Both the position numbers and the translations under genes were made by a program. The notes beneath the pieces were generated by a model. The model saw only the letters and a list, made by a program, of their open reading frames with translations. It was not told the DNA's origin and searched no databases. Of a stretch of 64,000 nt of DNA, positions 1 to 64,000 are shown one piece after another. The first letter of the stretch is position 1. Every line of letters begins with the position of its first letter. Location of the stretch: the NCBI GenBank assembly GCA_002737365.1, contig NSIL01000002.1, positions 152,596 to 216,595 of the forward strand. The letters run 5' to 3'. The stretch is from Acidobacterium sp. GTDB lineage: Bacteria > Acidobacteriota > Vicinamibacteria > Vicinamibacterales > UBA2999.

Positions 1-57
1 GAGTATTTCGACGTGGCGATCGCGTGGGAGCTGCGGCGGGTCACGAGCGCCAAGTAG
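1..57 (+). CDS. C-terminal end of a CDS truncated by the window edge
   Basis: Open frame from base 1 to TAG at 55-57 (EYFDVAIAWELRRVTSAK*), followed closely by the ABC ATPase gene. Confidence 0.5.
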   Translation, partial: EYFDVAIAWELRRVTSAK

Positions 58-69
58 AGCCAAGTCAAG

Positions 70-1029
70 ATGTCTGCTGCGATTGAGACGGAGGGGCTCA
101 CCAAAGACTTCTCCGTTGGGTTCTGGCGTCCTCGTCCCTATCGCGCCCTCGATCACCTGACGCTGACGGTCGAGGCCGGTGAAGTCTTCGGCTTTCTCGG
201 ACCGAATGGCGCCGGCAAGAGCACCATGCTCAAGCTGCTGATGCAGTTGCTGTATCCCACGTCTGGCGAGGCCCGCATCCTGGGCCGGCCGGCGGGGGAT
301 GCGGCCGTGCGGCAGCGGCTCGGCTTTCTCGCCGAGAATCCCTGCTACTACGATTACCTGACTGCCGAAGAAATGCTGGCGTACTTCGCGCGGCTGTTCG
401 GTTATCGCGGTGCCGAGGTGGGCACCCGCGTTGCGCGTGTCCTGGACGAGGTCGGCATTGGCAAGGAACGTCGGCTGCGCCTGCGGCAATTCTCCAAGGG
501 CATGATCCAACGCGTCGGCATGGCACAGGCGCTGCTCAACGATCCCGAAGTGCTGTTCCTGGATGAGCCGATGTCGGGTCTGGATCCGTTGGGCCGGCGT
601 CACGTCCGCGATGTCATCCTCGCGCTGCGCGCCAAGGGCTGCACGGTCTTCTTCAGCTCCCACATCCTCTCCGACGCCGAAACCTTGTGCAGCCGCGTCG
701 GCGTGCTGGTTCAGGGAAAGCTGGTCGCGTCGGGGCCACTCTCAGAGATCCTGGCGTTCGAGTTGAAGGGCTGGGAACTGGTGGTGGGATGTGGTCCGCA
801 GCTCCACGCGGAGCTGGCTACGTTGGCGCGGACGGTCACGCCGTTGAGCGACGGCCACGTGCTGCTGCACCTGGCGCCGGATGCCGAGCCCGATCGCGTA
901 GTGGGGGAGTTGACGCGTCGCGGCGCACACATCGTGTCGTTGAATCCGGTTCGCGAAACCCTCGAAGACTACTTCGTCCAGGTGGTGGGCGCGACGGCCG
1001 ACCGCGATGCCAGCGGAGTGGGCGCGTGA
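70..1029 (+). CDS. ABC transporter ATP-binding protein
   Basis: Walker A GPNGAGKS, signature-like FSKGMIQRVG, Walker B VLFLDEP. Confidence 0.95.
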   Translation: MSAAIETEGLTKDFSVGFWRPRPYRALDHLTLTVEAGEVFGFLGPNGAGKSTMLKLLMQLLYPTSGEARILGRPAGDAAVRQRLGFLAENPCYYDYLTAEEMLAYFARLFGYRGAEVGTRVARVLDEVGIGKERRLRLRQFSKGMIQRVGMAQALLNDPEVLFLDEPMSGLDPLGRRHVRDVILALRAKGCTVFFSSHILSDAETLCSRVGVLVQGKLVASGPLSEILAFELKGWELVVGCGPQLHAELATLARTVTPLSDGHVLLHLAPDAEPDRVVGELTRRGAHIVSLNPVRETLEDYFVQVVGATADRDASGVGA

Positions 1030-1832
1030 GGACGATCTGGATCGTCGCCGGTGCCTCGTTCAAGGAGTCGGTTCGCGATCGCGTGCCGTACACCATGGTG
1101 GTGTTCGCGGTCCTGATGATCGCGGCCTCGTACTTGCTCAGTGAGCTGACGGCCGGTCAGGACCTCAAGATCGTCAAGGACCTTGGCCTGGCGGCGATGT
1201 CGACCTTCGGCCTGGTGATCGCCGTGTTCATCGGTATTGGCCTGGTCTCGAAGGAAGTTGAGCGCAAGAGCGTCTTCGGCCTGCTGACCAAGCCGGTGAG
1301 CCGTACGCAGTTCATCCTCGGCAAGTATTTGGGGTTGGTGACGACGCTGGCCGTCAACCTGACGGTCATGACGCTCGCCTATTACGCCGTGCTGTTCTAC
1401 ATGGATGTGATCGCCACCGCCGGCATGAGAGCCAGCTGGGCGGCGCCGGCCCTCGATCCCCGTCAGCTCGTCGCCATCGTCCTGATCATGGGGCAGTTGG
1501 CGATGGTTACTGCCGTGGCGCTGCTGTTCTCCACGTTCTCGAGTCCGCTGTTGTCGGCGCTGCTCACCTCCGGGCTGTGGGTCGCCGGTCACTTCAACGG
1601 TGATCTGCGTCAGTTCGAGCAGGTGGTGGATCAGCCCGCTGTCGCCTGGATCGCGCGAGCGTTGTATTACCTCCTGCCCAATCTGGCTCCGTTCAACGTC
1701 AGGGCCGAAGTGGTCTACGGCCTGCCGGTGTCGGCGTCGCATGTGGGCTTCACGCTGCTGTACGCGCTGAGCTACAGCTCTGCGCTACTCGTGGCCGCCG
1801 TGGCGATTTTCCGCCGCCGCGATTTCAAGTAG
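1026..1832 (+). CDS. ABC transporter permease
   Basis: GTG start overlaps the ATPase stop (GTGA); multiple TM segments; VRTIWIVAGASFKESVRDR start is typical of ABC-2 permeases. Confidence 0.85.
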   Translation: MRTIWIVAGASFKESVRDRVPYTMVVFAVLMIAASYLLSELTAGQDLKIVKDLGLAAMSTFGLVIAVFIGIGLVSKEVERKSVFGLLTKPVSRTQFILGKYLGLVTTLAVNLTVMTLAYYAVLFYMDVIATAGMRASWAAPALDPRQLVAIVLIMGQLAMVTAVALLFSTFSSPLLSALLTSGLWVAGHFNGDLRQFEQVVDQPAVAWIARALYYLLPNLAPFNVRAEVVYGLPVSASHVGFTLLYALSYSSALLVAAVAIFRRRDFK

Positions 1833-1841
1833 GCCGCCGCG

Positions 1842-2774
1842 ATGTCTGTGGTCCTGTCCAGCGCACCGTCACAGCGGCCTGCACGCCGGTGGCTGGCCGC
1901 CGCCGTCGCGGGCTTGCTGGTGTTGTCGATTGGTGTGCAAGTCGTCCGCGATCGCGGCTGGCAGCCGTACGTGCCGGCGACGCCCGTGTTGTGGCTTCAG
2001 TCCGGACAGTTCTTGAAGCGCGCCTCGCTGGGCTTCGAGAACGTCGTGGCGGATGTCTATTGGATTCGGGCTGTCGTTTACTACGGCAGCATGCGGCGAG
2101 CCGTCGAAGGCCGTCGCGACTTCTCGCTGCTCGATCCGCTGCTCACCTTCGTGACGACGCTCGATCCGAAGTTCAGGGTGGCGTACCGGTTTGGTGCCAT
2201 CTTTCTGACCGAAGCCTACCCGGATGGCCCGGGCCGGCCTGACCTGGCGATTGCGTTGCTGCAGCGGGGCATTGCCGCGAATCCCACCGCCTGGGAGTAT
2301 TTTCACGACATTGGCTTTGTCTATTACTGGTGGCTGCAGGACTATCAGGCCGCGGCCAGCTGGTTTGCGAAAGGCGCGCAGTTGCCTGACGCGCCGGAGT
2401 GGCTGCAACCGCTGGCCGCGACGACCCTGGCGCAGGGTGGTGACCGGCAGTCGTCGCTCCAACTGTGGCGGCAGTTAGGCGATTCCGACATCGAGTGGCT
2501 GAGGAGCACCGCCAAGCATCGGCTGACGCAGATCGACGCCATGGATCTGGTGGATGAAGTAAACCGCGCTGTCCGGCGCTTCACCACTCGCGAGGGCCGT
2601 CCCCCGCATGACTTTACCGAGGTCATCGCCCGCGAGCGCTTGCGCGGCTGGCCGCTCGACTCGACCGGCGTCCCGTTCGAGTACGACGCGGCCGCCAACC
2701 GCCTCGATGTCGGGCCGAAGTCCACGCTGTGGCCATTGCCATGGCCGCGCGAGGCGGGGAGAACGACGCCATGA
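1842..2774 (+). CDS. hypothetical membrane-anchored protein, TPR-like
   Basis: 310 aa ORF with N-terminal TM and helical repeat-like content; coupled to the next gene (ATGA overlap). Confidence 0.7.
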   Translation: MSVVLSSAPSQRPARRWLAAAVAGLLVLSIGVQVVRDRGWQPYVPATPVLWLQSGQFLKRASLGFENVVADVYWIRAVVYYGSMRRAVEGRRDFSLLDPLLTFVTTLDPKFRVAYRFGAIFLTEAYPDGPGRPDLAIALLQRGIAANPTAWEYFHDIGFVYYWWLQDYQAAASWFAKGAQLPDAPEWLQPLAATTLAQGGDRQSSLQLWRQLGDSDIEWLRSTAKHRLTQIDAMDLVDEVNRAVRRFTTREGRPPHDFTEVIARERLRGWPLDSTGVPFEYDAAANRLDVGPKSTLWPLPWPREAGRTTP

Positions 2775-3541
2775 CCGGGAATTGGTTGCTCCTGAGCTAC
2801 CTCGCGCTCATGGGGTCGTGCCTCGGCAGCTTCCTGAACGTCGTCATCTACCGGTTGCCGCGTGGGCAGTCGCTGGTCTCGCCGGGCTCGCGTTGCCCGC
2901 AGTGTAACTACGCGCTGCGTTGGTACGACAACCTACCGGTGGTCAGTTGGACGCTGCTGGGCGGCCGCTGCCGCCAATGCCATGCGTCGATCTCGGCGCA
3001 GTATCCGATGGTCGAGATCATCACGGCGCTGCTGTTCGTGCTCGTGGCTTGGCTGACGCCGGTCGGCCCGCTGCTGGTCAGCCGGTTAATCCTGGTCGCG
3101 ATTCTGGTGGCGCTGTTTGGCATCGACCTCAAGCATCAGATTCTGCCGAACTCGATCACACTACCCGGCATCATCGTCGGCTTGCTGTTCAGCCTGATTA
3201 CGCCGCCCGGTTGGCAGGACGCGCTGGTGGGGGCGGTGCTCGGCGCCGCCATCTTGTATGGCATTGCCGCCGCGTACTACGCCGTGCGCCGCGAAGAAGG
3301 CCTGGGCATGGGCGACGTCAAGATGCTGGCCATGGTGGGCGCCTTTCTCGGCTGGAAGGCGGTCCTGGTCACGCTGGTGTTGTCGTCGTTTTCAGGCGCC
3401 GCGATCGGCCTGGCGCTGATTGCCGCGCAACGCGGCGGGATGAAACTGGCGCTCCCATTTGGAACGTTCCTCGCCCTCGGCGCGCTCGCCGCCATGTTGG
3501 TGGGCGAGCCACTGATCGCCTGGTACGCAGGATTCTTATAA
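2771..3541 (+). CDS. pilD: prepilin peptidase (A24 family)
   Basis: GSFLNVVIYRLPRG, CxxC pairs (CPQCNY / CRQCHA), GMGDVKMLAMVGAFLGW active-site motif. Confidence 0.93.
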   Translation: MTGNWLLLSYLALMGSCLGSFLNVVIYRLPRGQSLVSPGSRCPQCNYALRWYDNLPVVSWTLLGGRCRQCHASISAQYPMVEIITALLFVLVAWLTPVGPLLVSRLILVAILVALFGIDLKHQILPNSITLPGIIVGLLFSLITPPGWQDALVGAVLGAAILYGIAAAYYAVRREEGLGMGDVKMLAMVGAFLGWKAVLVTLVLSSFSGAAIGLALIAAQRGGMKLALPFGTFLALGALAAMLVGEPLIAWYAGFL

Positions 3542-3542
3542 C

Positions 3543-4790
3543 GTGCAGGATCTGACCCTCGCCGGACCCGCCTTGCTGGGACTCGCGCTGATCATCGCCA
3601 TGCTGCTGATCGTGGCGGTTGTGATGCTTGTGCGCGCGGCGAGTGGGCGGACGCGCGCGCGCAAGGCTGATGGTGGTGACACCACCATGTTGTCGATGGC
3701 GCTGCAAGAGGCGGTCAACAAGCTCAAGGCACAGGAACGCCAGATGGCCGCTCGTGCCGAAGCGTCGGAGCGGCTCGCCGGGCAGATCGTCGAAGGCCTG
3801 ACGTCGGGCATGGTGGTAGTCGATCGCGATGGCGCGGTGCAGACCCTGAATCCGGCGGCCAGGCGCATCCTGGGTCTTGACGCCGACGCGGGCACCGGGC
3901 CGATGACGGACGGCTTTCGCCAGGTGCCGGCGCTGGCCGAGGTGATCGGCGAAGCGCTGCGGACCACCGCACCAATCGTACGCCGCACGGTCACGCTCGA
4001 CCGGGGACCGCGGCCGGCGCACCTGGGCGTGACGGTCTCGCACCTCACCGGCGCTGACGGCGAGATGCAGGCCGTCGTCTGCCTCTTCACCGACCTCACC
4101 GCCGTGGTCGAACTCGAGGAACGCTTGCGCTTGAAGGAAGCGCTTGCTCGCCTCGGCGAACTGACCGCCGGCCTGGCGCACGAATTTCGCAATGGGCTCG
4201 CAACTATTCACGGTTACGGCCGCCTGCTCGATCTGGACGCTTTGCCCGAACCCGCCCGCACGTACGTCGAAGGCATTCGCGCCGAGACCACCGCGCTTGG
4301 CGAAGTGGTTACCAACTTCCTCCGTTTCGCCAGGCCCGAACAGTTCGCCATGGCGCCCGTCGAGCTGCGCGCCATCGTGACGCGCGCGATCGACGACCTG
4401 CCCGGTGCAGCCGATGTCACCGTCTGCGAGGGTCAGTTTGCCACCGTCAATGGAGATGACGTGCTGTTGCGGCAGGCCTTCAGCAACCTGGTGCGCAACA
4501 GCCTCGAAGCGTGTGCAGGCGGCGCCACCACGCCGGCCATTGTCGTCCGCGGCGCCATCGAAGGAAACGATGTCTTCGTGACGGTAGATGACAACGGTCC
4601 GGGATTAATACCAGCGGCGGTCGATCGTTTGTTCCAACCGTTCGCGACGACCAAGGCGGCTGGCACCGGGCTGGGGTTGGCGATCGTGCAGAAGGTGATC
4701 GTGTCGCACAACGGCGTGGTCGTTGCCGGCGCGAATCCCGCGGGCGGCGCGCGCTTCCAGGTGCGCCTGCCGATTTACAGCGGGTCGTAA
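3543..4790 (+). CDS. two-component sensor histidine kinase (PilS/NtrB-like)
   Basis: PAS-like domain, H-box GLAHEFRNGLATIHGYGRLL, N and G boxes (FSNLVRNSLEA, DNGPGL, GTGLGLAIVQK). Confidence 0.92.
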   Translation: MQDLTLAGPALLGLALIIAMLLIVAVVMLVRAASGRTRARKADGGDTTMLSMALQEAVNKLKAQERQMAARAEASERLAGQIVEGLTSGMVVVDRDGAVQTLNPAARRILGLDADAGTGPMTDGFRQVPALAEVIGEALRTTAPIVRRTVTLDRGPRPAHLGVTVSHLTGADGEMQAVVCLFTDLTAVVELEERLRLKEALARLGELTAGLAHEFRNGLATIHGYGRLLDLDALPEPARTYVEGIRAETTALGEVVTNFLRFARPEQFAMAPVELRAIVTRAIDDLPGAADVTVCEGQFATVNGDDVLLRQAFSNLVRNSLEACAGGATTPAIVVRGAIEGNDVFVTVDDNGPGLIPAAVDRLFQPFATTKAAGTGLGLAIVQKVIVSHNGVVVAGANPAGGARFQVRLPIYSGS

Positions 4791-4934
4791 AATTTGCCTC
4801 GCCGCCCCGCCATGGTGTGATCAGAAACTGATCACGGCAGACTTCGTGCCACGCTGGTCGCCAAAGAATCCGGCCAGCAATCGTCGATTGTCCACAATTC
4901 AGCCCCGGGCAGGGCGATTGCACCATCCCGGTGC

Positions 4935-5435
4935 ATGCGACGCATTCCTGATTCCTCACACGATGGCTTCACGTTGGTCGAGACCGTGGTCGCGACCGGC
5001 ATTCTGGTGACCGCTCTCGCTGGCCTTGCGCAACTGCTCGCGCTCAGCGTGCGCTCGACGCGCGAGGCCGGCTCGCAAAGCGCGGCGTTGATCGCCGCGC
5101 AAGATAAGGTCGAGGCTCTGCGAGCCCTGGCCTTCACCTACGACGCGGCTGGGTCGGCGATCACTGCCCCTGAGCTCGCGGTCCGGAACAGCTTGAGCCT
5201 CGAGGACGACACATTTGGGGCCGTGGACTACGTGGCTGCCAACGGCGCGGTCGTCGACGAGGAGGACGAAGGCCAGGGCGCGGTGTTCACCCGCCGCTGG
5301 CGGATTACGTCACTCGACGCCTTCGTTCCAGAGGCCATCGTCATCGAGGTCTGCATGTTTCACTCGCCCGCCGAGGGCCTGCCGCTCGCGGCCTCGGAAG
5401 CGTGCCTGGCGACGGTGCGCGCGAGGCAGCCATGA
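4935..5435 (+). CDS. type IV pilin-like / pseudopilin (GspI/PilV-like)
   Basis: Prepilin cleavage motif DG/FTLVETVVATGILVTALAGLAQLLA. Confidence 0.85.
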   Translation: MRRIPDSSHDGFTLVETVVATGILVTALAGLAQLLALSVRSTREAGSQSAALIAAQDKVEALRALAFTYDAAGSAITAPELAVRNSLSLEDDTFGAVDYVAANGAVVDEEDEGQGAVFTRRWRITSLDAFVPEAIVIEVCMFHSPAEGLPLAASEACLATVRARQP

Positions 5436-6283
5436 CAAGGGGCATGGTTCTGGTCCGGCTAAAGCCGGACGCCACATTGGCCAGCGGGTTCTCACTGGTC
5501 GAACTGCTGGTGGCGCTGACGGTGTGCGCGTTGCTGTCGGGTGCCATCGCCGCGGTCACCCCACAGGCCCGTGCGGCGTTCGAGGCGACGCCGGAAGTGT
5601 TGGACCTGCAGCAGCGCGAACGGACCGTCGCCGATGTCCTCACGCGCGAGCTGCGGTCCTCGGCCTTGCTCGTTGCGGTGCGGGACGATGGAACGGTTGG
5701 GGAGAAGGGAGCGGCGGTGACGCTGCTCGATTGGGATGACGAAGACGACCGGTACCACGCGATCGAGGTGATCAACATCGCCGGCCCGGGTCGTGGCGTG
5801 CTCGACCTCGCCCAGTCAGGTCCGTCTGGCTCGCTGCTCCTGAAGTCGGGTGCGACCTGTCCATCCACCGGAGATGTCTGCGGCTTCGCCAAGGGAACGG
5901 CGGTGGCCATGGTGGACGTGGACGGCCGTGCTGAGGTGTTCACCGTCGGCGCACTCAACAGGACGACTCGCGCGCTGTCACCTTCGCACCGATTGAGCGG
6001 CGCGTATCCGGCCGGGTCAGCGGTGTTTGAAGTGGCGGCCAATACGTACTATCTGGAGGAGCAGGCCGACGCCTCGTTCACCCTGGTTCGAGAAACCGCC
6101 GCCGGTGCCGTGCAGCCCATGGTCGACTTCGTGGCGGCGCTCAGCTTCGGCGAGTGGCGATCGTCGGGACAGCTGGTTGGTGTCGACATCAGGGTACGCC
6201 TGGACGCGCGATCCGCGGTGCCGTCGCGCCGTGTGCCTGATCGCGTGCGCCAAATGTTGGTCACCTTGAGGAACCCGTCATGA
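5432..6283 (+). CDS. prepilin-type cleavage domain protein (GspJ/PilW-like)
   Basis: LASG/FSLVELLVALTVCALLSG class III signal; ATG overlaps the upstream stop (ATGA). Confidence 0.85.
   Translation: MTRGMVLVRLKPDATLASGFSLVELLVALTVCALLSGAIAAVTPQARAAFEATPEVLDLQQRERTVADVLTRELRSSALLVAVRDDGTVGEKGAAVTLLDWDDEDDRYHAIEVINIAGPGRGVLDLAQSGPSGSLLLKSGATCPSTGDVCGFAKGTAVAMVDVDGRAEVFTVGALNRTTRALSPSHRLSGAYPAGSAVFEVAANTYYLEEQADASFTLVRETAAGAVQPMVDFVAALSFGEWRSSGQLVGVDIRVRLDARSAVPSRRVPDRVRQMLVTLRNPS
5453..5475 (+). repeat. REP-like palindrome inside the GspJ-like CDS
   Basis: GTCCGGC-TAAA-GCCGGAC followed by GCCAC; same core as the 51747-51786 palindrome. Confidence 0.75.
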
Positions 6284-6978
6284 ATCACCCACGTGGCATC
6301 GCGCTCATCCTCGCCTTGCTGGTCACCAGTTTTCTGTCCGCGATTGGCCTAGGCCTGGCCGTCGTGGTGTTCATGGACCGGCTCGCCACCGGCAACACCA
6401 GGGGCTCGGTGGGCCTGCTGCACGCGGCTGATGCCGGTCTTGAACTGGCCGCACACGATCTTGCCCGCGCCAATTGGGATGACGTGCTGGCGGGACTCTT
6501 TCAGGCCAGTTTCGCGGATGGCGCTCCCACTGGCGTGCGCGCCGTACCTGGCGGCGGCGCCGTGAACCTCACCGCCGAGACGAACGCGCTCAACTGCGGC
6601 AAGTCGACCACGTGCACCGTCGCCCAGATGAACGCCAACACTGACGAGCGCCCGTGGGGCGTCAACAATCCGCAGTGGCGGCTGTACGCCTACGGACCGT
6701 TGGCTAATCTTCCCGAACTGGCGCGGCCCACCCCGTGCTACCTGGCCGTCTGGATAGCCGACGACACCCGTGAGCAAGACGCCGATCCGCTTGCTGATGG
6801 CGATGAAGAAGGACGTGGCGTCCTGCGGGCGCGCGCCGTGGCGTTTGGCCCCCTCGGAGCCCGCCATGCCGTTGAGGCGGACCTGGCTCGCGTCTGCGAG
6901 GAAGTTGCGGGGGAGGAATGGTGCCGGCCCGGTATTCGTGTGCAATCGTGGCAGGAAGTGCGACAGTTGGTTCCTTGA
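6280..6978 (+). CDS. PilX/GspK-like minor pilin assembly protein
   Basis: N-terminal GIALILALLVTSFLSAIGLGL TM and position in the pseudopilin cluster; ATGA overlap. Confidence 0.7.
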   Translation: MNHPRGIALILALLVTSFLSAIGLGLAVVVFMDRLATGNTRGSVGLLHAADAGLELAAHDLARANWDDVLAGLFQASFADGAPTGVRAVPGGGAVNLTAETNALNCGKSTTCTVAQMNANTDERPWGVNNPQWRLYAYGPLANLPELARPTPCYLAVWIADDTREQDADPLADGDEEGRGVLRARAVAFGPLGARHAVEADLARVCEEVAGEEWCRPGIRVQSWQEVRQLVP

Positions 6979-7045
6979 CCCGCTGCGGCACGGGGGCGTA
7001 CGATCGCGGCAGGGGGAAGTCGGCGGTCCAGCCGATAACACGAGC

Positions 7046-7633
7046 ATGACACTCGCAATGGCCATCCTGGCCCTCAGCGTCCTGATCGCGCCGGTCGTGG
7101 CGGCAGCCCAGGGCGCGCCGGCTCAGGCCCCGGCGTCGCCGACCCTGGTGGACGTGGCCAAGGCGGAGGAGGCGCGCCGCAAGGGCGTCCGCAAGCCCGC
7201 CAAGGTCTACACCAACGAGAACCTGAAGGCCGACAACGGGACTGTCCGACCGGCGACGCCGGCGCCGGACACCACCGTGCCGGCCGTCAATCTGCCGTGC
7301 GGCAGCGCCCCTGCGACCCCGCCGGACACCGCGCCCGACACCCGCGGCCAGGCGTACTGGAGCGGCCGGATGAAAGCCGCTCAGGACGCGGTGGGCCGCT
7401 TGCAGATGTTCGCTGAGGCCCTTCAGAGCCGCATCAACGCGCTGACCACCGACGTCGTCAACCGCGACGACCCGGCCCAACGGGCCGTGATTGAAACCAA
7501 CCGCAAGGCCGCCCTGGCTGAACTCGACCGGGTGAAGCTCGATCTCGATAACCAGCAGAAGGCTATCGCCGCAATTGAAGAAGAAGCCCGGCGCGCCAAC
7601 GTGCCCTCGGGCTGGCTGCGACCGGGCGCGTGA
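7046..7633 (+). CDS. hypothetical exported protein
   Basis: 195 aa ORF with signal peptide and coiled C-terminus; coupled to the following response regulator (GTGA). Confidence 0.7.
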   Translation: MTLAMAILALSVLIAPVVAAAQGAPAQAPASPTLVDVAKAEEARRKGVRKPAKVYTNENLKADNGTVRPATPAPDTTVPAVNLPCGSAPATPPDTAPDTRGQAYWSGRMKAAQDAVGRLQMFAEALQSRINALTTDVVNRDDPAQRAVIETNRKAALAELDRVKLDLDNQQKAIAAIEEEARRANVPSGWLRPGA

Positions 7634-9027
7634 GTGCCAGGGCCGCCGAAACGGCAGCGTCGATCCTGCTTGTTGAAGACAAGGATTCGCTGAGGGCCAT
7701 GCTGCGGATGGCCCTCGAGGCGCAGGGCCACTTCGTGATCGAGGCGCGCGACGAGGCTGAAGCCGTCGCCGCGCTGCGTGATTCCCAACCGGCTGTGGTC
7801 CTCTCGGACTTACGCCTTCCCGTTGGCGATGGGCTTGGCGTCTTGCGCGCGGCCAAGGAAGCTGACCCGGAACTCCCCGTTATCGTCATGACCGCGCACG
7901 GCAGCATCCAGGATGCCGTGGCGGCCATGAAGCAAGGGGCGCTGGATTTTCTCGCCAAGCCTGTCGATCCCGATCACTTGTTGCTGCTCGTCGAGCGCGC
8001 GCTTGCGCAACGGCGCCTGCTGAACGAGTATCGCTTGTTGAAGGAGGAGGCCGCGGCCCGCCGCGGCGGTCCACACATCATCGGCGACTCGCCGGCGCTG
8101 CGCCAGGCCATGGCCGCCATCGATCGCGCCGCCGCCACCGACACCACGGTGTTGCTCGAAGGCGAGAGCGGTACCGGCAAGGAGTTGTGCGCCCGCGCCC
8201 TGCACGACCGCAGCCCGCGCGCTCACGGTCCGTTCGTCGCCATCAACTGCGCCGCTATTCCCGACACGCTGCTCGAGGCCGAGCTGTTTGGATACGAGCG
8301 GGGTGCTTTTACCGGCGCCAATCAACGAAAGCTGGGACGCTTTGAACTGGCCCAGCGCGGCACCCTGTTCCTGGACGAGATTGGCGAGCTGCCGATGACC
8401 GTGCAGGCCAAGCTGCTGCGCGCCGTTGAGACGCGGAAGATCGAGCGGCTGGGTGGCGGCGCCTCCATCCAGCTGGACGTGCGCATTGTCGCGGCCACCA
8501 ACCGGGGGCTGCGGCAAGCCGTCGCCGCCAGGCAGTTTCGCGAGGACCTGTACTTCCGCCTGTCGGTCTTCCCGGTCGAGGTGCCGGCGCTGCGTGATCG
8601 GCGCGAGGATATTCCCAAACTCGCGCATCACTTCGTCGCCCGCGTGGCGCGGGACGTCGGCAAGAAAATCTCGCTGTCGCCAGAGGCCGTGACCGAGTTG
8701 ATGGCGCACCACTGGCCCGGCAACATCCGCGAGTTGCAGAACGCGCTCGAGCGGGCGGTCATCCTGGCCGAGGGGGACGTGCTGCTGCCGCGTCACCTGA
8801 GCCTGTCGCCGGTGCCGAGTAGCGGCTCGGCGATCGACCCGTGGGAGCGAATTGATTTGGGTGGCAGTTTGGCCGAGGCGATAGCGCGCACGGTGCATGA
8901 AGTCGAGCGCCGCAAGATTCAGCTAGCGCTGAGCGACGCTGGTGGCGACCGCGGGAGGGCTGCCGACCTGCTGCAGATCAACTACCAGGCGTTGGAAGTG
9001 AAGCTGCGCCAGTTGCGCCTCAACTGA
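7630..9027 (+). CDS. sigma-54-dependent response regulator (PilR/NtrC-like)
   Basis: Receiver domain, AAA+ GESGTGKE, GAFTGA motif, Fis-type HTH C-terminus. Confidence 0.95.
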   Translation: MSARAAETAASILLVEDKDSLRAMLRMALEAQGHFVIEARDEAEAVAALRDSQPAVVLSDLRLPVGDGLGVLRAAKEADPELPVIVMTAHGSIQDAVAAMKQGALDFLAKPVDPDHLLLLVERALAQRRLLNEYRLLKEEAAARRGGPHIIGDSPALRQAMAAIDRAAATDTTVLLEGESGTGKELCARALHDRSPRAHGPFVAINCAAIPDTLLEAELFGYERGAFTGANQRKLGRFELAQRGTLFLDEIGELPMTVQAKLLRAVETRKIERLGGGASIQLDVRIVAATNRGLRQAVAARQFREDLYFRLSVFPVEVPALRDRREDIPKLAHHFVARVARDVGKKISLSPEAVTELMAHHWPGNIRELQNALERAVILAEGDVLLPRHLSLSPVPSSGSAIDPWERIDLGGSLAEAIARTVHEVERRKIQLALSDAGGDRGRAADLLQINYQALEVKLRQLRLN

Positions 9028-9035
9028 ACCAGGAC

Positions 9036-9056
9036 GGCGCCCCTTGAGGGGGCGCC
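9036..9056. terminator. hairpin between convergent genes, probable bidirectional terminator
   Basis: GGCGCCCC-TTGAG-GGGGCGCC between the + response regulator and - aroB. Confidence 0.5.
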
Positions 9057-9057
9057 A

Positions 9058-10143
9058 TTACGCCCTCAGCCCGAGACCCTTGAGCGCGGCTTTCAGCTCT
9101 TTCGCCGTCACATCCGTGAGCGTGGTCGTGGCGCCGCGCTTGGTGGCGGCCACGAAGTGCAGCGTCCCCGCCACCACCTTCTTGTCCCGGCCAATAGCCG
9201 CAAGGGCGTCCTTCGTCGAGATGTCTGACACCGGCGGCAGCGGACCGAGGTGCGTGACGAGGTCGAGGACTTCGTCATACAGCGACTGCGGCGTCACGCC
9301 GCGGGCCACGCCCAGCGACAACGCCGCCAACATCCCGTAGCCAACCGCTTCACCGTGACGGAAGCGCTTGTAGTTCGTCGCCGCCTCGAGGGCATGGCCC
9401 ATCGTGTGACCGAAGTTCAGGATGCGGCGCAGGCCAGACTCGCGCTCGTCAGCCGAGACCACGCGCGCCTTGATGCGGCACGAGGCGGCGACGAGGGGTG
9501 CCACGGCCTCCGGCTCACGGGCGAAGATTGCCGGCAGCGTCGTCCGCACGCGGTCGAGCAGCGCGGGCTCGGCAATGATGCCGTATTTGATGACTTCATA
9601 CAGGCCGGCCCTGAACTCGCGGCGCGGCAGCGTGCCGAGCACCGTTGGATCCGCCACCACCAGGCTCGGCGCGTGGAACGCTCCAATCAGGTTCTTGCCA
9701 AGGGGATGATTGACGCCGGTCTTGCCACCAATCGCGCTATCTACCTGCGCCAGCAGGGTCGTCGGCACGTGGACGACCCGGATGCCGCGCAGGTAGGTGG
9801 CGGCGGCGAACCCGACGAGGTCGCCGATGACACCGCCGCCCACGGCAATGACTACGGTGGAGCGATCGGCATGCGCCTTGACCAGCGCATCGTGCACCTG
9901 CGACACCGCGGCGATGGTCTTGGCGCGCTCGCCATCGTCCACGAGCACGGGCGTGCGTTCGGCGCCGAGTTTCTTGAAGCGCGCGCCGTGCAATTCCCAC
10001 ACGCGTGGACTCGACACGAGAATGCGCCGTGGGCCCAGCCTCGCCCGATTCAGCTCACTGCCGAGGGTATCGATGGTGGAGTCGCCGATGAGAACGGCGT
10101 AGGCGCCCGCGGCGGCGGTCACCCCGATGCGCGTGGCTGACAT
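9058..10143 (-). CDS. aroB: 3-dehydroquinate synthase
   Basis: VAVGGGVIGDLVGFAAATYLRGI, VDSAIGGKTGVNHPLGKNLIGAFHAP, NFGHTMGHALE. Confidence 0.96.
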   Translation of the reverse strand: MSATRIGVTAAAGAYAVLIGDSTIDTLGSELNRARLGPRRILVSSPRVWELHGARFKKLGAERTPVLVDDGERAKTIAAVSQVHDALVKAHADRSTVVIAVGGGVIGDLVGFAAATYLRGIRVVHVPTTLLAQVDSAIGGKTGVNHPLGKNLIGAFHAPSLVVADPTVLGTLPRREFRAGLYEVIKYGIIAEPALLDRVRTTLPAIFAREPEAVAPLVAASCRIKARVVSADERESGLRRILNFGHTMGHALEAATNYKRFRHGEAVGYGMLAALSLGVARGVTPQSLYDEVLDLVTHLGPLPPVSDISTKDALAAIGRDKKVVAGTLHFVAATKRGATTTLTDVTAKELKAALKGLGLRA

Positions 10144-10229
10144 TTAGGATGAGTAGGATAGCACCGACTTCCCAGCGCGAGATGACGTAAAATTCAAGGT
10201 TGAGATCGGCGAGAGAGACTCAGGAGCCC

Positions 10230-11693
10230 ATGGCCGCGAAACCTAATCAGGACGAAGCGTTCGTTACGGAAATCACCAAGCAGTCAGTCGACTTTTCAAA
10301 GTGGTACCTCGATGTCGTCCGGCAAGCCGAACTGGCGGACTACTCGCCGGTCAAGGGCTTCATGGTCATTCGGCCGTACGGCTACGCCATCTGGGAGCAG
10401 ATTCAACAGCAGTTGGACCAGCGCTTCAAGGCCACCGGCCACGTCAACGCGTACTTTCCGCTGCTGATTCCCGAAAGCCTGCTGCTGAAGGAAGCGCAGC
10501 ACGTCGAGGGCTTCGCGCCGCAGGTTGCCTACGTCACGCACGCCGGCGGCGAAGAGCTGGACGAGAAGCTCGTCATCCGCCCGACCTCCGAAACCATTTT
10601 CGGCGTGATGTACCAAAAGTGGATCCAGTCGTGGCGCGATCTGCCGGTGCTGATCAACCAGTGGGCCAACGTCGTCCGCTGGGAAAAAGTCACGCGGCCG
10701 TTCCTGCGCACGACCGAATTCCTGTGGCAGGAAGGTCACACCGCGCACGAAACAGCGGCCGAGGCCCAGGAAGAGACGCTGAAGATTCTCGCCATCTACA
10801 AGGAGTTCTCCGAGAACGTCCTGGCGATGCCGGTGGTCGATGGCCAGAAGAGCGACAGCGAGAAGTTCGCCGGCGCGTCGAAGACCTATTCGATCGAAGC
10901 CCTGATGGGCGATGGCCGCGCCCTGCAGGCCGGCACGTCGCACAACCTCGGGCAGAATTTCGCCAAGGCCTTCGAGATCCAGTTCCAGGGCCGTGACAAG
11001 ACGCTGCAGCACGCCTGGACCACCTCGTGGGGCGTGTCGACCCGTCTCATCGGCGGCGTGATCATGACACACGGCGACGACAGCGGCCTGATCCTGCCCC
11101 CGGCCGTGGCGCCCTGGCAGGTGGTGATCGTGCCGATTCCACGCGGCACCTGGAAAGAGACCGTGCTGCCCAAGTGCGAAGAAATTGCGGCGCAGCTCAA
11201 GGCGGCCGGCATTCGCGTGAAGCTCGACGCCGACGAGAGTCAGACGCCCGGCTGGAAGTTCTCCGAGTACGAGATGCGCGGTGTGCCGCTACGTCTCGAG
11301 ATTGGCCCCAAGGACATCGAGAAGTCATCCGTGTTCGCGGCTCGCCGCGACACGCGCGTGAAGGCCTCGATCCCCATGGAGGGCCTCACCGATGCGATCA
11401 AGGCGCTGCTCGACGAGATCCAGAAGAGCCTGCTCGACCGCGCCCGCACGTTCCGCGACGAGCACACCTCGAAGGTCGACGGCTACGATGAACTGAAGGC
11501 CGCCATGGCAGGCCGCCCGGGCTTCGTGATCGCCCCCTGGTGTGAAGAAGCGCAGTGCGAGGCTGACATCAAGGCCGAGACGCAGGCGACCATCCGCAAC
11601 ATCCCGTTCGGCTACGAGCAGGCCCCTGGCAAGCCCTGTATCAAGTGCGGCAAACCGGCCAAGGTCAGTGCCTGGTTCGCCAAGGCCTACTGA
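10230..11693 (+). CDS. proS: prolyl-tRNA synthetase, short archaeal/eukaryotic-like type
   Basis: FSKWYLDVVRQAELADYSPVKGFMVIRPYGYAIWE; TSETIFG; RWEKVTRPFLRTTEFLWQEGHTAH; 487 aa without inserted editing domain. Confidence 0.95.
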   Translation: MAAKPNQDEAFVTEITKQSVDFSKWYLDVVRQAELADYSPVKGFMVIRPYGYAIWEQIQQQLDQRFKATGHVNAYFPLLIPESLLLKEAQHVEGFAPQVAYVTHAGGEELDEKLVIRPTSETIFGVMYQKWIQSWRDLPVLINQWANVVRWEKVTRPFLRTTEFLWQEGHTAHETAAEAQEETLKILAIYKEFSENVLAMPVVDGQKSDSEKFAGASKTYSIEALMGDGRALQAGTSHNLGQNFAKAFEIQFQGRDKTLQHAWTTSWGVSTRLIGGVIMTHGDDSGLILPPAVAPWQVVIVPIPRGTWKETVLPKCEEIAAQLKAAGIRVKLDADESQTPGWKFSEYEMRGVPLRLEIGPKDIEKSSVFAARRDTRVKASIPMEGLTDAIKALLDEIQKSLLDRARTFRDEHTSKVDGYDELKAAMAGRPGFVIAPWCEEAQCEADIKAETQATIRNIPFGYEQAPGKPCIKCGKPAKVSAWFAKAY

Positions 11694-11727
11694 GGGCCGT
11701 GGAGTTGGGAGGTAAGCTGCGGGTCAC

Positions 11728-13281
11728 ATGAGCTCAGCCCGCAGGACCTCACTCTTCCTGTTTCTGTTCTTTCAGTCGCTTTACGCCCTCACCTCGTCCG
11801 GCAACGTCTTCCGCATTGCGGACGAGTTCGAGGTTTACTTCCAGGCTGAAAACCTCGTCGATCACGGCGACCTGTCGGTCCCGCAGGCGCTGGCAATTCG
11901 CCAGCCCGTGATCGTCAACGGCAAGGTGGTCGGGACCCAGTCGGTGTTCTTCGGCAAGGTCGGGACCGACGGCAAGCCCTACGCGCCGTACGGCCCGCTG
12001 TCGGCGGTCCTGGCCGTGCCCCATCACCTGCTGGGCCGCGCCGTGGCGGCGGTGGCCGGGGTGCCGCGCGTCCCCAGGGCGCAGGGGCTGGCGTGGGTGA
12101 TTTTGGTGGGTGGCATCACGGTGCTGACCAGCGCGACGGCCGCCGCCCTGGCCGTGGCGGGGTTCTATCGCGCCGCCCTTGCCCTGTCCACGCCGGGGCC
12201 GGCGGCGCTGGTGCTGTCGTTGTTGCTTGGCGGCGCCACCGTGCTGTGGCCGTATGGCGCGACGCTCTACTCCGAAGCCTGGCAGGCTGCGGCATTCGTA
12301 TGGGCGGCCGCGTGGTTGCTCGAAGCGCGAGCTGGGCACGGCCGCCGACGAGCGCGCGTGATCGGTGCCGCACTGGTGCTGACCGCCGCCGGCCTCACCA
12401 AGGTCACGGCCCTGATCTTCGCTCCAGCGTTCGTGGTGGCCGTACTCCTGGACCGCTCACTGACCGACCGCACGCGACGCGAGGTGGCGGCCATCCTGCT
12501 GATCGGCATCGTCCTGGCCGTCGCCATTCACGTCCGTTGGAACCAGTTCCGCTTTGATGACCCGTTTGATTTCGGCTACGACTGGTCCGAGACCATTCCG
12601 GTGCTGCCGCCGCAGGCATTTGCGTTGACCGATGCACCGCGTGGACTGGCCGTGCTGTTGTTGTCGCCGGGGAAGTCCGTGTTTCTGTGGGCGCCCGTCT
12701 TGGTGCTGGCAGTACTCGGTGCACGTCGCGCGTGGCAGCGAGAGCGGGCGATGGCGATCGGGTGCGCCACCGCCACGAGTCTCGGGCTGATTGTGTTCGC
12801 AGCCTATCTGTTTCCCGAAGGGGCATACGCGCACGGGCCGCGTCACCTGGTCCCGATCCTGCCACTCATGCTGCTGCCGGCTGCCGGGGTCGAGGCGGGG
12901 CGGTGGCGCCGGCCGCTGCTGGCGGCGTGCGCAATCCTGGGCCTGGTGATGGCGCTGTTGGCATTGTCGGTGTCGCACCTCGAAGACCAGGCGATATCCG
13001 TCTCGACCAATCGCTACTACGAACAGGTTGACCCGGCGCCGGGGCGCCCAGCCAATCGATACAATCTGGGCTACATCCCGTTTGTCAGTGCGCTGCGCTC
13101 GCCTGGATGGATGTCGTCGCCGACACTCGGGCAGGGCCCCGATTTCTTTCCATTGCACTTGCGGCAGGCGCAGGCGCAACTCCCGGACGGTCGCGCCATT
13201 CCTTCGTGGCTGATCTGGGCGTGGCCGCTGATGTGGCTGCTGTCGCTGGCCGCGGCAATGCTGTTCCGGCCGCAGGACTGA
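11728..13281 (+). CDS. polytopic membrane protein, putative glycosyltransferase-like
   Basis: 517 aa with many TM segments; family not resolved by eye. Confidence 0.75.
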   Translation: MSSARRTSLFLFLFFQSLYALTSSGNVFRIADEFEVYFQAENLVDHGDLSVPQALAIRQPVIVNGKVVGTQSVFFGKVGTDGKPYAPYGPLSAVLAVPHHLLGRAVAAVAGVPRVPRAQGLAWVILVGGITVLTSATAAALAVAGFYRAALALSTPGPAALVLSLLLGGATVLWPYGATLYSEAWQAAAFVWAAAWLLEARAGHGRRRARVIGAALVLTAAGLTKVTALIFAPAFVVAVLLDRSLTDRTRREVAAILLIGIVLAVAIHVRWNQFRFDDPFDFGYDWSETIPVLPPQAFALTDAPRGLAVLLLSPGKSVFLWAPVLVLAVLGARRAWQRERAMAIGCATATSLGLIVFAAYLFPEGAYAHGPRHLVPILPLMLLPAAGVEAGRWRRPLLAACAILGLVMALLALSVSHLEDQAISVSTNRYYEQVDPAPGRPANRYNLGYIPFVSALRSPGWMSSPTLGQGPDFFPLHLRQAQAQLPDGRAIPSWLIWAWPLMWLLSLAAAMLFRPQD

Positions 13282-13312
13282 GCCGCGTTGGGGTCAGACC
13301 CCACCCGCGGCT
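13281..13312. repeat. nested palindrome between convergent genes
   Basis: AGCCGCG ... TGGGGTC-A-GACCCCA ... CGCGGCT. Confidence 0.7.
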
Positions 13313-13313
13313 C

Positions 13314-14936
13314 TTACTGCAGGCGAATGGTCAGCGCCGCACGGCGGTTGAGACGACGGGTCTCTTCGCGCGTGTTGTCGTGCTTGGGACGCTCTTCGCC
13401 GTAGCTCACAGCCTGCAGACGCGTACCGGCGACGCCGCGGCCGGCGAGGTACTCGCGTACCGCGTTGGAGCGGCGTTCGCCCAGCGCCAGGTTGTATTCG
13501 GTCGTGCCAATGTTGCAGGTGTGGCCCTCGACCGTGATACGCAGGTTCGGGTCTTCGGCCATCGCCTTGATGGCTTCGTCAAGAAGGCGCGTCGCTTCCG
13601 CGCGCAGGGTGTAGCGGTCGAAGTCGAAGTGCACATCTTCGAACACGAACTGCTTTTTCGCGGCGGGCGCGATGACCTGGACCGTGATCGTGTCGGTCGC
13701 CGTCATGCCCTTGCCATCGTCCACGGTCACCGTCAGCGGCACCGCGCCAACCTGGCCGGGAGCGGTCCACGGCGTCTGGCGGTCGCCGGCGTTGCCGAAC
13801 GAGCCGGTGGGGCTCGACCAGCGGTAACGAAGGGTGTCGCCATCCGGGTCCTGCGCCTCGGCCGAGGCCGTGAGCTGGCGGCCCACTTCAACCGTGCACG
13901 GCTCGCAGCGCGCCTTCACCGTCGGCGGGCGGTTGGCCGGCATCGGCGGAGTGGTCGGAGCAGTCGGCTGCACGGTGGCCGCCGGCGGCGGCGTCGAACG
14001 GGGGTAGTAGCCAATGCGCACCTGCAGGCCCAGGCGGTCGAAGTCACTGTCTTCCGACGTCGTGAAGTCGCTGCGGTTCAGGTAGTACGACGCGGTGTAG
14101 CCCAGGCCAAGACCGAGGTAGACGCCCTTGTTGGTGCTGTACTGGAAGCCGCCGAACAGGTCGCGGGTCGCGTCCGGATTCCATTCGCGAGGCATACCAA
14201 TGGCCGCGAGCGAGGGACCGGTGTATTTCTGGTCCTGATCGAACAACGCCTCGCCGTGCATTTCGGCGATCATCTTGAACTTCGAGCGGCTCGGGTAGCC
14301 GACGCCGATGCCCCACTTGAAACCGTTCGTGAGGTTGTAGCCGTCGGGGCTGCCGCGCATGAGGAATCCGGCCGAGGTCGTGAGCTCGACGCGCTGGTTG
14401 TACTCGCGCGAACCGATCAAGTCGAACTGGAAGTCGGTGGCGCCCGTACCCAGGCCGTCGCCGGCGGTGGGCAACTTCGCCATGACGCGCAGGGCTGCCG
14501 CGTATCCGTCGCCGGTGCCCGGCGACAGCAGGCTGAACTTGGCACCGACCGTCACGTCGCTGAACCCCGTGTTCCAACCCTTACTGATCAGGTAATTCTG
14601 TGGCTGGCCATTGCGCGCGGTCGGAACCAGGTCGGCGTCGATGCGGCGGGTGCCGAGCGTACCGAACAGTTCAATGCGGTCGGTCACACCGAAGCCGAAC
14701 ATGCCGCCAATGTCAGTGATGTCGCTGAAGCCTTCGCTGCGGTCGAAGTTGACCAACTGCAATCCGCCGCCCCATTGACCCTTGGGCAGAGTCTCGGCCG
14801 TCGGCACAAACCACAATCCCGTATCGCCAAAAACAGTGGCACCGCCGGGCTTCGAATCCTGTGCCCACACACTGCTCGCGGCCACCACACAAAAGATTAG
14901 CCCAAACGCCACATGGCGAATGATTTTCATAGCCAT
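13314..14936 (-). CDS. outer-membrane protein with C-terminal OmpA domain
   Basis: Signal peptide, barrel-like N-terminus, Ig/PKD-like middle, OmpA C-domain (VHFDFDRYTLR...VEGHTCNIGTTEYNLALGERRSNAV). Confidence 0.9.
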   Translation of the reverse strand: MAMKIIRHVAFGLIFCVVAASSVWAQDSKPGGATVFGDTGLWFVPTAETLPKGQWGGGLQLVNFDRSEGFSDITDIGGMFGFGVTDRIELFGTLGTRRIDADLVPTARNGQPQNYLISKGWNTGFSDVTVGAKFSLLSPGTGDGYAAALRVMAKLPTAGDGLGTGATDFQFDLIGSREYNQRVELTTSAGFLMRGSPDGYNLTNGFKWGIGVGYPSRSKFKMIAEMHGEALFDQDQKYTGPSLAAIGMPREWNPDATRDLFGGFQYSTNKGVYLGLGLGYTASYYLNRSDFTTSEDSDFDRLGLQVRIGYYPRSTPPPAATVQPTAPTTPPMPANRPPTVKARCEPCTVEVGRQLTASAEAQDPDGDTLRYRWSSPTGSFGNAGDRQTPWTAPGQVGAVPLTVTVDDGKGMTATDTITVQVIAPAAKKQFVFEDVHFDFDRYTLRAEATRLLDEAIKAMAEDPNLRITVEGHTCNIGTTEYNLALGERRSNAVREYLAGRGVAGTRLQAVSYGEERPKHDNTREETRRLNRRAALTIRLQ

Positions 14937-14988
14937 ATTTTAAGGCCGAGAAACCCCCGAAGTCAAACAGAAACCAAGATTTAGGGCT

Positions 14989-15828
14989 CTACGCATCGGC
15001 CGGTTCCTGTTTTTTGGATTTACCGAAGGCCCAAGCGACCCCAATGCCCACGATGTAAAGTCCAACCATGGGACCGGCGACCAGGACCTGGCTGACCGGG
15101 CTGCTGTCGGGGGTAATCACGGCTGCGACCACGAAAATCAATAACACCGCGTATTTGAAGTTCTTAGCCAGGAAGCGCGCCGACACGATGCCCAGTCGCG
15201 CCAGCACGAACATCAGCACCGGCATCTGGAACACGAGGCCCATGCCCAGCATGAGTTTCACGTACAGGCCGAACACCGGCTCCATCCGCGGGGTGAACGT
15301 GATGAACTCGTTGGAAAACGACGCGAAGAATTTCCACGCCGCCGGAAAAACCACGTAGTGCGCGAACGCCGCGCCGCCGATGAAGAGCGACGACGAGGCC
15401 ACCACGAACGGAATGGCCAGCCTCTTTTCCTTCGAGTACAGCCCCGGCGCAATGAACAGCCAGACCTGCCACATGATGTACGGCGAGGCGACCAGCACGC
15501 CGCACAGCGCGGCGATCTTCAGCATCAGGATGAAGGCTTCGCCCGGCTCGGTGTAGATCAGGTGCCCGCCTGGAATGTCGGTGGTCAGGCGCTGATACAC
15601 GAAGGCCACGACCTGGTTGATGAACGCCAGGGAAATGACAAACCCGACAAACAACGCCGAGACCGCGTGCGTGATCCGCTTGCGCAGTTCATCGAGGTGC
15701 TCGAGGAACGTCATCCGGTCTTCGGCCGGCTCCTCGGGCTCACCAAACGGCGACGCACTCGAGCCCGCCGCCGGCAGGTCCCGAGCATCGTCGTCGTCAC
15801 GTTGACTGGGAAAAGGAACGAGCGCCAC
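14989..15828 (-). CDS. tatC: Sec-independent translocase TatC
   Basis: MTFLEHLDELRKRITHAV, six-TM layout, FVVAAVITPDSSPVSQ. Confidence 0.95.
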   Translation of the reverse strand: MALVPFPSQRDDDDARDLPAAGSSASPFGEPEEPAEDRMTFLEHLDELRKRITHAVSALFVGFVISLAFINQVVAFVYQRLTTDIPGGHLIYTEPGEAFILMLKIAALCGVLVASPYIMWQVWLFIAPGLYSKEKRLAIPFVVASSSLFIGGAAFAHYVVFPAAWKFFASFSNEFITFTPRMEPVFGLYVKLMLGMGLVFQMPVLMFVLARLGIVSARFLAKNFKYAVLLIFVVAAVITPDSSPVSQVLVAGPMVGLYIVGIGVAWAFGKSKKQEPADA

Positions 15829-15863
15829 GGGAAATACTAGGGTGCCTAAGGTGCCGGGGGCGC

Positions 15864-16148
15864 CTAGCTCCGAGAAACGGTCTCGCGGGGCGGCGCGTTG
15901 TCGGCATCGTGGCTCGGCAGAACCTCGGCGGCCAGGACCGGCTCGGGCACTTTGGCGGCCGCGTCCTTCTGCTCCTCGATCTTGATTTCCTGCTCCAGCG
16001 TGTTCTGGAGGTCGTTCGACGCCTTCTTGAACTCGTTCAAGCTGCGGCCGAGCGACTTGCCGAGCTCAGGGAGCTTTCTGGGGCCAAAAATAATCAGCGC
16101 GATCACCAGAATGATGATGAGCTCGGGCATTCCAAGAGAACCAAACAT
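15864..16148 (-). CDS. tatA: Sec-independent translocase TatA/B
   Basis: GMPELIIILVIALIIFGPRKLPELGKSLGRSLNEFKK. Confidence 0.93.
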   Translation of the reverse strand: MFGSLGMPELIIILVIALIIFGPRKLPELGKSLGRSLNEFKKASNDLQNTLEQEIKIEEQKDAAAKVPEPVLAAEVLPSHDADNAPPRETVSRS

Positions 16149-16216
16149 AGAAGAACTCCCTTACTGGGACGAATTACGGCCCGTTCCAAGGCCTCGGCGT
16201 CCAATCAGGAGTATAC

Positions 16217-16245
16217 CTCCCCCTTCGCCAAAGGCTACGGGGGCC
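16217..16245. repeat. REP-like imperfect palindrome upstream of tatA / S41 gene
   Basis: CCTCCCCCTTCGCCAAAGGCTACGGGGGC in the divergent intergenic region. Confidence 0.45.
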
Positions 16246-16293
16246 AGGCCTTCTGTTCTTGCGGACACCCGGGTAGTCAGTTAGCATCGCCCT

Positions 16294-17892
16294 ATGCGTT
16301 ATCGCTCTGTCGTCGCTGCATTGATCGCCATCGTGGTGTCCGCGGTCGTGGGCGGCGTCTACGGCAAGGGCGCGCAGGCCATCGCCAACACGGTGCCCGA
16401 GCATTACCGCACGTTCACGGCGGCGCTCAGCGTCATCCAGACCCAGTACGCGCAGCCGGTGGAGTCGGACCGCATGGTCTACGGCGCCATCAACGGCATG
16501 CTGCAGACGCTGGACCCCCACTCGAGTTTCATGGACCCGCGCAGCTACGCGCAGATGCGCGAGCGGCAGGAGGGCCGGTACTACGGCCTTGGCCTGACCA
16601 TTCAGTCGGTTGATGGCGACATCACCGCGGTGCGCGTGTTCGAGGGCTCACCGGCGTTTACCAACGGCATCCGCCGCGGCGACGTGATCGCCGACGTCGA
16701 AGGCACTACCACCAAGGGCTGGACAACCGAGGCGACCGTCAACAAGCTCAAGGGCCCGAAGGGCACGTTCGTCAAGATCGGTGTCCGCCGAAAAGGCTTC
16801 GAGCGTCTGCTCGAAATGAACGTGATGCGCGATCAGGTCAGCATCCCGAGCCTGTCGGCATCCTTCATGATCGATGACACCACCGGCTACGTCGGCGTCA
16901 CCGACTTTGCCGAACACACCGACGAGGATCTCGGACTGGCGCTCGCGGCGTTGACCAGGAAGGGCATGAAGCGTCTGGTGCTCGACCTGCGGAACAATCC
17001 CGGCGGCCAGCTCGATCAGGCTATTCGCATTACCAATCGCTTCGTGCCCAAAGGCTCGATGGTGGTCTACACGCGCGGCCGCGTCGCCAACTCCGACTCG
17101 GACTACCGCGCCACGGACACGCCGGGCTATACGACCATCCCGATGATTACGCTGGTCAACCGCAACAGCGCGAGCGCCTCGGAAATCGTCTCGGGCGCGT
17201 TGCAGGATTACGACCGCTCGCTCGTGGTCGGCGAGACGACCTTCGGCAAGGCGCTGGTGCAGTCGGTCTACAAGATCAGCGGCGGCGCCGGTCTCGCGCT
17301 CACCACGGCGCGCTACTACACGCCGAGCGGCCGGCTGATTCAACGTCCGTGGGACGGCACCTTCGACGAGTACCTCACCTACACGCTGAAGGACCAGAGC
17401 GAGCGCGCCAAGACGCCGGAGCAGTTGAAGTACACCACCGGCGGCCGCAAGGTGTTCTCGGGCGGCGGCATCGAACCGGACCTGCGCTTCGACGGCCCGG
17501 TTGAGGGCTTCTCGCCGACGCGCTTCGGCCGTTCACTGCAGGGTGGTGGCGTGTTCGCCGGCTACGCCGAACAGTTCAGCGCGACCGGCGACACGCGCAT
17601 TGGTCACTCCGGTCCGTCCCGCAGAGTCATCAGCAAGGGCTTCTCCGTGGACGATGCGATGGTGGCGGACTTCAGGGCCTACGCGGTCGGCCGGAACGTG
17701 AAGCTCGAAGAGGCCGACTGGACGAAGGACCTGGAGTTCATCCGCGCGATGATTCGCTTCCACGTCGACGAGTCGGTGTTCGACATGGCCACCGCGCGAC
17801 AGCGCCTGGTGACTGTCGATCCCCAGGCCCGATTTGCCATTTCGCACTTCCCGGATGCCGAGAAGCTCCAGGAACTGTCGAAGAAGCCGTAA
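16294..17892 (+). CDS. S41 family carboxy-terminal processing protease
   Basis: PDZ domain plus LVLDLRNNPGGQLDQAI and VNRNSASASEIVSGALQDYDRSLVVGETTFGKALVQ. Confidence 0.94.
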   Translation: MRYRSVVAALIAIVVSAVVGGVYGKGAQAIANTVPEHYRTFTAALSVIQTQYAQPVESDRMVYGAINGMLQTLDPHSSFMDPRSYAQMRERQEGRYYGLGLTIQSVDGDITAVRVFEGSPAFTNGIRRGDVIADVEGTTTKGWTTEATVNKLKGPKGTFVKIGVRRKGFERLLEMNVMRDQVSIPSLSASFMIDDTTGYVGVTDFAEHTDEDLGLALAALTRKGMKRLVLDLRNNPGGQLDQAIRITNRFVPKGSMVVYTRGRVANSDSDYRATDTPGYTTIPMITLVNRNSASASEIVSGALQDYDRSLVVGETTFGKALVQSVYKISGGAGLALTTARYYTPSGRLIQRPWDGTFDEYLTYTLKDQSERAKTPEQLKYTTGGRKVFSGGGIEPDLRFDGPVEGFSPTRFGRSLQGGGVFAGYAEQFSATGDTRIGHSGPSRRVISKGFSVDDAMVADFRAYAVGRNVKLEEADWTKDLEFIRAMIRFHVDESVFDMATARQRLVTVDPQARFAISHFPDAEKLQELSKKP

Positions 17893-17900
17893 GAGGGGAA

Positions 17901-17920
17901 ACCCCCTAAATATTGGGGGT
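17901..17920. terminator. hairpin after S41 protease gene
   Basis: ACCCCC-TAAATATT-GGGGGT, flanked by AAGAG...CTCTT; T-tract weak. Confidence 0.4.
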
Positions 17921-17988
17921 CTCTTCGTCCTTGCTACTACCTGCAGGGCTTGTTAAACTTACGCTCGTTTCCTCCAAGTCACCCCGAA

Positions 17989-20900
17989 ATGCATCTCGAA
18001 CGCTTAGAAATCTCAGGTTTTAAGTCCTTCTCGGATCGGTCCGAGCTGGCATTCGACCGTGGCGTCACCGCCATTGTCGGACCGAACGGCTGCGGTAAGT
18101 CCAACGTGGCCGACGCGCTGACGTGGGTGCTCGGCGAGCAAAGCGCCAAGAGCCTGCGTGGCGACAAAATGGAAGACGTGATCTTCAGCGGTTCCGATGC
18201 GCGCAAGCCCACCGGATCCGCCGAAGTCCGTCTCCGTTTCGGCAATGTCATCGTCCCGCCATCCCTGTTGAAGGAGATGGGTGCGGACGCCCAGGCTCAT
18301 GAGGCCAACGGCAATGGGCATCACCCGGAGCTGACGGCGATCATCGAGCAGGCGACCCGCGAGGTCGAGGTAACGCGCCGCCTGTATCGATCGGGGGAGA
18401 GCGAATACCTGATCGATGGCCAGACGTGCCGCCTGAAGGACATCCACGAACTGCTGATGGATACGGGCCTCGGCCAGAAGGCCTACGCCATCATCGAGCA
18501 GGGCAAGATCGGGATGATCCTGAGTTCGCGCCCAACCGACCGGCGCCAGCTGATCGAAGAGGCCGCCGGCATCACCAAATACAAGGCGCGCCGCCGCTCG
18601 GCCGAGCTGAAACTCGAAGCTGCGCAGCAGAACCTCACACGCCTCGACGACATCGTCTACGAAATCGACAAGCAGCGCGGATCGCTGAAGCGCCAAGCCG
18701 CCAAGGCCCGTCGCTACACCCGCTTGCGCGACGAGATGCGGCGGTGGGAAAAGGTCCTGTTTGCACGCCGCTACCGCACGCTGTCGGACGCCATCGAGAC
18801 GGCGCGGACCCGCCTGCAGGACGCGCGCACCAACGAAGGCGTCGCCGCTGCACGGCTGGCCGAAGTCGAGAACGACCTGGCCCGCATTCGCATCGAGTTG
18901 GCGACGGCCGACCATATCGCCACCACCGCTCGCGAGACGGTGCACGGTCACGAACTCGAGATCAATCGCCGCCAGCAGCAGATCGCGCTTGATACACAGC
19001 AGGCGGAGATGCTCCGCGCCCGCGCTGAGGAACTCGACACCGAGCGCCAGCAGCTTGAGGCTCGCCGGGAGCCCGAGCAATTGGCCCTGGAAGGGCGCCG
19101 CCTGGCCGCCGCTGAAGCCACCGCGGCACGCGAAGAAGCCGCGGCTCTGGCCAGTGACGCGGGTGCGGAGTACGCACGGGCGCAGCAAGCCATTGAATCG
19201 CTTGAGCAGGATGTCGAGCGCGCGCGCGCCGACGTCTACGCGGTGCTCAACACGATCATGGCGCTCAACGCCGCGCATGACAACGCCGGCGCCCAGCGCG
19301 AGCGCGCCATGGCGACCTCGGGCCGCCTTGAGCAGGAAGCCAGCGAGCTGGCGGCCGAACTCGAGAAGGCCCGCGCCCAGCGGCAGATGGCGGCTGAGGC
19401 CTTGCGCCGCGCGCAGGATGGTCTCGACGCCGCCAGGGTGGCGCGTGGGGCCCGCGAGTCGGAACTGGCCAGTGCGCGCATTGAACACGAATGGCGGTCG
19501 CGCGACGTGCGAACGCGCGAGCAGGACGTCGCGGCGATGACGGCCCGGCTGCACTCGCTCGAAGAGATCGACACCCACCGCTCTGGCTTTGCCGACGCGG
19601 CGCGCATGGTGCTGGTCAACGCCAACGGCAAGGTTGGCCAGATGGGCGCCCTCGCCGACTTTCTTGACGTCGAACCGAAGTACGAGCGAGCGGTCGAAGC
19701 CTGTCTCGGCGACTTGCTGCAGCACGTCGTGGTCGAGCGTCTCGATCACGTCTCGGCTGGACTGAAGTTGATCCGTCAGGAAAACGCCGGCCGTTGCGGC
19801 TTCATCGTCGGACGCCCTGATAATGGAGCGGCCGTGGCCACCTACTCGGGCACTGGCGAAGGCTCGTTGGTCGAGATCAGTGGCGACAAACCTTCAGGTT
19901 TGTCGCTGATCCCGTCTGGTGCCGTCGCGCTGACGTCGGTCGTGCGCATCGGTGGTCCGTTCCCGGAGGCGGTTCAGGCCGTCATGGGCGGCGCCATGAT
20001 CGCCGAATCGTTCGAGGCGGCCGCGCGCATTGCCCCGACCGTCCCGTTTCCGGTGGCCACGCTCGAAGGCGATGTGTTCCGCGGCCGCTACGTGGTGACC
20101 GGCGGCGACAAGGCCGAGTCGCGCGGCATTCTCGCCACCAAGCGCGAGATCAAGGAACTGCGCGAGAAGCTCGCCGGGTCGAAGATTGCGCTCGAACAGT
20201 TGGTGGCGGAAACCGCCAACTTCGAACAGGCCATTGCCTTTGCAACCGCCGCCATTGCCGGCCTGTCGGCGGAATTCCACCTCCAGGAAAAAGCCATCGT
20301 CGGGGTCGAAGGTCAGAGCCAGCGCGCGGCCGAAGACGAGTTCCGCGTGCAGCAGCGCACCGAGCTCGTGCAGACCGAGGTCAGCCGCGTTCGTGAGGAA
20401 GTGGCCGGCCTTGATGCCCGCCAGGCCGAAGCCCGCGAGTCGATCGCGCGCCTGAACGAACAACGCACGGAAGCCGACCTGTTGCTGTCCGAGTCGCAGC
20501 GGAAGCTCTCCGAGGCACGCGACACGGCCGAGGGCCTGAGCCTGAAGGCCGCCGAAGCGCGCGCCGCCCACGCCGGCCTCGTCGAACGCAGTGCCGGTGC
20601 GCTGGCCGAAGTGGCCCGCATGGCAGAGGCGGCGGCTGAACTCGAACGCCGCGTCCAGACGTGTACCCGCGACGTGGCGTTGATGCGCGACCAGCGCGAG
20701 CGCCTGCTCAACGCGATTGCCGACGGCCAGCGCCTGATGGACGACGATGTCGGCAGGCTCCAGGGCTTGCGCGAGGACATGATCGTCGCCGACGAGCTCG
20801 CCCTGACGATTAAGCAGTCGGCGGAGAAGCAGGAAGAAGTGATCCGCGACGCCCGCCGCGCCGTGGATGCCCTGCGCGCCCTGGCCGCTGAAGTCGACGT

Positions 20901-21786
20901 GCAGCGCGCCACCGCCGAGTCAGACCTGACGCACCTGGCGCAGCAGTCCATGGATACCGTCAACGCCACGCTCGACGAGATCCGCGAGCAGGTGGCCGAG
21001 ATGGAAGCGGCGGGGCAGATCGAACCCGACGTGCGCGCGATTCGCGCCGCCGAAGCCGCCGAGCCTGACGAAGAAGACGAGCAGCTCAGTGAGGCCCTCG
21101 GTGCATCTGGCGCACCCGAGGCGCTTGAGGCACCTTCGGAACGCATGACCGCCGAAGAAGCCATTGCCGAATTGCGCGACAAGATCGACCGCATGGGGCC
21201 GGTCAACATGATGGCCATCGAGCAGTCCACCGAGCTCGAGGCGCGTCACCTGTTCCTGTCGACGCAGCGCCAGGACCTGGTCGACTCGATCTTGCAGACC
21301 AACGAGGCGATCAGCAAGATCGACGAGACGACGCATGCCCGCTTTCGTGAAGCGTTCAGCGCCATCAACGACAATTTCCAGGTCACCTTTTCGACGTTGT
21401 TCGGCGGCGGCAAGGCCGGCATTGCGTTGCTCGATGAAAACGATCCACTCGAAAGCGGTATCGACATCGTCGCCCAGCCGCCAGGCAAGCGGCTGCAGAG
21501 CGTGATGTTGCTGTCGGGCGGTGAGAAGGCCCTGACGGCGATCGCCCTGATGTTCGCGATCTTCCGCTACAAGCCGAGCCCGTTCTGCCTGCTCGACGAA
21601 ATCGACGCGCCGCTGGACGATGCCAACATCGGGCGGTTCATCGACATGCTGAAGTCGATGATGGACAAGACCCAGTTCATCATCATCACCCACAGCCGCA
21701 AGACCATGGAGATCGCCGACCGGCTCTACGGCGTGACGATGGAAGAGCCGGGCGTGTCGAAGCTGATTTCGATTCAGCTGAACTAG
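17989..21786 (+). CDS. smc: chromosome segregation protein SMC
   Basis: MHLERLEISGFKSFSDR, GPNGCGKSNVADAL, long coiled coils, hinge, LLSGGEKALTAIALMFAIF, FCLLDEIDAPLDDANI. Confidence 0.97.
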   Translation: MHLERLEISGFKSFSDRSELAFDRGVTAIVGPNGCGKSNVADALTWVLGEQSAKSLRGDKMEDVIFSGSDARKPTGSAEVRLRFGNVIVPPSLLKEMGADAQAHEANGNGHHPELTAIIEQATREVEVTRRLYRSGESEYLIDGQTCRLKDIHELLMDTGLGQKAYAIIEQGKIGMILSSRPTDRRQLIEEAAGITKYKARRRSAELKLEAAQQNLTRLDDIVYEIDKQRGSLKRQAAKARRYTRLRDEMRRWEKVLFARRYRTLSDAIETARTRLQDARTNEGVAAARLAEVENDLARIRIELATADHIATTARETVHGHELEINRRQQQIALDTQQAEMLRARAEELDTERQQLEARREPEQLALEGRRLAAAEATAAREEAAALASDAGAEYARAQQAIESLEQDVERARADVYAVLNTIMALNAAHDNAGAQRERAMATSGRLEQEASELAAELEKARAQRQMAAEALRRAQDGLDAARVARGARESELASARIEHEWRSRDVRTREQDVAAMTARLHSLEEIDTHRSGFADAARMVLVNANGKVGQMGALADFLDVEPKYERAVEACLGDLLQHVVVERLDHVSAGLKLIRQENAGRCGFIVGRPDNGAAVATYSGTGEGSLVEISGDKPSGLSLIPSGAVALTSVVRIGGPFPEAVQAVMGGAMIAESFEAAARIAPTVPFPVATLEGDVFRGRYVVTGGDKAESRGILATKREIKELREKLAGSKIALEQLVAETANFEQAIAFATAAIAGLSAEFHLQEKAIVGVEGQSQRAAEDEFRVQQRTELVQTEVSRVREEVAGLDARQAEARESIARLNEQRTEADLLLSESQRKLSEARDTAEGLSLKAAEARAAHAGLVERSAGALAEVARMAEAAAELERRVQTCTRDVALMRDQRERLLNAIADGQRLMDDDVGRLQGLREDMIVADELALTIKQSAEKQEEVIRDARRAVDALRALAAEVDVQRATAESDLTHLAQQSMDTVNATLDEIREQVAEMEAAGQIEPDVRAIRAAEAAEPDEEDEQLSEALGASGAPEALEAPSERMTAEEAIAELRDKIDRMGPVNMMAIEQSTELEARHLFLSTQRQDLVDSILQTNEAISKIDETTHARFREAFSAINDNFQVTFSTLFGGGKAGIALLDENDPLESGIDIVAQPPGKRLQSVMLLSGGEKALTAIALMFAIFRYKPSPFCLLDEIDAPLDDANIGRFIDMLKSMMDKTQFIIITHSRKTMEIADRLYGVTMEEPGVSKLISIQLN
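19883..19906 (+). repeat. palindrome inside smc
   Basis: GCGACAAACCT-TC-AGGTTTGTCGC, 11-bp perfect stem. Confidence 0.85.
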
Positions 21787-21945
21787 TCGGCCGGAGGCAG
21801 CCCGTGAGGGTTGCCGGTTGCCGCTAGATCCCCACGGCCGGCATTCACCACCTTAGGCGGCGAGACCGTGTGTGGCGCGGGCATCTTGCTGCGAGCCGTG
21901 CGTTGACGGCTCCGACCCGGCGGCGCCTCGGGCACCTCGGGTAAG

Positions 21946-22422
21946 ATGTCGGCAGTGGACCTTGACATCACTAAGCGGGTGCTCGCGGCGCTGGAGCTGC
22001 ACGGCGTGCGTTACGCCATTTTCGGGGCGGTCGCACTCAACCTGCATGGTCTCGCGCGATTTACGGCCGATCTGGATCTCTTCATCGAGCCGACAGCGGA
22101 GAACGTCGAGCGATTGAGAAACGCGCTGAAGACGGCCGTCGACGATCCGGCGATCGACGAAATCTCGACCGAGGATCTGCTCGGAGACTATCCGGCGGTG
22201 CAATACAACCCGCCGGATGCCACCTTTCACATTGATATCCTCACCCGGCTCGGCGACGCGTACGGCTTCGCCGACCTGAAGGTCGAGCGAATCGCGCTTG
22301 ATGAGCTCACCGTGTCCGTGGTCACACCTCAGACGTTGTACGAAATGAAGCGCGATACTGTCCGATTGAAGGACAAGGCGGATGCGCACGCCTTGAAAGA
22401 GCGTTTCGGTCTGAAGGATTGA
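21946..22422 (+). CDS. nucleotidyltransferase-fold protein (AbiEii/MNT-like)
   Basis: GVRYAIFGAVALNLHGLARFTADLDLFIEPTAENVERL, a DxD nucleotidyltransferase core. Confidence 0.75.
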   Translation: MSAVDLDITKRVLAALELHGVRYAIFGAVALNLHGLARFTADLDLFIEPTAENVERLRNALKTAVDDPAIDEISTEDLLGDYPAVQYNPPDATFHIDILTRLGDAYGFADLKVERIALDELTVSVVTPQTLYEMKRDTVRLKDKADAHALKERFGLKD

Positions 22423-22661
22423 TGCCGGTCCGCAAATATCGTTCGATCTACGAGATGCCCGACGAGACCTGGCGAGAGCCGGGCGATCCCCTGCTGTACC
22501 GGGCCATACGAGAGGTATGGGACTTTGGCCGGCGGACTTCCGGGCGCCGCTATCGTCCCGGTGTCTACCGGTTTCGATCGATCGACGAGATGGACGTTGC
22601 CCAGGGCGATTGGGACCGAGCGACCGCCGGGGCGCCGGCCCCGCACCCCAGCATCCGTTGA
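22422..22661 (+). CDS. small hypothetical protein coupled to the nucleotidyltransferase
   Basis: 79 aa; ATG overlaps upstream TGA (TGATG); repeated motif YRSIYEMPDE / YRFRSIDEMD. Confidence 0.6.
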   Translation: MPVRKYRSIYEMPDETWREPGDPLLYRAIREVWDFGRRTSGRRYRPGVYRFRSIDEMDVAQGDWDRATAGAPAPHPSIR

Positions 22662-23092
22662 ACTGGTCGCGTGAGGCGACATTCCTGGCGAAGCTGTGGG
22701 TCGCGGCGCCAGGCTCGGCGATCATGGCCGCCATGCGCGAAGCCCGCGTGGGCTTGCACGAGTACGAGTTGCAGGCGCCGGCGGAGGGTGATCTCGTGCA
22801 GTTCGACTACGCGCCCGACTTCAAGTACTACCAGTCGGACGTGACGCGCGTGTTCCCGGCCAATGGCAAGTTCACGCCGCGTCAGTGCGAGATATACGAG
22901 ATCCATCTGAAGCTCTACCAGTCGGTCCTCTCATCCATCCAGGTGCACAAGACGCCGGCGGACTGCGTCAAGGATGCCCTGGTCAAGATGGAAGCGATCA
23001 TGGCGTCACACCAGTTCACGGACCCGCGGATCAAGGCCGCAGCGGTCTTCTGGCTTCCACGTTCGAACCGGGCCGGCTCGAAGGCACCCTGA
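22661..23092 (+). pseudogene. remnant of an M24 family (Xaa-Pro aminopeptidase-like) gene
   Basis: GDLVQFDYAPDFKYYQSDVTRVFPANGKFTPRQCEIYEIHLKLYQ matches the M24 core, but both termini are missing and the segment between HEYELQA and GDLV appears deleted. Confidence 0.65.
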
Positions 23093-23109
23093 ACGGCGGC
23101 GTCCGCATT

Positions 23110-23194
23110 TCAGGGATCGGGGATCAGCGGTCGGGGACCAGGGACTGAGGAACGGGCATCAGGGCCGCGTGTTACCCTGATCCCCGATCCCTGA
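23110..23194. repeat. 18-bp perfect inverted repeat with 49-nt spacer made of degenerate GGGATC/GGGACC units
   Basis: TCAGGGATCGGGGATCAG (23110-23127) and CTGATCCCCGATCCCTGA (23177-23194). Confidence 0.85.
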
Positions 23195-23195
23195 C

Positions 23196-25235
23196 GTGAA
23201 CGAAGACAAGTCCACCGTCTATCACCGCTTGCGCCGGCGCGCCGACCTTCTGGGAACGGCTGCCGCCGGCTTCGTCCTGCTCACGCTCCTCATCTCCGGT
23301 GCCAGCCTGACCCTCCGCGAGTGGGCCGCCGTGGCGGCCAATGCTTTCCCGGTTGGTCTTGAGGATGTGATGACGGTCATCGCGCTCACCGCCATGCTGG
23401 TCCTGTTGCTGCAGTTGGTCGAACTGCCGTTCGCGTTCTATCAGGGCCACCTGCTCGAGCACCAGTACGGCCTGTCGACGCAGCCTGCTCGGCGGTGGTT
23501 GGTCGATCAGGGCAAGGGCGTGGCTTTGGGCGTGGCGGTCGCAGCGCTCGGCGCGTCAGTGGTGTTGCTGGCGCTGCGCGAGTGGCCCGGGCAGTGGTGG
23601 TGGATTTCGGCGGCGGTCTTCGCCGCCGGCATGGTCGGCCTGGCGCGGCTGGCGCCGGTGGTGTTGTTGCCACTCTTCTACACGTTCAAGCCACTCGATC
23701 GCCCGGTGCTCGCGGCGCGGCTGTTGGCGCTGGCCGGGAAGGCGCGCACCGATGTGGTCGGGGTCTTCGAATGGGTGTTGAGCGATCACACCAGGAAGGC
23801 GAACGCCGCGCTGGCCGGCCTGGGGCAGACGCGCCGCATCCTGGTGTCAGACACCTTGCTGGCCGGTTTCTCGGAGGATGAGATCGAGGTCGTGCTCGCG
23901 CACGAACTGGCCCATCATGTGCATCGCGACTTGTGGCGCGGCATCGCGGTCCAGACGTTGCTGCTGTTCGGCGGATTTTTCGTGGCCGACCTCGTCTTGC
24001 GGCGGCTCGCCGACGCTGCCGGGTTGCGTGGGCTGTCGGATCCCGCCGCGCTGCCCCTGCTGATGCTGGTGGCCGGCGCCTGGTCGTTCCTGATGCTGCC
24101 GCTGGTCAACGCGCTGTCGCGGGCCCAGGAGCGGGCGGCCGACCGTTACGCCCTCGATACGACACGCAATGTTGATGCGTTCGTCACGGCAATGAAGCGG
24201 CTGTCGCAGCAGAATCTAGCCGAGGAATATCCATCACTGATCGTCCGCTGGCTGTTCTATTCGCATCCGCCGATTCGGGAGAGAATCGACGCGGCCCGTG
24301 CCTTTGCGAGAGAGAGAGACAGCGCGTTGCGTCGGATGCTGGTGGCCGTCCTGGTGATGACGGCATCGGTTGGCGGCTCGGCACAGTATTCGAAGAAGAC
24401 GCTCGTGGCCCATCGTGGTGCGTCCGCCTATGCGCCCGAGAACACGCTGGCGTCTTACCGTTTGGCGATCGAGATGGGTGCCGATTTCGTGGAACAGGAT
24501 CTCCAGGTGACCCGGGATGGTGTGTTGATCTGCCTGCACGACGCCTCGCTTGAACGGACGACCAATGTTGCCAAGGTGTTTCCGGAGCGATCGACCGACA
24601 TCGTGGTCGACGGCAAAGCTCGCAAGACCTGGCTGGCCAACGACTTTACCCTGGCGGAAATCAAGCGCCTCGACGCGGGGGCCTGGTTCAACGCCAGGTT
24701 CGCCGGCGAGCGGGTGCCGACCTTCGACGAATCCGTGACGCTATTGAAAGGCAAGGCGGGGTTGTATCCCGAGTTGAAGACGCCGGAGATGTATCGTTCG
24801 CGCGGCGTGGACCTCGCGCGGCTGGTGGAAGCCGCGCTCGATCGAAATGTGCTGCGAGGGCCCAAAGCCAATCCGCGGACACCGATCGTGCTGCAGACCT
24901 TCTCGCAGAACACCGCGGCCAGGCTGGCGCAGCTCAAGATCGGCGTGCCGATTGTGCTGTTGCTCGACGACAATAACCCCTTCGATTCGATCGACCGCCT
25001 CCGGCAGTGGAAAGGCATTGTGCAGGGCTTCGGCATGCCGAAGAGCCTGCTGGTAAAAGCGCCGCAATTGCTGAACTGGAGCCACGCCTCGGGGATGTCG
25101 GTTGCGCTCTACACGTTCCGGCCGGATGCAGTGCAGCCAGGGTTCCTCAACGTGACCGACGAGATGGAATTCTTCTTGAAGAAACTCGGTGTGGACGCGG
25201 TCATCACCAGTAGCCCAGACCGGTTTCCCCAATAA
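23196..25235 (+). CDS. fused ORF: M48 (Ste24-like) metalloprotease plus glycerophosphodiester phosphodiesterase domain
   Basis: VLAHELAHHVHRDLW (HExxH) with TM segments, then AVLVMTASVGGSAQ signal-like segment and KKTLVAHRGASAYAPENTLASY GDPD domain. Confidence 0.85.
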   Translation: MNEDKSTVYHRLRRRADLLGTAAAGFVLLTLLISGASLTLREWAAVAANAFPVGLEDVMTVIALTAMLVLLLQLVELPFAFYQGHLLEHQYGLSTQPARRWLVDQGKGVALGVAVAALGASVVLLALREWPGQWWWISAAVFAAGMVGLARLAPVVLLPLFYTFKPLDRPVLAARLLALAGKARTDVVGVFEWVLSDHTRKANAALAGLGQTRRILVSDTLLAGFSEDEIEVVLAHELAHHVHRDLWRGIAVQTLLLFGGFFVADLVLRRLADAAGLRGLSDPAALPLLMLVAGAWSFLMLPLVNALSRAQERAADRYALDTTRNVDAFVTAMKRLSQQNLAEEYPSLIVRWLFYSHPPIRERIDAARAFARERDSALRRMLVAVLVMTASVGGSAQYSKKTLVAHRGASAYAPENTLASYRLAIEMGADFVEQDLQVTRDGVLICLHDASLERTTNVAKVFPERSTDIVVDGKARKTWLANDFTLAEIKRLDAGAWFNARFAGERVPTFDESVTLLKGKAGLYPELKTPEMYRSRGVDLARLVEAALDRNVLRGPKANPRTPIVLQTFSQNTAARLAQLKIGVPIVLLLDDNNPFDSIDRLRQWKGIVQGFGMPKSLLVKAPQLLNWSHASGMSVALYTFRPDAVQPGFLNVTDEMEFFLKKLGVDAVITSSPDRFPQ

Positions 25236-26179
25236 TGAGGTCGCCAGTGTTGTTGATGGTCGAATCGCCAATGTTGCGAGCCATGCTCGCGCTCGTCGTT
25301 CTGCTGCCGGTGGTCACGCTGTCCGCCCAATATCAGAAGAAGACCCTCGTCGCCCACCGCGGCGCCTCGGCCTATGCGCCAGAACACACCTTGTCGGCCT
25401 ACAAGCTGGCGATCGAGCAGGGCGCCGACTTCGTCGAGCAGGACTTGGCCATCACCAAGGACGGCGTGCTGATCTGCCTGCACGACGCCAGCCTCGAGCG
25501 CACCACGAATGTCGAAGAGCTGTTTCCCGGCCGCGTCAGCACGCAGACCATCGAAGGCAAGACGCGCACGGCGTGGCTGGCCAACGACTTCACACTCGCC
25601 GAGATCAAGACGCTCGACGCCGGCTCGTGGTTCGACAAGAAGTTTGCGGGCGAGAAGGTGCCGACGTTCGACGAGGCGATTGCGGCGATTCGCGGCAAGG
25701 CCGGCATTTTTCCCGAACTGAAGACCCCCGAGATCTACGCCGGCCGCGACATCAAGTTCGAGGAATTGGTTGCCGCGGCGCTCGACAAGAACGGCCTGCG
25801 CGGGCCCAAGGCGGATCCCAAGACACCGGTCATCCTGCAGACCTTCGGCCAATCGAGCGCGCGTCGCCTGGCCGAGATCAAGATCGGTGTGCCGGTGGCG
25901 CTCTTGCTCGGTAGTCCCGCCGGGTTCGAGACTGCAGCGCAGATCAAGGCCTGGAAGGGCATCGTCCAGGGCTTTGGCCCCGCGAAGCAGATTGTGTTGA
26001 AGAACCCCGACTTCGTGAAGTGGGCGCACGCCGAGGGCATGACCGTGACGCCGTACACCTTTCGCTCGGCCGACACCGGCACGTTCAAGGACGTGACGGC
26101 CGAAATGGATCACTACCTCTACACGCTTGGTGTCGATGCGCTGTTCACCGACAATCCCGACAAGTTTCCAAGGAAGTAG
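25235..26179 (+). CDS. glycerophosphodiester phosphodiesterase, tandem paralogue
   Basis: KKTLVAHRGASAYAPEHTLSAYKLAIEQGADFVEQDL; TAATG overlap with the preceding ORF. Confidence 0.92.
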   Translation: MRSPVLLMVESPMLRAMLALVVLLPVVTLSAQYQKKTLVAHRGASAYAPEHTLSAYKLAIEQGADFVEQDLAITKDGVLICLHDASLERTTNVEELFPGRVSTQTIEGKTRTAWLANDFTLAEIKTLDAGSWFDKKFAGEKVPTFDEAIAAIRGKAGIFPELKTPEIYAGRDIKFEELVAAALDKNGLRGPKADPKTPVILQTFGQSSARRLAEIKIGVPVALLLGSPAGFETAAQIKAWKGIVQGFGPAKQIVLKNPDFVKWAHAEGMTVTPYTFRSADTGTFKDVTAEMDHYLYTLGVDALFTDNPDKFPRK

Positions 26180-26539
26180 CTACTTCGCCTTCACCACCAG
26201 CGTGCCCTTCATGTCCTTGCAGCCCTCGTCGGTCGTCAGGTTGCAGTAGAAGGTGAACCTGCCCGCCTGGTCGGCTCGGAACTCGAACGTCGTCGACAGC
26301 CCTCCCGCCGCGCGCTTGACGATGCGGTAGGCGTCGATGGCGAAGCTGGTGGGGCGGTCCTCGCTCTTGAGCGTGATCTTCACCAGGTCGTCCTGGGTCA
26401 CTTCCAGTTTATTGGGCGTGAAGACGTGGTCCTTGGCGACGATGGTGAACTCGCGACGGTTGGGGGCTTGTTCTTGTGCGCCCGCCAGAGCCGTGGCGAG
26501 GGCAATCACCGTCGCGGCCAATGCCACTCTCCGAAGCAT
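26180..26539 (-). CDS. exported cupredoxin-like protein
   Basis: Signal peptide, HVFTPNKLEVTQDDLVKITLKSED, GRFTFYCNL. Confidence 0.75.
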   Translation of the reverse strand: MLRRVALAATVIALATALAGAQEQAPNRREFTIVAKDHVFTPNKLEVTQDDLVKITLKSEDRPTSFAIDAYRIVKRAAGGLSTTFEFRADQAGRFTFYCNLTTDEGCKDMKGTLVVKAK

Positions 26540-26608
26540 GTTCACATTGTAGCGGCTTCTCGGCACGGTCGCCGGCGCCGCGACCGATCCACGGCCACTC
26601 CGATGTCT

Positions 26609-26626
26609 CCTTACTACCAAGTAAGG
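26609..26626. promoter_or_regulatory. candidate operator for the downstream vapBC pair
   Basis: CCTTAC-TACCAA-GTAAGG inverted repeat about 28 bp upstream of the antitoxin ATG. Confidence 0.4.
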
Positions 26627-26653
26627 TAGACTCGGGTCGTAAGGAAGCCGAAA

Positions 26654-26911
26654 ATGCCTGAAGCGACGTTGACGACCAAGGGTCAGGTGACCATCCCCAA
26701 GGCGGTTCGCGACCACCTGAGGCTCGAAACCGGTGCCCGCCTCGATTTCGTCATCGAGGATGACGGCACTGTCGTGGTGAAGCCGGTGACCCGACACGTC
26801 CGCGAACTGGCGGGGCTGTTACACCGCCCCGGGCGGCGGCCGGTCTCCATCCGCGCGATGGACGAGGCGATCGGCACGCACCTGGGCAGACGATTCGGGC
26901 GGCGGCGATGA
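26654..26911 (+). CDS. AbrB/MazE-type antitoxin
   Basis: MPEATLTTKGQVTIPKAVRDHLRLETGARLDFVIEDDG SpoVT/AbrB swapped-hairpin motif. Confidence 0.9.
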   Translation: MPEATLTTKGQVTIPKAVRDHLRLETGARLDFVIEDDGTVVVKPVTRHVRELAGLLHRPGRRPVSIRAMDEAIGTHLGRRFGRRR

Positions 26912-27303
26912 TCGGCCTCGACACCAATCTCCTGATTCGTTACCTGACGAACGACGACCGGGCGCAGTACGCGAAGGCGAAACGGCTGATTGACGAGGCG
27001 GTCGAGCGGGACGAGCGCCTGCTCATCAGCTGTGTGGTTTTCTGTGAAGTGACGTGGGTGCTCGAGACCGCGTATGAGTACTCGCGAGCCGAGATCGCCG
27101 ACGCGCTCGACCGCATCTTCGACACTGCACAATTCGAGATCGAACGAGCGCCCGAGGCGCGGCAGGCGCTCGACGATTTCCGGTCCACGAAAGTGGGATT
27201 CGCCGATGCCTTGATCGGCCGGATCAATCGCACGCTGGGCGCGACCAAGAGCATGACTTTCGATCGCGATCTCAAGGCGCTCGAGACCTTCGCAGTGCTG
27301 TAG
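26908..27303 (+). CDS. PIN-domain toxin (VapC family)
   Basis: MIGLDTNLLIRYLTNDD; conserved acidic residues; FADALIGRINRTLGATKSMTFDRDLK; ATGA overlap with antitoxin. Confidence 0.9.
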   Translation: MIGLDTNLLIRYLTNDDRAQYAKAKRLIDEAVERDERLLISCVVFCEVTWVLETAYEYSRAEIADALDRIFDTAQFEIERAPEARQALDDFRSTKVGFADALIGRINRTLGATKSMTFDRDLKALETFAVL

Positions 27304-27340
27304 GCGGGCGGTGTCGCTCACGACACGAGGTGCCCTCCCG

Positions 27341-30082
27341 TCATTTCTTCAACAGCGCCGGCCAATTCAGGATCACGTTGATCGCCGGCGAGGCGCTTGC
27401 CTTGTCGCTGGCCACGGGCTGAGGCATCAGAAAGCGCTGCCCATCCGGCGAAACGGCCCACGGGAAGAAACTAGCCCCATGTCCTGGTGGCAACAGTCCC
27501 CAAGTGCCGGGTTCGAACAGCTCGGCCGGCCGTCCCGCGACGAAGCTGGATCCCGATCCATTCACGTCGACGGACATGACCTTTCCTTGACCCATCCCCG
27601 TCAGATAGAAGAGCTCCTTGCCATCACTGCGCCATCTTGGAAAGCTGCCCAATCCGCCCGTTGAGACCTGCCATTTCCCGTCGCCTCCTGGAAACGATGT
27701 CACGTAGATGTGATTAGCGCCACTCTCGCCGGACACGTACGCCAGCCATTTGCCGTCTGGGGAAAGTTGAGGGTAGTTTTCCTGAGCCTTGGATTGCCGT
27801 AGCGGCGTGGCCCTGCGATCACCGGTCAACGGCAGCAGCCACAGATCGCTCCGGGTCTTGGGGTCGCCCACTACGTAGGCAATCGACTGCCCGTCCCCGG
27901 ACCAGGACCCCGGATACTGCACCCACTCGGATTCGATGAGCAGGTCTTCAGCGCCCGTCCCATCGGAGTTCTTCTCACGAAGACCCCACTTGCCATTTCG
28001 GAGCGAATGAAACGCGACCCGCTTGCCGTCTGGCGACCAGACCGGCATGCCGTTGTCCTGGGACGGGTCGAAGGTCAGCCGCATCGGCGTCCGGAGCGAC
28101 GCGTCATACACCCAGATGTCCCCACCAAGAGAGTCATGACGGTGAACCGCGACCCGCTTGCCGTCGGGAGACAGATTGACGCCAGCAACCCCGCCTGAAT
28201 CTCCTGCCGTTTCGAGCGTCTTGCCAGTGCGGTCGAACCAGGTTAGTTGCCTTAACTGGCCCCCTATCGCGCCGGGAGCAAAGACCAGCGATCCGTTGTC
28301 AGAGATGCTGAATTGCGATGTGCCTGTGTTAGAACTTGCAGCTACGCCTTCGATCACGGGCACCGGTCCGCCAGTGACCGTCAACCCCTGGGCGTCAAAC
28401 GGTACCGCCAGAATTGTGCCGGACAGTGCGTATATGAGATGACCGTTCGGGACGTAGCGCGCATCGCTTCCGCCTTCGAGCAACACCTTGCGCTCACCGG
28501 AGGTCAGCGCTTGGGCAACGATGCTCGCTGTGTTCCAGCGGTTTAGGCCCCCTAAAGAGGCAGAGGCAAGCGTAAAGACGACCGCGTTGCCGCCGGGCAG
28601 CATCGAGGGCCCGTGGGCCAGTTCGCCATCTTTCACCGCGATGACCGTTTCCGGCTTGCCGCCACTGGCCGAGACCCGGAGAATCCCTTGGGTGCCTTGG
28701 CCAATCAGGATCTTGTCATCCGTGCCCCAACTGATGCCGAACGGTTGCTCGATCGCGGCGATCGTAACGGCAGTACCGCCGCTGATCGCAATCCGTTTCA
28801 GGGTCTTGTCCGCAACCGAGTAGAAGGCAATGGAGCGGCTGTCCGGAGAAAAAACGGGATTCGTGATCCCTTGCGCCATCTCGGTACCCTGAATGAAGAG
28901 CGACGACATCTCGCTCATCGGCTTGAGATACAACCGAGTGTTGGCCACGTAGACGAACTGACTGCCGTCCGGAGCGATCGAAACCACCTGGCGTCCGGTA
29001 TTTGTGAACTGCTGGCCTTCCGGAAGCGTGAACGAGAAGCGGGTAACTTCCGTCGATTGTGGCGGCGACGGCTTGAGCGTCCACGCGGCCAAGGCGGCGA
29101 CGACGGCCAGGACCAGGCCGAGCACGACCGGGACGGCGCGTCGCCACAGCGGCACCGGCGCCATCGTCAACGCCGACGCCGACGCGGTGTTGATGACCGA
29201 GACTTCCGACGCACCTGATTCGATCTTCGCAATCTCGACGCGCGCTTCGCCGATGTCGCGCAGGCGTTGCCGGTGATCGCGATCGAGGCAGCGTTCGAGT
29301 AATCGTCGCAACCGTGGCGGTGTGGTTGCGGGCAGCGCCGTCCAGTCGATGTCCTGTCTCAGCACGGCTGCCAGCACGTCCGAGATCTCGTGACCTTCAA
29401 AGGCGCGCCGCCCCGTGACCATCTCGTAGAGCACGACGCCAAATGCCCAGATGTCGGCGCGGCGATCCACCGTTTTGCCGCGCGCCTGCTCCGGGCTCAT
29501 GTAAGCAGCGGTCCCCATAATCATCCCGCGCATCGTCATTGCGGGCGTGGTGATGGTCGGGGAGTTTTCGGCGGCACTAAAGTGCCGCCCTTCTGGCACG
29601 CTATCGATGGCTTTGGCGAGGCCGAAATCCAACACTTTCACGGTGCCGTCTGGCCGAATCTTTACGTTGGCGGGCTTGAGGTCGCGATGGACGATGGCCT
29701 GTTCGTGCGCGGCTTCGAGCGCCTCGGCGATTTGCCGCGCAAGCGGCAGGGCGTCGGTCACCGGAATGGCGCCGCGCGCAATGATCGCTGAGAGGTCCTC
29801 GCCCTCGACGAACTCCATCGCGAGTACGGGTGTGCCGGCGGCGTCTTCGACGCCGTAGATGCCGGCGATGTTGGGGTGATTGAGTGACGCCAGGACCTGC
29901 GCCTCTCGCGTGAAGCGGGCGCGGCGATCAGGATCGGCGGTGAAGCCTTCCGGCAGGATCTTCAGCGCCGCATCGCGGTTGAGCTTCGTATCCTTGGCGC
30001 GATAGACCTCGCCCATGCCGCCTTCGCCGATCTTGGAGACCACTTCATAGGGACCGAGCCGGGTACCGGGCGTCAAGCTCAT
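27341..30082 (-). CDS. serine/threonine protein kinase with C-terminal WD40/PD40-like beta-propeller
   Basis: YEVVSKIGEGGMGEVYRAKD, IVHRDLKPANVKI, DFGLAKA, GTAAYMSPEQ, then repeated SPDGK(R/W)-type blades. Confidence 0.93.
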   Translation of the reverse strand: MSLTPGTRLGPYEVVSKIGEGGMGEVYRAKDTKLNRDAALKILPEGFTADPDRRARFTREAQVLASLNHPNIAGIYGVEDAAGTPVLAMEFVEGEDLSAIIARGAIPVTDALPLARQIAEALEAAHEQAIVHRDLKPANVKIRPDGTVKVLDFGLAKAIDSVPEGRHFSAAENSPTITTPAMTMRGMIMGTAAYMSPEQARGKTVDRRADIWAFGVVLYEMVTGRRAFEGHEISDVLAAVLRQDIDWTALPATTPPRLRRLLERCLDRDHRQRLRDIGEARVEIAKIESGASEVSVINTASASALTMAPVPLWRRAVPVVLGLVLAVVAALAAWTLKPSPPQSTEVTRFSFTLPEGQQFTNTGRQVVSIAPDGSQFVYVANTRLYLKPMSEMSSLFIQGTEMAQGITNPVFSPDSRSIAFYSVADKTLKRIAISGGTAVTIAAIEQPFGISWGTDDKILIGQGTQGILRVSASGGKPETVIAVKDGELAHGPSMLPGGNAVVFTLASASLGGLNRWNTASIVAQALTSGERKVLLEGGSDARYVPNGHLIYALSGTILAVPFDAQGLTVTGGPVPVIEGVAASSNTGTSQFSISDNGSLVFAPGAIGGQLRQLTWFDRTGKTLETAGDSGGVAGVNLSPDGKRVAVHRHDSLGGDIWVYDASLRTPMRLTFDPSQDNGMPVWSPDGKRVAFHSLRNGKWGLREKNSDGTGAEDLLIESEWVQYPGSWSGDGQSIAYVVGDPKTRSDLWLLPLTGDRRATPLRQSKAQENYPQLSPDGKWLAYVSGESGANHIYVTSFPGGDGKWQVSTGGLGSFPRWRSDGKELFYLTGMGQGKVMSVDVNGSGSSFVAGRPAELFEPGTWGLLPPGHGASFFPWAVSPDGQRFLMPQPVASDKASASPAINVILNWPALLKK
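29570..29589 (-). repeat. palindrome inside the Ser/Thr kinase CDS
   Basis: GGCGGCACT-TT-AGTGCCGCC (minus strand), 9-bp perfect stem. Confidence 0.8.
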
Positions 30083-30189
30083 GGGGATGCGGATTATAGG
30101 TGGATTGGCGTTGGCGACGGGCGAAAATCGCGCGAGGCGGGGCGCCACCTGGCTTGACCGGATGATGCCTGATGCGTGATGATTGATGA

Positions 30190-30411
30190 GTGAGAACGAC
30201 CCTGGATCTGGAACTGGACGTGCTGCAGGCGGCCAAGGAAATCGGCGCGGCGCGTGGGATGTCGGCCGGCCAGGTGGTGTCCGAGTTGGTCCGCAAGGCG
30301 CTGGCGTCGCCGAGGACGGCGAAGGTGCGTAACGGCGTGCCGATGTTCTCGCGCAAAGCTGGCTCGCCGCCGCTGACGATGGCCGCCGTTAATCGGCTGC
30401 GCGACGAGTAG
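30190..30411 (+). CDS. ribbon-helix-helix-like antitoxin
   Basis: MRTTLDLELDVLQAAKEIGAARGMSAGQVVSELVRKAL; GTG start; precedes a PIN gene. Confidence 0.8.
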   Translation: MRTTLDLELDVLQAAKEIGAARGMSAGQVVSELVRKALASPRTAKVRNGVPMFSRKAGSPPLTMAAVNRLRDE

Positions 30412-30417
30412 TGTGCC

Positions 30418-30867
30418 ATGGCGGCCGCGCGCGTTTCCTTGCTCGATGTGAACGTGCTCGTGGCGCTCTTCTTTCCCGATCACGTCCACCACGACCTGGC
30501 CCACGACTGGTTCGCTGATCATCGGCACGAGGGGTGGGCGACGTGCCCGCTGACCGAGAACGGCCTGCTCCGCGTGGCCTGCCAGCAGCCGTCAGATGAT
30601 GTGCTGGTTCGTCCCGCCGATGTGATCGCGAATCTTGAACGCTTCTGCCGGGACAAGCTTCACCGGACGTGGACGGATGCGGTCTCGCTGACCGACACCG
30701 CGCTCTTCGCGCCGCAGTTCATCAGTGGCCATCGGCAGCTCACCGATGTCTACTTACTCGGCCTGGCAAAGAAGATGGGCGGCCGGCTGGCGACGTTCGA
30801 TCGGACCATTCCCGTGAAGGCCGTCCGCGGTGGCACCGCAGAGCTACTGCATGTGATCGAGCCGTAG
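30418..30867 (+). CDS. PIN-domain toxin (VapC family)
   Basis: SLLDVNVLVALFFPDHVHHDLAHDWF and LTDVYLLGLAKKMGGRLATFDRTIP. Confidence 0.88.
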   Translation: MAAARVSLLDVNVLVALFFPDHVHHDLAHDWFADHRHEGWATCPLTENGLLRVACQQPSDDVLVRPADVIANLERFCRDKLHRTWTDAVSLTDTALFAPQFISGHRQLTDVYLLGLAKKMGGRLATFDRTIPVKAVRGGTAELLHVIEP

Positions 30868-30881
30868 CCGTACAAAGAAAA

Positions 30882-30903
30882 AGCCGGGGCCAACGCCCCG
30901 GCT
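30882..30903 (-). terminator. rho-independent terminator of the pnp operon
   Basis: Minus strand AGCCGGGGC-GTTG-GCCCCGGCT followed by TTTTCTTT. Confidence 0.85.
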
Positions 30904-30929
30904 CTCCAATTCAAACGACAAAAACTAAC

Positions 30930-33125
30930 TTAGCGCGGGCCGCGATCGCGGCGGGGACCACGGTCGCGCGGCGGACGGTCGCCCTCGGGCGCTGACGGCG
31001 CGCCGCCGTCGCCACCCGAGCTGGCCGGCGGTGCGCCGCCTTCTTCGGGGGTAATCAGCGCCTTGCGCGACAGGCGAATCTTGCCGGTCGGGTCGACATT
31101 GATGACCTTGACCAGCACCTGCTGGCCTTCCTTCAACTCGTCGCGCACGTCCTTGACGCGGTAGTGCGCGATTTCCGAGACGTGCAGCAGGCCGTCGGTG
31201 CCCGGCATGATCTCGATGAACGCACCGAAGTCGGTGATGCGCTGCACCTTGCCGAGGTAGGTCTTGTCGAGTTCAGCGGTCTGCGTCAGCTCCTGGATCA
31301 TGCCGATCGCCTTGAGCGCGGCCGCTTCGTCCGCCGACGCGACGTTGACCTGGCCGCTGTCCTCGACGTCGATCTTGACGCCGGTCTTCTCGATGATGCT
31401 GCGGATCATCTTGCCGCCGGGGCCGATGACGTCGCGGATCTTGTCGACCGGGATCTTGATGGTGATGATGCGCGGGGCGTAGGCCGACATGTTGGCCCGA
31501 GTCGCCGACAGCGCCTCGTTCATGATGCCGAGAATGTGCAATCGGCCGGCCTTGGCCTGCGTCAGCGCGACGCGCATGACATCGGCCGAGATGCCGCTGA
31601 CCTTGATGTCCATCTGCAGCGCGGTGATGCCCGACGCCGTGCCGGTGACCTTGAAGTCCATGTCGCCGTAGTGATCCTCGGCGCCGGCGATGTCGCTCAG
31701 CACCGCGTACTTGCCGGTGGCTTCATCCATGATCAGGCCCATGGCCACACCGGCCACCGCCGCCTTGATCGGCACGCCGGCATCCATCATCGCCATCGAG
31801 CCGCCGCACACCGACGCCATCGACGAGCTGCCGTTCGACTCGAGAATGTCGGAGACGACGCGGACGGTGTAGGCGAAATCGGCTTCGGCCGGCATCATCG
31901 GCGCGAGCGCGCGCTCGGCGAGGGCGCCGTGACCGATTTCACGACGGCCGGGACCGCGCATCGGCTTCACTTCACCGACCGAGAACGGCGGGAAGTTGTA
32001 GTGCAGCATGAAGCGCTTCCAGGTTTCGCCATCGACCATTTCGACCTTCTGCTGGTCGTCGGCCGTGCCGAGCGTGACGGTGACGAGCGCCTGCGTCTCG
32101 CCGCGGGTGAACACGCACGAGCCGTGCACGCGCGGCAGCACGGTGTTCTCGATCGTGACCTTGCGGATCTCGTCGAACTTGCGGCCGTCGAGGCGGACGC
32201 CCTGGTTCAGAATCGAGTCGCGCAGGGTCTTCTCCTGCAGGTCGTGGAAGATGCCCTTGACCGCCGACTTGCGGGCGGCCAACTCCTCGGGCAGGTTGGC
32301 GACGATCTCCTTCTCGAGCCGCGCCACCGTACCGTAGTTTTCGATCTTGCCCTTGATGCGCATGGCCGCGCCGAGCGCCGCGTAGCCCGTGCTCTCCACG
32401 TGCGCCGCGAGTTGCTCGTCGACCTTGACGACCGGCTTCGGCAACTTCTTGCGGCCGGCGTCCTTGGCGAGGGCGTCGATCAGGTCGCAGATCTGGTTGA
32501 TGGCGGCCTGTGCGGTTTCGAGGGCCTGCACCACCTCGTCTTCCGACACCTCGGTGGCGCCGGCTTCGACCATCACGATGCCGTCCTTGCTGCCCGCGAC
32601 GACGATGTCGAGGCGGCTCACCTTGCGCTGCGACCAGGTCGGGTTGACGATGTACTGTCCCTCGACCAGGCCGATGCGGACGCCCGCGATGGTCTTCTCG
32701 AAGGGCATCTCCGACAGGGCCAGCGCGGCGGAGGCGCCGGTCAGCGCCAGCACGTCACCGTCGTTGTCGGTATCGGCCGAAATCACCGAGGCGATGATCT
32801 GCGTCTCGTAGGCCCAGCCGGCAGGGAACAGCGGCCGCACCGGGCGGTCGATCACGCGGCAGGTCAGCGTTTCTTTTTCAGTCGCCTTGCCTTCGCGCTT
32901 GAAGAAGCCGCCGGGGATGCGGCCCGAGGCATAGGTGTTCTCGCGATAGTCGACCGTGAGGGGCAGAAAGTCGATGCCCTCGCGGGGACTCGACGAGTGG
33001 CACGCCGAGACGAGCACCATGGTGTCGCCCAACCGGACGATGACGGCGCCGTCGGCCTGCTTGGCCAGCCGCCCGGTCTCGATGGACAGGGTCTGAGAGC
33101 CGAGAGATAGTTCACGCTTGTGCAT
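30930..33125 (-). CDS. pnp: polyribonucleotide nucleotidyltransferase
   Basis: Full-length RNase PH repeats, KH (IRDVIGPGGKMIRSIIEKTGVKIDVED) and S1 (GKVQRITDFGAFIEIMPGTDGLLHVSEI) domains. Confidence 0.97.
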   Translation of the reverse strand: MHKRELSLGSQTLSIETGRLAKQADGAVIVRLGDTMVLVSACHSSSPREGIDFLPLTVDYRENTYASGRIPGGFFKREGKATEKETLTCRVIDRPVRPLFPAGWAYETQIIASVISADTDNDGDVLALTGASAALALSEMPFEKTIAGVRIGLVEGQYIVNPTWSQRKVSRLDIVVAGSKDGIVMVEAGATEVSEDEVVQALETAQAAINQICDLIDALAKDAGRKKLPKPVVKVDEQLAAHVESTGYAALGAAMRIKGKIENYGTVARLEKEIVANLPEELAARKSAVKGIFHDLQEKTLRDSILNQGVRLDGRKFDEIRKVTIENTVLPRVHGSCVFTRGETQALVTVTLGTADDQQKVEMVDGETWKRFMLHYNFPPFSVGEVKPMRGPGRREIGHGALAERALAPMMPAEADFAYTVRVVSDILESNGSSSMASVCGGSMAMMDAGVPIKAAVAGVAMGLIMDEATGKYAVLSDIAGAEDHYGDMDFKVTGTASGITALQMDIKVSGISADVMRVALTQAKAGRLHILGIMNEALSATRANMSAYAPRIITIKIPVDKIRDVIGPGGKMIRSIIEKTGVKIDVEDSGQVNVASADEAAALKAIGMIQELTQTAELDKTYLGKVQRITDFGAFIEIMPGTDGLLHVSEIAHYRVKDVRDELKEGQQVLVKVINVDPTGKIRLSRKALITPEEGGAPPASSGGDGGAPSAPEGDRPPRDRGPRRDRGPR

Positions 33126-33161
33126 AACTCAACCTGCGAAAATGAAAGGGACGGATCCCGG

Positions 33162-33425
33162 TTACTTGCGGATGCCGAGGCGCTTGATGACCTCTGCGTA
33201 GCGCGACGTGTCCTTGCTCTTCAGGTAATCGAGCAGGCGGCGGCGCTGGCCAACGAGCTTGAGCAATCCGCGACGGGAATGGTGGTCCTTCCCGTGAGTC
33301 TTGAAATGTTCGGTGAGGTAAGTGATGCGATCGCTCAGGATCGCGACCTGGACTTCGGGTGAGCCGGTGTCGGTGTCGTGCTTCTTGAAATCGCCGATGA
33401 TGGCGGTCTTCTTGTCTTTCGTCAT
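33162..33425 (-). CDS. rpsO: 30S ribosomal protein S15
   Basis: [50 protein letters not shown]. Confidence 0.97.
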
Positions 33426-33559
33426 TCCCACGGGTCTAACCTCCACGCACGGCCGAGTAGCCGAAATGCCGGTCTACCAAGCCGCCGTATGTGGCGATAA
33501 CAGCATCGCCTGTAACCTCAGTATGTTACCTCAGAAGGCTTGAGGCTTGGACCAAGCCG

Positions 33560-34477
33560 TCAGAAAACAACGGATGCGTGCAGAAACCCTGGGGTTTTCG
33601 CGGGTCTGGCCAGCGCCACCAGTGTTCCGTCGGCCCCGATCACCCTCACCAGCTCCGGCAGCGGGGTCAGGGCCACCAGCAAGTCGGCAGGGGCGATCTC
33701 AACACCGTTCTTGATCCGGACTACCTGCTCCGGGCCGCGCAGTGTCACGGCGGGCAATTCCGGCAACAGCAAGCTGAAGGGCAGCAGCCGCGCCGCCAGG
33801 GCCTCGCGGCCCGCCTGGAGCACGTCGGCCAGCGGGACTGAACCCTCGAGTCCAAACTCACCGGACCGCGTTCGGCGCAGCGCCGTCAGCACACCGCCCA
33901 TGCCGAGCGCCGCGCCCAGGTCGTGGGCCAGCGACCGAACGTAGAAACCGGCCGTCACCCGCATCTGCAGCACGGCGGTCTCCCCGTCACACGAGATCAG
34001 GTTGAGCTCGCGGACCGTGATGGTCACGGCCTTGGGCAGGGTGACCACGCCGTCCCTGGCCTTGCGGGCGATGTCGTACGAGCGCGCGCCAGCGATGTTC
34101 TTGGCCGAGAACGCCGGCGGCGTCTGCTCGAACGTGCCCCGGAACCGGCCGAGCGCCTGCTCGACCTGGTCACGCGTGGGACGCTCGCCAGAGGTCGTGA
34201 TGATGGTGCCCATCGCGTCGTAGGTGTTGGTGGTCCGTCCGAAGGCAACGGTGGCCTCGTAGTCCTTGTCGCTCGCCGTCAGGAATTGCGCGAGCCGCGT
34301 CGCGCGGCCGATCACGAGCGGCAGGACGCCCGTGGCCATGGGATCGAGCGTGCCGGTATGGCCAATGCGCGAGACGCCAAGCGCCCGGCGCGCCAGCGTC
34401 ACCACGTCATGCGAAGTGGGTCCTTGCGGCTTGTCGACGACCAGTACGCCATCGGGGAAAGGAAGGCGGGCGGTCAC
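33560..34477 (-). CDS. truB: tRNA pseudouridine(55) synthase
   Basis: GVLVVDKPQGPTSHDVV, GHTGTLDPMATGVLPLVIGRATRL; GTG start overlaps orn stop. Confidence 0.95.
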   Translation of the reverse strand: MTARLPFPDGVLVVDKPQGPTSHDVVTLARRALGVSRIGHTGTLDPMATGVLPLVIGRATRLAQFLTASDKDYEATVAFGRTTNTYDAMGTIITTSGERPTRDQVEQALGRFRGTFEQTPPAFSAKNIAGARSYDIARKARDGVVTLPKAVTITVRELNLISCDGETAVLQMRVTAGFYVRSLAHDLGAALGMGGVLTALRRTRSGEFGLEGSVPLADVLQAGREALAARLLPFSLLLPELPAVTLRGPEQVVRIKNGVEIAPADLLVALTPLPELVRVIGADGTLVALARPAKTPGFLHASVVF

Positions 34478-35034
34478 TTCGCGAAGATCGCCTTGTAGGC
34501 CGCGAGTTCCGCGATCGATTCTTCGATGTCGGCCAGCGCGCGATGCGTCTCGGTCTTGACCGGAGCATACTGGCGCTGCGGACACCAGTGCGCCACCAGC
34601 TGCTTCACCGAACTGACATCGACAATGCGGTAGTGCAAGAAGTTCTGGAAGGCCGGCATGTATTTCGTGAGGAAACGCTTGTCCTGCCACACCGAGTTTC
34701 CGCACAGTGGCGCGGTCCTGGCGTAGCAATACTTGCGAACAAAGCGCAGCGTTTGCGCCTCAGCCTCTGCCAGGGTCACGCCCTCAGTGGCGATCCGAGC
34801 GAGCAGACCGCTCTTGGTGTGGGTCTTACGCGGCCAGGGATCCATGGCTCGCATTTGCGCGGCAGTCGCACGAATGGCCAGCTCCGGTCCGCGGGCGACG
34901 AGATTGAGGTCGAAGTCGGTGATGATGGAGGCGATTTCAACGATCACGTGCCGGTCGGGATCGAGGCCGGTCATCTCGCAATCCACCCAGACCATGTAGT
35001 CGCGGCTGCGCCGGACTTTCGCGCGTGTGGCCAT
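34474..35034 (-). CDS. orn: oligoribonuclease
   Basis: MVWVDCEMTGLDPDRHVIVEIASIITD, CGNSVWQDKRFL, HRALADIEESIAEL (DEDDh). Confidence 0.96.
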   Translation of the reverse strand: MATRAKVRRSRDYMVWVDCEMTGLDPDRHVIVEIASIITDFDLNLVARGPELAIRATAAQMRAMDPWPRKTHTKSGLLARIATEGVTLAEAEAQTLRFVRKYCYARTAPLCGNSVWQDKRFLTKYMPAFQNFLHYRIVDVSSVKQLVAHWCPQRQYAPVKTETHRALADIEESIAELAAYKAIFAK

Positions 35035-35042
35035 GGTCGTCG

Positions 35043-35489
35043 TTACGTCGGCTCTTCGCCCGACCTTCGCTCGGCGGACTGCTCGCGAGCGTCGGCGGGC
35101 GTCGGCGGGTCGGCGGCCGGCGCGTCCACCGTGCGCGCGGCATCCGCGGCGTGAATTTCGAGGAGGATCTCTTCAATGCGCGACTGCGCCGCGACCGACT
35201 CGTCGTAGATGAACTTCACTTCGGGCACCCGCCGCAGGCCCAACCGCTCCGCCAGCAGGTGGCGGACGAAGCCGGTGGCGCGCTCGAGCGCCTTGACGGT
35301 CTTCTTGCGCTCGGCGGCGTCGCCGAGGATGGTCCAGTAGATGCGGGTCAGCGACAGGTCGCCGGTCACCTTCGCGCGCGTGACGGTGACCAGGCCGACC
35401 CCCGGGTCGCGAACTTCGGTAGCCAGCATCTGGCTCACCTCTTCGCGAACCTGTGCCTGGATGCGCTCGACGCGATGAGTCAGCGCCAA
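35043..35489 (-). CDS. rbfA: ribosome-binding factor A
   Basis: HRVERIQAQVREEVSQML and KH-like fold; operon context. Confidence 0.92.
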   Translation of the reverse strand: MALTHRVERIQAQVREEVSQMLATEVRDPGVGLVTVTRAKVTGDLSLTRIYWTILGDAAERKKTVKALERATGFVRHLLAERLGLRRVPEVKFIYDESVAAQSRIEEILLEIHAADAARTVDAPAADPPTPADAREQSAERRSGEEPT

Positions 35490-35490
35490 G

Positions 35491-38253
35491 TTACACCGCC
35501 TGCGCGACGCGCTCCAGGTGGAACACTTCGATGACGTCGCCGACCTTGAGGTCGTTGTAGCCCTGCAGGCCGATGCCGCACTCGAAGCCGGTCTTCACTT
35601 CACCGACATCGTCCTTGAAGCGCTTGAGCGAACCGATTTTGCCGGTCCACAGTTCGACGTTGTCGCGGAACAGGCGCGCCTGGGCGTCGCCCGAGCGCTT
35701 GATGATGCCCTCGTTGACCATGCACCCGGCGATCGTCCCGATCTTCGGCACCTTGAAGGTCTCGCGCACGGTCGCGGCGCCAATACGCGCTTCCTTGAAC
35801 GTCGGGTCGAGCAGGCCGGCCATCGCCAGCTTGATCTCGTCGGTGACGTGGTAGATGACCGTGTGGTAGCGAATGTCGACCTTTTCGCGATCGGCGACGT
35901 CGGCGGCGTTGCGATCGGGCTTCACGTTGAAGCCGATGATGATCGCGCGTGACGCGCTCGCCAGCAACACGTCCGACTCGTTGATGGCGCCGACCGCCGA
36001 GTGGATGATCTTGATCTTGGTCTTCTCGTCGGTCAGCTTGACCAGGGTATCGGCCAGCACTTCGGCCGAGCCCTGCACGTCGGCCTTGATGATCAGCGCC
36101 AGTTCCTTCGCACCGCCTTCAGCCAGCGAGGCCTGCAGCGACTCGAGGGTCATGCGCGAACCCTTGGCACCGAGCGACTTTTCCTTGGCCTGGCCCTGGC
36201 GGAAGGTGGCAATCTGGCGCGCCTTGGCCGGGTCGGCCACCGCCTGGAACGAATCGCCGGGTGAGGGCAGTGACTCGAGACCGAGCAGTTCGACTGGCGT
36301 TGACGGTCCCGCCACCTTGATGTTGCGGCCGCGATCGTCGATCAGGGCGCGGACCCGGCCGACCACCGGGCCGGCAATGACGTTGTCGCCGACGCGCAGC
36401 GTGCCGTCCTGCACCAGCACGGTGGCCACCGGGCCACGGCCGCGATCGAGCTTGGTTTCGAGCACGGTGCCGATGGCGCTGCGCTTGGGGTTGGCCTTGA
36501 GGTCGTCGATTTCGGTGACCAGCAGGATCATTTCCAGCAGGCCTTCAAGGTTCTGCTTCTTCTTCGCCGACACTTCCACGAACACGGTGGTGCCGCCCCA
36601 TTCTTCGGGCATCAGGCCGAGTTCGGTGAGCTGGCGCTTGACCGTTTCCGGGTTGGCACCCGGCTTGTCGATCTTGTTCACGGCCACGATGATCTTGACG
36701 TTGGCGGCCTTGGCGTGGTCGATCGCCTCCTTGGTCTGCGGCATGACGCCATCGTCGGCGGCCACCACCAGCACGACCACGTCGGTCACCTTCGCGCCGC
36801 GGGCGCGCATCATGGTGAACGCCGAGTGACCGGGCGTGTCGAGGAAGACGATCTGCTTGCCGGTCTTCTCGCCGGCGCTCACCAGGTAGGCGCCGATGTG
36901 CTGCGTGATGCCGCCGGCTTCGCGCTCGGCGACCCGGGTGGTGCGAATTGCGTCGAGCAGCGTCGTCTTGCCGTGGTCGACGTGGCCCATGATCGTGACC
37001 ACCGGCCAGCGCGTGACGAGGTCCTCGGCGTTGGCGGTCTTGTCGCTCTCTTCGATGATTTCCTGCTCGAAGCTGCGGGTCTGGATCTCGGCGCCAAAGC
37101 TGGCGGCCAGCATCTTGGCGATCTCGAGGTCGATGGCCGAATTAATCGTCATCATCATCCGGCGATCGAGCAGCCCCTTGAGTGCGTCCTTGACACGGAT
37201 TTCAAGACGATCCGCCAGGTCCTTTACCGTCATGCCTTCCGAAAAAGTGATGGTGCGGGTGATCGGCGGCAGCGGTGCCACTGGTGCCGGCGCCTGCGGC
37301 CGCGCCGCATCACGACGCTGAGACGAACTGCGGCCGGTCGGGCGCTGCTGATACTGGGGACGGAAGCCCCCAGGCCGCATACCCGGCATGCCAGGACGCG
37401 GCGGCAGGCCCGTGCTGGGGCGCACCGGCTGCGATGGCAGCGGACGGGGACCACCAAGCATGGCGGCGGTGTTGCTGACCGGAGGACGCTGCGGACCATA
37501 GCCCGGACGCTGGCCGGCTGGACGGGCGAGATTGCCGGTGGCCGCGGGCAACGGGCCCTTGGCAGCGGCCGGCGCGACGCGCCGCAGCTGCGGCACGAGC
37601 TGGCGCTTGGGCTGCAGGGGCGGCGCGCTGGGCGGCGCCTTGCCGGGTTCTTCAACACGCAGCCGAATGCTGGGCGGCACGAAGCGCGCTTCCTTACGGG
37701 CCGGCTCGGCGGTTTCGGCCGCTGCGGCGTGTCCGGCCGGTTCCGATTCGGCTACCGGCGCCGGCTCGGTCTCAAACCGGTGCGCGGGTTCTTCCATGAC
37801 CGGCTCCGGCGGCGCGGTCGCGTCAGCCATCGCCGGTTCGAAATGTTCGACTACCGGCGGCGGCGCCGGCACTTCGATCAGCTCCTCGACGTGATGCTCG
37901 CCGGCCGGCACCTCGGCCGGCTTGGCCTTCTTGATCAAGCGGGGCGGACCGAGCGTCGGCGGAGCCGGCTTGGCCGGTTCCGGCGCCGCGGTGCCCTTCT
38001 TGGCGGCAGTGGCCTTCGACTTGGCCGCGGTCTTCACCGCCTGCGCCGCCTGCTCCGAGAAGATGTCGCCCTTGGGCAGCGTGATGTTGCGCTGCTTGGC
38101 GAGGCGATCCACGAATTGCCGGGCGACGATCTCCTCGAGCGTGCTCGACGCGCTCTTGAGCTCGATGCCGTGGGCCTTCTTGAGCAGTGCCAACACCTCA
38201 ACCGAGGTGGTGTTCAGCAACTCCGCGACCTTGTAAATCCTGACAGTGGACAA
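35491..38253 (-). CDS. infB: translation initiation factor IF-2
   Basis: [43 protein letters not shown]; long charged N-terminus. Confidence 0.97.
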
Positions 38254-38274
38254 ACGCGTTTCCTCTGCTCTCGA

Positions 38275-39453
<1,179 letters not shown>

Positions 39454-39467
39454 GATGATCGGTAATC

Positions 39468-39944
39468 CTAAAATTCGAGGTCGAGGTGGGCCCGCTTGAT
39501 CAGCCGCAACGGCAGCTTCATCAGCTTCTTGCCCTCCGACTCAAACAACACGTCGTCTCCCTCGACGCCCTGCAACCGGCCCACGAACGCCGTCTGGCGC
39601 TCCACCGGCTGCGAGGTCACCACCTTGGCCCAGCGTCCGGCAAACCGCCGGTAATCATCCGCGTGACGCAGGGGCCGATCCAGTCCTGGTGACGACACCT
39701 CAAAGGTGTAGCCGCTGGGAATCACGTCTTCGACGTCGAGCATCGTGCTCAACTCGTCGGCGACGCGGGCACAATCTTCGATGCTGACGCTTTCTTCCGG
39801 CGTGGACGCAGGCCCCGGCCGATCGACAATGACCCGCAGCACCTGCTGGCCACCTTCTCGTTTCAGCTCGACTTCGAAAATGTCGAGGCCGTAGGCCCCG
39901 GCTACCCGGGTCGCCATTTCTCGGACGCGTTCGAGCGGGCTCAA
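39468..39944 (-). CDS. rimP: ribosome maturation factor RimP
   Basis: GLDIFEVELKREGGQQVLRVIVDRPG, YTFEVSSPGLDRPLR. Confidence 0.95.
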   Translation of the reverse strand: MSPLERVREMATRVAGAYGLDIFEVELKREGGQQVLRVIVDRPGPASTPEESVSIEDCARVADELSTMLDVEDVIPSGYTFEVSSPGLDRPLRHADDYRRFAGRWAKVVTSQPVERQTAFVGRLQGVEGDDVLFESEGKKLMKLPLRLIKRAHLDLEF

Positions 39945-39966
39945 AAAAGCCCCCTATAAAACACAA

Positions 39967-39990
39967 AGAGTGGGCTAAAAGGCCCACTCT
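39967..39990 (-). promoter_or_regulatory. hairpin upstream of rimP (possible rimP leader or rimO terminator)
   Basis: AGAGTGGGC-TAAAAG-GCCCACTCT with downstream (minus strand) TTTGTGTTTTAT, in the rimO-rimP gap. Confidence 0.6.
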
Positions 39991-40031
39991 GGTTAACCCA
40001 GACTAAGAACCGACCTGACAGTGTAACACGT

Positions 40032-40057
40032 CCGCCTTCGCCCTTCGGGCTACGGCG
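40032..40057. repeat. REP-like imperfect palindrome, CGCC..CGCCC-TTC-GGGC..GGCG type
   Basis: TCCGCCTTCGCCCTTCGGGCTACGGCGC between rimP and rimO. Confidence 0.5.
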
Positions 40058-40072
40058 CGACAGGACGGCAGG

Positions 40073-41443
40073 TCAGAATCCGACCGGCCTGGCGATGAGG
40101 TCGTAGCCTTCGGCCCCGACGATTTCCACGTTCACGAACGAACCACTGGGGAAGTCTGACGGGTCGCAGTCGGTGAGGTAGACCACGGGGTCGATTTCAG
40201 GGGCCTGGCCGGGCAAACGGCCCTGCATCACGAGCTCGTGCTCGGGGGACGGACCATCCACCACCAGCCGGGTCTGCTCGCCCACCCGGCGTTTTTGGCG
40301 CGCCGCCACGATCTTCTTCTGGCGGGCCATCAGGCTGTTCTGGCGCTTCTTCTTGGTCGCCGCCGGCACGTCATCCGTCAGCTCGTGGGCCGAGGTGCCT
40401 TCTTCGTGCGAATACGTGAAGACGCCAACGTGGTCGAAGCCGATCTCGGAAATGAACCCCTCGAGCTCGGCAAAGTCCTCGGTGGTTTCGCCCGGGAAGC
40501 CGACGATAAACGTGGTCCGGAGCGCGACGTTGGGGATGCGGGCGCGGATGTTGTCGAGCAGGCGCACGTACGACTGGCGTGTGCCAGGGCGCTTCATTCG
40601 CTTCAGTACGGTGTCTGAGGCGTGCTGCAACGGCAGGTCGATGTACTTGACCACCTTGTCGAGGTCGGCGATGGCGTCGATCACGTCGCCGGTGATCGTC
40701 GTGGGGTAGAGATACAGGAGACGAATCCACTCGATGCCGGCCACGTCATTCAGCGCGCGCAGCAGCGTCGGTAGCGCGCCGCGCTCGCCGCGGTCAATCC
40801 CGTAGAAGGTCGAGTCCTGCGAAATCAGCAGCAGTTCCTTGACGCCCTGGGCCGCAAGCTGATGCGCTTCCTGGACGATCGACTCAATCGGCCGGCTGCG
40901 ATAATGGCCGCGCATTTTCGGGATGATGCAGAAGGCGCACTTATAGTCGCAGCCCTCGGCAATCTTCACGTAGGCGTAGTGCCCGGGCGTCACGCGCTTG
41001 CGCGGCGTGTTCGCATCGTAGATGTAGGTGGGCAAGTCCACGCCGAAGACCGGCTTTTTGTGGAAGGTCATCGGGATGGCGGCGCCGGCGGGGCGCGCCT
41101 GCCCGGTCATGAAGCTCGCGAGGCCTTCGACCTCTCCAGTTCCGTAGATCGCGTCGATCTCCGGAATCTCCTTCTTCAGCTCATCGCGATAGCGCTCGGC
41201 CATGCAGCCGGTGACGACCAGCTTGCGGCCGGCAACCTGCTTTTTGAGCTCGGCCATCTCCAAAATGGTGTCGATCGATTCCTGCTTGGCGCGATCGATA
41301 AAGGCGCAGGTATTCACGACCAGCACGTCGGCCTGCGACGCATCGGCGGTAATCTCGTGCCCGTCCTTCTCGGCCATGCCGAGCATGACCTCGGAGTCGA
41401 CGAGATTCTTGGGACAGCCTAAGGAGACAAACCCTATCTTCAT
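40073..41443 (-). CDS. rimO: ribosomal protein S12 methylthiotransferase
   Basis: MKIGFVSLGCPKNLVDSEVMLG, radical-SAM CDYKCAFCIIP, TRAM C-terminus. Confidence 0.96.
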   Translation of the reverse strand: MKIGFVSLGCPKNLVDSEVMLGMAEKDGHEITADASQADVLVVNTCAFIDRAKQESIDTILEMAELKKQVAGRKLVVTGCMAERYRDELKKEIPEIDAIYGTGEVEGLASFMTGQARPAGAAIPMTFHKKPVFGVDLPTYIYDANTPRKRVTPGHYAYVKIAEGCDYKCAFCIIPKMRGHYRSRPIESIVQEAHQLAAQGVKELLLISQDSTFYGIDRGERGALPTLLRALNDVAGIEWIRLLYLYPTTITGDVIDAIADLDKVVKYIDLPLQHASDTVLKRMKRPGTRQSYVRLLDNIRARIPNVALRTTFIVGFPGETTEDFAELEGFISEIGFDHVGVFTYSHEEGTSAHELTDDVPAATKKKRQNSLMARQKKIVAARQKRRVGEQTRLVVDGPSPEHELVMQGRLPGQAPEIDPVVYLTDCDPSDFPSGSFVNVEIVGAEGYDLIARPVGF

Positions 41444-41461
41444 TGCAACTTGCCAGTTTAA

Positions 41462-41503
41462 CAGGAGTCAAAGAGATAACGAGAAACGGCTCTTTGTCTC
41501 CTG
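41462..41503. repeat. strong hairpin in the asnS-rimO intergenic region
   Basis: CAGGAG-T-CAAAGAG ... CTCTTTG-T-CTCCTG: 13 of 14 positions pair, 14-nt loop. Confidence 0.7.
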
Positions 41504-41512
41504 GTTTTCTAT

Positions 41513-42808
<1,296 letters not shown>

Positions 42809-42843
42809 CGCAACCTGATCTGTAATCGAGAAGAAATCTGCGT

Positions 42844-43737
42844 CTAATCTGCGGCTGTCTCAATCGGTGGCTCGTCGCCGAAGGCCAGCAGCGCCTCGAA
42901 TCGTGCGCGTGCCTTGACGGCTCGTTCCAGTATCTGGCGACGCTCGGCGGCCACCGCCAGCTCGAACATCCACGCGCCGTCGTAGCCCACCTTCTGGAAC
43001 GCCAGCAGCGTCGCGTCCCAGTCCACCACGCCCTGGCCGGGCACCAGGTGATCGTCGGTCCGCCCGCGATTGTCGTGCAGGTGGGTCGTGATCACGTGAC
43101 CCGAGCAGGTCTCGATGGCCTCGACGACGTCGCCCATCAGCCGCGCGTGACCGACGTCCATGCAGATGCCCAGACCGTCGGCCTCGATCTCGCTGTCGAG
43201 CAAATCAACCAGTGAGCTGGCGGTTGACAGCGCGTTCGGAATCACCTCGACGGCCAGTCTGACGCCGACGCCGGCGGCGACCGGCGACAACTGCTCGAGG
43301 CTGCGAATCATCGACGCGACCTGGTTGTCGGCAGGTTGGCCATGAGGCGCCGGCACACCGCAGTGCAGCACCAGTATCTGGTAGGGCACCAGCGTCGCCA
43401 GGTTCAAGGCCGCGGTGGTCTCTTCGACCGCGCGCAGGCGCCGTGCCTCGTCCGTCGCGGCCAGTGAATACCCCTCGCGCCAGGCGCCGTTGGTGTATGC
43501 CGCGGCAATGGGGGCATGCATCGAGTGCAATGTCAGCCGCGTATCGTCGAGCCATTCAGCCAGCGCCAGCGCGGCGCGGCGGTCGTGGTAGTCGAAGTGA
43601 TCGCGCACGGCAACCACTTCCACCGCCTCGAACCCATGCGCGGCGATCTCGACCAGGTGATCCCGGTCAAGACGGTCGCTGAGGTAGAGGTGCGTGGAGA
43701 TGCCAAACACGGTGGTTTCTGACGGCCTAGGTCCCAA
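42844..43737 (-). CDS. sugar phosphate isomerase/epimerase (AP endonuclease 2-like TIM barrel)
   Basis: [42 protein letters not shown]. Confidence 0.88.
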
Positions 43738-43757
43738 GCCCGAAGCCCCAGCCTATG

Positions 43758-44741
43758 TTACAGCCACTCGCCCAGCAGGTCCTGCAGCCGTGCGAAGCGC
43801 GGATACTTCGCCAGGTTCGCTTTGACGTGGCTGAGCGTGCGAGGAATGTATTGGATGTAGACGGTGTTGTTGCGTCCGGTGGTCATGTAGCCAAAGGTCC
43901 CGAGCGCCTTGAGGTTGCGCTGCAGCGACATCAGGTCGAACCGGCGCCGGAACTCAGCTTCGTCCGGGTGGCCATCACCCTTCAGCGCCAGGAAAAAAGC
44001 GAGCAGCTCGTCGACTTGCGGCGCCGTCAGGTCAACATAAGAATCGCGCAACAGCGACACCAGGTCGTAGGTGTCAGGACCCATGCGGGCGTCCTGGAAG
44101 TCGATGATGTAGAGCGAGCCGCCGTGCAGCATCAGGTTGCGGCTGTGGTAATCGCGGTGGCACAGCACACGGGGCTCGCCGGCGAGTTCGTGGACGATGG
44201 CGGTCCACTCGACCCTGAGGGCGTCACGCTGCGGTTCGCTCAAGGCGGCGCCCTTGTACGCGACCAGGTAATGCTTGACGAAGAATTCCAGCTCCCAGGT
44301 CAGCTTGTCGACGTCGAAGGCAATCTGGTAGGGCGGGTACTCCGGGGCTCGCAACGCTTCGCCGCGCTGCTGCATGCGCGCGATGAACGAGACGGCTTGT
44401 CGATAGAGGGCCGCATGCTCGGCCGGCGTGGCCGCGCCAAGGTGGGCCTGCAGCGTGACGTCGCCGAGATCTTCGAGGCCCAGCACACCCAGTTCGTCCG
44501 AGTGGTGGAGAATAGCCGGCACCGGCACCGGAATGTGCCGCAGCAGCCGCGCCACCGACACGAACGGCATCGTCGCAAACGCGATCGGACCCCGGTGCAG
44601 GGCCAGGACAATCGGCTTCTCGCCCTTCATCAGCACGCGGAAGTAGCGGCGGTCAGAGGCGTCGCCAGTCAGCGGCATGACCGTCGTGACGCAGGGCGTG
44701 AGGCCCTGGAGGTCGAGGTAGTGCTGCAGGCGGATGTCCAC
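43758..44741 (-). CDS. amgK: sugar kinase, AmgK-like (aminoglycoside phosphotransferase fold)
   Basis: LTGDASDRRYFRV, VLCHRDYHSRNLMLHGGSLYIIDFQDARMGPDTYDLVSLLRDSYVDL. Confidence 0.82.
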   Translation of the reverse strand: MDIRLQHYLDLQGLTPCVTTVMPLTGDASDRRYFRVLMKGEKPIVLALHRGPIAFATMPFVSVARLLRHIPVPVPAILHHSDELGVLGLEDLGDVTLQAHLGAATPAEHAALYRQAVSFIARMQQRGEALRAPEYPPYQIAFDVDKLTWELEFFVKHYLVAYKGAALSEPQRDALRVEWTAIVHELAGEPRVLCHRDYHSRNLMLHGGSLYIIDFQDARMGPDTYDLVSLLRDSYVDLTAPQVDELLAFFLALKGDGHPDEAEFRRRFDLMSLQRNLKALGTFGYMTTGRNNTVYIQYIPRTLSHVKANLAKYPRFARLQDLLGEWL

Positions 44742-44763
44742 GGTTCGGAGAGGTTCTGGGAGG

Positions 44764-45681
44764 TTAGAAAGATTCGACGCTTAACCTATTGTCGCGCATA
44801 ACAAGCGAGCATTCGACATGCTTCGCGCCGGCGGGTACCGCGACGCCGTCGGCGACGATGCAGCGGGTAAGCGCGGCGCCGGCGCCGACCGTGACGTCGT
44901 TCCAGAGAATGGTGTCGGTCAGCGACGCGCTGGGGGAGATAGTGCAGCGCTGACCGCGATCGATGGCGCGGCCTTCACGGGTGGAGAGTCGCAGCGCCGT
45001 GGCCAGGTAGTCGCGTGGGGTGCCGATGTCGAAGAACTCCGCGCCCGTTCGCATCACGCGCACGCTGCCCGGCCGTTGGGCGATCAAGGCCGGATACATC
45101 CCATGCACCGTCTCGGAGCGCCGGTCGGGGCTGACGCCCGCGAACGCCGACGCGTTAACGGCTTGGATACCCACGAAATGAAATGCGCCCGGTTGCCGGC
45201 CAAAGCCCCGAACGATGCCGGCCTCGTCAGTGATGATGCCGTTGTATCTCGGGTCGCCATCGACCACGGCCATCGTGACGGCGGCATTGGTGTCCAGGTG
45301 CTGCGCGGCCAGCGCGGCGAGGTCAATGTTGGCGAGCGTGTCGCCGTTGACGATCAGGAAGCGGTCCGATTCCAGCAGCGGTAGCGCGCGTGACGGACCG
45401 CCTGCCGAACCCAGGACTTCGGTTTCCCATGAATAACGCACCGACAGGTCGAGCGCCGAGCCGTCGCCAACTTCGCGCGTAATGGTCGGTGCGAGGTGGT
45501 GCAGGTTGAGCACCACTCGCGTGACGCCCGCGGCGCGGAGTGAACGAAGGATGCGCCGCACCAGCGCTTCGCCGGCGACGGGCAGGGCGGCTTTGGCGCG
45601 GATGGCTGACAGCGGTTGCAGTCGAGTGGCGAGTCCGGCCGTGAGCACCAGCGCCGGCCATGGGAAAGGCTTGGCCACCAT
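44764..45681 (-). CDS. murU: sugar-1-phosphate nucleotidyltransferase, MurU-like
   Basis: ALVLTAGLATRLQPLSAIRAKAALPVAGEALVRRIL, FLIVNGDTLANIDL; adjacent to amgK-like gene. Confidence 0.78.
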   Translation of the reverse strand: MVAKPFPWPALVLTAGLATRLQPLSAIRAKAALPVAGEALVRRILRSLRAAGVTRVVLNLHHLAPTITREVGDGSALDLSVRYSWETEVLGSAGGPSRALPLLESDRFLIVNGDTLANIDLAALAAQHLDTNAAVTMAVVDGDPRYNGIITDEAGIVRGFGRQPGAFHFVGIQAVNASAFAGVSPDRRSETVHGMYPALIAQRPGSVRVMRTGAEFFDIGTPRDYLATALRLSTREGRAIDRGQRCTISPSASLTDTILWNDVTVGAGAALTRCIVADGVAVPAGAKHVECSLVMRDNRLSVESF

Positions 45682-45699
45682 AGCTTCAGCGACGGTGGC

Positions 45700-46260
45700 T
45701 CATTCGGGGACGCGCCCTGCGAACACCATATCGGGACCGGCCAGGCCGTTCGCGTCGCGATGCTGAAGAAAGAGGAAGCGGTACGAGTCGGTGATGTAAT
45801 CGGCCGGCGTGCGGCCCAGGGCGCGCGCGGTCTCGTGGATCGCCGCGTCACCGCCCTCGAGTTCGACGAACACGCCCACCGGCGTTTCATCCACCGCCAT
45901 CACCAGGTCGTCAGCCTCGAACTCCTCGCGGAATTTCTCGTAGCGAAACCAGACGTGCAGGCCCAGGCTTTCGAGCACCGCGAGCAGCGCGACGCCATCG
46001 GCGACCACGGTCTCGTGCTCTTCGCGAATCTTGATTACACCCGGTAACACCGGGCCCTTGAACGTGAGCAGGCTCTTGCCGCCTTCGGACCGCACCCGCA
46101 AGGTCGATCGCTGCCGGCGCAGCGACTCATCGTCGGTGTCGAGCAGGGCGTCTTCCTGGAGCCGGCGGCCGTGAAGGGGCGTCGCGCCGAGCGCGAGAAT
46201 CTTCGTCCGTGCCTCTTCGGCACTGTCGAAACGAAGCTTGATCTCGCGCTCGAGCGCCAT
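45700..46260 (-). CDS. CYTH domain protein (class IV adenylate cyclase-like)
   Basis: EREIKLRF start (ExExK), LLDTDDESLRRQRSTLRVR. Confidence 0.88.
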   Translation of the reverse strand: MALEREIKLRFDSAEEARTKILALGATPLHGRRLQEDALLDTDDESLRRQRSTLRVRSEGGKSLLTFKGPVLPGVIKIREEHETVVADGVALLAVLESLGLHVWFRYEKFREEFEADDLVMAVDETPVGVFVELEGGDAAIHETARALGRTPADYITDSYRFLFLQHRDANGLAGPDMVFAGRVPE

Positions 46261-46263
46261 CCT

Positions 46264-47832
46264 TTATTCCTTGCGGATGGTGAAGAACTGTTCCTGGCCG
46301 CCGCGCATGACCAGCAGGAACGCGGTGCCCCCCGACGGCACCTGGCCCAGCGCCCGACCGGCGTCCTGCGGCGTGCGCACCGGACGGCGATTGACCTGGG
46401 TGATGATGTCGCCGCGCGTCAGTCCCTGCCGGAAGGCCGGGCTGCCTTGTTCGACGTCCGACACGAGCACGCCCTGAGTGTCGGCTGGCGCCCGCAGGCG
46501 GCGGGCCACGTCGGCGGTCAGCGCACCGAGCGTGATGCCAAAGCCCTGCGACGCCTGTTCGTCCGGTTCAACCGTGGCGTCGCGGGTCGCCGCGGCGCGG
46601 TTACCTTCGTCTTCGAGATCCAGTTCGCCGACGGTGAGGTTCAGCGTCCGCTCCTCGCGGTCGCGCATCACCTTGACCGGCACGGTGGTGCCGGGCTTGG
46701 TGACGACGACCGTGGCGACCAGCTCGTCGCGGTTCTTGATCGGCTTGCCGTTGAATTCGATGATTACGTCGCCCGGCTCGACGCCGGCCTTGGCGGCGGC
46801 GGCGCCGCGGGTGACGGCACCGACCAGCGCGCCCTTGCGCTCTTTCAAGCCGAACTCGGCGAGGGCGTCGGCTGGAACCGGCGTCACCTGGACGCCAATC
46901 ACGCCACGCGTCACCTTGCCGGTGCGCAGTTGCGGAATCAACTCGCGAACGCTGTTGATCGGGATGGCGAAGCCAATGCCGATGTTGCCGGCGTTGCGCG
47001 AGTCGGTATAGATGGCAGTGTTAATGCCAATCACTTCGCCGCGCGCGTTCAGCAGCGGACCACCCGAGTTACCGGGATTGATCGCGGCGTCGGTCTGCAG
47101 CACGTCGGCCGAGCGCTGCTCGGCAATCGGGAACGAGCGGGCCGTCGCGCTGATCACGCCGACGCTGACGGTGTGGGACAGGCCGAACGGATTGCCGATC
47201 GCCATCACCCAGTCGCCCGGCTCCATCTTCGCCGAGTCACCGAACTTGACCTCGACCAGATCCTTCTTCGGCTCCACCAGCTGAATCAGGGCACTGTCGG
47301 TCAGCGGGTCGCGGCCGACGACCTTGGCCTCGTGGAAAATATCATTCTCTTCACCGAGGAAGTTCACTTCGATCTTGGTGGCGCCCTCGACGACGTGGTT
47401 GTTGGTGAGGATGAAGCCTTCTTTGCTGATCACAAAACCGGTGCCGGCCGCCTGCGTTTCCTGCTCGCGCGGCCGCTGGCGTGGCTGCTGCTGCGGTTGC
47501 GGTTGCCGTCCGCCCAGGCCAAAGCGCTCGAGCAGGTCATCGGTGCCGCCGCCGAAGAACTCGGTCATCTCCTGGGCGCGCTGCGTCGAGGTGCTGCGGA
47601 TGTTGACGACGGCCGGACTCATCGCCTTGGCGATGTTCCGGAAGGTGGCGGCGTCCACCGGCCCGCTTAACGGGGCGCTGTTCATGGGCGGCGCCGCCAT
47701 GGTCTGCGCCGACGAAGCCGGCGTCAGGTCGAGGCGCGAGGCAATGACCATCCCCACCGCGAGCGATGCCACCATGATCAGCAGCGAATAGAACAGCGTC
47801 GTTTTCCGGCTCGACATGACTTCCTCCAACAA
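46264..47832 (-). CDS. Do/DegQ-like HtrA serine protease
   Basis: Catalytic NNHVVEG / DSALIQL / AAINPGNSGGPLLN, two PDZ domains. Confidence 0.95.
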   Translation of the reverse strand: MLEEVMSSRKTTLFYSLLIMVASLAVGMVIASRLDLTPASSAQTMAAPPMNSAPLSGPVDAATFRNIAKAMSPAVVNIRSTSTQRAQEMTEFFGGGTDDLLERFGLGGRQPQPQQQPRQRPREQETQAAGTGFVISKEGFILTNNHVVEGATKIEVNFLGEENDIFHEAKVVGRDPLTDSALIQLVEPKKDLVEVKFGDSAKMEPGDWVMAIGNPFGLSHTVSVGVISATARSFPIAEQRSADVLQTDAAINPGNSGGPLLNARGEVIGINTAIYTDSRNAGNIGIGFAIPINSVRELIPQLRTGKVTRGVIGVQVTPVPADALAEFGLKERKGALVGAVTRGAAAAKAGVEPGDVIIEFNGKPIKNRDELVATVVVTKPGTTVPVKVMRDREERTLNLTVGELDLEDEGNRAAATRDATVEPDEQASQGFGITLGALTADVARRLRAPADTQGVLVSDVEQGSPAFRQGLTRGDIITQVNRRPVRTPQDAGRALGQVPSGGTAFLLVMRGGQEQFFTIRKE

Positions 47833-47851
47833 ACCCGCGAATTGACTCTTC

Positions 47852-49039
47852 CTACACTAGCGTGACGATGCTCGCCTGGCGAGGCCCCGTGACTTCTGGT
47901 CCGTTGCCGGTCCAGACCACATTGATCTCGGTCCGAACGCCAAAATCCTTAAAATACAGCCCCGGCTCAATCGTAAACCCACTCCCGGGCAGCAGGCGAC
48001 GCTCGTCGTGGGTTTCGTAATCATCCAGGTGGGCACCATTACCATGGACGTTCTCGCCCAGGCTATGGCCGGTACGGTGCATGATGGCGTCGCCCAAACC
48101 GGCCTCCTGCAGCACCTGGCGGGCGGCGCGGTCGGCCTCGAAACCGCGGACCTCGCGTCCGGCGCGGGCGGCGTCTTGTACGACGCTGACGGCGGCATCG
48201 CGGGCGTCGCAAATGGCGGCAAAGGCCCTGGTCATACGTTCTGGGACGCTGCTACCGACAAACCCGATCCAGGTGATGTCGGCGTAAACCGCGGCCGGCG
48301 TGGCGAGCTTGCCCCACAAGTCGAGCAGGACCAGCTCGTTCCGGCGAATCACCCGATGTTCAGCGGCTGAGGCCAGGTAGTGCGGGTTGCCGGCATTTTC
48401 CTGCGCCGAGACGCACGGCGCCGACTCGGCGATCAGGCCTTCGTCGGCGAACCAGCCCACCATCTGCTGCTGGATGTCGAATTCGGTGGTCGGCACTTCG
48501 TCCCGCAGGCGGCGGGCGACCGATTCGAAGGCGCGGTCCTTGATGCGATACAGCGCCTCGGACGCCTGGCAATGCGTGGCGATCGCGGCGTCATCCCAAA
48601 ACGCTTCAAACTGCTGGATTAGATCGCCTGACGACAGTACCTCGGTGCCCAGGCCGCGCACCAGTTCAATGGTGCCGGCGTCCACCCGCGAGACGTAGGG
48701 AATGGCGCAATTCGGCGAGTACTCCATGGCCACACGGGTAATGCCCTTAAGGAGCGTGCCAAGCCCGGCGTGCAGTTGCTCGCGACCGGCGTAGACGGTC
48801 TTGTCGCCCGGCAGGTGATCGAGGTTGTAGCGTTCGATGGCGTGCACCAGCGCGCGCGGTTCTCCGGTGGCTGGAATCAGGTAGAACCACCGTCGCGTGG
48901 CGAGGTGACCGGAGCCGCCCATGCCCGCCATGCGGTAGGACACCGGATTGGAGCCCTGAAAATCGTAAAGGAGCCAGCCGTCCAGGCCATCGGCGCGAAG
49001 GGCCTCCTGCACGGCGGCCACGTTAAGGGGCATATTCAC
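47852..49039 (-). CDS. M24 family Xaa-Pro peptidase
   Basis: Creatinase N domain, MHRTGHSLGENVHGNGAHLDDYETHDERRLLPGSGFTIEPGLYF. Confidence 0.92.
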   Translation of the reverse strand: MNMPLNVAAVQEALRADGLDGWLLYDFQGSNPVSYRMAGMGGSGHLATRRWFYLIPATGEPRALVHAIERYNLDHLPGDKTVYAGREQLHAGLGTLLKGITRVAMEYSPNCAIPYVSRVDAGTIELVRGLGTEVLSSGDLIQQFEAFWDDAAIATHCQASEALYRIKDRAFESVARRLRDEVPTTEFDIQQQMVGWFADEGLIAESAPCVSAQENAGNPHYLASAAEHRVIRRNELVLLDLWGKLATPAAVYADITWIGFVGSSVPERMTRAFAAICDARDAAVSVVQDAARAGREVRGFEADRAARQVLQEAGLGDAIMHRTGHSLGENVHGNGAHLDDYETHDERRLLPGSGFTIEPGLYFKDFGVRTEINVVWTGNGPEVTGPRQASIVTLV

Positions 49040-49118
49040 CCGATTATAGCGGACGCGCCGAACCAGCCGACGGGGCCAAGCGTCCTATAATCGACGAGCC
49101 AGCTTGAAAGCTCAATCT

Positions 49119-51224
49119 ATGACAACTCGAACCATCCTTTTCGGACTGTTGCTGACGGTCATGGTGACCGGCACTGGGGTCCATGGCCAGGCGCCACAGG
49201 CGGCGCCGCCTCAACAGCCGCCCATCACCTTCCGTGCCGAGATCAACTACGTCGAGGTGGACGCGCGCGTACTCGATGGGCAGGGCAAGTTCAGGTCCGA
49301 CCTCACGGCCAGTGACTTCCAGGTGCTCGAAGACGGCAAGCCACAGAGGGTGACGGCGTTCTCCCTGGTGAACATCCCGGTCGAGCGGCCGGAGCGTCCG
49401 CTGTTTGCGTCGAAACCGATCGAGCCTGATGTGCGGACCAACCTGCAGGCGGCCGACGGGCGCATCTACTTGATCGTGCTCGACGACCTGCACACCCACC
49501 CGCTGCGCTCGAACCGCACCAAACAGGCGGCGCGCCAGTTCATCGAGAAATACATCGGCAGCAACGATATGGCGGCCGTCGTCACCACGGGCGGTCGCAC
49601 CGATGGTTCGCAGGACTTCACCACCAGCCCCCGGTTGCTGTTGCAGGCGGTCGACAAGTTCATGGGCAGCAAGCTGCGCTCGTCCACCATGAATAAGATC
49701 GACGGCTACAACCGCACCGCCGGCACGGCCCGGGCGGGCGAGAAGCCCAATGACCTCGACGACCGCGAGCGCGGCTTTCAGGCCCGCAACGCACTCGACA
49801 CCGTCCGCAACCTCGCGAACTATCTCGGTGACATCCGCGGGCGCCGCAAGGCGCTGGTGCTCTTCAGTGAAGGCATCGATTACGACATCAATGATGTGTT
49901 CAACAACGCCGATGCCACCGTCGTGATGGATGCCACCCGCGAACTGATCGCGGCGGCCACCCGCGCCAACGTGGCGGTCTACGGTGTTGATCCGCGCGGC
50001 TTGACCAGCGGCGGCGACGACGTGATCGAGATTCAGTCGTTCCCCGATGACACCAGCCTCGGCCTCGGCACCGGCGCCATCTACAACGAGGTCCGGCTCG
50101 GGCAGGACAGCCTGCGCGTGCTGTCAGAGGAAACCGGCGGCTTTGCCGTGGTCAACCGCAACGACTTCGCCACCGCCTATCAGCGCATCGTCGACGACAA
50201 CAGCGCCTACTACGTGATGGGCTATTACTCGACCAACGACAAGCGCGACGGCCGGTTCCGCAAGATCGAGGTCAAGCTGAACAACCAGCCCGGCCTGGTG
50301 GTCCGTGCGAGGAAGGGCTACGTCGCGCCACGAGGCAAGGTGCCAGAGAGCAAGCCGACGACGGCGAACTCGGCATCACCGGAACTGCGCGAGGCGATCG
50401 AGAGTCCGCTGCCACTGCCTGGCCTGCCACTCGCCATGACCGCGGCCGTGTTCAAGGGGCCGGCGCCGAAAGGCTCGGTGATTATTTCGACGCTGGTGAA
50501 CGGCAGCAGCCTGCCGCTCACCGAAACCGCCGGCATGTTCAAGAACGATCTCGAAGTGATGGCGATGGCCACCGACACGAAGGGCAAGACTACCTATAGC
50601 GACCGCAACACGGTGAACCTGAACATGAAGCCTGATTCGGCGAATCGCGTGAAGGCGACCGGCTTTCGCGTCATTCAGTCGATGGACCTCGCGCCGGGAC
50701 GGTACCAGTTGCGCGTCGCGGTGCGCGAGGCCAACAGCCAGAAGGCCGGTTCGGTGACCTTCGACCTCGAGGTGCCCGACTTCGCGAAGCGGCCGTTGTC
50801 GATGAGCAGCATCGCCATCACCTCGGCCCTGAGCGGCGTGGCGCCGACCATTCGGCCGAAGGATCCGCTGGAGAAGCTGCTGCCTGGGCCTTTGACGAGC
50901 TACCGCGAGTTCTCGACGCAGGACGAGATGGCGTTCTTCACCGAGATTTACGACACCATCAAGGTGCCGCACAAGGTGGAGATTAGCGCGACAGTGAAGG
51001 CCGAGGGTGGCCAGACCGTGTTCCAGGCACGCGAAGTACGCGAGAGTTCAGAGCGCGGCAGTGGCGCGGGTGGCTACGGCTTCCAGGCCCGCGTGCCGCT
51101 CACGGAGATGGCACCCGGCCTGTATGTGCTGCGGGTTGAGGGCACGGCGCAACTGGGCGACCGCGAGACGATCGCGACCGAGATTGTGTTCCGCGTGTTT
51201 CCCGCGCCGGCGGCGAGGCAGTGA
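49119..51224 (+). CDS. exported VWA-domain protein
   Basis: Signal peptide, LDDLHTHPLRS MIDAS-like region, KALVLFSEGIDYDIND, YYVMGYYSTN typical of acidobacterial VWA proteins. Confidence 0.88.
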   Translation: MTTRTILFGLLLTVMVTGTGVHGQAPQAAPPQQPPITFRAEINYVEVDARVLDGQGKFRSDLTASDFQVLEDGKPQRVTAFSLVNIPVERPERPLFASKPIEPDVRTNLQAADGRIYLIVLDDLHTHPLRSNRTKQAARQFIEKYIGSNDMAAVVTTGGRTDGSQDFTTSPRLLLQAVDKFMGSKLRSSTMNKIDGYNRTAGTARAGEKPNDLDDRERGFQARNALDTVRNLANYLGDIRGRRKALVLFSEGIDYDINDVFNNADATVVMDATRELIAAATRANVAVYGVDPRGLTSGGDDVIEIQSFPDDTSLGLGTGAIYNEVRLGQDSLRVLSEETGGFAVVNRNDFATAYQRIVDDNSAYYVMGYYSTNDKRDGRFRKIEVKLNNQPGLVVRARKGYVAPRGKVPESKPTTANSASPELREAIESPLPLPGLPLAMTAAVFKGPAPKGSVIISTLVNGSSLPLTETAGMFKNDLEVMAMATDTKGKTTYSDRNTVNLNMKPDSANRVKATGFRVIQSMDLAPGRYQLRVAVREANSQKAGSVTFDLEVPDFAKRPLSMSSIAITSALSGVAPTIRPKDPLEKLLPGPLTSYREFSTQDEMAFFTEIYDTIKVPHKVEISATVKAEGGQTVFQAREVRESSERGSGAGGYGFQARVPLTEMAPGLYVLRVEGTAQLGDRETIATEIVFRVFPAPAARQ

Positions 51225-51385
51225 TGTTCTGGTTCACCTTACTGTTGGCGACTGTCCTGCCGGCCGCGCCCAAGGTCGGTTTCGCTCAGCGCATGGTGGT
51301 AGCGCAGATTCTGACCTCGCCTGGGCACCTCGTCACCGTGCCGAAAGTTACCGGCGCGATCAGGTTCGAGAAGGCCGGCCAGTGA
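51224..51385 (+). CDS. small hypothetical ORF (53 aa)
   Basis: MFWFTLLLATVLPAAPKVGFAQRMVVAQILTSPGHLVTVPKVTGAIRFEKAGQ*; start and stop overlap both neighbours. Confidence 0.35.
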   Translation: MFWFTLLLATVLPAAPKVGFAQRMVVAQILTSPGHLVTVPKVTGAIRFEKAGQ

Positions 51386-51744
51386 CTGAGCCGACCAGCA
51401 CGGGACTCGACGCGCGGCTGGCGTCGGTGCTGTGCTACGCGGGGTGGTGGGTCACCGGCCTGGTATTCCTGTTCGCCGAGCGGCAGCATCGCGGCGTCCG
51501 CTTTCACGCCGCGCAATCCCTGCTGGTGTTTGGCATCCTGTCGGCGGTGATGTTCGTCTCTGGCGGCGCGAGTGCCGTCGCCTTTCTCGTCGCGAGGCCT
51601 TCGTTTCAGCTGCTGCAGGTGGCCGGCAACGTGGTGTGGCTGGGCGCGGTTGCGCTGTGGTTGGTGTTGCTGTTGCGGACGTGGCGGGGCGAGACTTGGC
51701 GCGTGCCGTTGGTGGCCGAGCTCGCCGATCGGATCGCGCGATAG
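51382..51744 (+). CDS. small membrane protein, DUF4870-like
   Basis: LASVLCYAGWWVTGLVFLFAERQHRGVRFHAAQSLLVFG with further TM segments; GTG start. Confidence 0.75.
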   Translation: MTEPTSTGLDARLASVLCYAGWWVTGLVFLFAERQHRGVRFHAAQSLLVFGILSAVMFVSGGASAVAFLVARPSFQLLQVAGNVVWLGAVALWLVLLLRTWRGETWRVPLVAELADRIAR

Positions 51745-51746
51745 AT

Positions 51747-51786
51747 GTCGATGTGGCGTCCGGCTTTCGCCGGACGCCACATCGAC
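51747..51786. repeat. REP-like perfect palindrome between convergent genes
   Basis: GTCGATGTGGCGTCCGGC-TTTC-GCCGGACGCCACATCGAC, 18-bp perfect stem with 4-nt loop. Confidence 0.9.
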
Positions 51787-51805
51787 CTGACTTGCTGGTC
51801 GGACG

Positions 51806-52261
51806 CTAGGTCGTCGGCACGATCTTCGGCACGCTCTTCGGCTTGACGGTGCCGTTGGCGTGCGAGAAGTTGTAGCTGTTGCTGGCCATGCGCGCGTTCT
51901 TGGGCGTGGTCAGGGTGACGTTAATCACCTCGCCAGGCATGAGCGGCTTGGTGTGGCGATAGGTATCGCCGCCTGACAGCGTGCCCGCCTTGTCAATCCA
52001 GCTTTCCTCGAGCTTGAAGCCGGCAATTGGGGCGGCCGACGTGTTCTTGATGGTGATCGTCGTCACCACGTTCGCGCCAACGACCTTAGTGTTTGGCTTG
52101 GTGTACTCGACGGTCGCCTCGCCACGCACGGGCGAGATCAGCTTTCGAGGCGCGGCCGGAGCCGCAGGCGCTGCCGGCGCAGGTGCCTGACCCGCGAAAG
52201 CCGCCGGCGCGAGTAGCAGTCCGAGCGTCGCAGCCACTGCCAACCCCTGTTGCAATTTCAT
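51806..52261 (-). CDS. exported hypothetical protein
   Basis: Signal peptide, APAPAAPAAPAAP linker, beta-rich domain (VVTTITIKNTSAAPIAGFKLEESW). Confidence 0.75.
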   Translation of the reverse strand: MKLQQGLAVAATLGLLLAPAAFAGQAPAPAAPAAPAAPRKLISPVRGEATVEYTKPNTKVVGANVVTTITIKNTSAAPIAGFKLEESWIDKAGTLSGGDTYRHTKPLMPGEVINVTLTTPKNARMASNSYNFSHANGTVKPKSVPKIVPTT

Positions 52262-52322
52262 ACGATGAACCCTCCGAGGCCGGATTATATCCTGACTTGT
52301 GCCTTTCCAGCCGGCCGAGTCG

Positions 52323-52349
52323 CGCCGTAGCCCGAAGGGACGACGGCGG
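52323..52349. repeat. REP-like imperfect palindrome next to a stop codon
   Basis: CGCCGTAGCCCGAAGGGACGACGGCGG between two minus-strand genes. Confidence 0.5.
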
Positions 52350-52351
52350 AC

Positions 52352-52813
52352 CTACATTTCTCCATTCCAGTCCTCGGGCTCGGCAGCCGTCGACCGGAAC
52401 ACTTCCAGGTGCCATTTTCCGCCACCCCACGGTTCAATGACTTCGGTGGCCACCACATCGACCAGCAGTTCGGCGAACGTGCGGCCTTCCGGGTCGCCCT
52501 CAAGGTGGTAGGCCGGGTCGTCCCACGCAAAGTTGGGGTAGATCGTCATCGTCAAGAACAGGTCGTAGCCATCGTCGACGACGATGATCTGACCGATCGG
52601 GCGCTTCTGGGTGGAGTGGTAGACCAGGTATTTCTCGGCGCTGTGCGCGCGGATGTAGCGCTTCAGCGCGAATTCACGCGCGACGATTTCCTCGACGGCG
52701 ATTTTCTTGTCCCAGCAGTCGCGGCAGTAGCGTTCCTCGCCGCGCGGCTCGGAGATTTCCTTGGCTCCGCACAACGCGCAGCCTTTCTTATTGCCAATTG
52801 ACTTACGAGACAT
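52352..52813 (-). CDS. hypothetical protein with zinc-ribbon-like N-terminus
   Basis: CALCGAKEISEPRGEERYCRDCW CxxC...CxxC pattern. Confidence 0.75.
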   Translation of the reverse strand: MSRKSIGNKKGCALCGAKEISEPRGEERYCRDCWDKKIAVEEIVAREFALKRYIRAHSAEKYLVYHSTQKRPIGQIIVVDDGYDLFLTMTIYPNFAWDDPAYHLEGDPEGRTFAELLVDVVATEVIEPWGGGKWHLEVFRSTAAEPEDWNGEM

Positions 52814-52879
52814 AACGCCCGAATTGTACTTCACCGGCACTGTGCCACGGTGCCAGAGTGGCAAGGTGACAGGGCACTG

Positions 52880-55018
52880 TTACCTCTTTGCGGCGGGCGC
52901 GTACATCTCGGTGATGTACTGCTTGATCATGCGCCGCGTCGAGAAGCGAGGCGCGTTGGAGCGCATGGCTTCGCGGACCACCTGGATCCACTGGCGCGGC
53001 AGGCCGCGCGGGTCGCGATCGTAAAACAGCGGCACCACCTCGTTCTCGAGCAGTGAGTACAGCGATTCGGCATCGGCCGCGTCGGTCGCCGCCTGGTCGT
53101 CGGGATTGGTGTGGCTTTCGATCAGCCAGCCGTTCTTGCCGTTGAACCCCTCCGCCCACCAGCCGTCACCGATGCTCAGGTGCGGCACGCCGTTGAGGGC
53201 TGCTTTCATGCCGCTGGTGCCGCTCGCCTCGAGCGGCTTGCGCGGATTGTTCAGCCACACGTCGCAGCCATGCACCAGGTAGTGGGCGAGGTGCATGTCG
53301 TAATCATCGATAAACGCGAGGCGGCCGCCGAATTTCGGATCGAGGGCGTGTCTGAACACGCGCTGCAGATGATGCTTGGCCGGTTCATCCGCCGGGTGGG
53401 CCTTGCCGGCGAACACGATCTGCACCGGCCGGTCGATCGCGGTCAGGATCCTCACGAGGCGATCCGGGTCGTGGAAAATCAGCTCCGGCCGCTTATAGGC
53501 GGTGAACCGGCGGGCGTATCCCAGCGTCAGCGCATTCGGATCCAGCATGCTGCCGGAGGCGACGATGCGCGACGGCCCGACGTGTTCGCCGGACCAGCGC
53601 GACCGCATCCGCTCGCGGATGAAGCTGAACAGGTCAGTGCGCATGGCGTTGCGCGTGGCCCAGATCTCGGCGTCGGGAATATCGCGCAGGCGCTCCCAGA
53701 GCTCCGGCTCGTCGACGTGGTCGAGCCATCCCGGCCCGAAGTGCTGGTCTAGTAACTGGAACACCGAGCCGGCCATCCAGGTCGGCACGTGCACGCCGTT
53801 GGTGATGCTGCGCACCGGAATCTGATCGGCGGGCAGCTCGGGCCACATCGGCCGCCACATGGTGCGTGTCACCTCGCCGTGCAACGCGCTCACGCCGTTG
53901 ACGTGGCCGGCGGTGCGAAGCGCCAGTGCGGTCATGTTGAACTGCGAGCCGCTGCCGTTGTCGTACTCGCCGAGCGCCAGGAAGCGCTGGCGGTGCTCGC
54001 CGATTTCGCCCCAGGAACCGGCGAGGTGCTTCTCGACCAGGTGGAACGGGAAGGCGTCGTGTCCGGCCGGTACCGGCGTGTGCGTGGTGAACACCGTCGA
54101 CGCCTTCACGGTCGCGAGCGCCTCGTCGAACGAGTGGCCCTGCTCGATGCCCTCGCGAATGCGCTGCAGCGCCACGAAGGCCGCGTGGCCTTCGTTCAGG
54201 TGCCACACGGTCGGTGTGACGCCGAGGGCGCGCAGCGCCCGAACCCCGCCAATCCCGAGGATGATCTCCTGCTGGATGCGGGTTTCACGATCACCACCGT
54301 AGAGACGGGCTGACAGTTCGCGGTCCCACGGCGCGTTCTCGGCGAGGTCGGTGTCGAGCAGAAACAGCCGCACCTTGCCGAGCCTGACGCGCCAGACTGC
54401 GGCCAGCACGGTGCGATCGCCCAGCGGTATTGCCGTGATGCACGGCTTGCCGTCCGGGGTGAGCGCCGCCTCGATCGGCACCTCGGTCCAGTTAATTCGC
54501 TGGTGGCGCTCTTCCTGCCAACCCTCGTTGCTCATGCGCTGCAGGAAGTAGCCCTGCGGATACATGAAGCCGACGCCGACCAGCGGCACGCCGAGGTCCG
54601 CGGCTTCCTTACAATGATCGCCAGCCAACACGCCGAGGCCGCCGGCGTAGATCGGCAGCGACTGGTGCAGCGCGAATTCCGCGGAGAAGTAGGCGATGCT
54701 CCCGCCGTTCATCAGCGAGGCGCGTTCTTGCCACCACGGGTGCGCCTGCGTGCGCGCCTGGTCGAGTCCGAACAGGGCTTGGTCGTAGGCGCTCAGAAAC
54801 GCCGGATCGCCTGCGGCCGTCGCCAGCTGGTCGGCCGTGATGCTCTGGAGCATGCGCACCGGGTTGTGTGCGGTCGAGCGCCACAGCTCGTAGTCGAGGC
54901 GCCGGAACACTTCGCGGGCGCGCTTGTCCCAGCTCCACCACAAGTCGATGGCGAGTTCGTGCAGCCGATGAATGCGCGCCGGCAGGGCCGCGGCCGAGGC
55001 AAATCGTTCTTCTGACAT
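52880..55018 (-). CDS. glgP: alpha-glucan phosphorylase
   Basis: GGLGVLAGDHCKEAADLGVPLVGVGFMYPQGYF, GYARRFTAYKRPELIF, EASGTSGMKAALNGVPHLSIGDGWWAEGFNGKNGW. Confidence 0.95.
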   Translation of the reverse strand: MSEERFASAAALPARIHRLHELAIDLWWSWDKRAREVFRRLDYELWRSTAHNPVRMLQSITADQLATAAGDPAFLSAYDQALFGLDQARTQAHPWWQERASLMNGGSIAYFSAEFALHQSLPIYAGGLGVLAGDHCKEAADLGVPLVGVGFMYPQGYFLQRMSNEGWQEERHQRINWTEVPIEAALTPDGKPCITAIPLGDRTVLAAVWRVRLGKVRLFLLDTDLAENAPWDRELSARLYGGDRETRIQQEIILGIGGVRALRALGVTPTVWHLNEGHAAFVALQRIREGIEQGHSFDEALATVKASTVFTTHTPVPAGHDAFPFHLVEKHLAGSWGEIGEHRQRFLALGEYDNGSGSQFNMTALALRTAGHVNGVSALHGEVTRTMWRPMWPELPADQIPVRSITNGVHVPTWMAGSVFQLLDQHFGPGWLDHVDEPELWERLRDIPDAEIWATRNAMRTDLFSFIRERMRSRWSGEHVGPSRIVASGSMLDPNALTLGYARRFTAYKRPELIFHDPDRLVRILTAIDRPVQIVFAGKAHPADEPAKHHLQRVFRHALDPKFGGRLAFIDDYDMHLAHYLVHGCDVWLNNPRKPLEASGTSGMKAALNGVPHLSIGDGWWAEGFNGKNGWLIESHTNPDDQAATDAADAESLYSLLENEVVPLFYDRDPRGLPRQWIQVVREAMRSNAPRFSTRRMIKQYITEMYAPAAKR

Positions 55019-55031
55019 GTCTGCAGCTGTC

Positions 55032-56000
55032 CTATGCGGTGGCGCCAACGAGCGTGGCGAATCTGGCGAGATCGATGTTGCCGCCCGAGACCACAGCGAC
55101 GACTTTCCCGGTGCCGGCGCGGCCGCTGATCGCCGCGGCGATGGCGCAGCCGGCGGCCCCTTCGGCGACGACGTGCACACGGTCGGCGGCATAGCGCATG
55201 GCAGCGGCAATGTCGGCGAGCTCCATCACGATCGACGCGTCGACCAGCTCCTTCAACAGCGGCCACATGGTCGTCAGCACCGACTTGCCGCCGGCGCCGT
55301 CGACGAATGACGGCGTCCAGCCGTCGAAGTAGCTGGGCTCGCCCTTGGCGAGGGAGGTCGCCAGCGGCGATGCCGTCGCGGGTTCGGCCGCATAGACCTT
55401 GACCGATGGCTTGCGCGCGCGCATCACCGAGCCAATCCCGGACAACAACCCACCGCCGCCGAGCGAGGCGACCACGGCATCGACCTCCGGCAGATCGTCG
55501 AGAATCTCGAGGCCCGCGGTCGCGTTGCCGGCAATGAAGTCATCGTCATCGAACGGGTGAACGAAGTGACCACGCATGCGCGGCGACGCGTGCGCGATGA
55601 CGGTTTGCCAGCACTCGTCGTAGCTGGCCTTCGCGATGGTGGCGCCCAGGCGTTCGATCGAGCGCAGTTTGGTCTCAGGTGCCGTGTCCATGACCATGAC
55701 CGAGCACGGCACCCCGGCCCGCCGGGCGGCAAAAGCGACACCCTGCGCGGCGTTGCCGGCGCTCACCGTCCACACGCCGTCGCGCAGTTGGTCGCCCGTC
55801 AGCTTGCGCACGGCATTCCACGCGCCGCGGATCTTGAACGATCCAATCGGCTGCAGTGACTCGAGCTTCAGGTAGATTTCTGGGCGCGGTGGTCCGTCGG
55901 CGGCGAACGGCAGATCCAGCTTGATCAGCGGCGTGCGGACGGCCGCCTCGTAGACGTGCCGCGCGGCATCTTCGATGGCTTCGATGGGGATGTGCCGCAT
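55032..56000 (-). CDS. PLP-dependent threonine/serine dehydratase-like enzyme
   Basis: PIGSFKIRGAWNAV lysine motif, SLGGGGLLSGIGSVMRARKP. Confidence 0.92.
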   Translation of the reverse strand: MRHIPIEAIEDAARHVYEAAVRTPLIKLDLPFAADGPPRPEIYLKLESLQPIGSFKIRGAWNAVRKLTGDQLRDGVWTVSAGNAAQGVAFAARRAGVPCSVMVMDTAPETKLRSIERLGATIAKASYDECWQTVIAHASPRMRGHFVHPFDDDDFIAGNATAGLEILDDLPEVDAVVASLGGGGLLSGIGSVMRARKPSVKVYAAEPATASPLATSLAKGEPSYFDGWTPSFVDGAGGKSVLTTMWPLLKELVDASIVMELADIAAAMRYAADRVHVVAEGAAGCAIAAAISGRAGTGKVVAVVSGGNIDLARFATLVGATA

Positions 56001-56093
56001 GGAGACCGGAAAATCGTATCATTCAACAGCTAAGGTGCCTATGGTACGTACGGTGCCTCGGGTGCCAACGGGTTGGTGCCGAATGCGAACAAT

Positions 56094-57264
56094 GAGAACG
56101 ACTTGCTGCGTCCTTCTGCTTGCTGGTTACGCTGGTGTGCTCGCCGCTCAGGACGGGGTCCGGCCGCGAGCGCGCGAGATCGGGCTGGCGCCGGGGGTGT
56201 TCGCGCCGGGTCCCCTGAATGCGATCACCGACGTCAGTGGTGTGAGCGTGGGGCACGCGACGCTGATCGAGGGCGACAACGTCCGGACGGGCGTCACCGT
56301 GATCGTGCCGCATGCCGGCAACGTGTTCCAGGACAAGGTGGCCGGCGCGGTGTTTGTGGGCAACGCGTTCGGCAAGTTGGCCGGCTCGACGCAGGTGGAT
56401 GAATTGGGCACCATCGAAACGCCGATCGCGTTGACCAATACGCTGAGCGTCGGTGCGGTCATGGACGGCCTGGTGCGGTGGACGCTCGAGCAACCGGGCA
56501 ACCAGAACGTGCGCTCCGTCAACGCGCTGGTGGGCGAGACCAACGATGGCGGCCTCAACGACATTCGTGGCCAGCACGTGAAGCCCCAGCATGTGCTCGA
56601 GGCGTTGCACGCCGCAGCCACAGGCCCGGTGCTTGAGGGCAGTGTCGGGGCCGGCACCGGGACACAGGCCTTCGGATGGAAGGGCGGCATTGGCACCGCG
56701 TCTCGCAAACTCTCGGCGAGCCAGGGGGGATACACGCTCGGCGTGATCGTCCAATCCAACTACGGCGGCGTGCTCGCGATGGGCGGTGCGCCGGTGGGGC
56801 AGTTGCTCGGGCGCTATGCGTATCAGCCTCGGCCGGTGGCGTTGGACCAACCTGAAGGTTGGTCCCCACAGGCTGGTGCCACCAACGGTGATGGCTCCTG
56901 CCTGATCATTGTCGCCACCGACGCACCGATTGATGCCCGCGATCTGAAGCGGGTGGCGGCGCGTGCCATCTACGGACTGGCGCGCACCGGCTCGTCGTAC
57001 AGCAACGGCAGTGGCGATTTCGCGATCGCCTTTTCCACCGCCTCAGTACTCCGCACCCGATTCGGATCGGCCGCGCCGCAGGTCCGCACCGTGCTGCCAA
57101 CCGACGGGGTATCCCCCCTGTTTCAGGCCGCCCTGGAAGCGACCGAAGAGGCGGTTTACAACTCCCTTCTGAAGGCGACCAGCGTCACCAGCCGGTGGGG
57201 GAGTGCCGAGGCACTGCCGGTGGAGCGGGTTCGAGCCATCCTGAAGGGCTACCCGAGGCCATAG
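56094..57264 (+). CDS. P1 family (DmpA-like) aminopeptidase
   Basis: AITDVSGVSVGHATLIEGDNVRTGVTVIVPH, LTNTLSVGAVMDG, NDGGLNDI, GAGTGTQAFGWKGGIGTASR. Confidence 0.9.
56844..56865 (+). repeat. palindrome inside the P1 peptidase CDS
   Basis: GGACCAACCT-GA-AGGTTGGTCC, 10-bp perfect stem. Confidence 0.85.
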
Positions 57265-57579
57265 GACCCGGGACGTGGCGATTTATTGATTTGCGTGCTT
57301 GAGCCGATAACCAGCAACGACCACGGCAGCCAATAGTAGTAGTCCGAGGGTGTGGGTGAATGGCCGGTGGCAGGAACCGGACCGTCACGATGCCGCGCTG
57401 ACGGCGCTCTGCTAGGAGGTGGAGCGCACGGTGCGGCCGCACCAGGCGGCCGGCGTCCGCGCGGTCGTGTTTTTGGTGGCTGTGCCCGCACCGGACCAAG
57501 CCGCCGCGCCGGTCGTGACACCGACGCCGGTCTACGTCGATGTGTTCGACTCAGGCTACGGTCACGGGATCTAGCCCGA

Positions 57580-58602
57580 CTACGCCTTTAAGGTGGCTTC
57601 AGGTTCGGGCGCCGCCACCGGTTCCAGGAAGGGCATGCGCGCGCGGAGCTTGGCGCCGACCTGCTCGATTTGGTGCTGGCGGTGCTTCCCGCGTTCCCCC
57701 GCGAACCAACCGCTGTTGGTGTCGCGCGCCAGTTTCTCGGCGTATGCGCCCGAGCGAATCTCTGCCAGCATCTTCCGCATCTCGTTCTTGGTCTCTTCGG
57801 TCACGAGGCGCGGGCCGCCGGTGTAGTCGCCGTGCTCGGCGGTGTCACTGACCGAGTAGCGCATGAAGCCCAGGCCGCCTCGATACATCAGGTCGACGAT
57901 CAGCTTCAGTTCGTGCAGGCACTCGAAGTAGGCAATCTCAGGTTGATAGCCGGCTTCGACCAGCGTTTCAAATCCCGCCGTGACCAGCGCGCTCACCCCG
58001 CCGCACAGCACCGCCTGCTCGCCGAACAGATCGGTTTCGGTTTCTTCCGAGAAAGTCGTCTCGATCACGCCGGCGCGCGTGCAGCCAATGCCCTTGGCAT
58101 ACGCGAGCGTCGCGGCGCGGGCCGTGCCGGTGGCGTCCTTGTGGATCGCCATCAGGCCGGGGACGCCGGCGCCTTCCTTGAACACCTCGCGGACGCGATG
58201 GCCCGGCGCCTTGGGTGCGACCATCGAAACATCGACGCCTTCGGGCGGAGTGATCCAGTTAAAGCGGATGGCAAAGCCGTGCGCGAACATCAGCATCTTG
58301 CCTGGCGTCAGGTGCGGCTCGATGTCCTTCTTGAACAGGCCGGGCTGCACCAGGTCTGGCACCAGCATCATGATGACGTCGCCCCACGCCGCCGCGGCTG
58401 CCGGTTCCATCGGCGTGAAGCCCGCCGCTTCGGCCGCGCGCCAGCCACGGCTATCCGGCCGCACGCCGACGCGCACGTCGCCGCCGCTGTCGCGCAGGTT
58501 CATCGCGTGGGCATGGCCCTGCGACCCGAAGCCCATGACGGCCACTTTTCGTCCTAGGATGGCCGCTACATCAACGTCCGCATCGTGAATCATCGTCGCC
58601 AT
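57580..58602 (-). CDS. ilvC: ketol-acid reductoisomerase
   Basis: [54 protein letters not shown]. Confidence 0.95.
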
Positions 58603-58613
58603 GTTCGAATTCC

Positions 58614-59228
58614 TTATTCCTCTAAGGTGTTCTGCTGCGCCTCGAAAGCCGAGATGTCGGATTGGTTGGCGAGAATCAGGTCGATTTCGTCCTTGCCCTC
58701 GAGCAACCGCTGCCGCGACGCCTCGTCGAAGGCGAAGGGCGCGGCCAACCCGTGTGCATCGCGGACTTCGCACCGCTCGAGGTCGATGACCAGGGTGTAG
58801 CCGGTGCCGGCTTCGGCGCGGTCGAGAATGCTGTTGACCGCCGGCTCGGCCAGGGCTACCGGCACCATGCCGTTGCCGACCGCATTGTTGCGGAAGATGT
58901 CGGCAAACGAGGGGGCGAGGACGACGCGGAACCCGGCGTCCTGCAGCGCCCACGCCGCATGCTCACGCGATGAGCCGCAGCCGAAGTTCAGCCCGGCCAC
59001 AAGAATGCTGGCGCCCGCGTAGGCGGGCTGGTTCAACGGGAACGCCGGGTCCATCTCGCCGGTGGCCGTGCGGCGCCAATCGTGAAACAGGAACGGCCCG
59101 AACCCGGTGCGCTCGATCCGCTTCAGGAAGTTCTTCGGGATGATCTGATCGGTGTCGACGTGGCTGCGCCGCAACGGTGCGACCAAACCTTCATGCACGC
59201 GGAATGGCTGGCGTAGGGAGGCGGACAT
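58614..59228 (-). CDS. leuD: 3-isopropylmalate dehydratase small subunit
   Basis: [41 protein letters not shown]. Confidence 0.95.
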
Positions 59229-60676
59229 TACCGATACTCCCACTGCCGCACGTCGGTGAAGTGGCCCTCGATGGCAGCGGCGGCGGCCATGGCCGGGCTC
59301 ACCAGGTGAGTGCGGCCGCCGCGGCCCTGGCGTCCTTCAAAGTTGCGGTTGCTCGTGGAAGCGCAGCGTTCGCCGTCACCCAACACGTCGTCGTTCATGC
59401 CCAGGCACATCGAGCAACCCGGTTCACGCCACTCGAAGCCAGCGGCGGAGAAGATCCGATCCAGGCCTTCGCGCTCGGCTTCGGCTTTCACCTGCTGTGA
59501 TCCCGGCACCACTAACGCGCGCACGCCGGCGTGCACGTGATGTCCACGGACCACCTCCGCGGCCGCGCGCAGGTCGGCGATGCGAGCGTTCGTGCACGAG
59601 CCGATGAACACGCGGTCGACCGACACCGAATCAAGCGGCGTGCCTGGTGTCAGGCCCATGTAAGCCAGGGCGCGTTCCATCGCCCTGGCGTCGCCTTCGT
59701 TGGCAGCCGTCTTGGGATCAGGCACGTAGCCCGTGATGGGCAGTGACATGTCGGGGCGGGTGCCCCAGGTGACGACCGGTGCCAGCGTGCTGACGTCGAT
59801 GGTGACCTCGGCGTCGAAAGTGGCGGTGTCATCGCTGCGGAGCTGACGCCAGCGGTCGACCGCGGCATCCCAGGCCGCGGCCTTGGGAGCGTGGGGCCGG
59901 CCCTTGAGATAGGTGACGGTGGTGCGATCCGGCGCGACGAGGGCGCTGCGGGCGCCCGCCTCGATGCTCATGTTGCACAGCGTCATGCGCTCTTCCATGG
60001 AAAACGACGCCACCAGCGGACCGCCGAGCTCGAGCGCGTAGCCGGTGCCGCCGCTGAAGCCGAGGCGCGCAATCAGTTCCAGGGCCACGTCCTTCGCGGT
60101 GACGCCAGACATCAGCGCGCCGGTGAACGTCACGCGCATGGCCCTGGGCTTCTGCTGCACCAGGCACTGTGTCGCCAGCACCTGCTCGACCTCGCTCGTG
60201 CCGATGCCGAAGGCCAACGCTCCGAACGCGCCGTGCGTGCTGGTATGGCTGTCGCCGCACACGATGGTGGTGCCAGGCAGCGTGAGGCCAAGCTCGGGTC
60301 CAATCACGTGAACGATGCCCTGGCGGCCGCTGTCGAAGTCGAACAACGGCACGCCAAACGCCGGGGCGTTGCGGCGCAGGGCTTCGACCTGCGCGCGCGC
60401 CAACGGATCGGCGATCGGCCGCTCGCGACCGGCCGTCGGCACGTTGTGATCGACCGTGGCGAAGGTCAGGTCGGGACGACGCACGGGCCGTCCCGCGAGG
60501 CGCAGACCTTCGAACGCCTGCGGCGACGTCACTTCGTGAACGAGATGCCGATCGATGTAAATGAGGCTGCGGCCATCGTCGAGGACGCGGACCACGTGGG
60601 CATCCCAGACTTTGTCGAGCAGTGTTCTCGGGCCCTGGCTACCTGGGCGCCCGAGTGCGCGGTCCTCAGACGGCAT
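59228..60676 (-). CDS. leuC: 3-isopropylmalate dehydratase large subunit
   Basis: [63 protein letters not shown]. Confidence 0.96.
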
Positions 60677-61766
60677 GATACGAATGCCGCCGGTCTCGGA
60701 CGTCGGTCAAGGCGTCGTTGATGGCCTGGCCCATTTCCTGCGTGGAGAGGACGCGCTCGCCCGGGTTGGCCAGGTCACGGGTGCGCGCGCCGGTCGCCAG
60801 CGCATCCTGGATCGCCTGTTCGATCTCCGCAGCTTCCTTGTCCATCTTTGCGGTGAAGCGCAGCAGCATGGCGGCGCTGGCGATCGCGCCGATCGGATTG
60901 GCGAGGCCCTTGCCGGCAATGTCAGGCGCCGAGCCGTGCACCGGCTCGTACAGGTCGACCTTGCCACCGAGCGTCGCCGACGGCAGCAGGCCGAGTGAGC
61001 CCGCGACCGAGGCCGCCTGGTCGCTGAGGATGTCGCCGAACAGGTTGTCGCACAGCATCACGTCGAAGCTGGTGGGTGCGGTCGCCAGCCGCATCGCGGC
61101 GGTGTCGACGAACACGTGCTCGAGCGCGACCTCGGGATACTCCTTCGCGACCTCCGTCACGACCTTGCGCCACAGCTGCGAGCATTCGAGCACATTGGCC
61201 TTGTCGATCGAGGCGACCAGGCCGCGGCGTTGGCGCGCTCGTTCGAAGGCGACGCGGGCCACGCGCTCCACTTCGTGACGCGAGTAGATCAGGGTGTTGA
61301 AGGCCGTGTCGCCAGAGGCGTCGAAGCCGCGCGGCTCGCCGAAGTACAGGCCTCCCAGCAATTCGCGCACGATCAACAAATCGGCGCCCTTCACCTTCTC
61401 GGGCTGGAACGCCGTACGCTTGGCGAGCGGGGCATAGCAGATGGCCGGCCGCAGGTTGGCGTAACCGCCGAGCGCCCGGCGCAGCGCCAGCAGGGCCGCT
61501 TCGGGCCGCGCCGACGGCAACCGTCCGTCGAACTTCGGATTGCCGACCGCGCCGAGCAGCACCGCGTCGGCGCCGAGACAGGCCTCGAGCGTGCTCTCGG
61601 GCAGGCCCTGGCCGTCGCTGTCGATGGCCACGCCACCGATGTTGTGCGTGCTGAACGTCAACGACTTACCCGCGTGCTCGGCGACGTTCTTCAGAACCCG
61701 AACCGCTTCGGCCGTGACTTCCGGACCAATGCCGTCGCCGGGCAGGAGGGCGATCTTCAGTGACAT
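60666..61766 (-). CDS. leuB: 3-isopropylmalate dehydrogenase
   Basis: [42 protein letters not shown]...[22 protein letters not shown]. Confidence 0.96.
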
Positions 61767-62968
61767 GCCGCGTCTCCGCGTCGCGAAGCCGTCACGGTGC
61801 TGACCGCCAGCGGCGCGGCTATCTCGTCACGAATAATCGCGGCCAACTGGTCGTCGTCGACCGTCTTGGTGCGGTCGGCCAGTGCCGTCACCTTGACGTA
61901 CAAGCGCTCGAGCTCGGGCTGGCGGAGGCGATGGCCCAGGTCACGGCACCGGGCGTCGAGGCCGCGCAGGCCCGAATGCTTACCGAGCACCAGCCGCGTG
62001 CCCGCCGCGCCCACCGACTCGGGGCGCATGATTTCGTAGGTCAGTTCGTACTTGAGCATGCCGTCCTGGTGAATGCCGGCTTCATGCGCGAACGCGTTGG
62101 CCCCGACAATGGCCTTGTTCGGCGGCACCGACACGCCGACGATGGCCGAGAGGGTGTTGCTGGCGGGAACGAGGCCCGGGGTGTTGATGCCGGTGGCGAA
62201 AGGCAGCGCATCGGCCCGCACTTCGAGCGTCATCACAATTTCTTCGAGCGAGGCGTTGCCGGCACGCTCGCCAATGCCGTTGATGGTGCACTCCACCTGG
62301 CGGGCGCCCGCCTGCACCGCGGCAATCGAGTTGGCGACGGCCAGGCCGAGATCGTTGTGGCAGTGGGCCGACAGGATGGCCCGGTCGCCGAGCAACTGCT
62401 TCACGGTCGAGAACATCTTCTGGATGTCGGCCGGCAGCGCGTAGCCGACGGTATCGGGCAGGTTGATCGTGGTGGCGCCCGCCTCGACCGCCGCGACCGA
62501 AACCTCGCACAGGAACGCCAGGTCGCTGCGCGTCGCATCCTCGGCCGAGAACTCGACGTCGGCGCAGAGCGCCCGGGCGTGCGCGACCGAACGCTTGATC
62601 TGTTCCAAACATTGCGCCCGCGTGATGCGCAGCTTGTGTTCCAGGTGGATGTCCGAGGTGGCGAGAAACACGTGGAGGCGCGGCCGGGCCGCGCCAGACA
62701 GAGCCTCCCAGGCACGATCGATATCGGCCGGGATGGCCCGGGCCAGGCCGGCGATGATGGGCCGGCGCACGGCGGCAGCAATGGTCTTCACCGCTTCGAA
62801 GTCGCCATCCGACGAAATGGGGAAGCCGGCCTCGATGATGTCCACGCCCAAGCGGTCCAGTTGCTGGGCGAGCCGCAGCTTCTCGGCCGGCGTCATGCTG
62901 AAGCCCGGGGCTTGCTCGCCGTCGCGGAGAGTCGTATCAAAGACGTGAATACGGGTTCTGGTGGCCAT
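61757..62968 (-). CDS. leuA: 2-isopropylmalate synthase-like, without the C-terminal regulatory domain
   Basis: [62 protein letters not shown]; 403 aa; heads leuBCD-ilvC. Confidence 0.9.
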
Positions 62969-63032
62969 AGGTGTCCAAGCGCTAGCTATACAGTCTTTGG
63001 CGGCCGACCAAAATAAGTCAAAGTAATAATAT

Positions 63033-63046
63033 CTATGGACTCATAG
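63033..63046. promoter_or_regulatory. inverted repeat in the leuA-lysR divergent promoter region, candidate LysR-type binding site
   Basis: CTATG-GACT-CATAG in a locally AT-rich intergenic region. Confidence 0.45.
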
Positions 63047-63072
63047 GTTTTCGCTTATATTATGGCGGTCAA

Positions 63073-63990
63073 ATGGAACTGTTCCAACTTGAAGCTTTTC
63101 TCGCAGTTGTCCGTGAAGGTAGCTTCTCGGCGGCTGCCAAAGCGTTATACCGAACCCAGCCCGCCATCAGCCAGACCATCAAAAAGCTGGAGGACGAGAT
63201 TGGCCGTCCCCTGTTCGACCGCTCCAGCCGCCGGGGGGTGCTGACCGACGCCGGACGGGTGCTGGCCGACCATGCCGAACGCCTGGTCAACCTCCGTCAG
63301 CGGACCATGTCGGCGCTCGACGATGTGCGGCAGCTACGCACGGGCCGATTGACCGTGGCGGCTAACGAGCTGACGTGCCTGTACCTGTTGCCGATTCTGC
63401 ACGAATATCGCCGGCTCTACCCGGATGTGCACATCACGGTGCAGCGCGCCCTCGGCAGCCGCGTCCCGGCGCAGGTGCTCGACTACGGCGCCGACTTCGG
63501 TGTCGTCACCTTCCGTCCCGACACCGCCGCGCTCCACTCGGTCGTCGTCTATCACGACGAGCTGGCGTTCGTCGTGCCGCCCTCGCATCCGCTGGCGGGT
63601 CGTCCCAAGGTGTCGATCGCGGAGCTGGCGCGCGAGTCGTTCGTCGCGCATCACGTCTCGTCGCCCTATCGGCAGAGGGTGATCGACACGTTCCGCAAAC
63701 GCCGGGTCGAGTTGCGGATGCCGGTGGAGATGCCGACCATCGATGCGATCAAGAAGTTCGTGGCAATGGGCAACGGCGTGGCGTTGTTGCCGGCGATCAC
63801 CGTCGAGCAGGAGGTCCTGCACAAGCAACTGGTGCGGGTCGCGGTGCCGGAACTGACGTTCGACCGCAAGCTGCGGCTGATCCACCGCCGCGAGGGCACG
63901 CTGTCGCATGCGGCCCAGGCCATGCTGAGCGTGGTGGAAGCGCAGAGCGCGCTGAAGAAGGGAAGGTTTGCGTTCGCGCCCGAGCGCTAG
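63073..63990 (+). CDS. LysR family transcriptional regulator
   Basis: MELFQLEAFLAVVREGSFSAAAKALYRTQPAISQTIKKLEDEIGRPLFDRSSRRGVLTDAGRVL winged HTH. Confidence 0.95.
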   Translation: MELFQLEAFLAVVREGSFSAAAKALYRTQPAISQTIKKLEDEIGRPLFDRSSRRGVLTDAGRVLADHAERLVNLRQRTMSALDDVRQLRTGRLTVAANELTCLYLLPILHEYRRLYPDVHITVQRALGSRVPAQVLDYGADFGVVTFRPDTAALHSVVVYHDELAFVVPPSHPLAGRPKVSIAELARESFVAHHVSSPYRQRVIDTFRKRRVELRMPVEMPTIDAIKKFVAMGNGVALLPAITVEQEVLHKQLVRVAVPELTFDRKLRLIHRREGTLSHAAQAMLSVVEAQSALKKGRFAFAPER

Positions 63991-64000
63991 GTATACTTGT

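Follow-up and report, generated by a model that had tools for sequence, protein, structure and literature searches.

Palindromes in an acidobacterial smc gene and a peptidase gene as probable copies of a GTRG-tagged REP family with a biased reading frame inside genes

Introduction

The closest described relatives of the palindromes considered here are the GTAG-tagged REPs (Di Nocera et al., 2013; PMC3733652). The portion of that paper drawn on here describes dispersed palindromes of 20-40 bp with an unpaired GTAG-like tetranucleotide at one end, complementary stem subtypes and a TY-type 2-nt loop, all of which recur in the family below. GTGG is the main tag of one REP family described there, and the GTAG-20 family of O. 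terrae carries the same GTGG tag as the elements presented here, a likeness by description rather than by stems set side by side (PMC3733652). Some of the REPs in that portion are intragenic, with repair genes and tRNA synthetases among the hosts, and the same holds for some of ours; intragenic REPs are thus already known from 2013, and the authors suggest that they may be neutral owing to their position (PMC3733652). The setting here is an Acidobacteriota genus, a group for which the same portion reports transposases flanked by terminal inverted repeats.

REPs of this type are linked to RAYT proteins. TnpA_REP (RAYT) proteins bind and cleave such hairpins, and in one system a variant with a GTGG tag is still cleaved, at CA and CC (PMC8266576). 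The perfect palindromes with a GTAG-like tag found here resemble the group 3 REPs of that study (PMC8266576), and sister REP families in the same genus and family of bacteria flank RAYT genes as REPtrons; unlike those systems, the family described here (family 1) has no RAYT found beside it.

Rickettsia palindromic elements (RPEs) offer a second comparison, as palindromic repeats that sit in frame in unrelated protein genes and are apparently tolerated there. RPE-4 and RPE-6 of R. conorii end in CGTC, and the portion of PMC3733652 drawn on here ties no transposase to CGTC repeats; RPEs are described elsewhere as ~150 bp long with a conserved encoded ORF (PMC10969869). A sequence-only reading of this locus had named RPEs as the nearest precedent. 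The unit here is 26 nt with a GTRG tag, so that membership fails on both tag and length, and the GTAG-tagged REP linked to RAYT is the closer relative.

Architecture of the element

The window, meaning the whole stretch of 64,000 nucleotides that was analysed, lies on contig C12 of a 3.05 Mb genome that is 97% complete (G000). Both palindromes singled out by the sequence-only reading are present, together with the two compensatory differences between them: GCGACAAACCTTCAGGTTTGTCGC at 19883-19906 on the plus strand within smc, and GGACCAACCTGAAGGTTGGTCC at 56844-56865 in the peptidase gene, equivalent to GGACCAACCTTCAGGTTGGTCC on the minus strand. Their arms are the longest among the tight hairpins of the window, bar one 18-bp hairpin at 51747. 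In both copies GTGG lies directly 5′ of the stem, which makes the units larger than the palindromes first noted. The full unit common to both is 26 nt, GTGG-S-GACAAACCT-TY-AGGTTTGTC-S (Table 1), and is made up of a GTRG tag that stays unpaired, 10 bp of stem in which the variable pairs covary, and a loop of 2 nt. The predicted single-strand fold is the expected hairpin with the tag free. The 24-bp palindrome reported in smc does exist, but its length is partly accidental: it is the stem of copy 1 with one extra pair borrowed from the tag (an 11th pair, using the last G of the tag), and the sequence-only reading saw 24 bp because this copy is a rare exception with a C after the element.

Table 1. 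Coordinates of the REP copies, their host genes and loops, and the Y1_Tnp gene of the same genome (window positions unless another contig is given).
Feature	Position	Strand	Description
REP copy 1	19880..19905	+	GTGG-CGACAAACCTTCAGGTTTGTCG; inside smc; encodes GDKPSGLS, frame +2
REP copy 2	56844..56869	-	GTGG-GGACCAACCTTCAGGTTGGTCC; antisense in S58 (P1/DmpA-type) peptidase gene; DQPEGWSP on coding strand, frame -1
smc, host of copy 1	17950..21786	+	Longest ORF; Pfam SMC_N and SMC_hinge
Hypervariable SMC hinge loop holding copy 1	19810..19926	+	Length and sequence differ among all genus members
S58 peptidase gene, host of copy 2	55975..57264	+	Longest ORF; true start probably downstream
Variable loop of S58 peptidase	56825..56889	+	REP content differs by species
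Y1_Tnp transposase gene	C21 of G000 (L021 about 1360-2090)		AGTGAAGCAGSTTGAC inverted repeats on both sides (by eye)

Two further hairpins occur in the window. The first, at 5453-5475 on the minus strand, reads GTGGC-GTCCGGCT-TT-AGCCGGAC and lies just past the possible start of a gene for a type IV pilin- or pseudopilin-like protein (SGFSLVELLVAL), where it would encode LVRLKPDAT as part of the leader; a stem that matches it flanks RAYT genes in G114 and G108. The second, at 51747-51786, is the palindrome with the 18-bp stem, GTCGATGTGGCGTCCGGC-TTTC-GCCGGACGCCACATCGAC, which is mostly intergenic and built on the same GTCCGGC core. In contrast to normal REPs, the whole GTGG tag is base-paired here, with CCAC; the hairpin may represent a pair that has fused, or else a terminator.

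Copy number, spread and covariation

The exact core AACCTTCAGGTT occurs 20 times in G000, against 0 for the reversed control. Nearly all of these copies match GTRG-S-GACNAACCTTCAGGTTNGTC-S exactly or closely, with a sharp drop in conservation at both ends. We built a covariance model (R1) from 22 distinct copies, which finds 48 copies in G000, 139 in G112, 135 in G107, 29 in G114, 15 in G108, 9 in G113 and 3 in G111, while its search of the genus-mates G109 and G110 returned 0. Copy 1 scores 45.5 bits (E 4e-10) and copy 2 scores 44 bits (E 1e-9), both being members of the model's training set. A strict pattern has matches in 8 of 193 genomes of the class, six of them in the genus, to which this pattern is practically confined. 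These counts bear out the earlier proposal of a replicated, probably mobile palindromic element and refute the possibility that only two copies exist.

The family has the anatomy of a GTAG-type REP: a palindrome of 20-40 bp dispersed in many copies, an unpaired GTAG-like tetranucleotide at one end and compensatory stem subtypes. The 141 tagged copies carry GTGG (135) or GTAG (6). A C directly 3′ of the element, which could pair with the last base of the tag, is almost absent (7 of 141; p 5e-16), and the tag is therefore kept unpaired. Covariation is found at three pairs with changes on both sides, giving a score reached by 0 of 500 shuffles; the outer stem pair is either G-C or C-G, and covariation is also seen at two inner pairs. 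Copies in unrelated genes have nothing in common beyond the 26 nt. In a REPIN, where two REPs in inverted order form one unit, most copies would be inverted pairs at a fixed spacing; some close inverted pairs exist here (for example G000 C12:118720/118782 and G112 C1:45395/45433), and many of the listed copies are single. Taken together, we consider it probable (about 0.86) that both palindromes are copies of a GTRG-tagged REP, a non-autonomous 26-nt hairpin that has spread through an Acidobacteriota genus and whose in-gene survivors are mostly in one mirror-frame pair.

Copies inside genes

Among the genus members compared, the palindrome in the SMC hinge loop occurs in G000 only. The two closest relatives, with hinge identities of 88-90%, have unrelated loop sequence and no palindrome. 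Since the loop itself is hypervariable, smc offers neither an exact insertion boundary nor a clean empty site. An alignment of orthologues, which could have revealed the same peptide encoded without the palindrome, instead shows orthologues with neither the peptide nor the palindrome.

The loop of the S58 (P1) peptidase holds family 1 in G000 and G112. In G108 and G113 it contains a REP of another GTGG family (family 2), while G107, G109 and G110 have other short repeats there; in G111 the loop is short and has no REP. The closest relatives of the peptidase are mostly MAGs labelled Acidobacteria or Acidobacteriota, with a few Vicinamibacterales, which suggests that G000 belongs to the Vicinamibacteria. 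Short tandem repeats fill the SMC hinge loop (L136, L137, L139) and the P1 loop (L106, L107, L108) of other species, examples being CACGGGGGTTC units that give GVPHGG and GCAGAAG units that give AEGRRQKAE. Loops of this sort seem prone to accumulate repeats of various unrelated kinds.

At least 29 of 145 sampled copies, mainly the best-scoring ones, lie in frame inside genes, as called by codon scoring of the flanking sequence with the element itself left out rather than by annotation. Hosts recognised by Pfam include SMC (hinge), the S58 peptidase, UvrD, LeuRS, PriA (with the copy between the 3′BD and the helicase), a Clp-type ATPase, an M16 peptidase, a tRNA methyltransferase and gamma-glutamyltranspeptidase. 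Where checked, the in-gene copies occupy loops or linkers that are variable. Comparison with solved structures of UvrD/PcrA, LeuRS, PriA and the S58 peptidase shows the element in stretches that are unaligned or gapped. AlphaFold models were made for the peptidase and for the SMC hinge and are of moderate quality (mean pLDDT 66-67); in them the peptide lies within, or borders on, segments of low confidence. The LeuRS of G112 has two tandem copies in its editing domain and the LeuRS of seven genus-mates has none. In three species a REP sits in the linker that precedes an acyltransferase domain, with the orientation in G000 opposite to that in G107 and G112. These orthologue comparisons point to insertion.

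Reading-frame bias

One of the six frames through the element is closed by a stop in the loop and five are open. The mirror frames +2 and -1 are used by 25 of the 29 in-gene copies (p about 4e-7), by 40 of 47 when the threshold is relaxed (p 2e-10), and by 23 of 26 once likely orthologous copies are left out (p 4e-7), although the in-gene copies in these statistics are not fully independent. Both favoured frames encode DKP[S/E/K]GLS, a short hydrophilic turn-like insert; the same peptide is read on either strand because the palindrome is in phase with itself. Orientation within the favoured frames is about equal, 13 against 12.

This bias suggests peptide-level selection on insertions. Insertions would land in all frames, and only those yielding a soluble turn-like peptide would survive; given the strong preference for one mirror-frame pair, the host protein probably decides which insertions persist. 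It had been proposed that the stem, and not the peptide, is maintained. The first half of that claim stands, as compensatory change and covariation argue for maintenance of the stem, while the mirror-frame bias speaks against the irrelevance of the peptide.

The alternative in which the hairpins are not mobile, having arisen and been kept by function as RNA-level signals (terminators, mRNA stabilisers or protein-binding sites), must be weighed against the same data. Many copies failed the in-gene test, and the portion of PMC3733652 drawn on here describes REPs in other bacteria as frequently transcribed and able to work at the RNA level. However, the aligned copies have no T run in the columns downstream of the hairpin, copies inside genes take both orientations about equally often, and a range of 139 to 0 copies within one genus argues against a required one. 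A terminator would also have no need of a conserved, one-sided unpaired tag. Intrinsic terminators are rejected on the missing T run and on the presence of both orientations inside ORFs, and an RNA-level origin as a whole is very improbable beside a mobile REP.

The transposase question

If the family is a mobile REP, a RAYT (TnpA_REP, an HUH/Y1 single-strand enzyme) would recognise the hairpin through its unpaired tag and stem, and the copies would move as single-stranded DNA. Copies have spread through the genus; most of those sampled fail the in-frame, in-gene test and a minority pass it. No RAYT flanked by family-1 REPs was found, including in G000 and G112. The mechanism is therefore drawn from the anatomy and from the sister families, which suggest that a RAYT may move family 1, and the family may be an orphan. 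Aligned copies give no clear signal of a cleavage dinucleotide (CT/CC) at the edge of the element.

In the genus and its family, a GTRG hairpin lies within 220 bp of 12 of 17 examined RAYT-class genes (~170 aa) versus 0 of 17 other Y1 transposases. Sister-family REPtrons adjoin RAYT genes in G113, G134, G114, G108 and others, with differing stems: AGGCAACCCC in G113, GGGCGGACCT in G134, GTCCGGCT/GTCCGCCT in G114 and G108, and CGACGGCT in G111, G114 and G110. The P1-loop palindrome of G113 and G108 matches in type the family-2 REPs that lie beside the G113 RAYT. In G111 (C10), a RAYT gene is followed directly by a small REP array of five head-to-tail GTAG-CGACGGCT hairpins (array at L426, 2143-2587 on the reverse complement).

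Several genes were considered as the cognate transposase. The single Y1_Tnp gene of G000 (L021) is of the other, non-RAYT class, as is the sole Y1_Tnp match found in G112; no family-1 REP adjoins L021, which is framed by a different inverted repeat (Table 1). Such framing resembles the TIR-flanked tyrosine transposases (TIRYTs) reported in Acidobacteria, and G114 has an orthologue at L093. Three Y1 transposase genes belonging to two different types, L089 (G112 C1) and L082 and L083 (G107), have family-1 REPs 0.7-0.8 kb downstream. The similar distance may be due to chance, and these copies are weak evidence for a cognate RAYT. The long HTH-bearing transposases L083 and L089 were rejected, the REPs downstream being suggestive only and their class showing 0 of 17 for a GTRG hairpin within 220 bp. 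The RAYT-class gene L086 of G107 is closest to RAYTs that carry GTAG-CGACGGCT REPs and has no family-1 copy within 2 kb.

Palindromes prompt template switching, and the family might have spread by such a non-RAYT process or by gene conversion between palindromes. The lack of a cognate RAYT in G000 and G112 is in keeping with this, as is the occupation of the same loop by different stems in different species. The GTRG tag, however, is conserved and unpaired as expected for RAYT recognition, sister families of the same anatomy flank RAYT genes, and the likeness between copies in unrelated genes ends with the 26 nt; we therefore regard this route as very improbable. Chance resemblance between two unrelated palindromes, to which a third exact ACCTTCAGGT in the window at 22274 lends some colour as an untagged chance match without the full stem, has a negligible probability and is excluded by the reversed control, the R1 matches in G000 and the shared tag.

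Biological meaning

What looks new in the GTRG-tagged REP described here is the family itself, its acidobacterial setting, the frame bias and the repeated insertion into the same loops. The portion of PMC3733652 drawn on here makes no mention of a mirror-frame bias, and no report of such a bias, or of different REP families in one loop, was found in the part of the literature covered. A bolder idea is that the stem has been shaped for in-gene survival, as both strands give nearly the same soluble turn peptide (DKPSGLS / DKPEGLS). We consider this unlikely; if true, the element could enter essential proteins in either orientation and would diversify proteins by serving as a prefabricated module for loops or linkers.

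Tens to hundreds of REP copies are present in one Acidobacteriota genus, some of them in core proteins (SMC hinge, UvrD, PriA, LeuRS), and loops that were hit repeatedly mark sites that tolerate insertion. Its species range from 0 to 139 copies and several of its REP families have resident RAYTs, so that the genus is a natural series for REP spread and loss. Through the mirror-frame bias, the filter that selection on proteins may impose on a selfish DNA hairpin can be counted directly.
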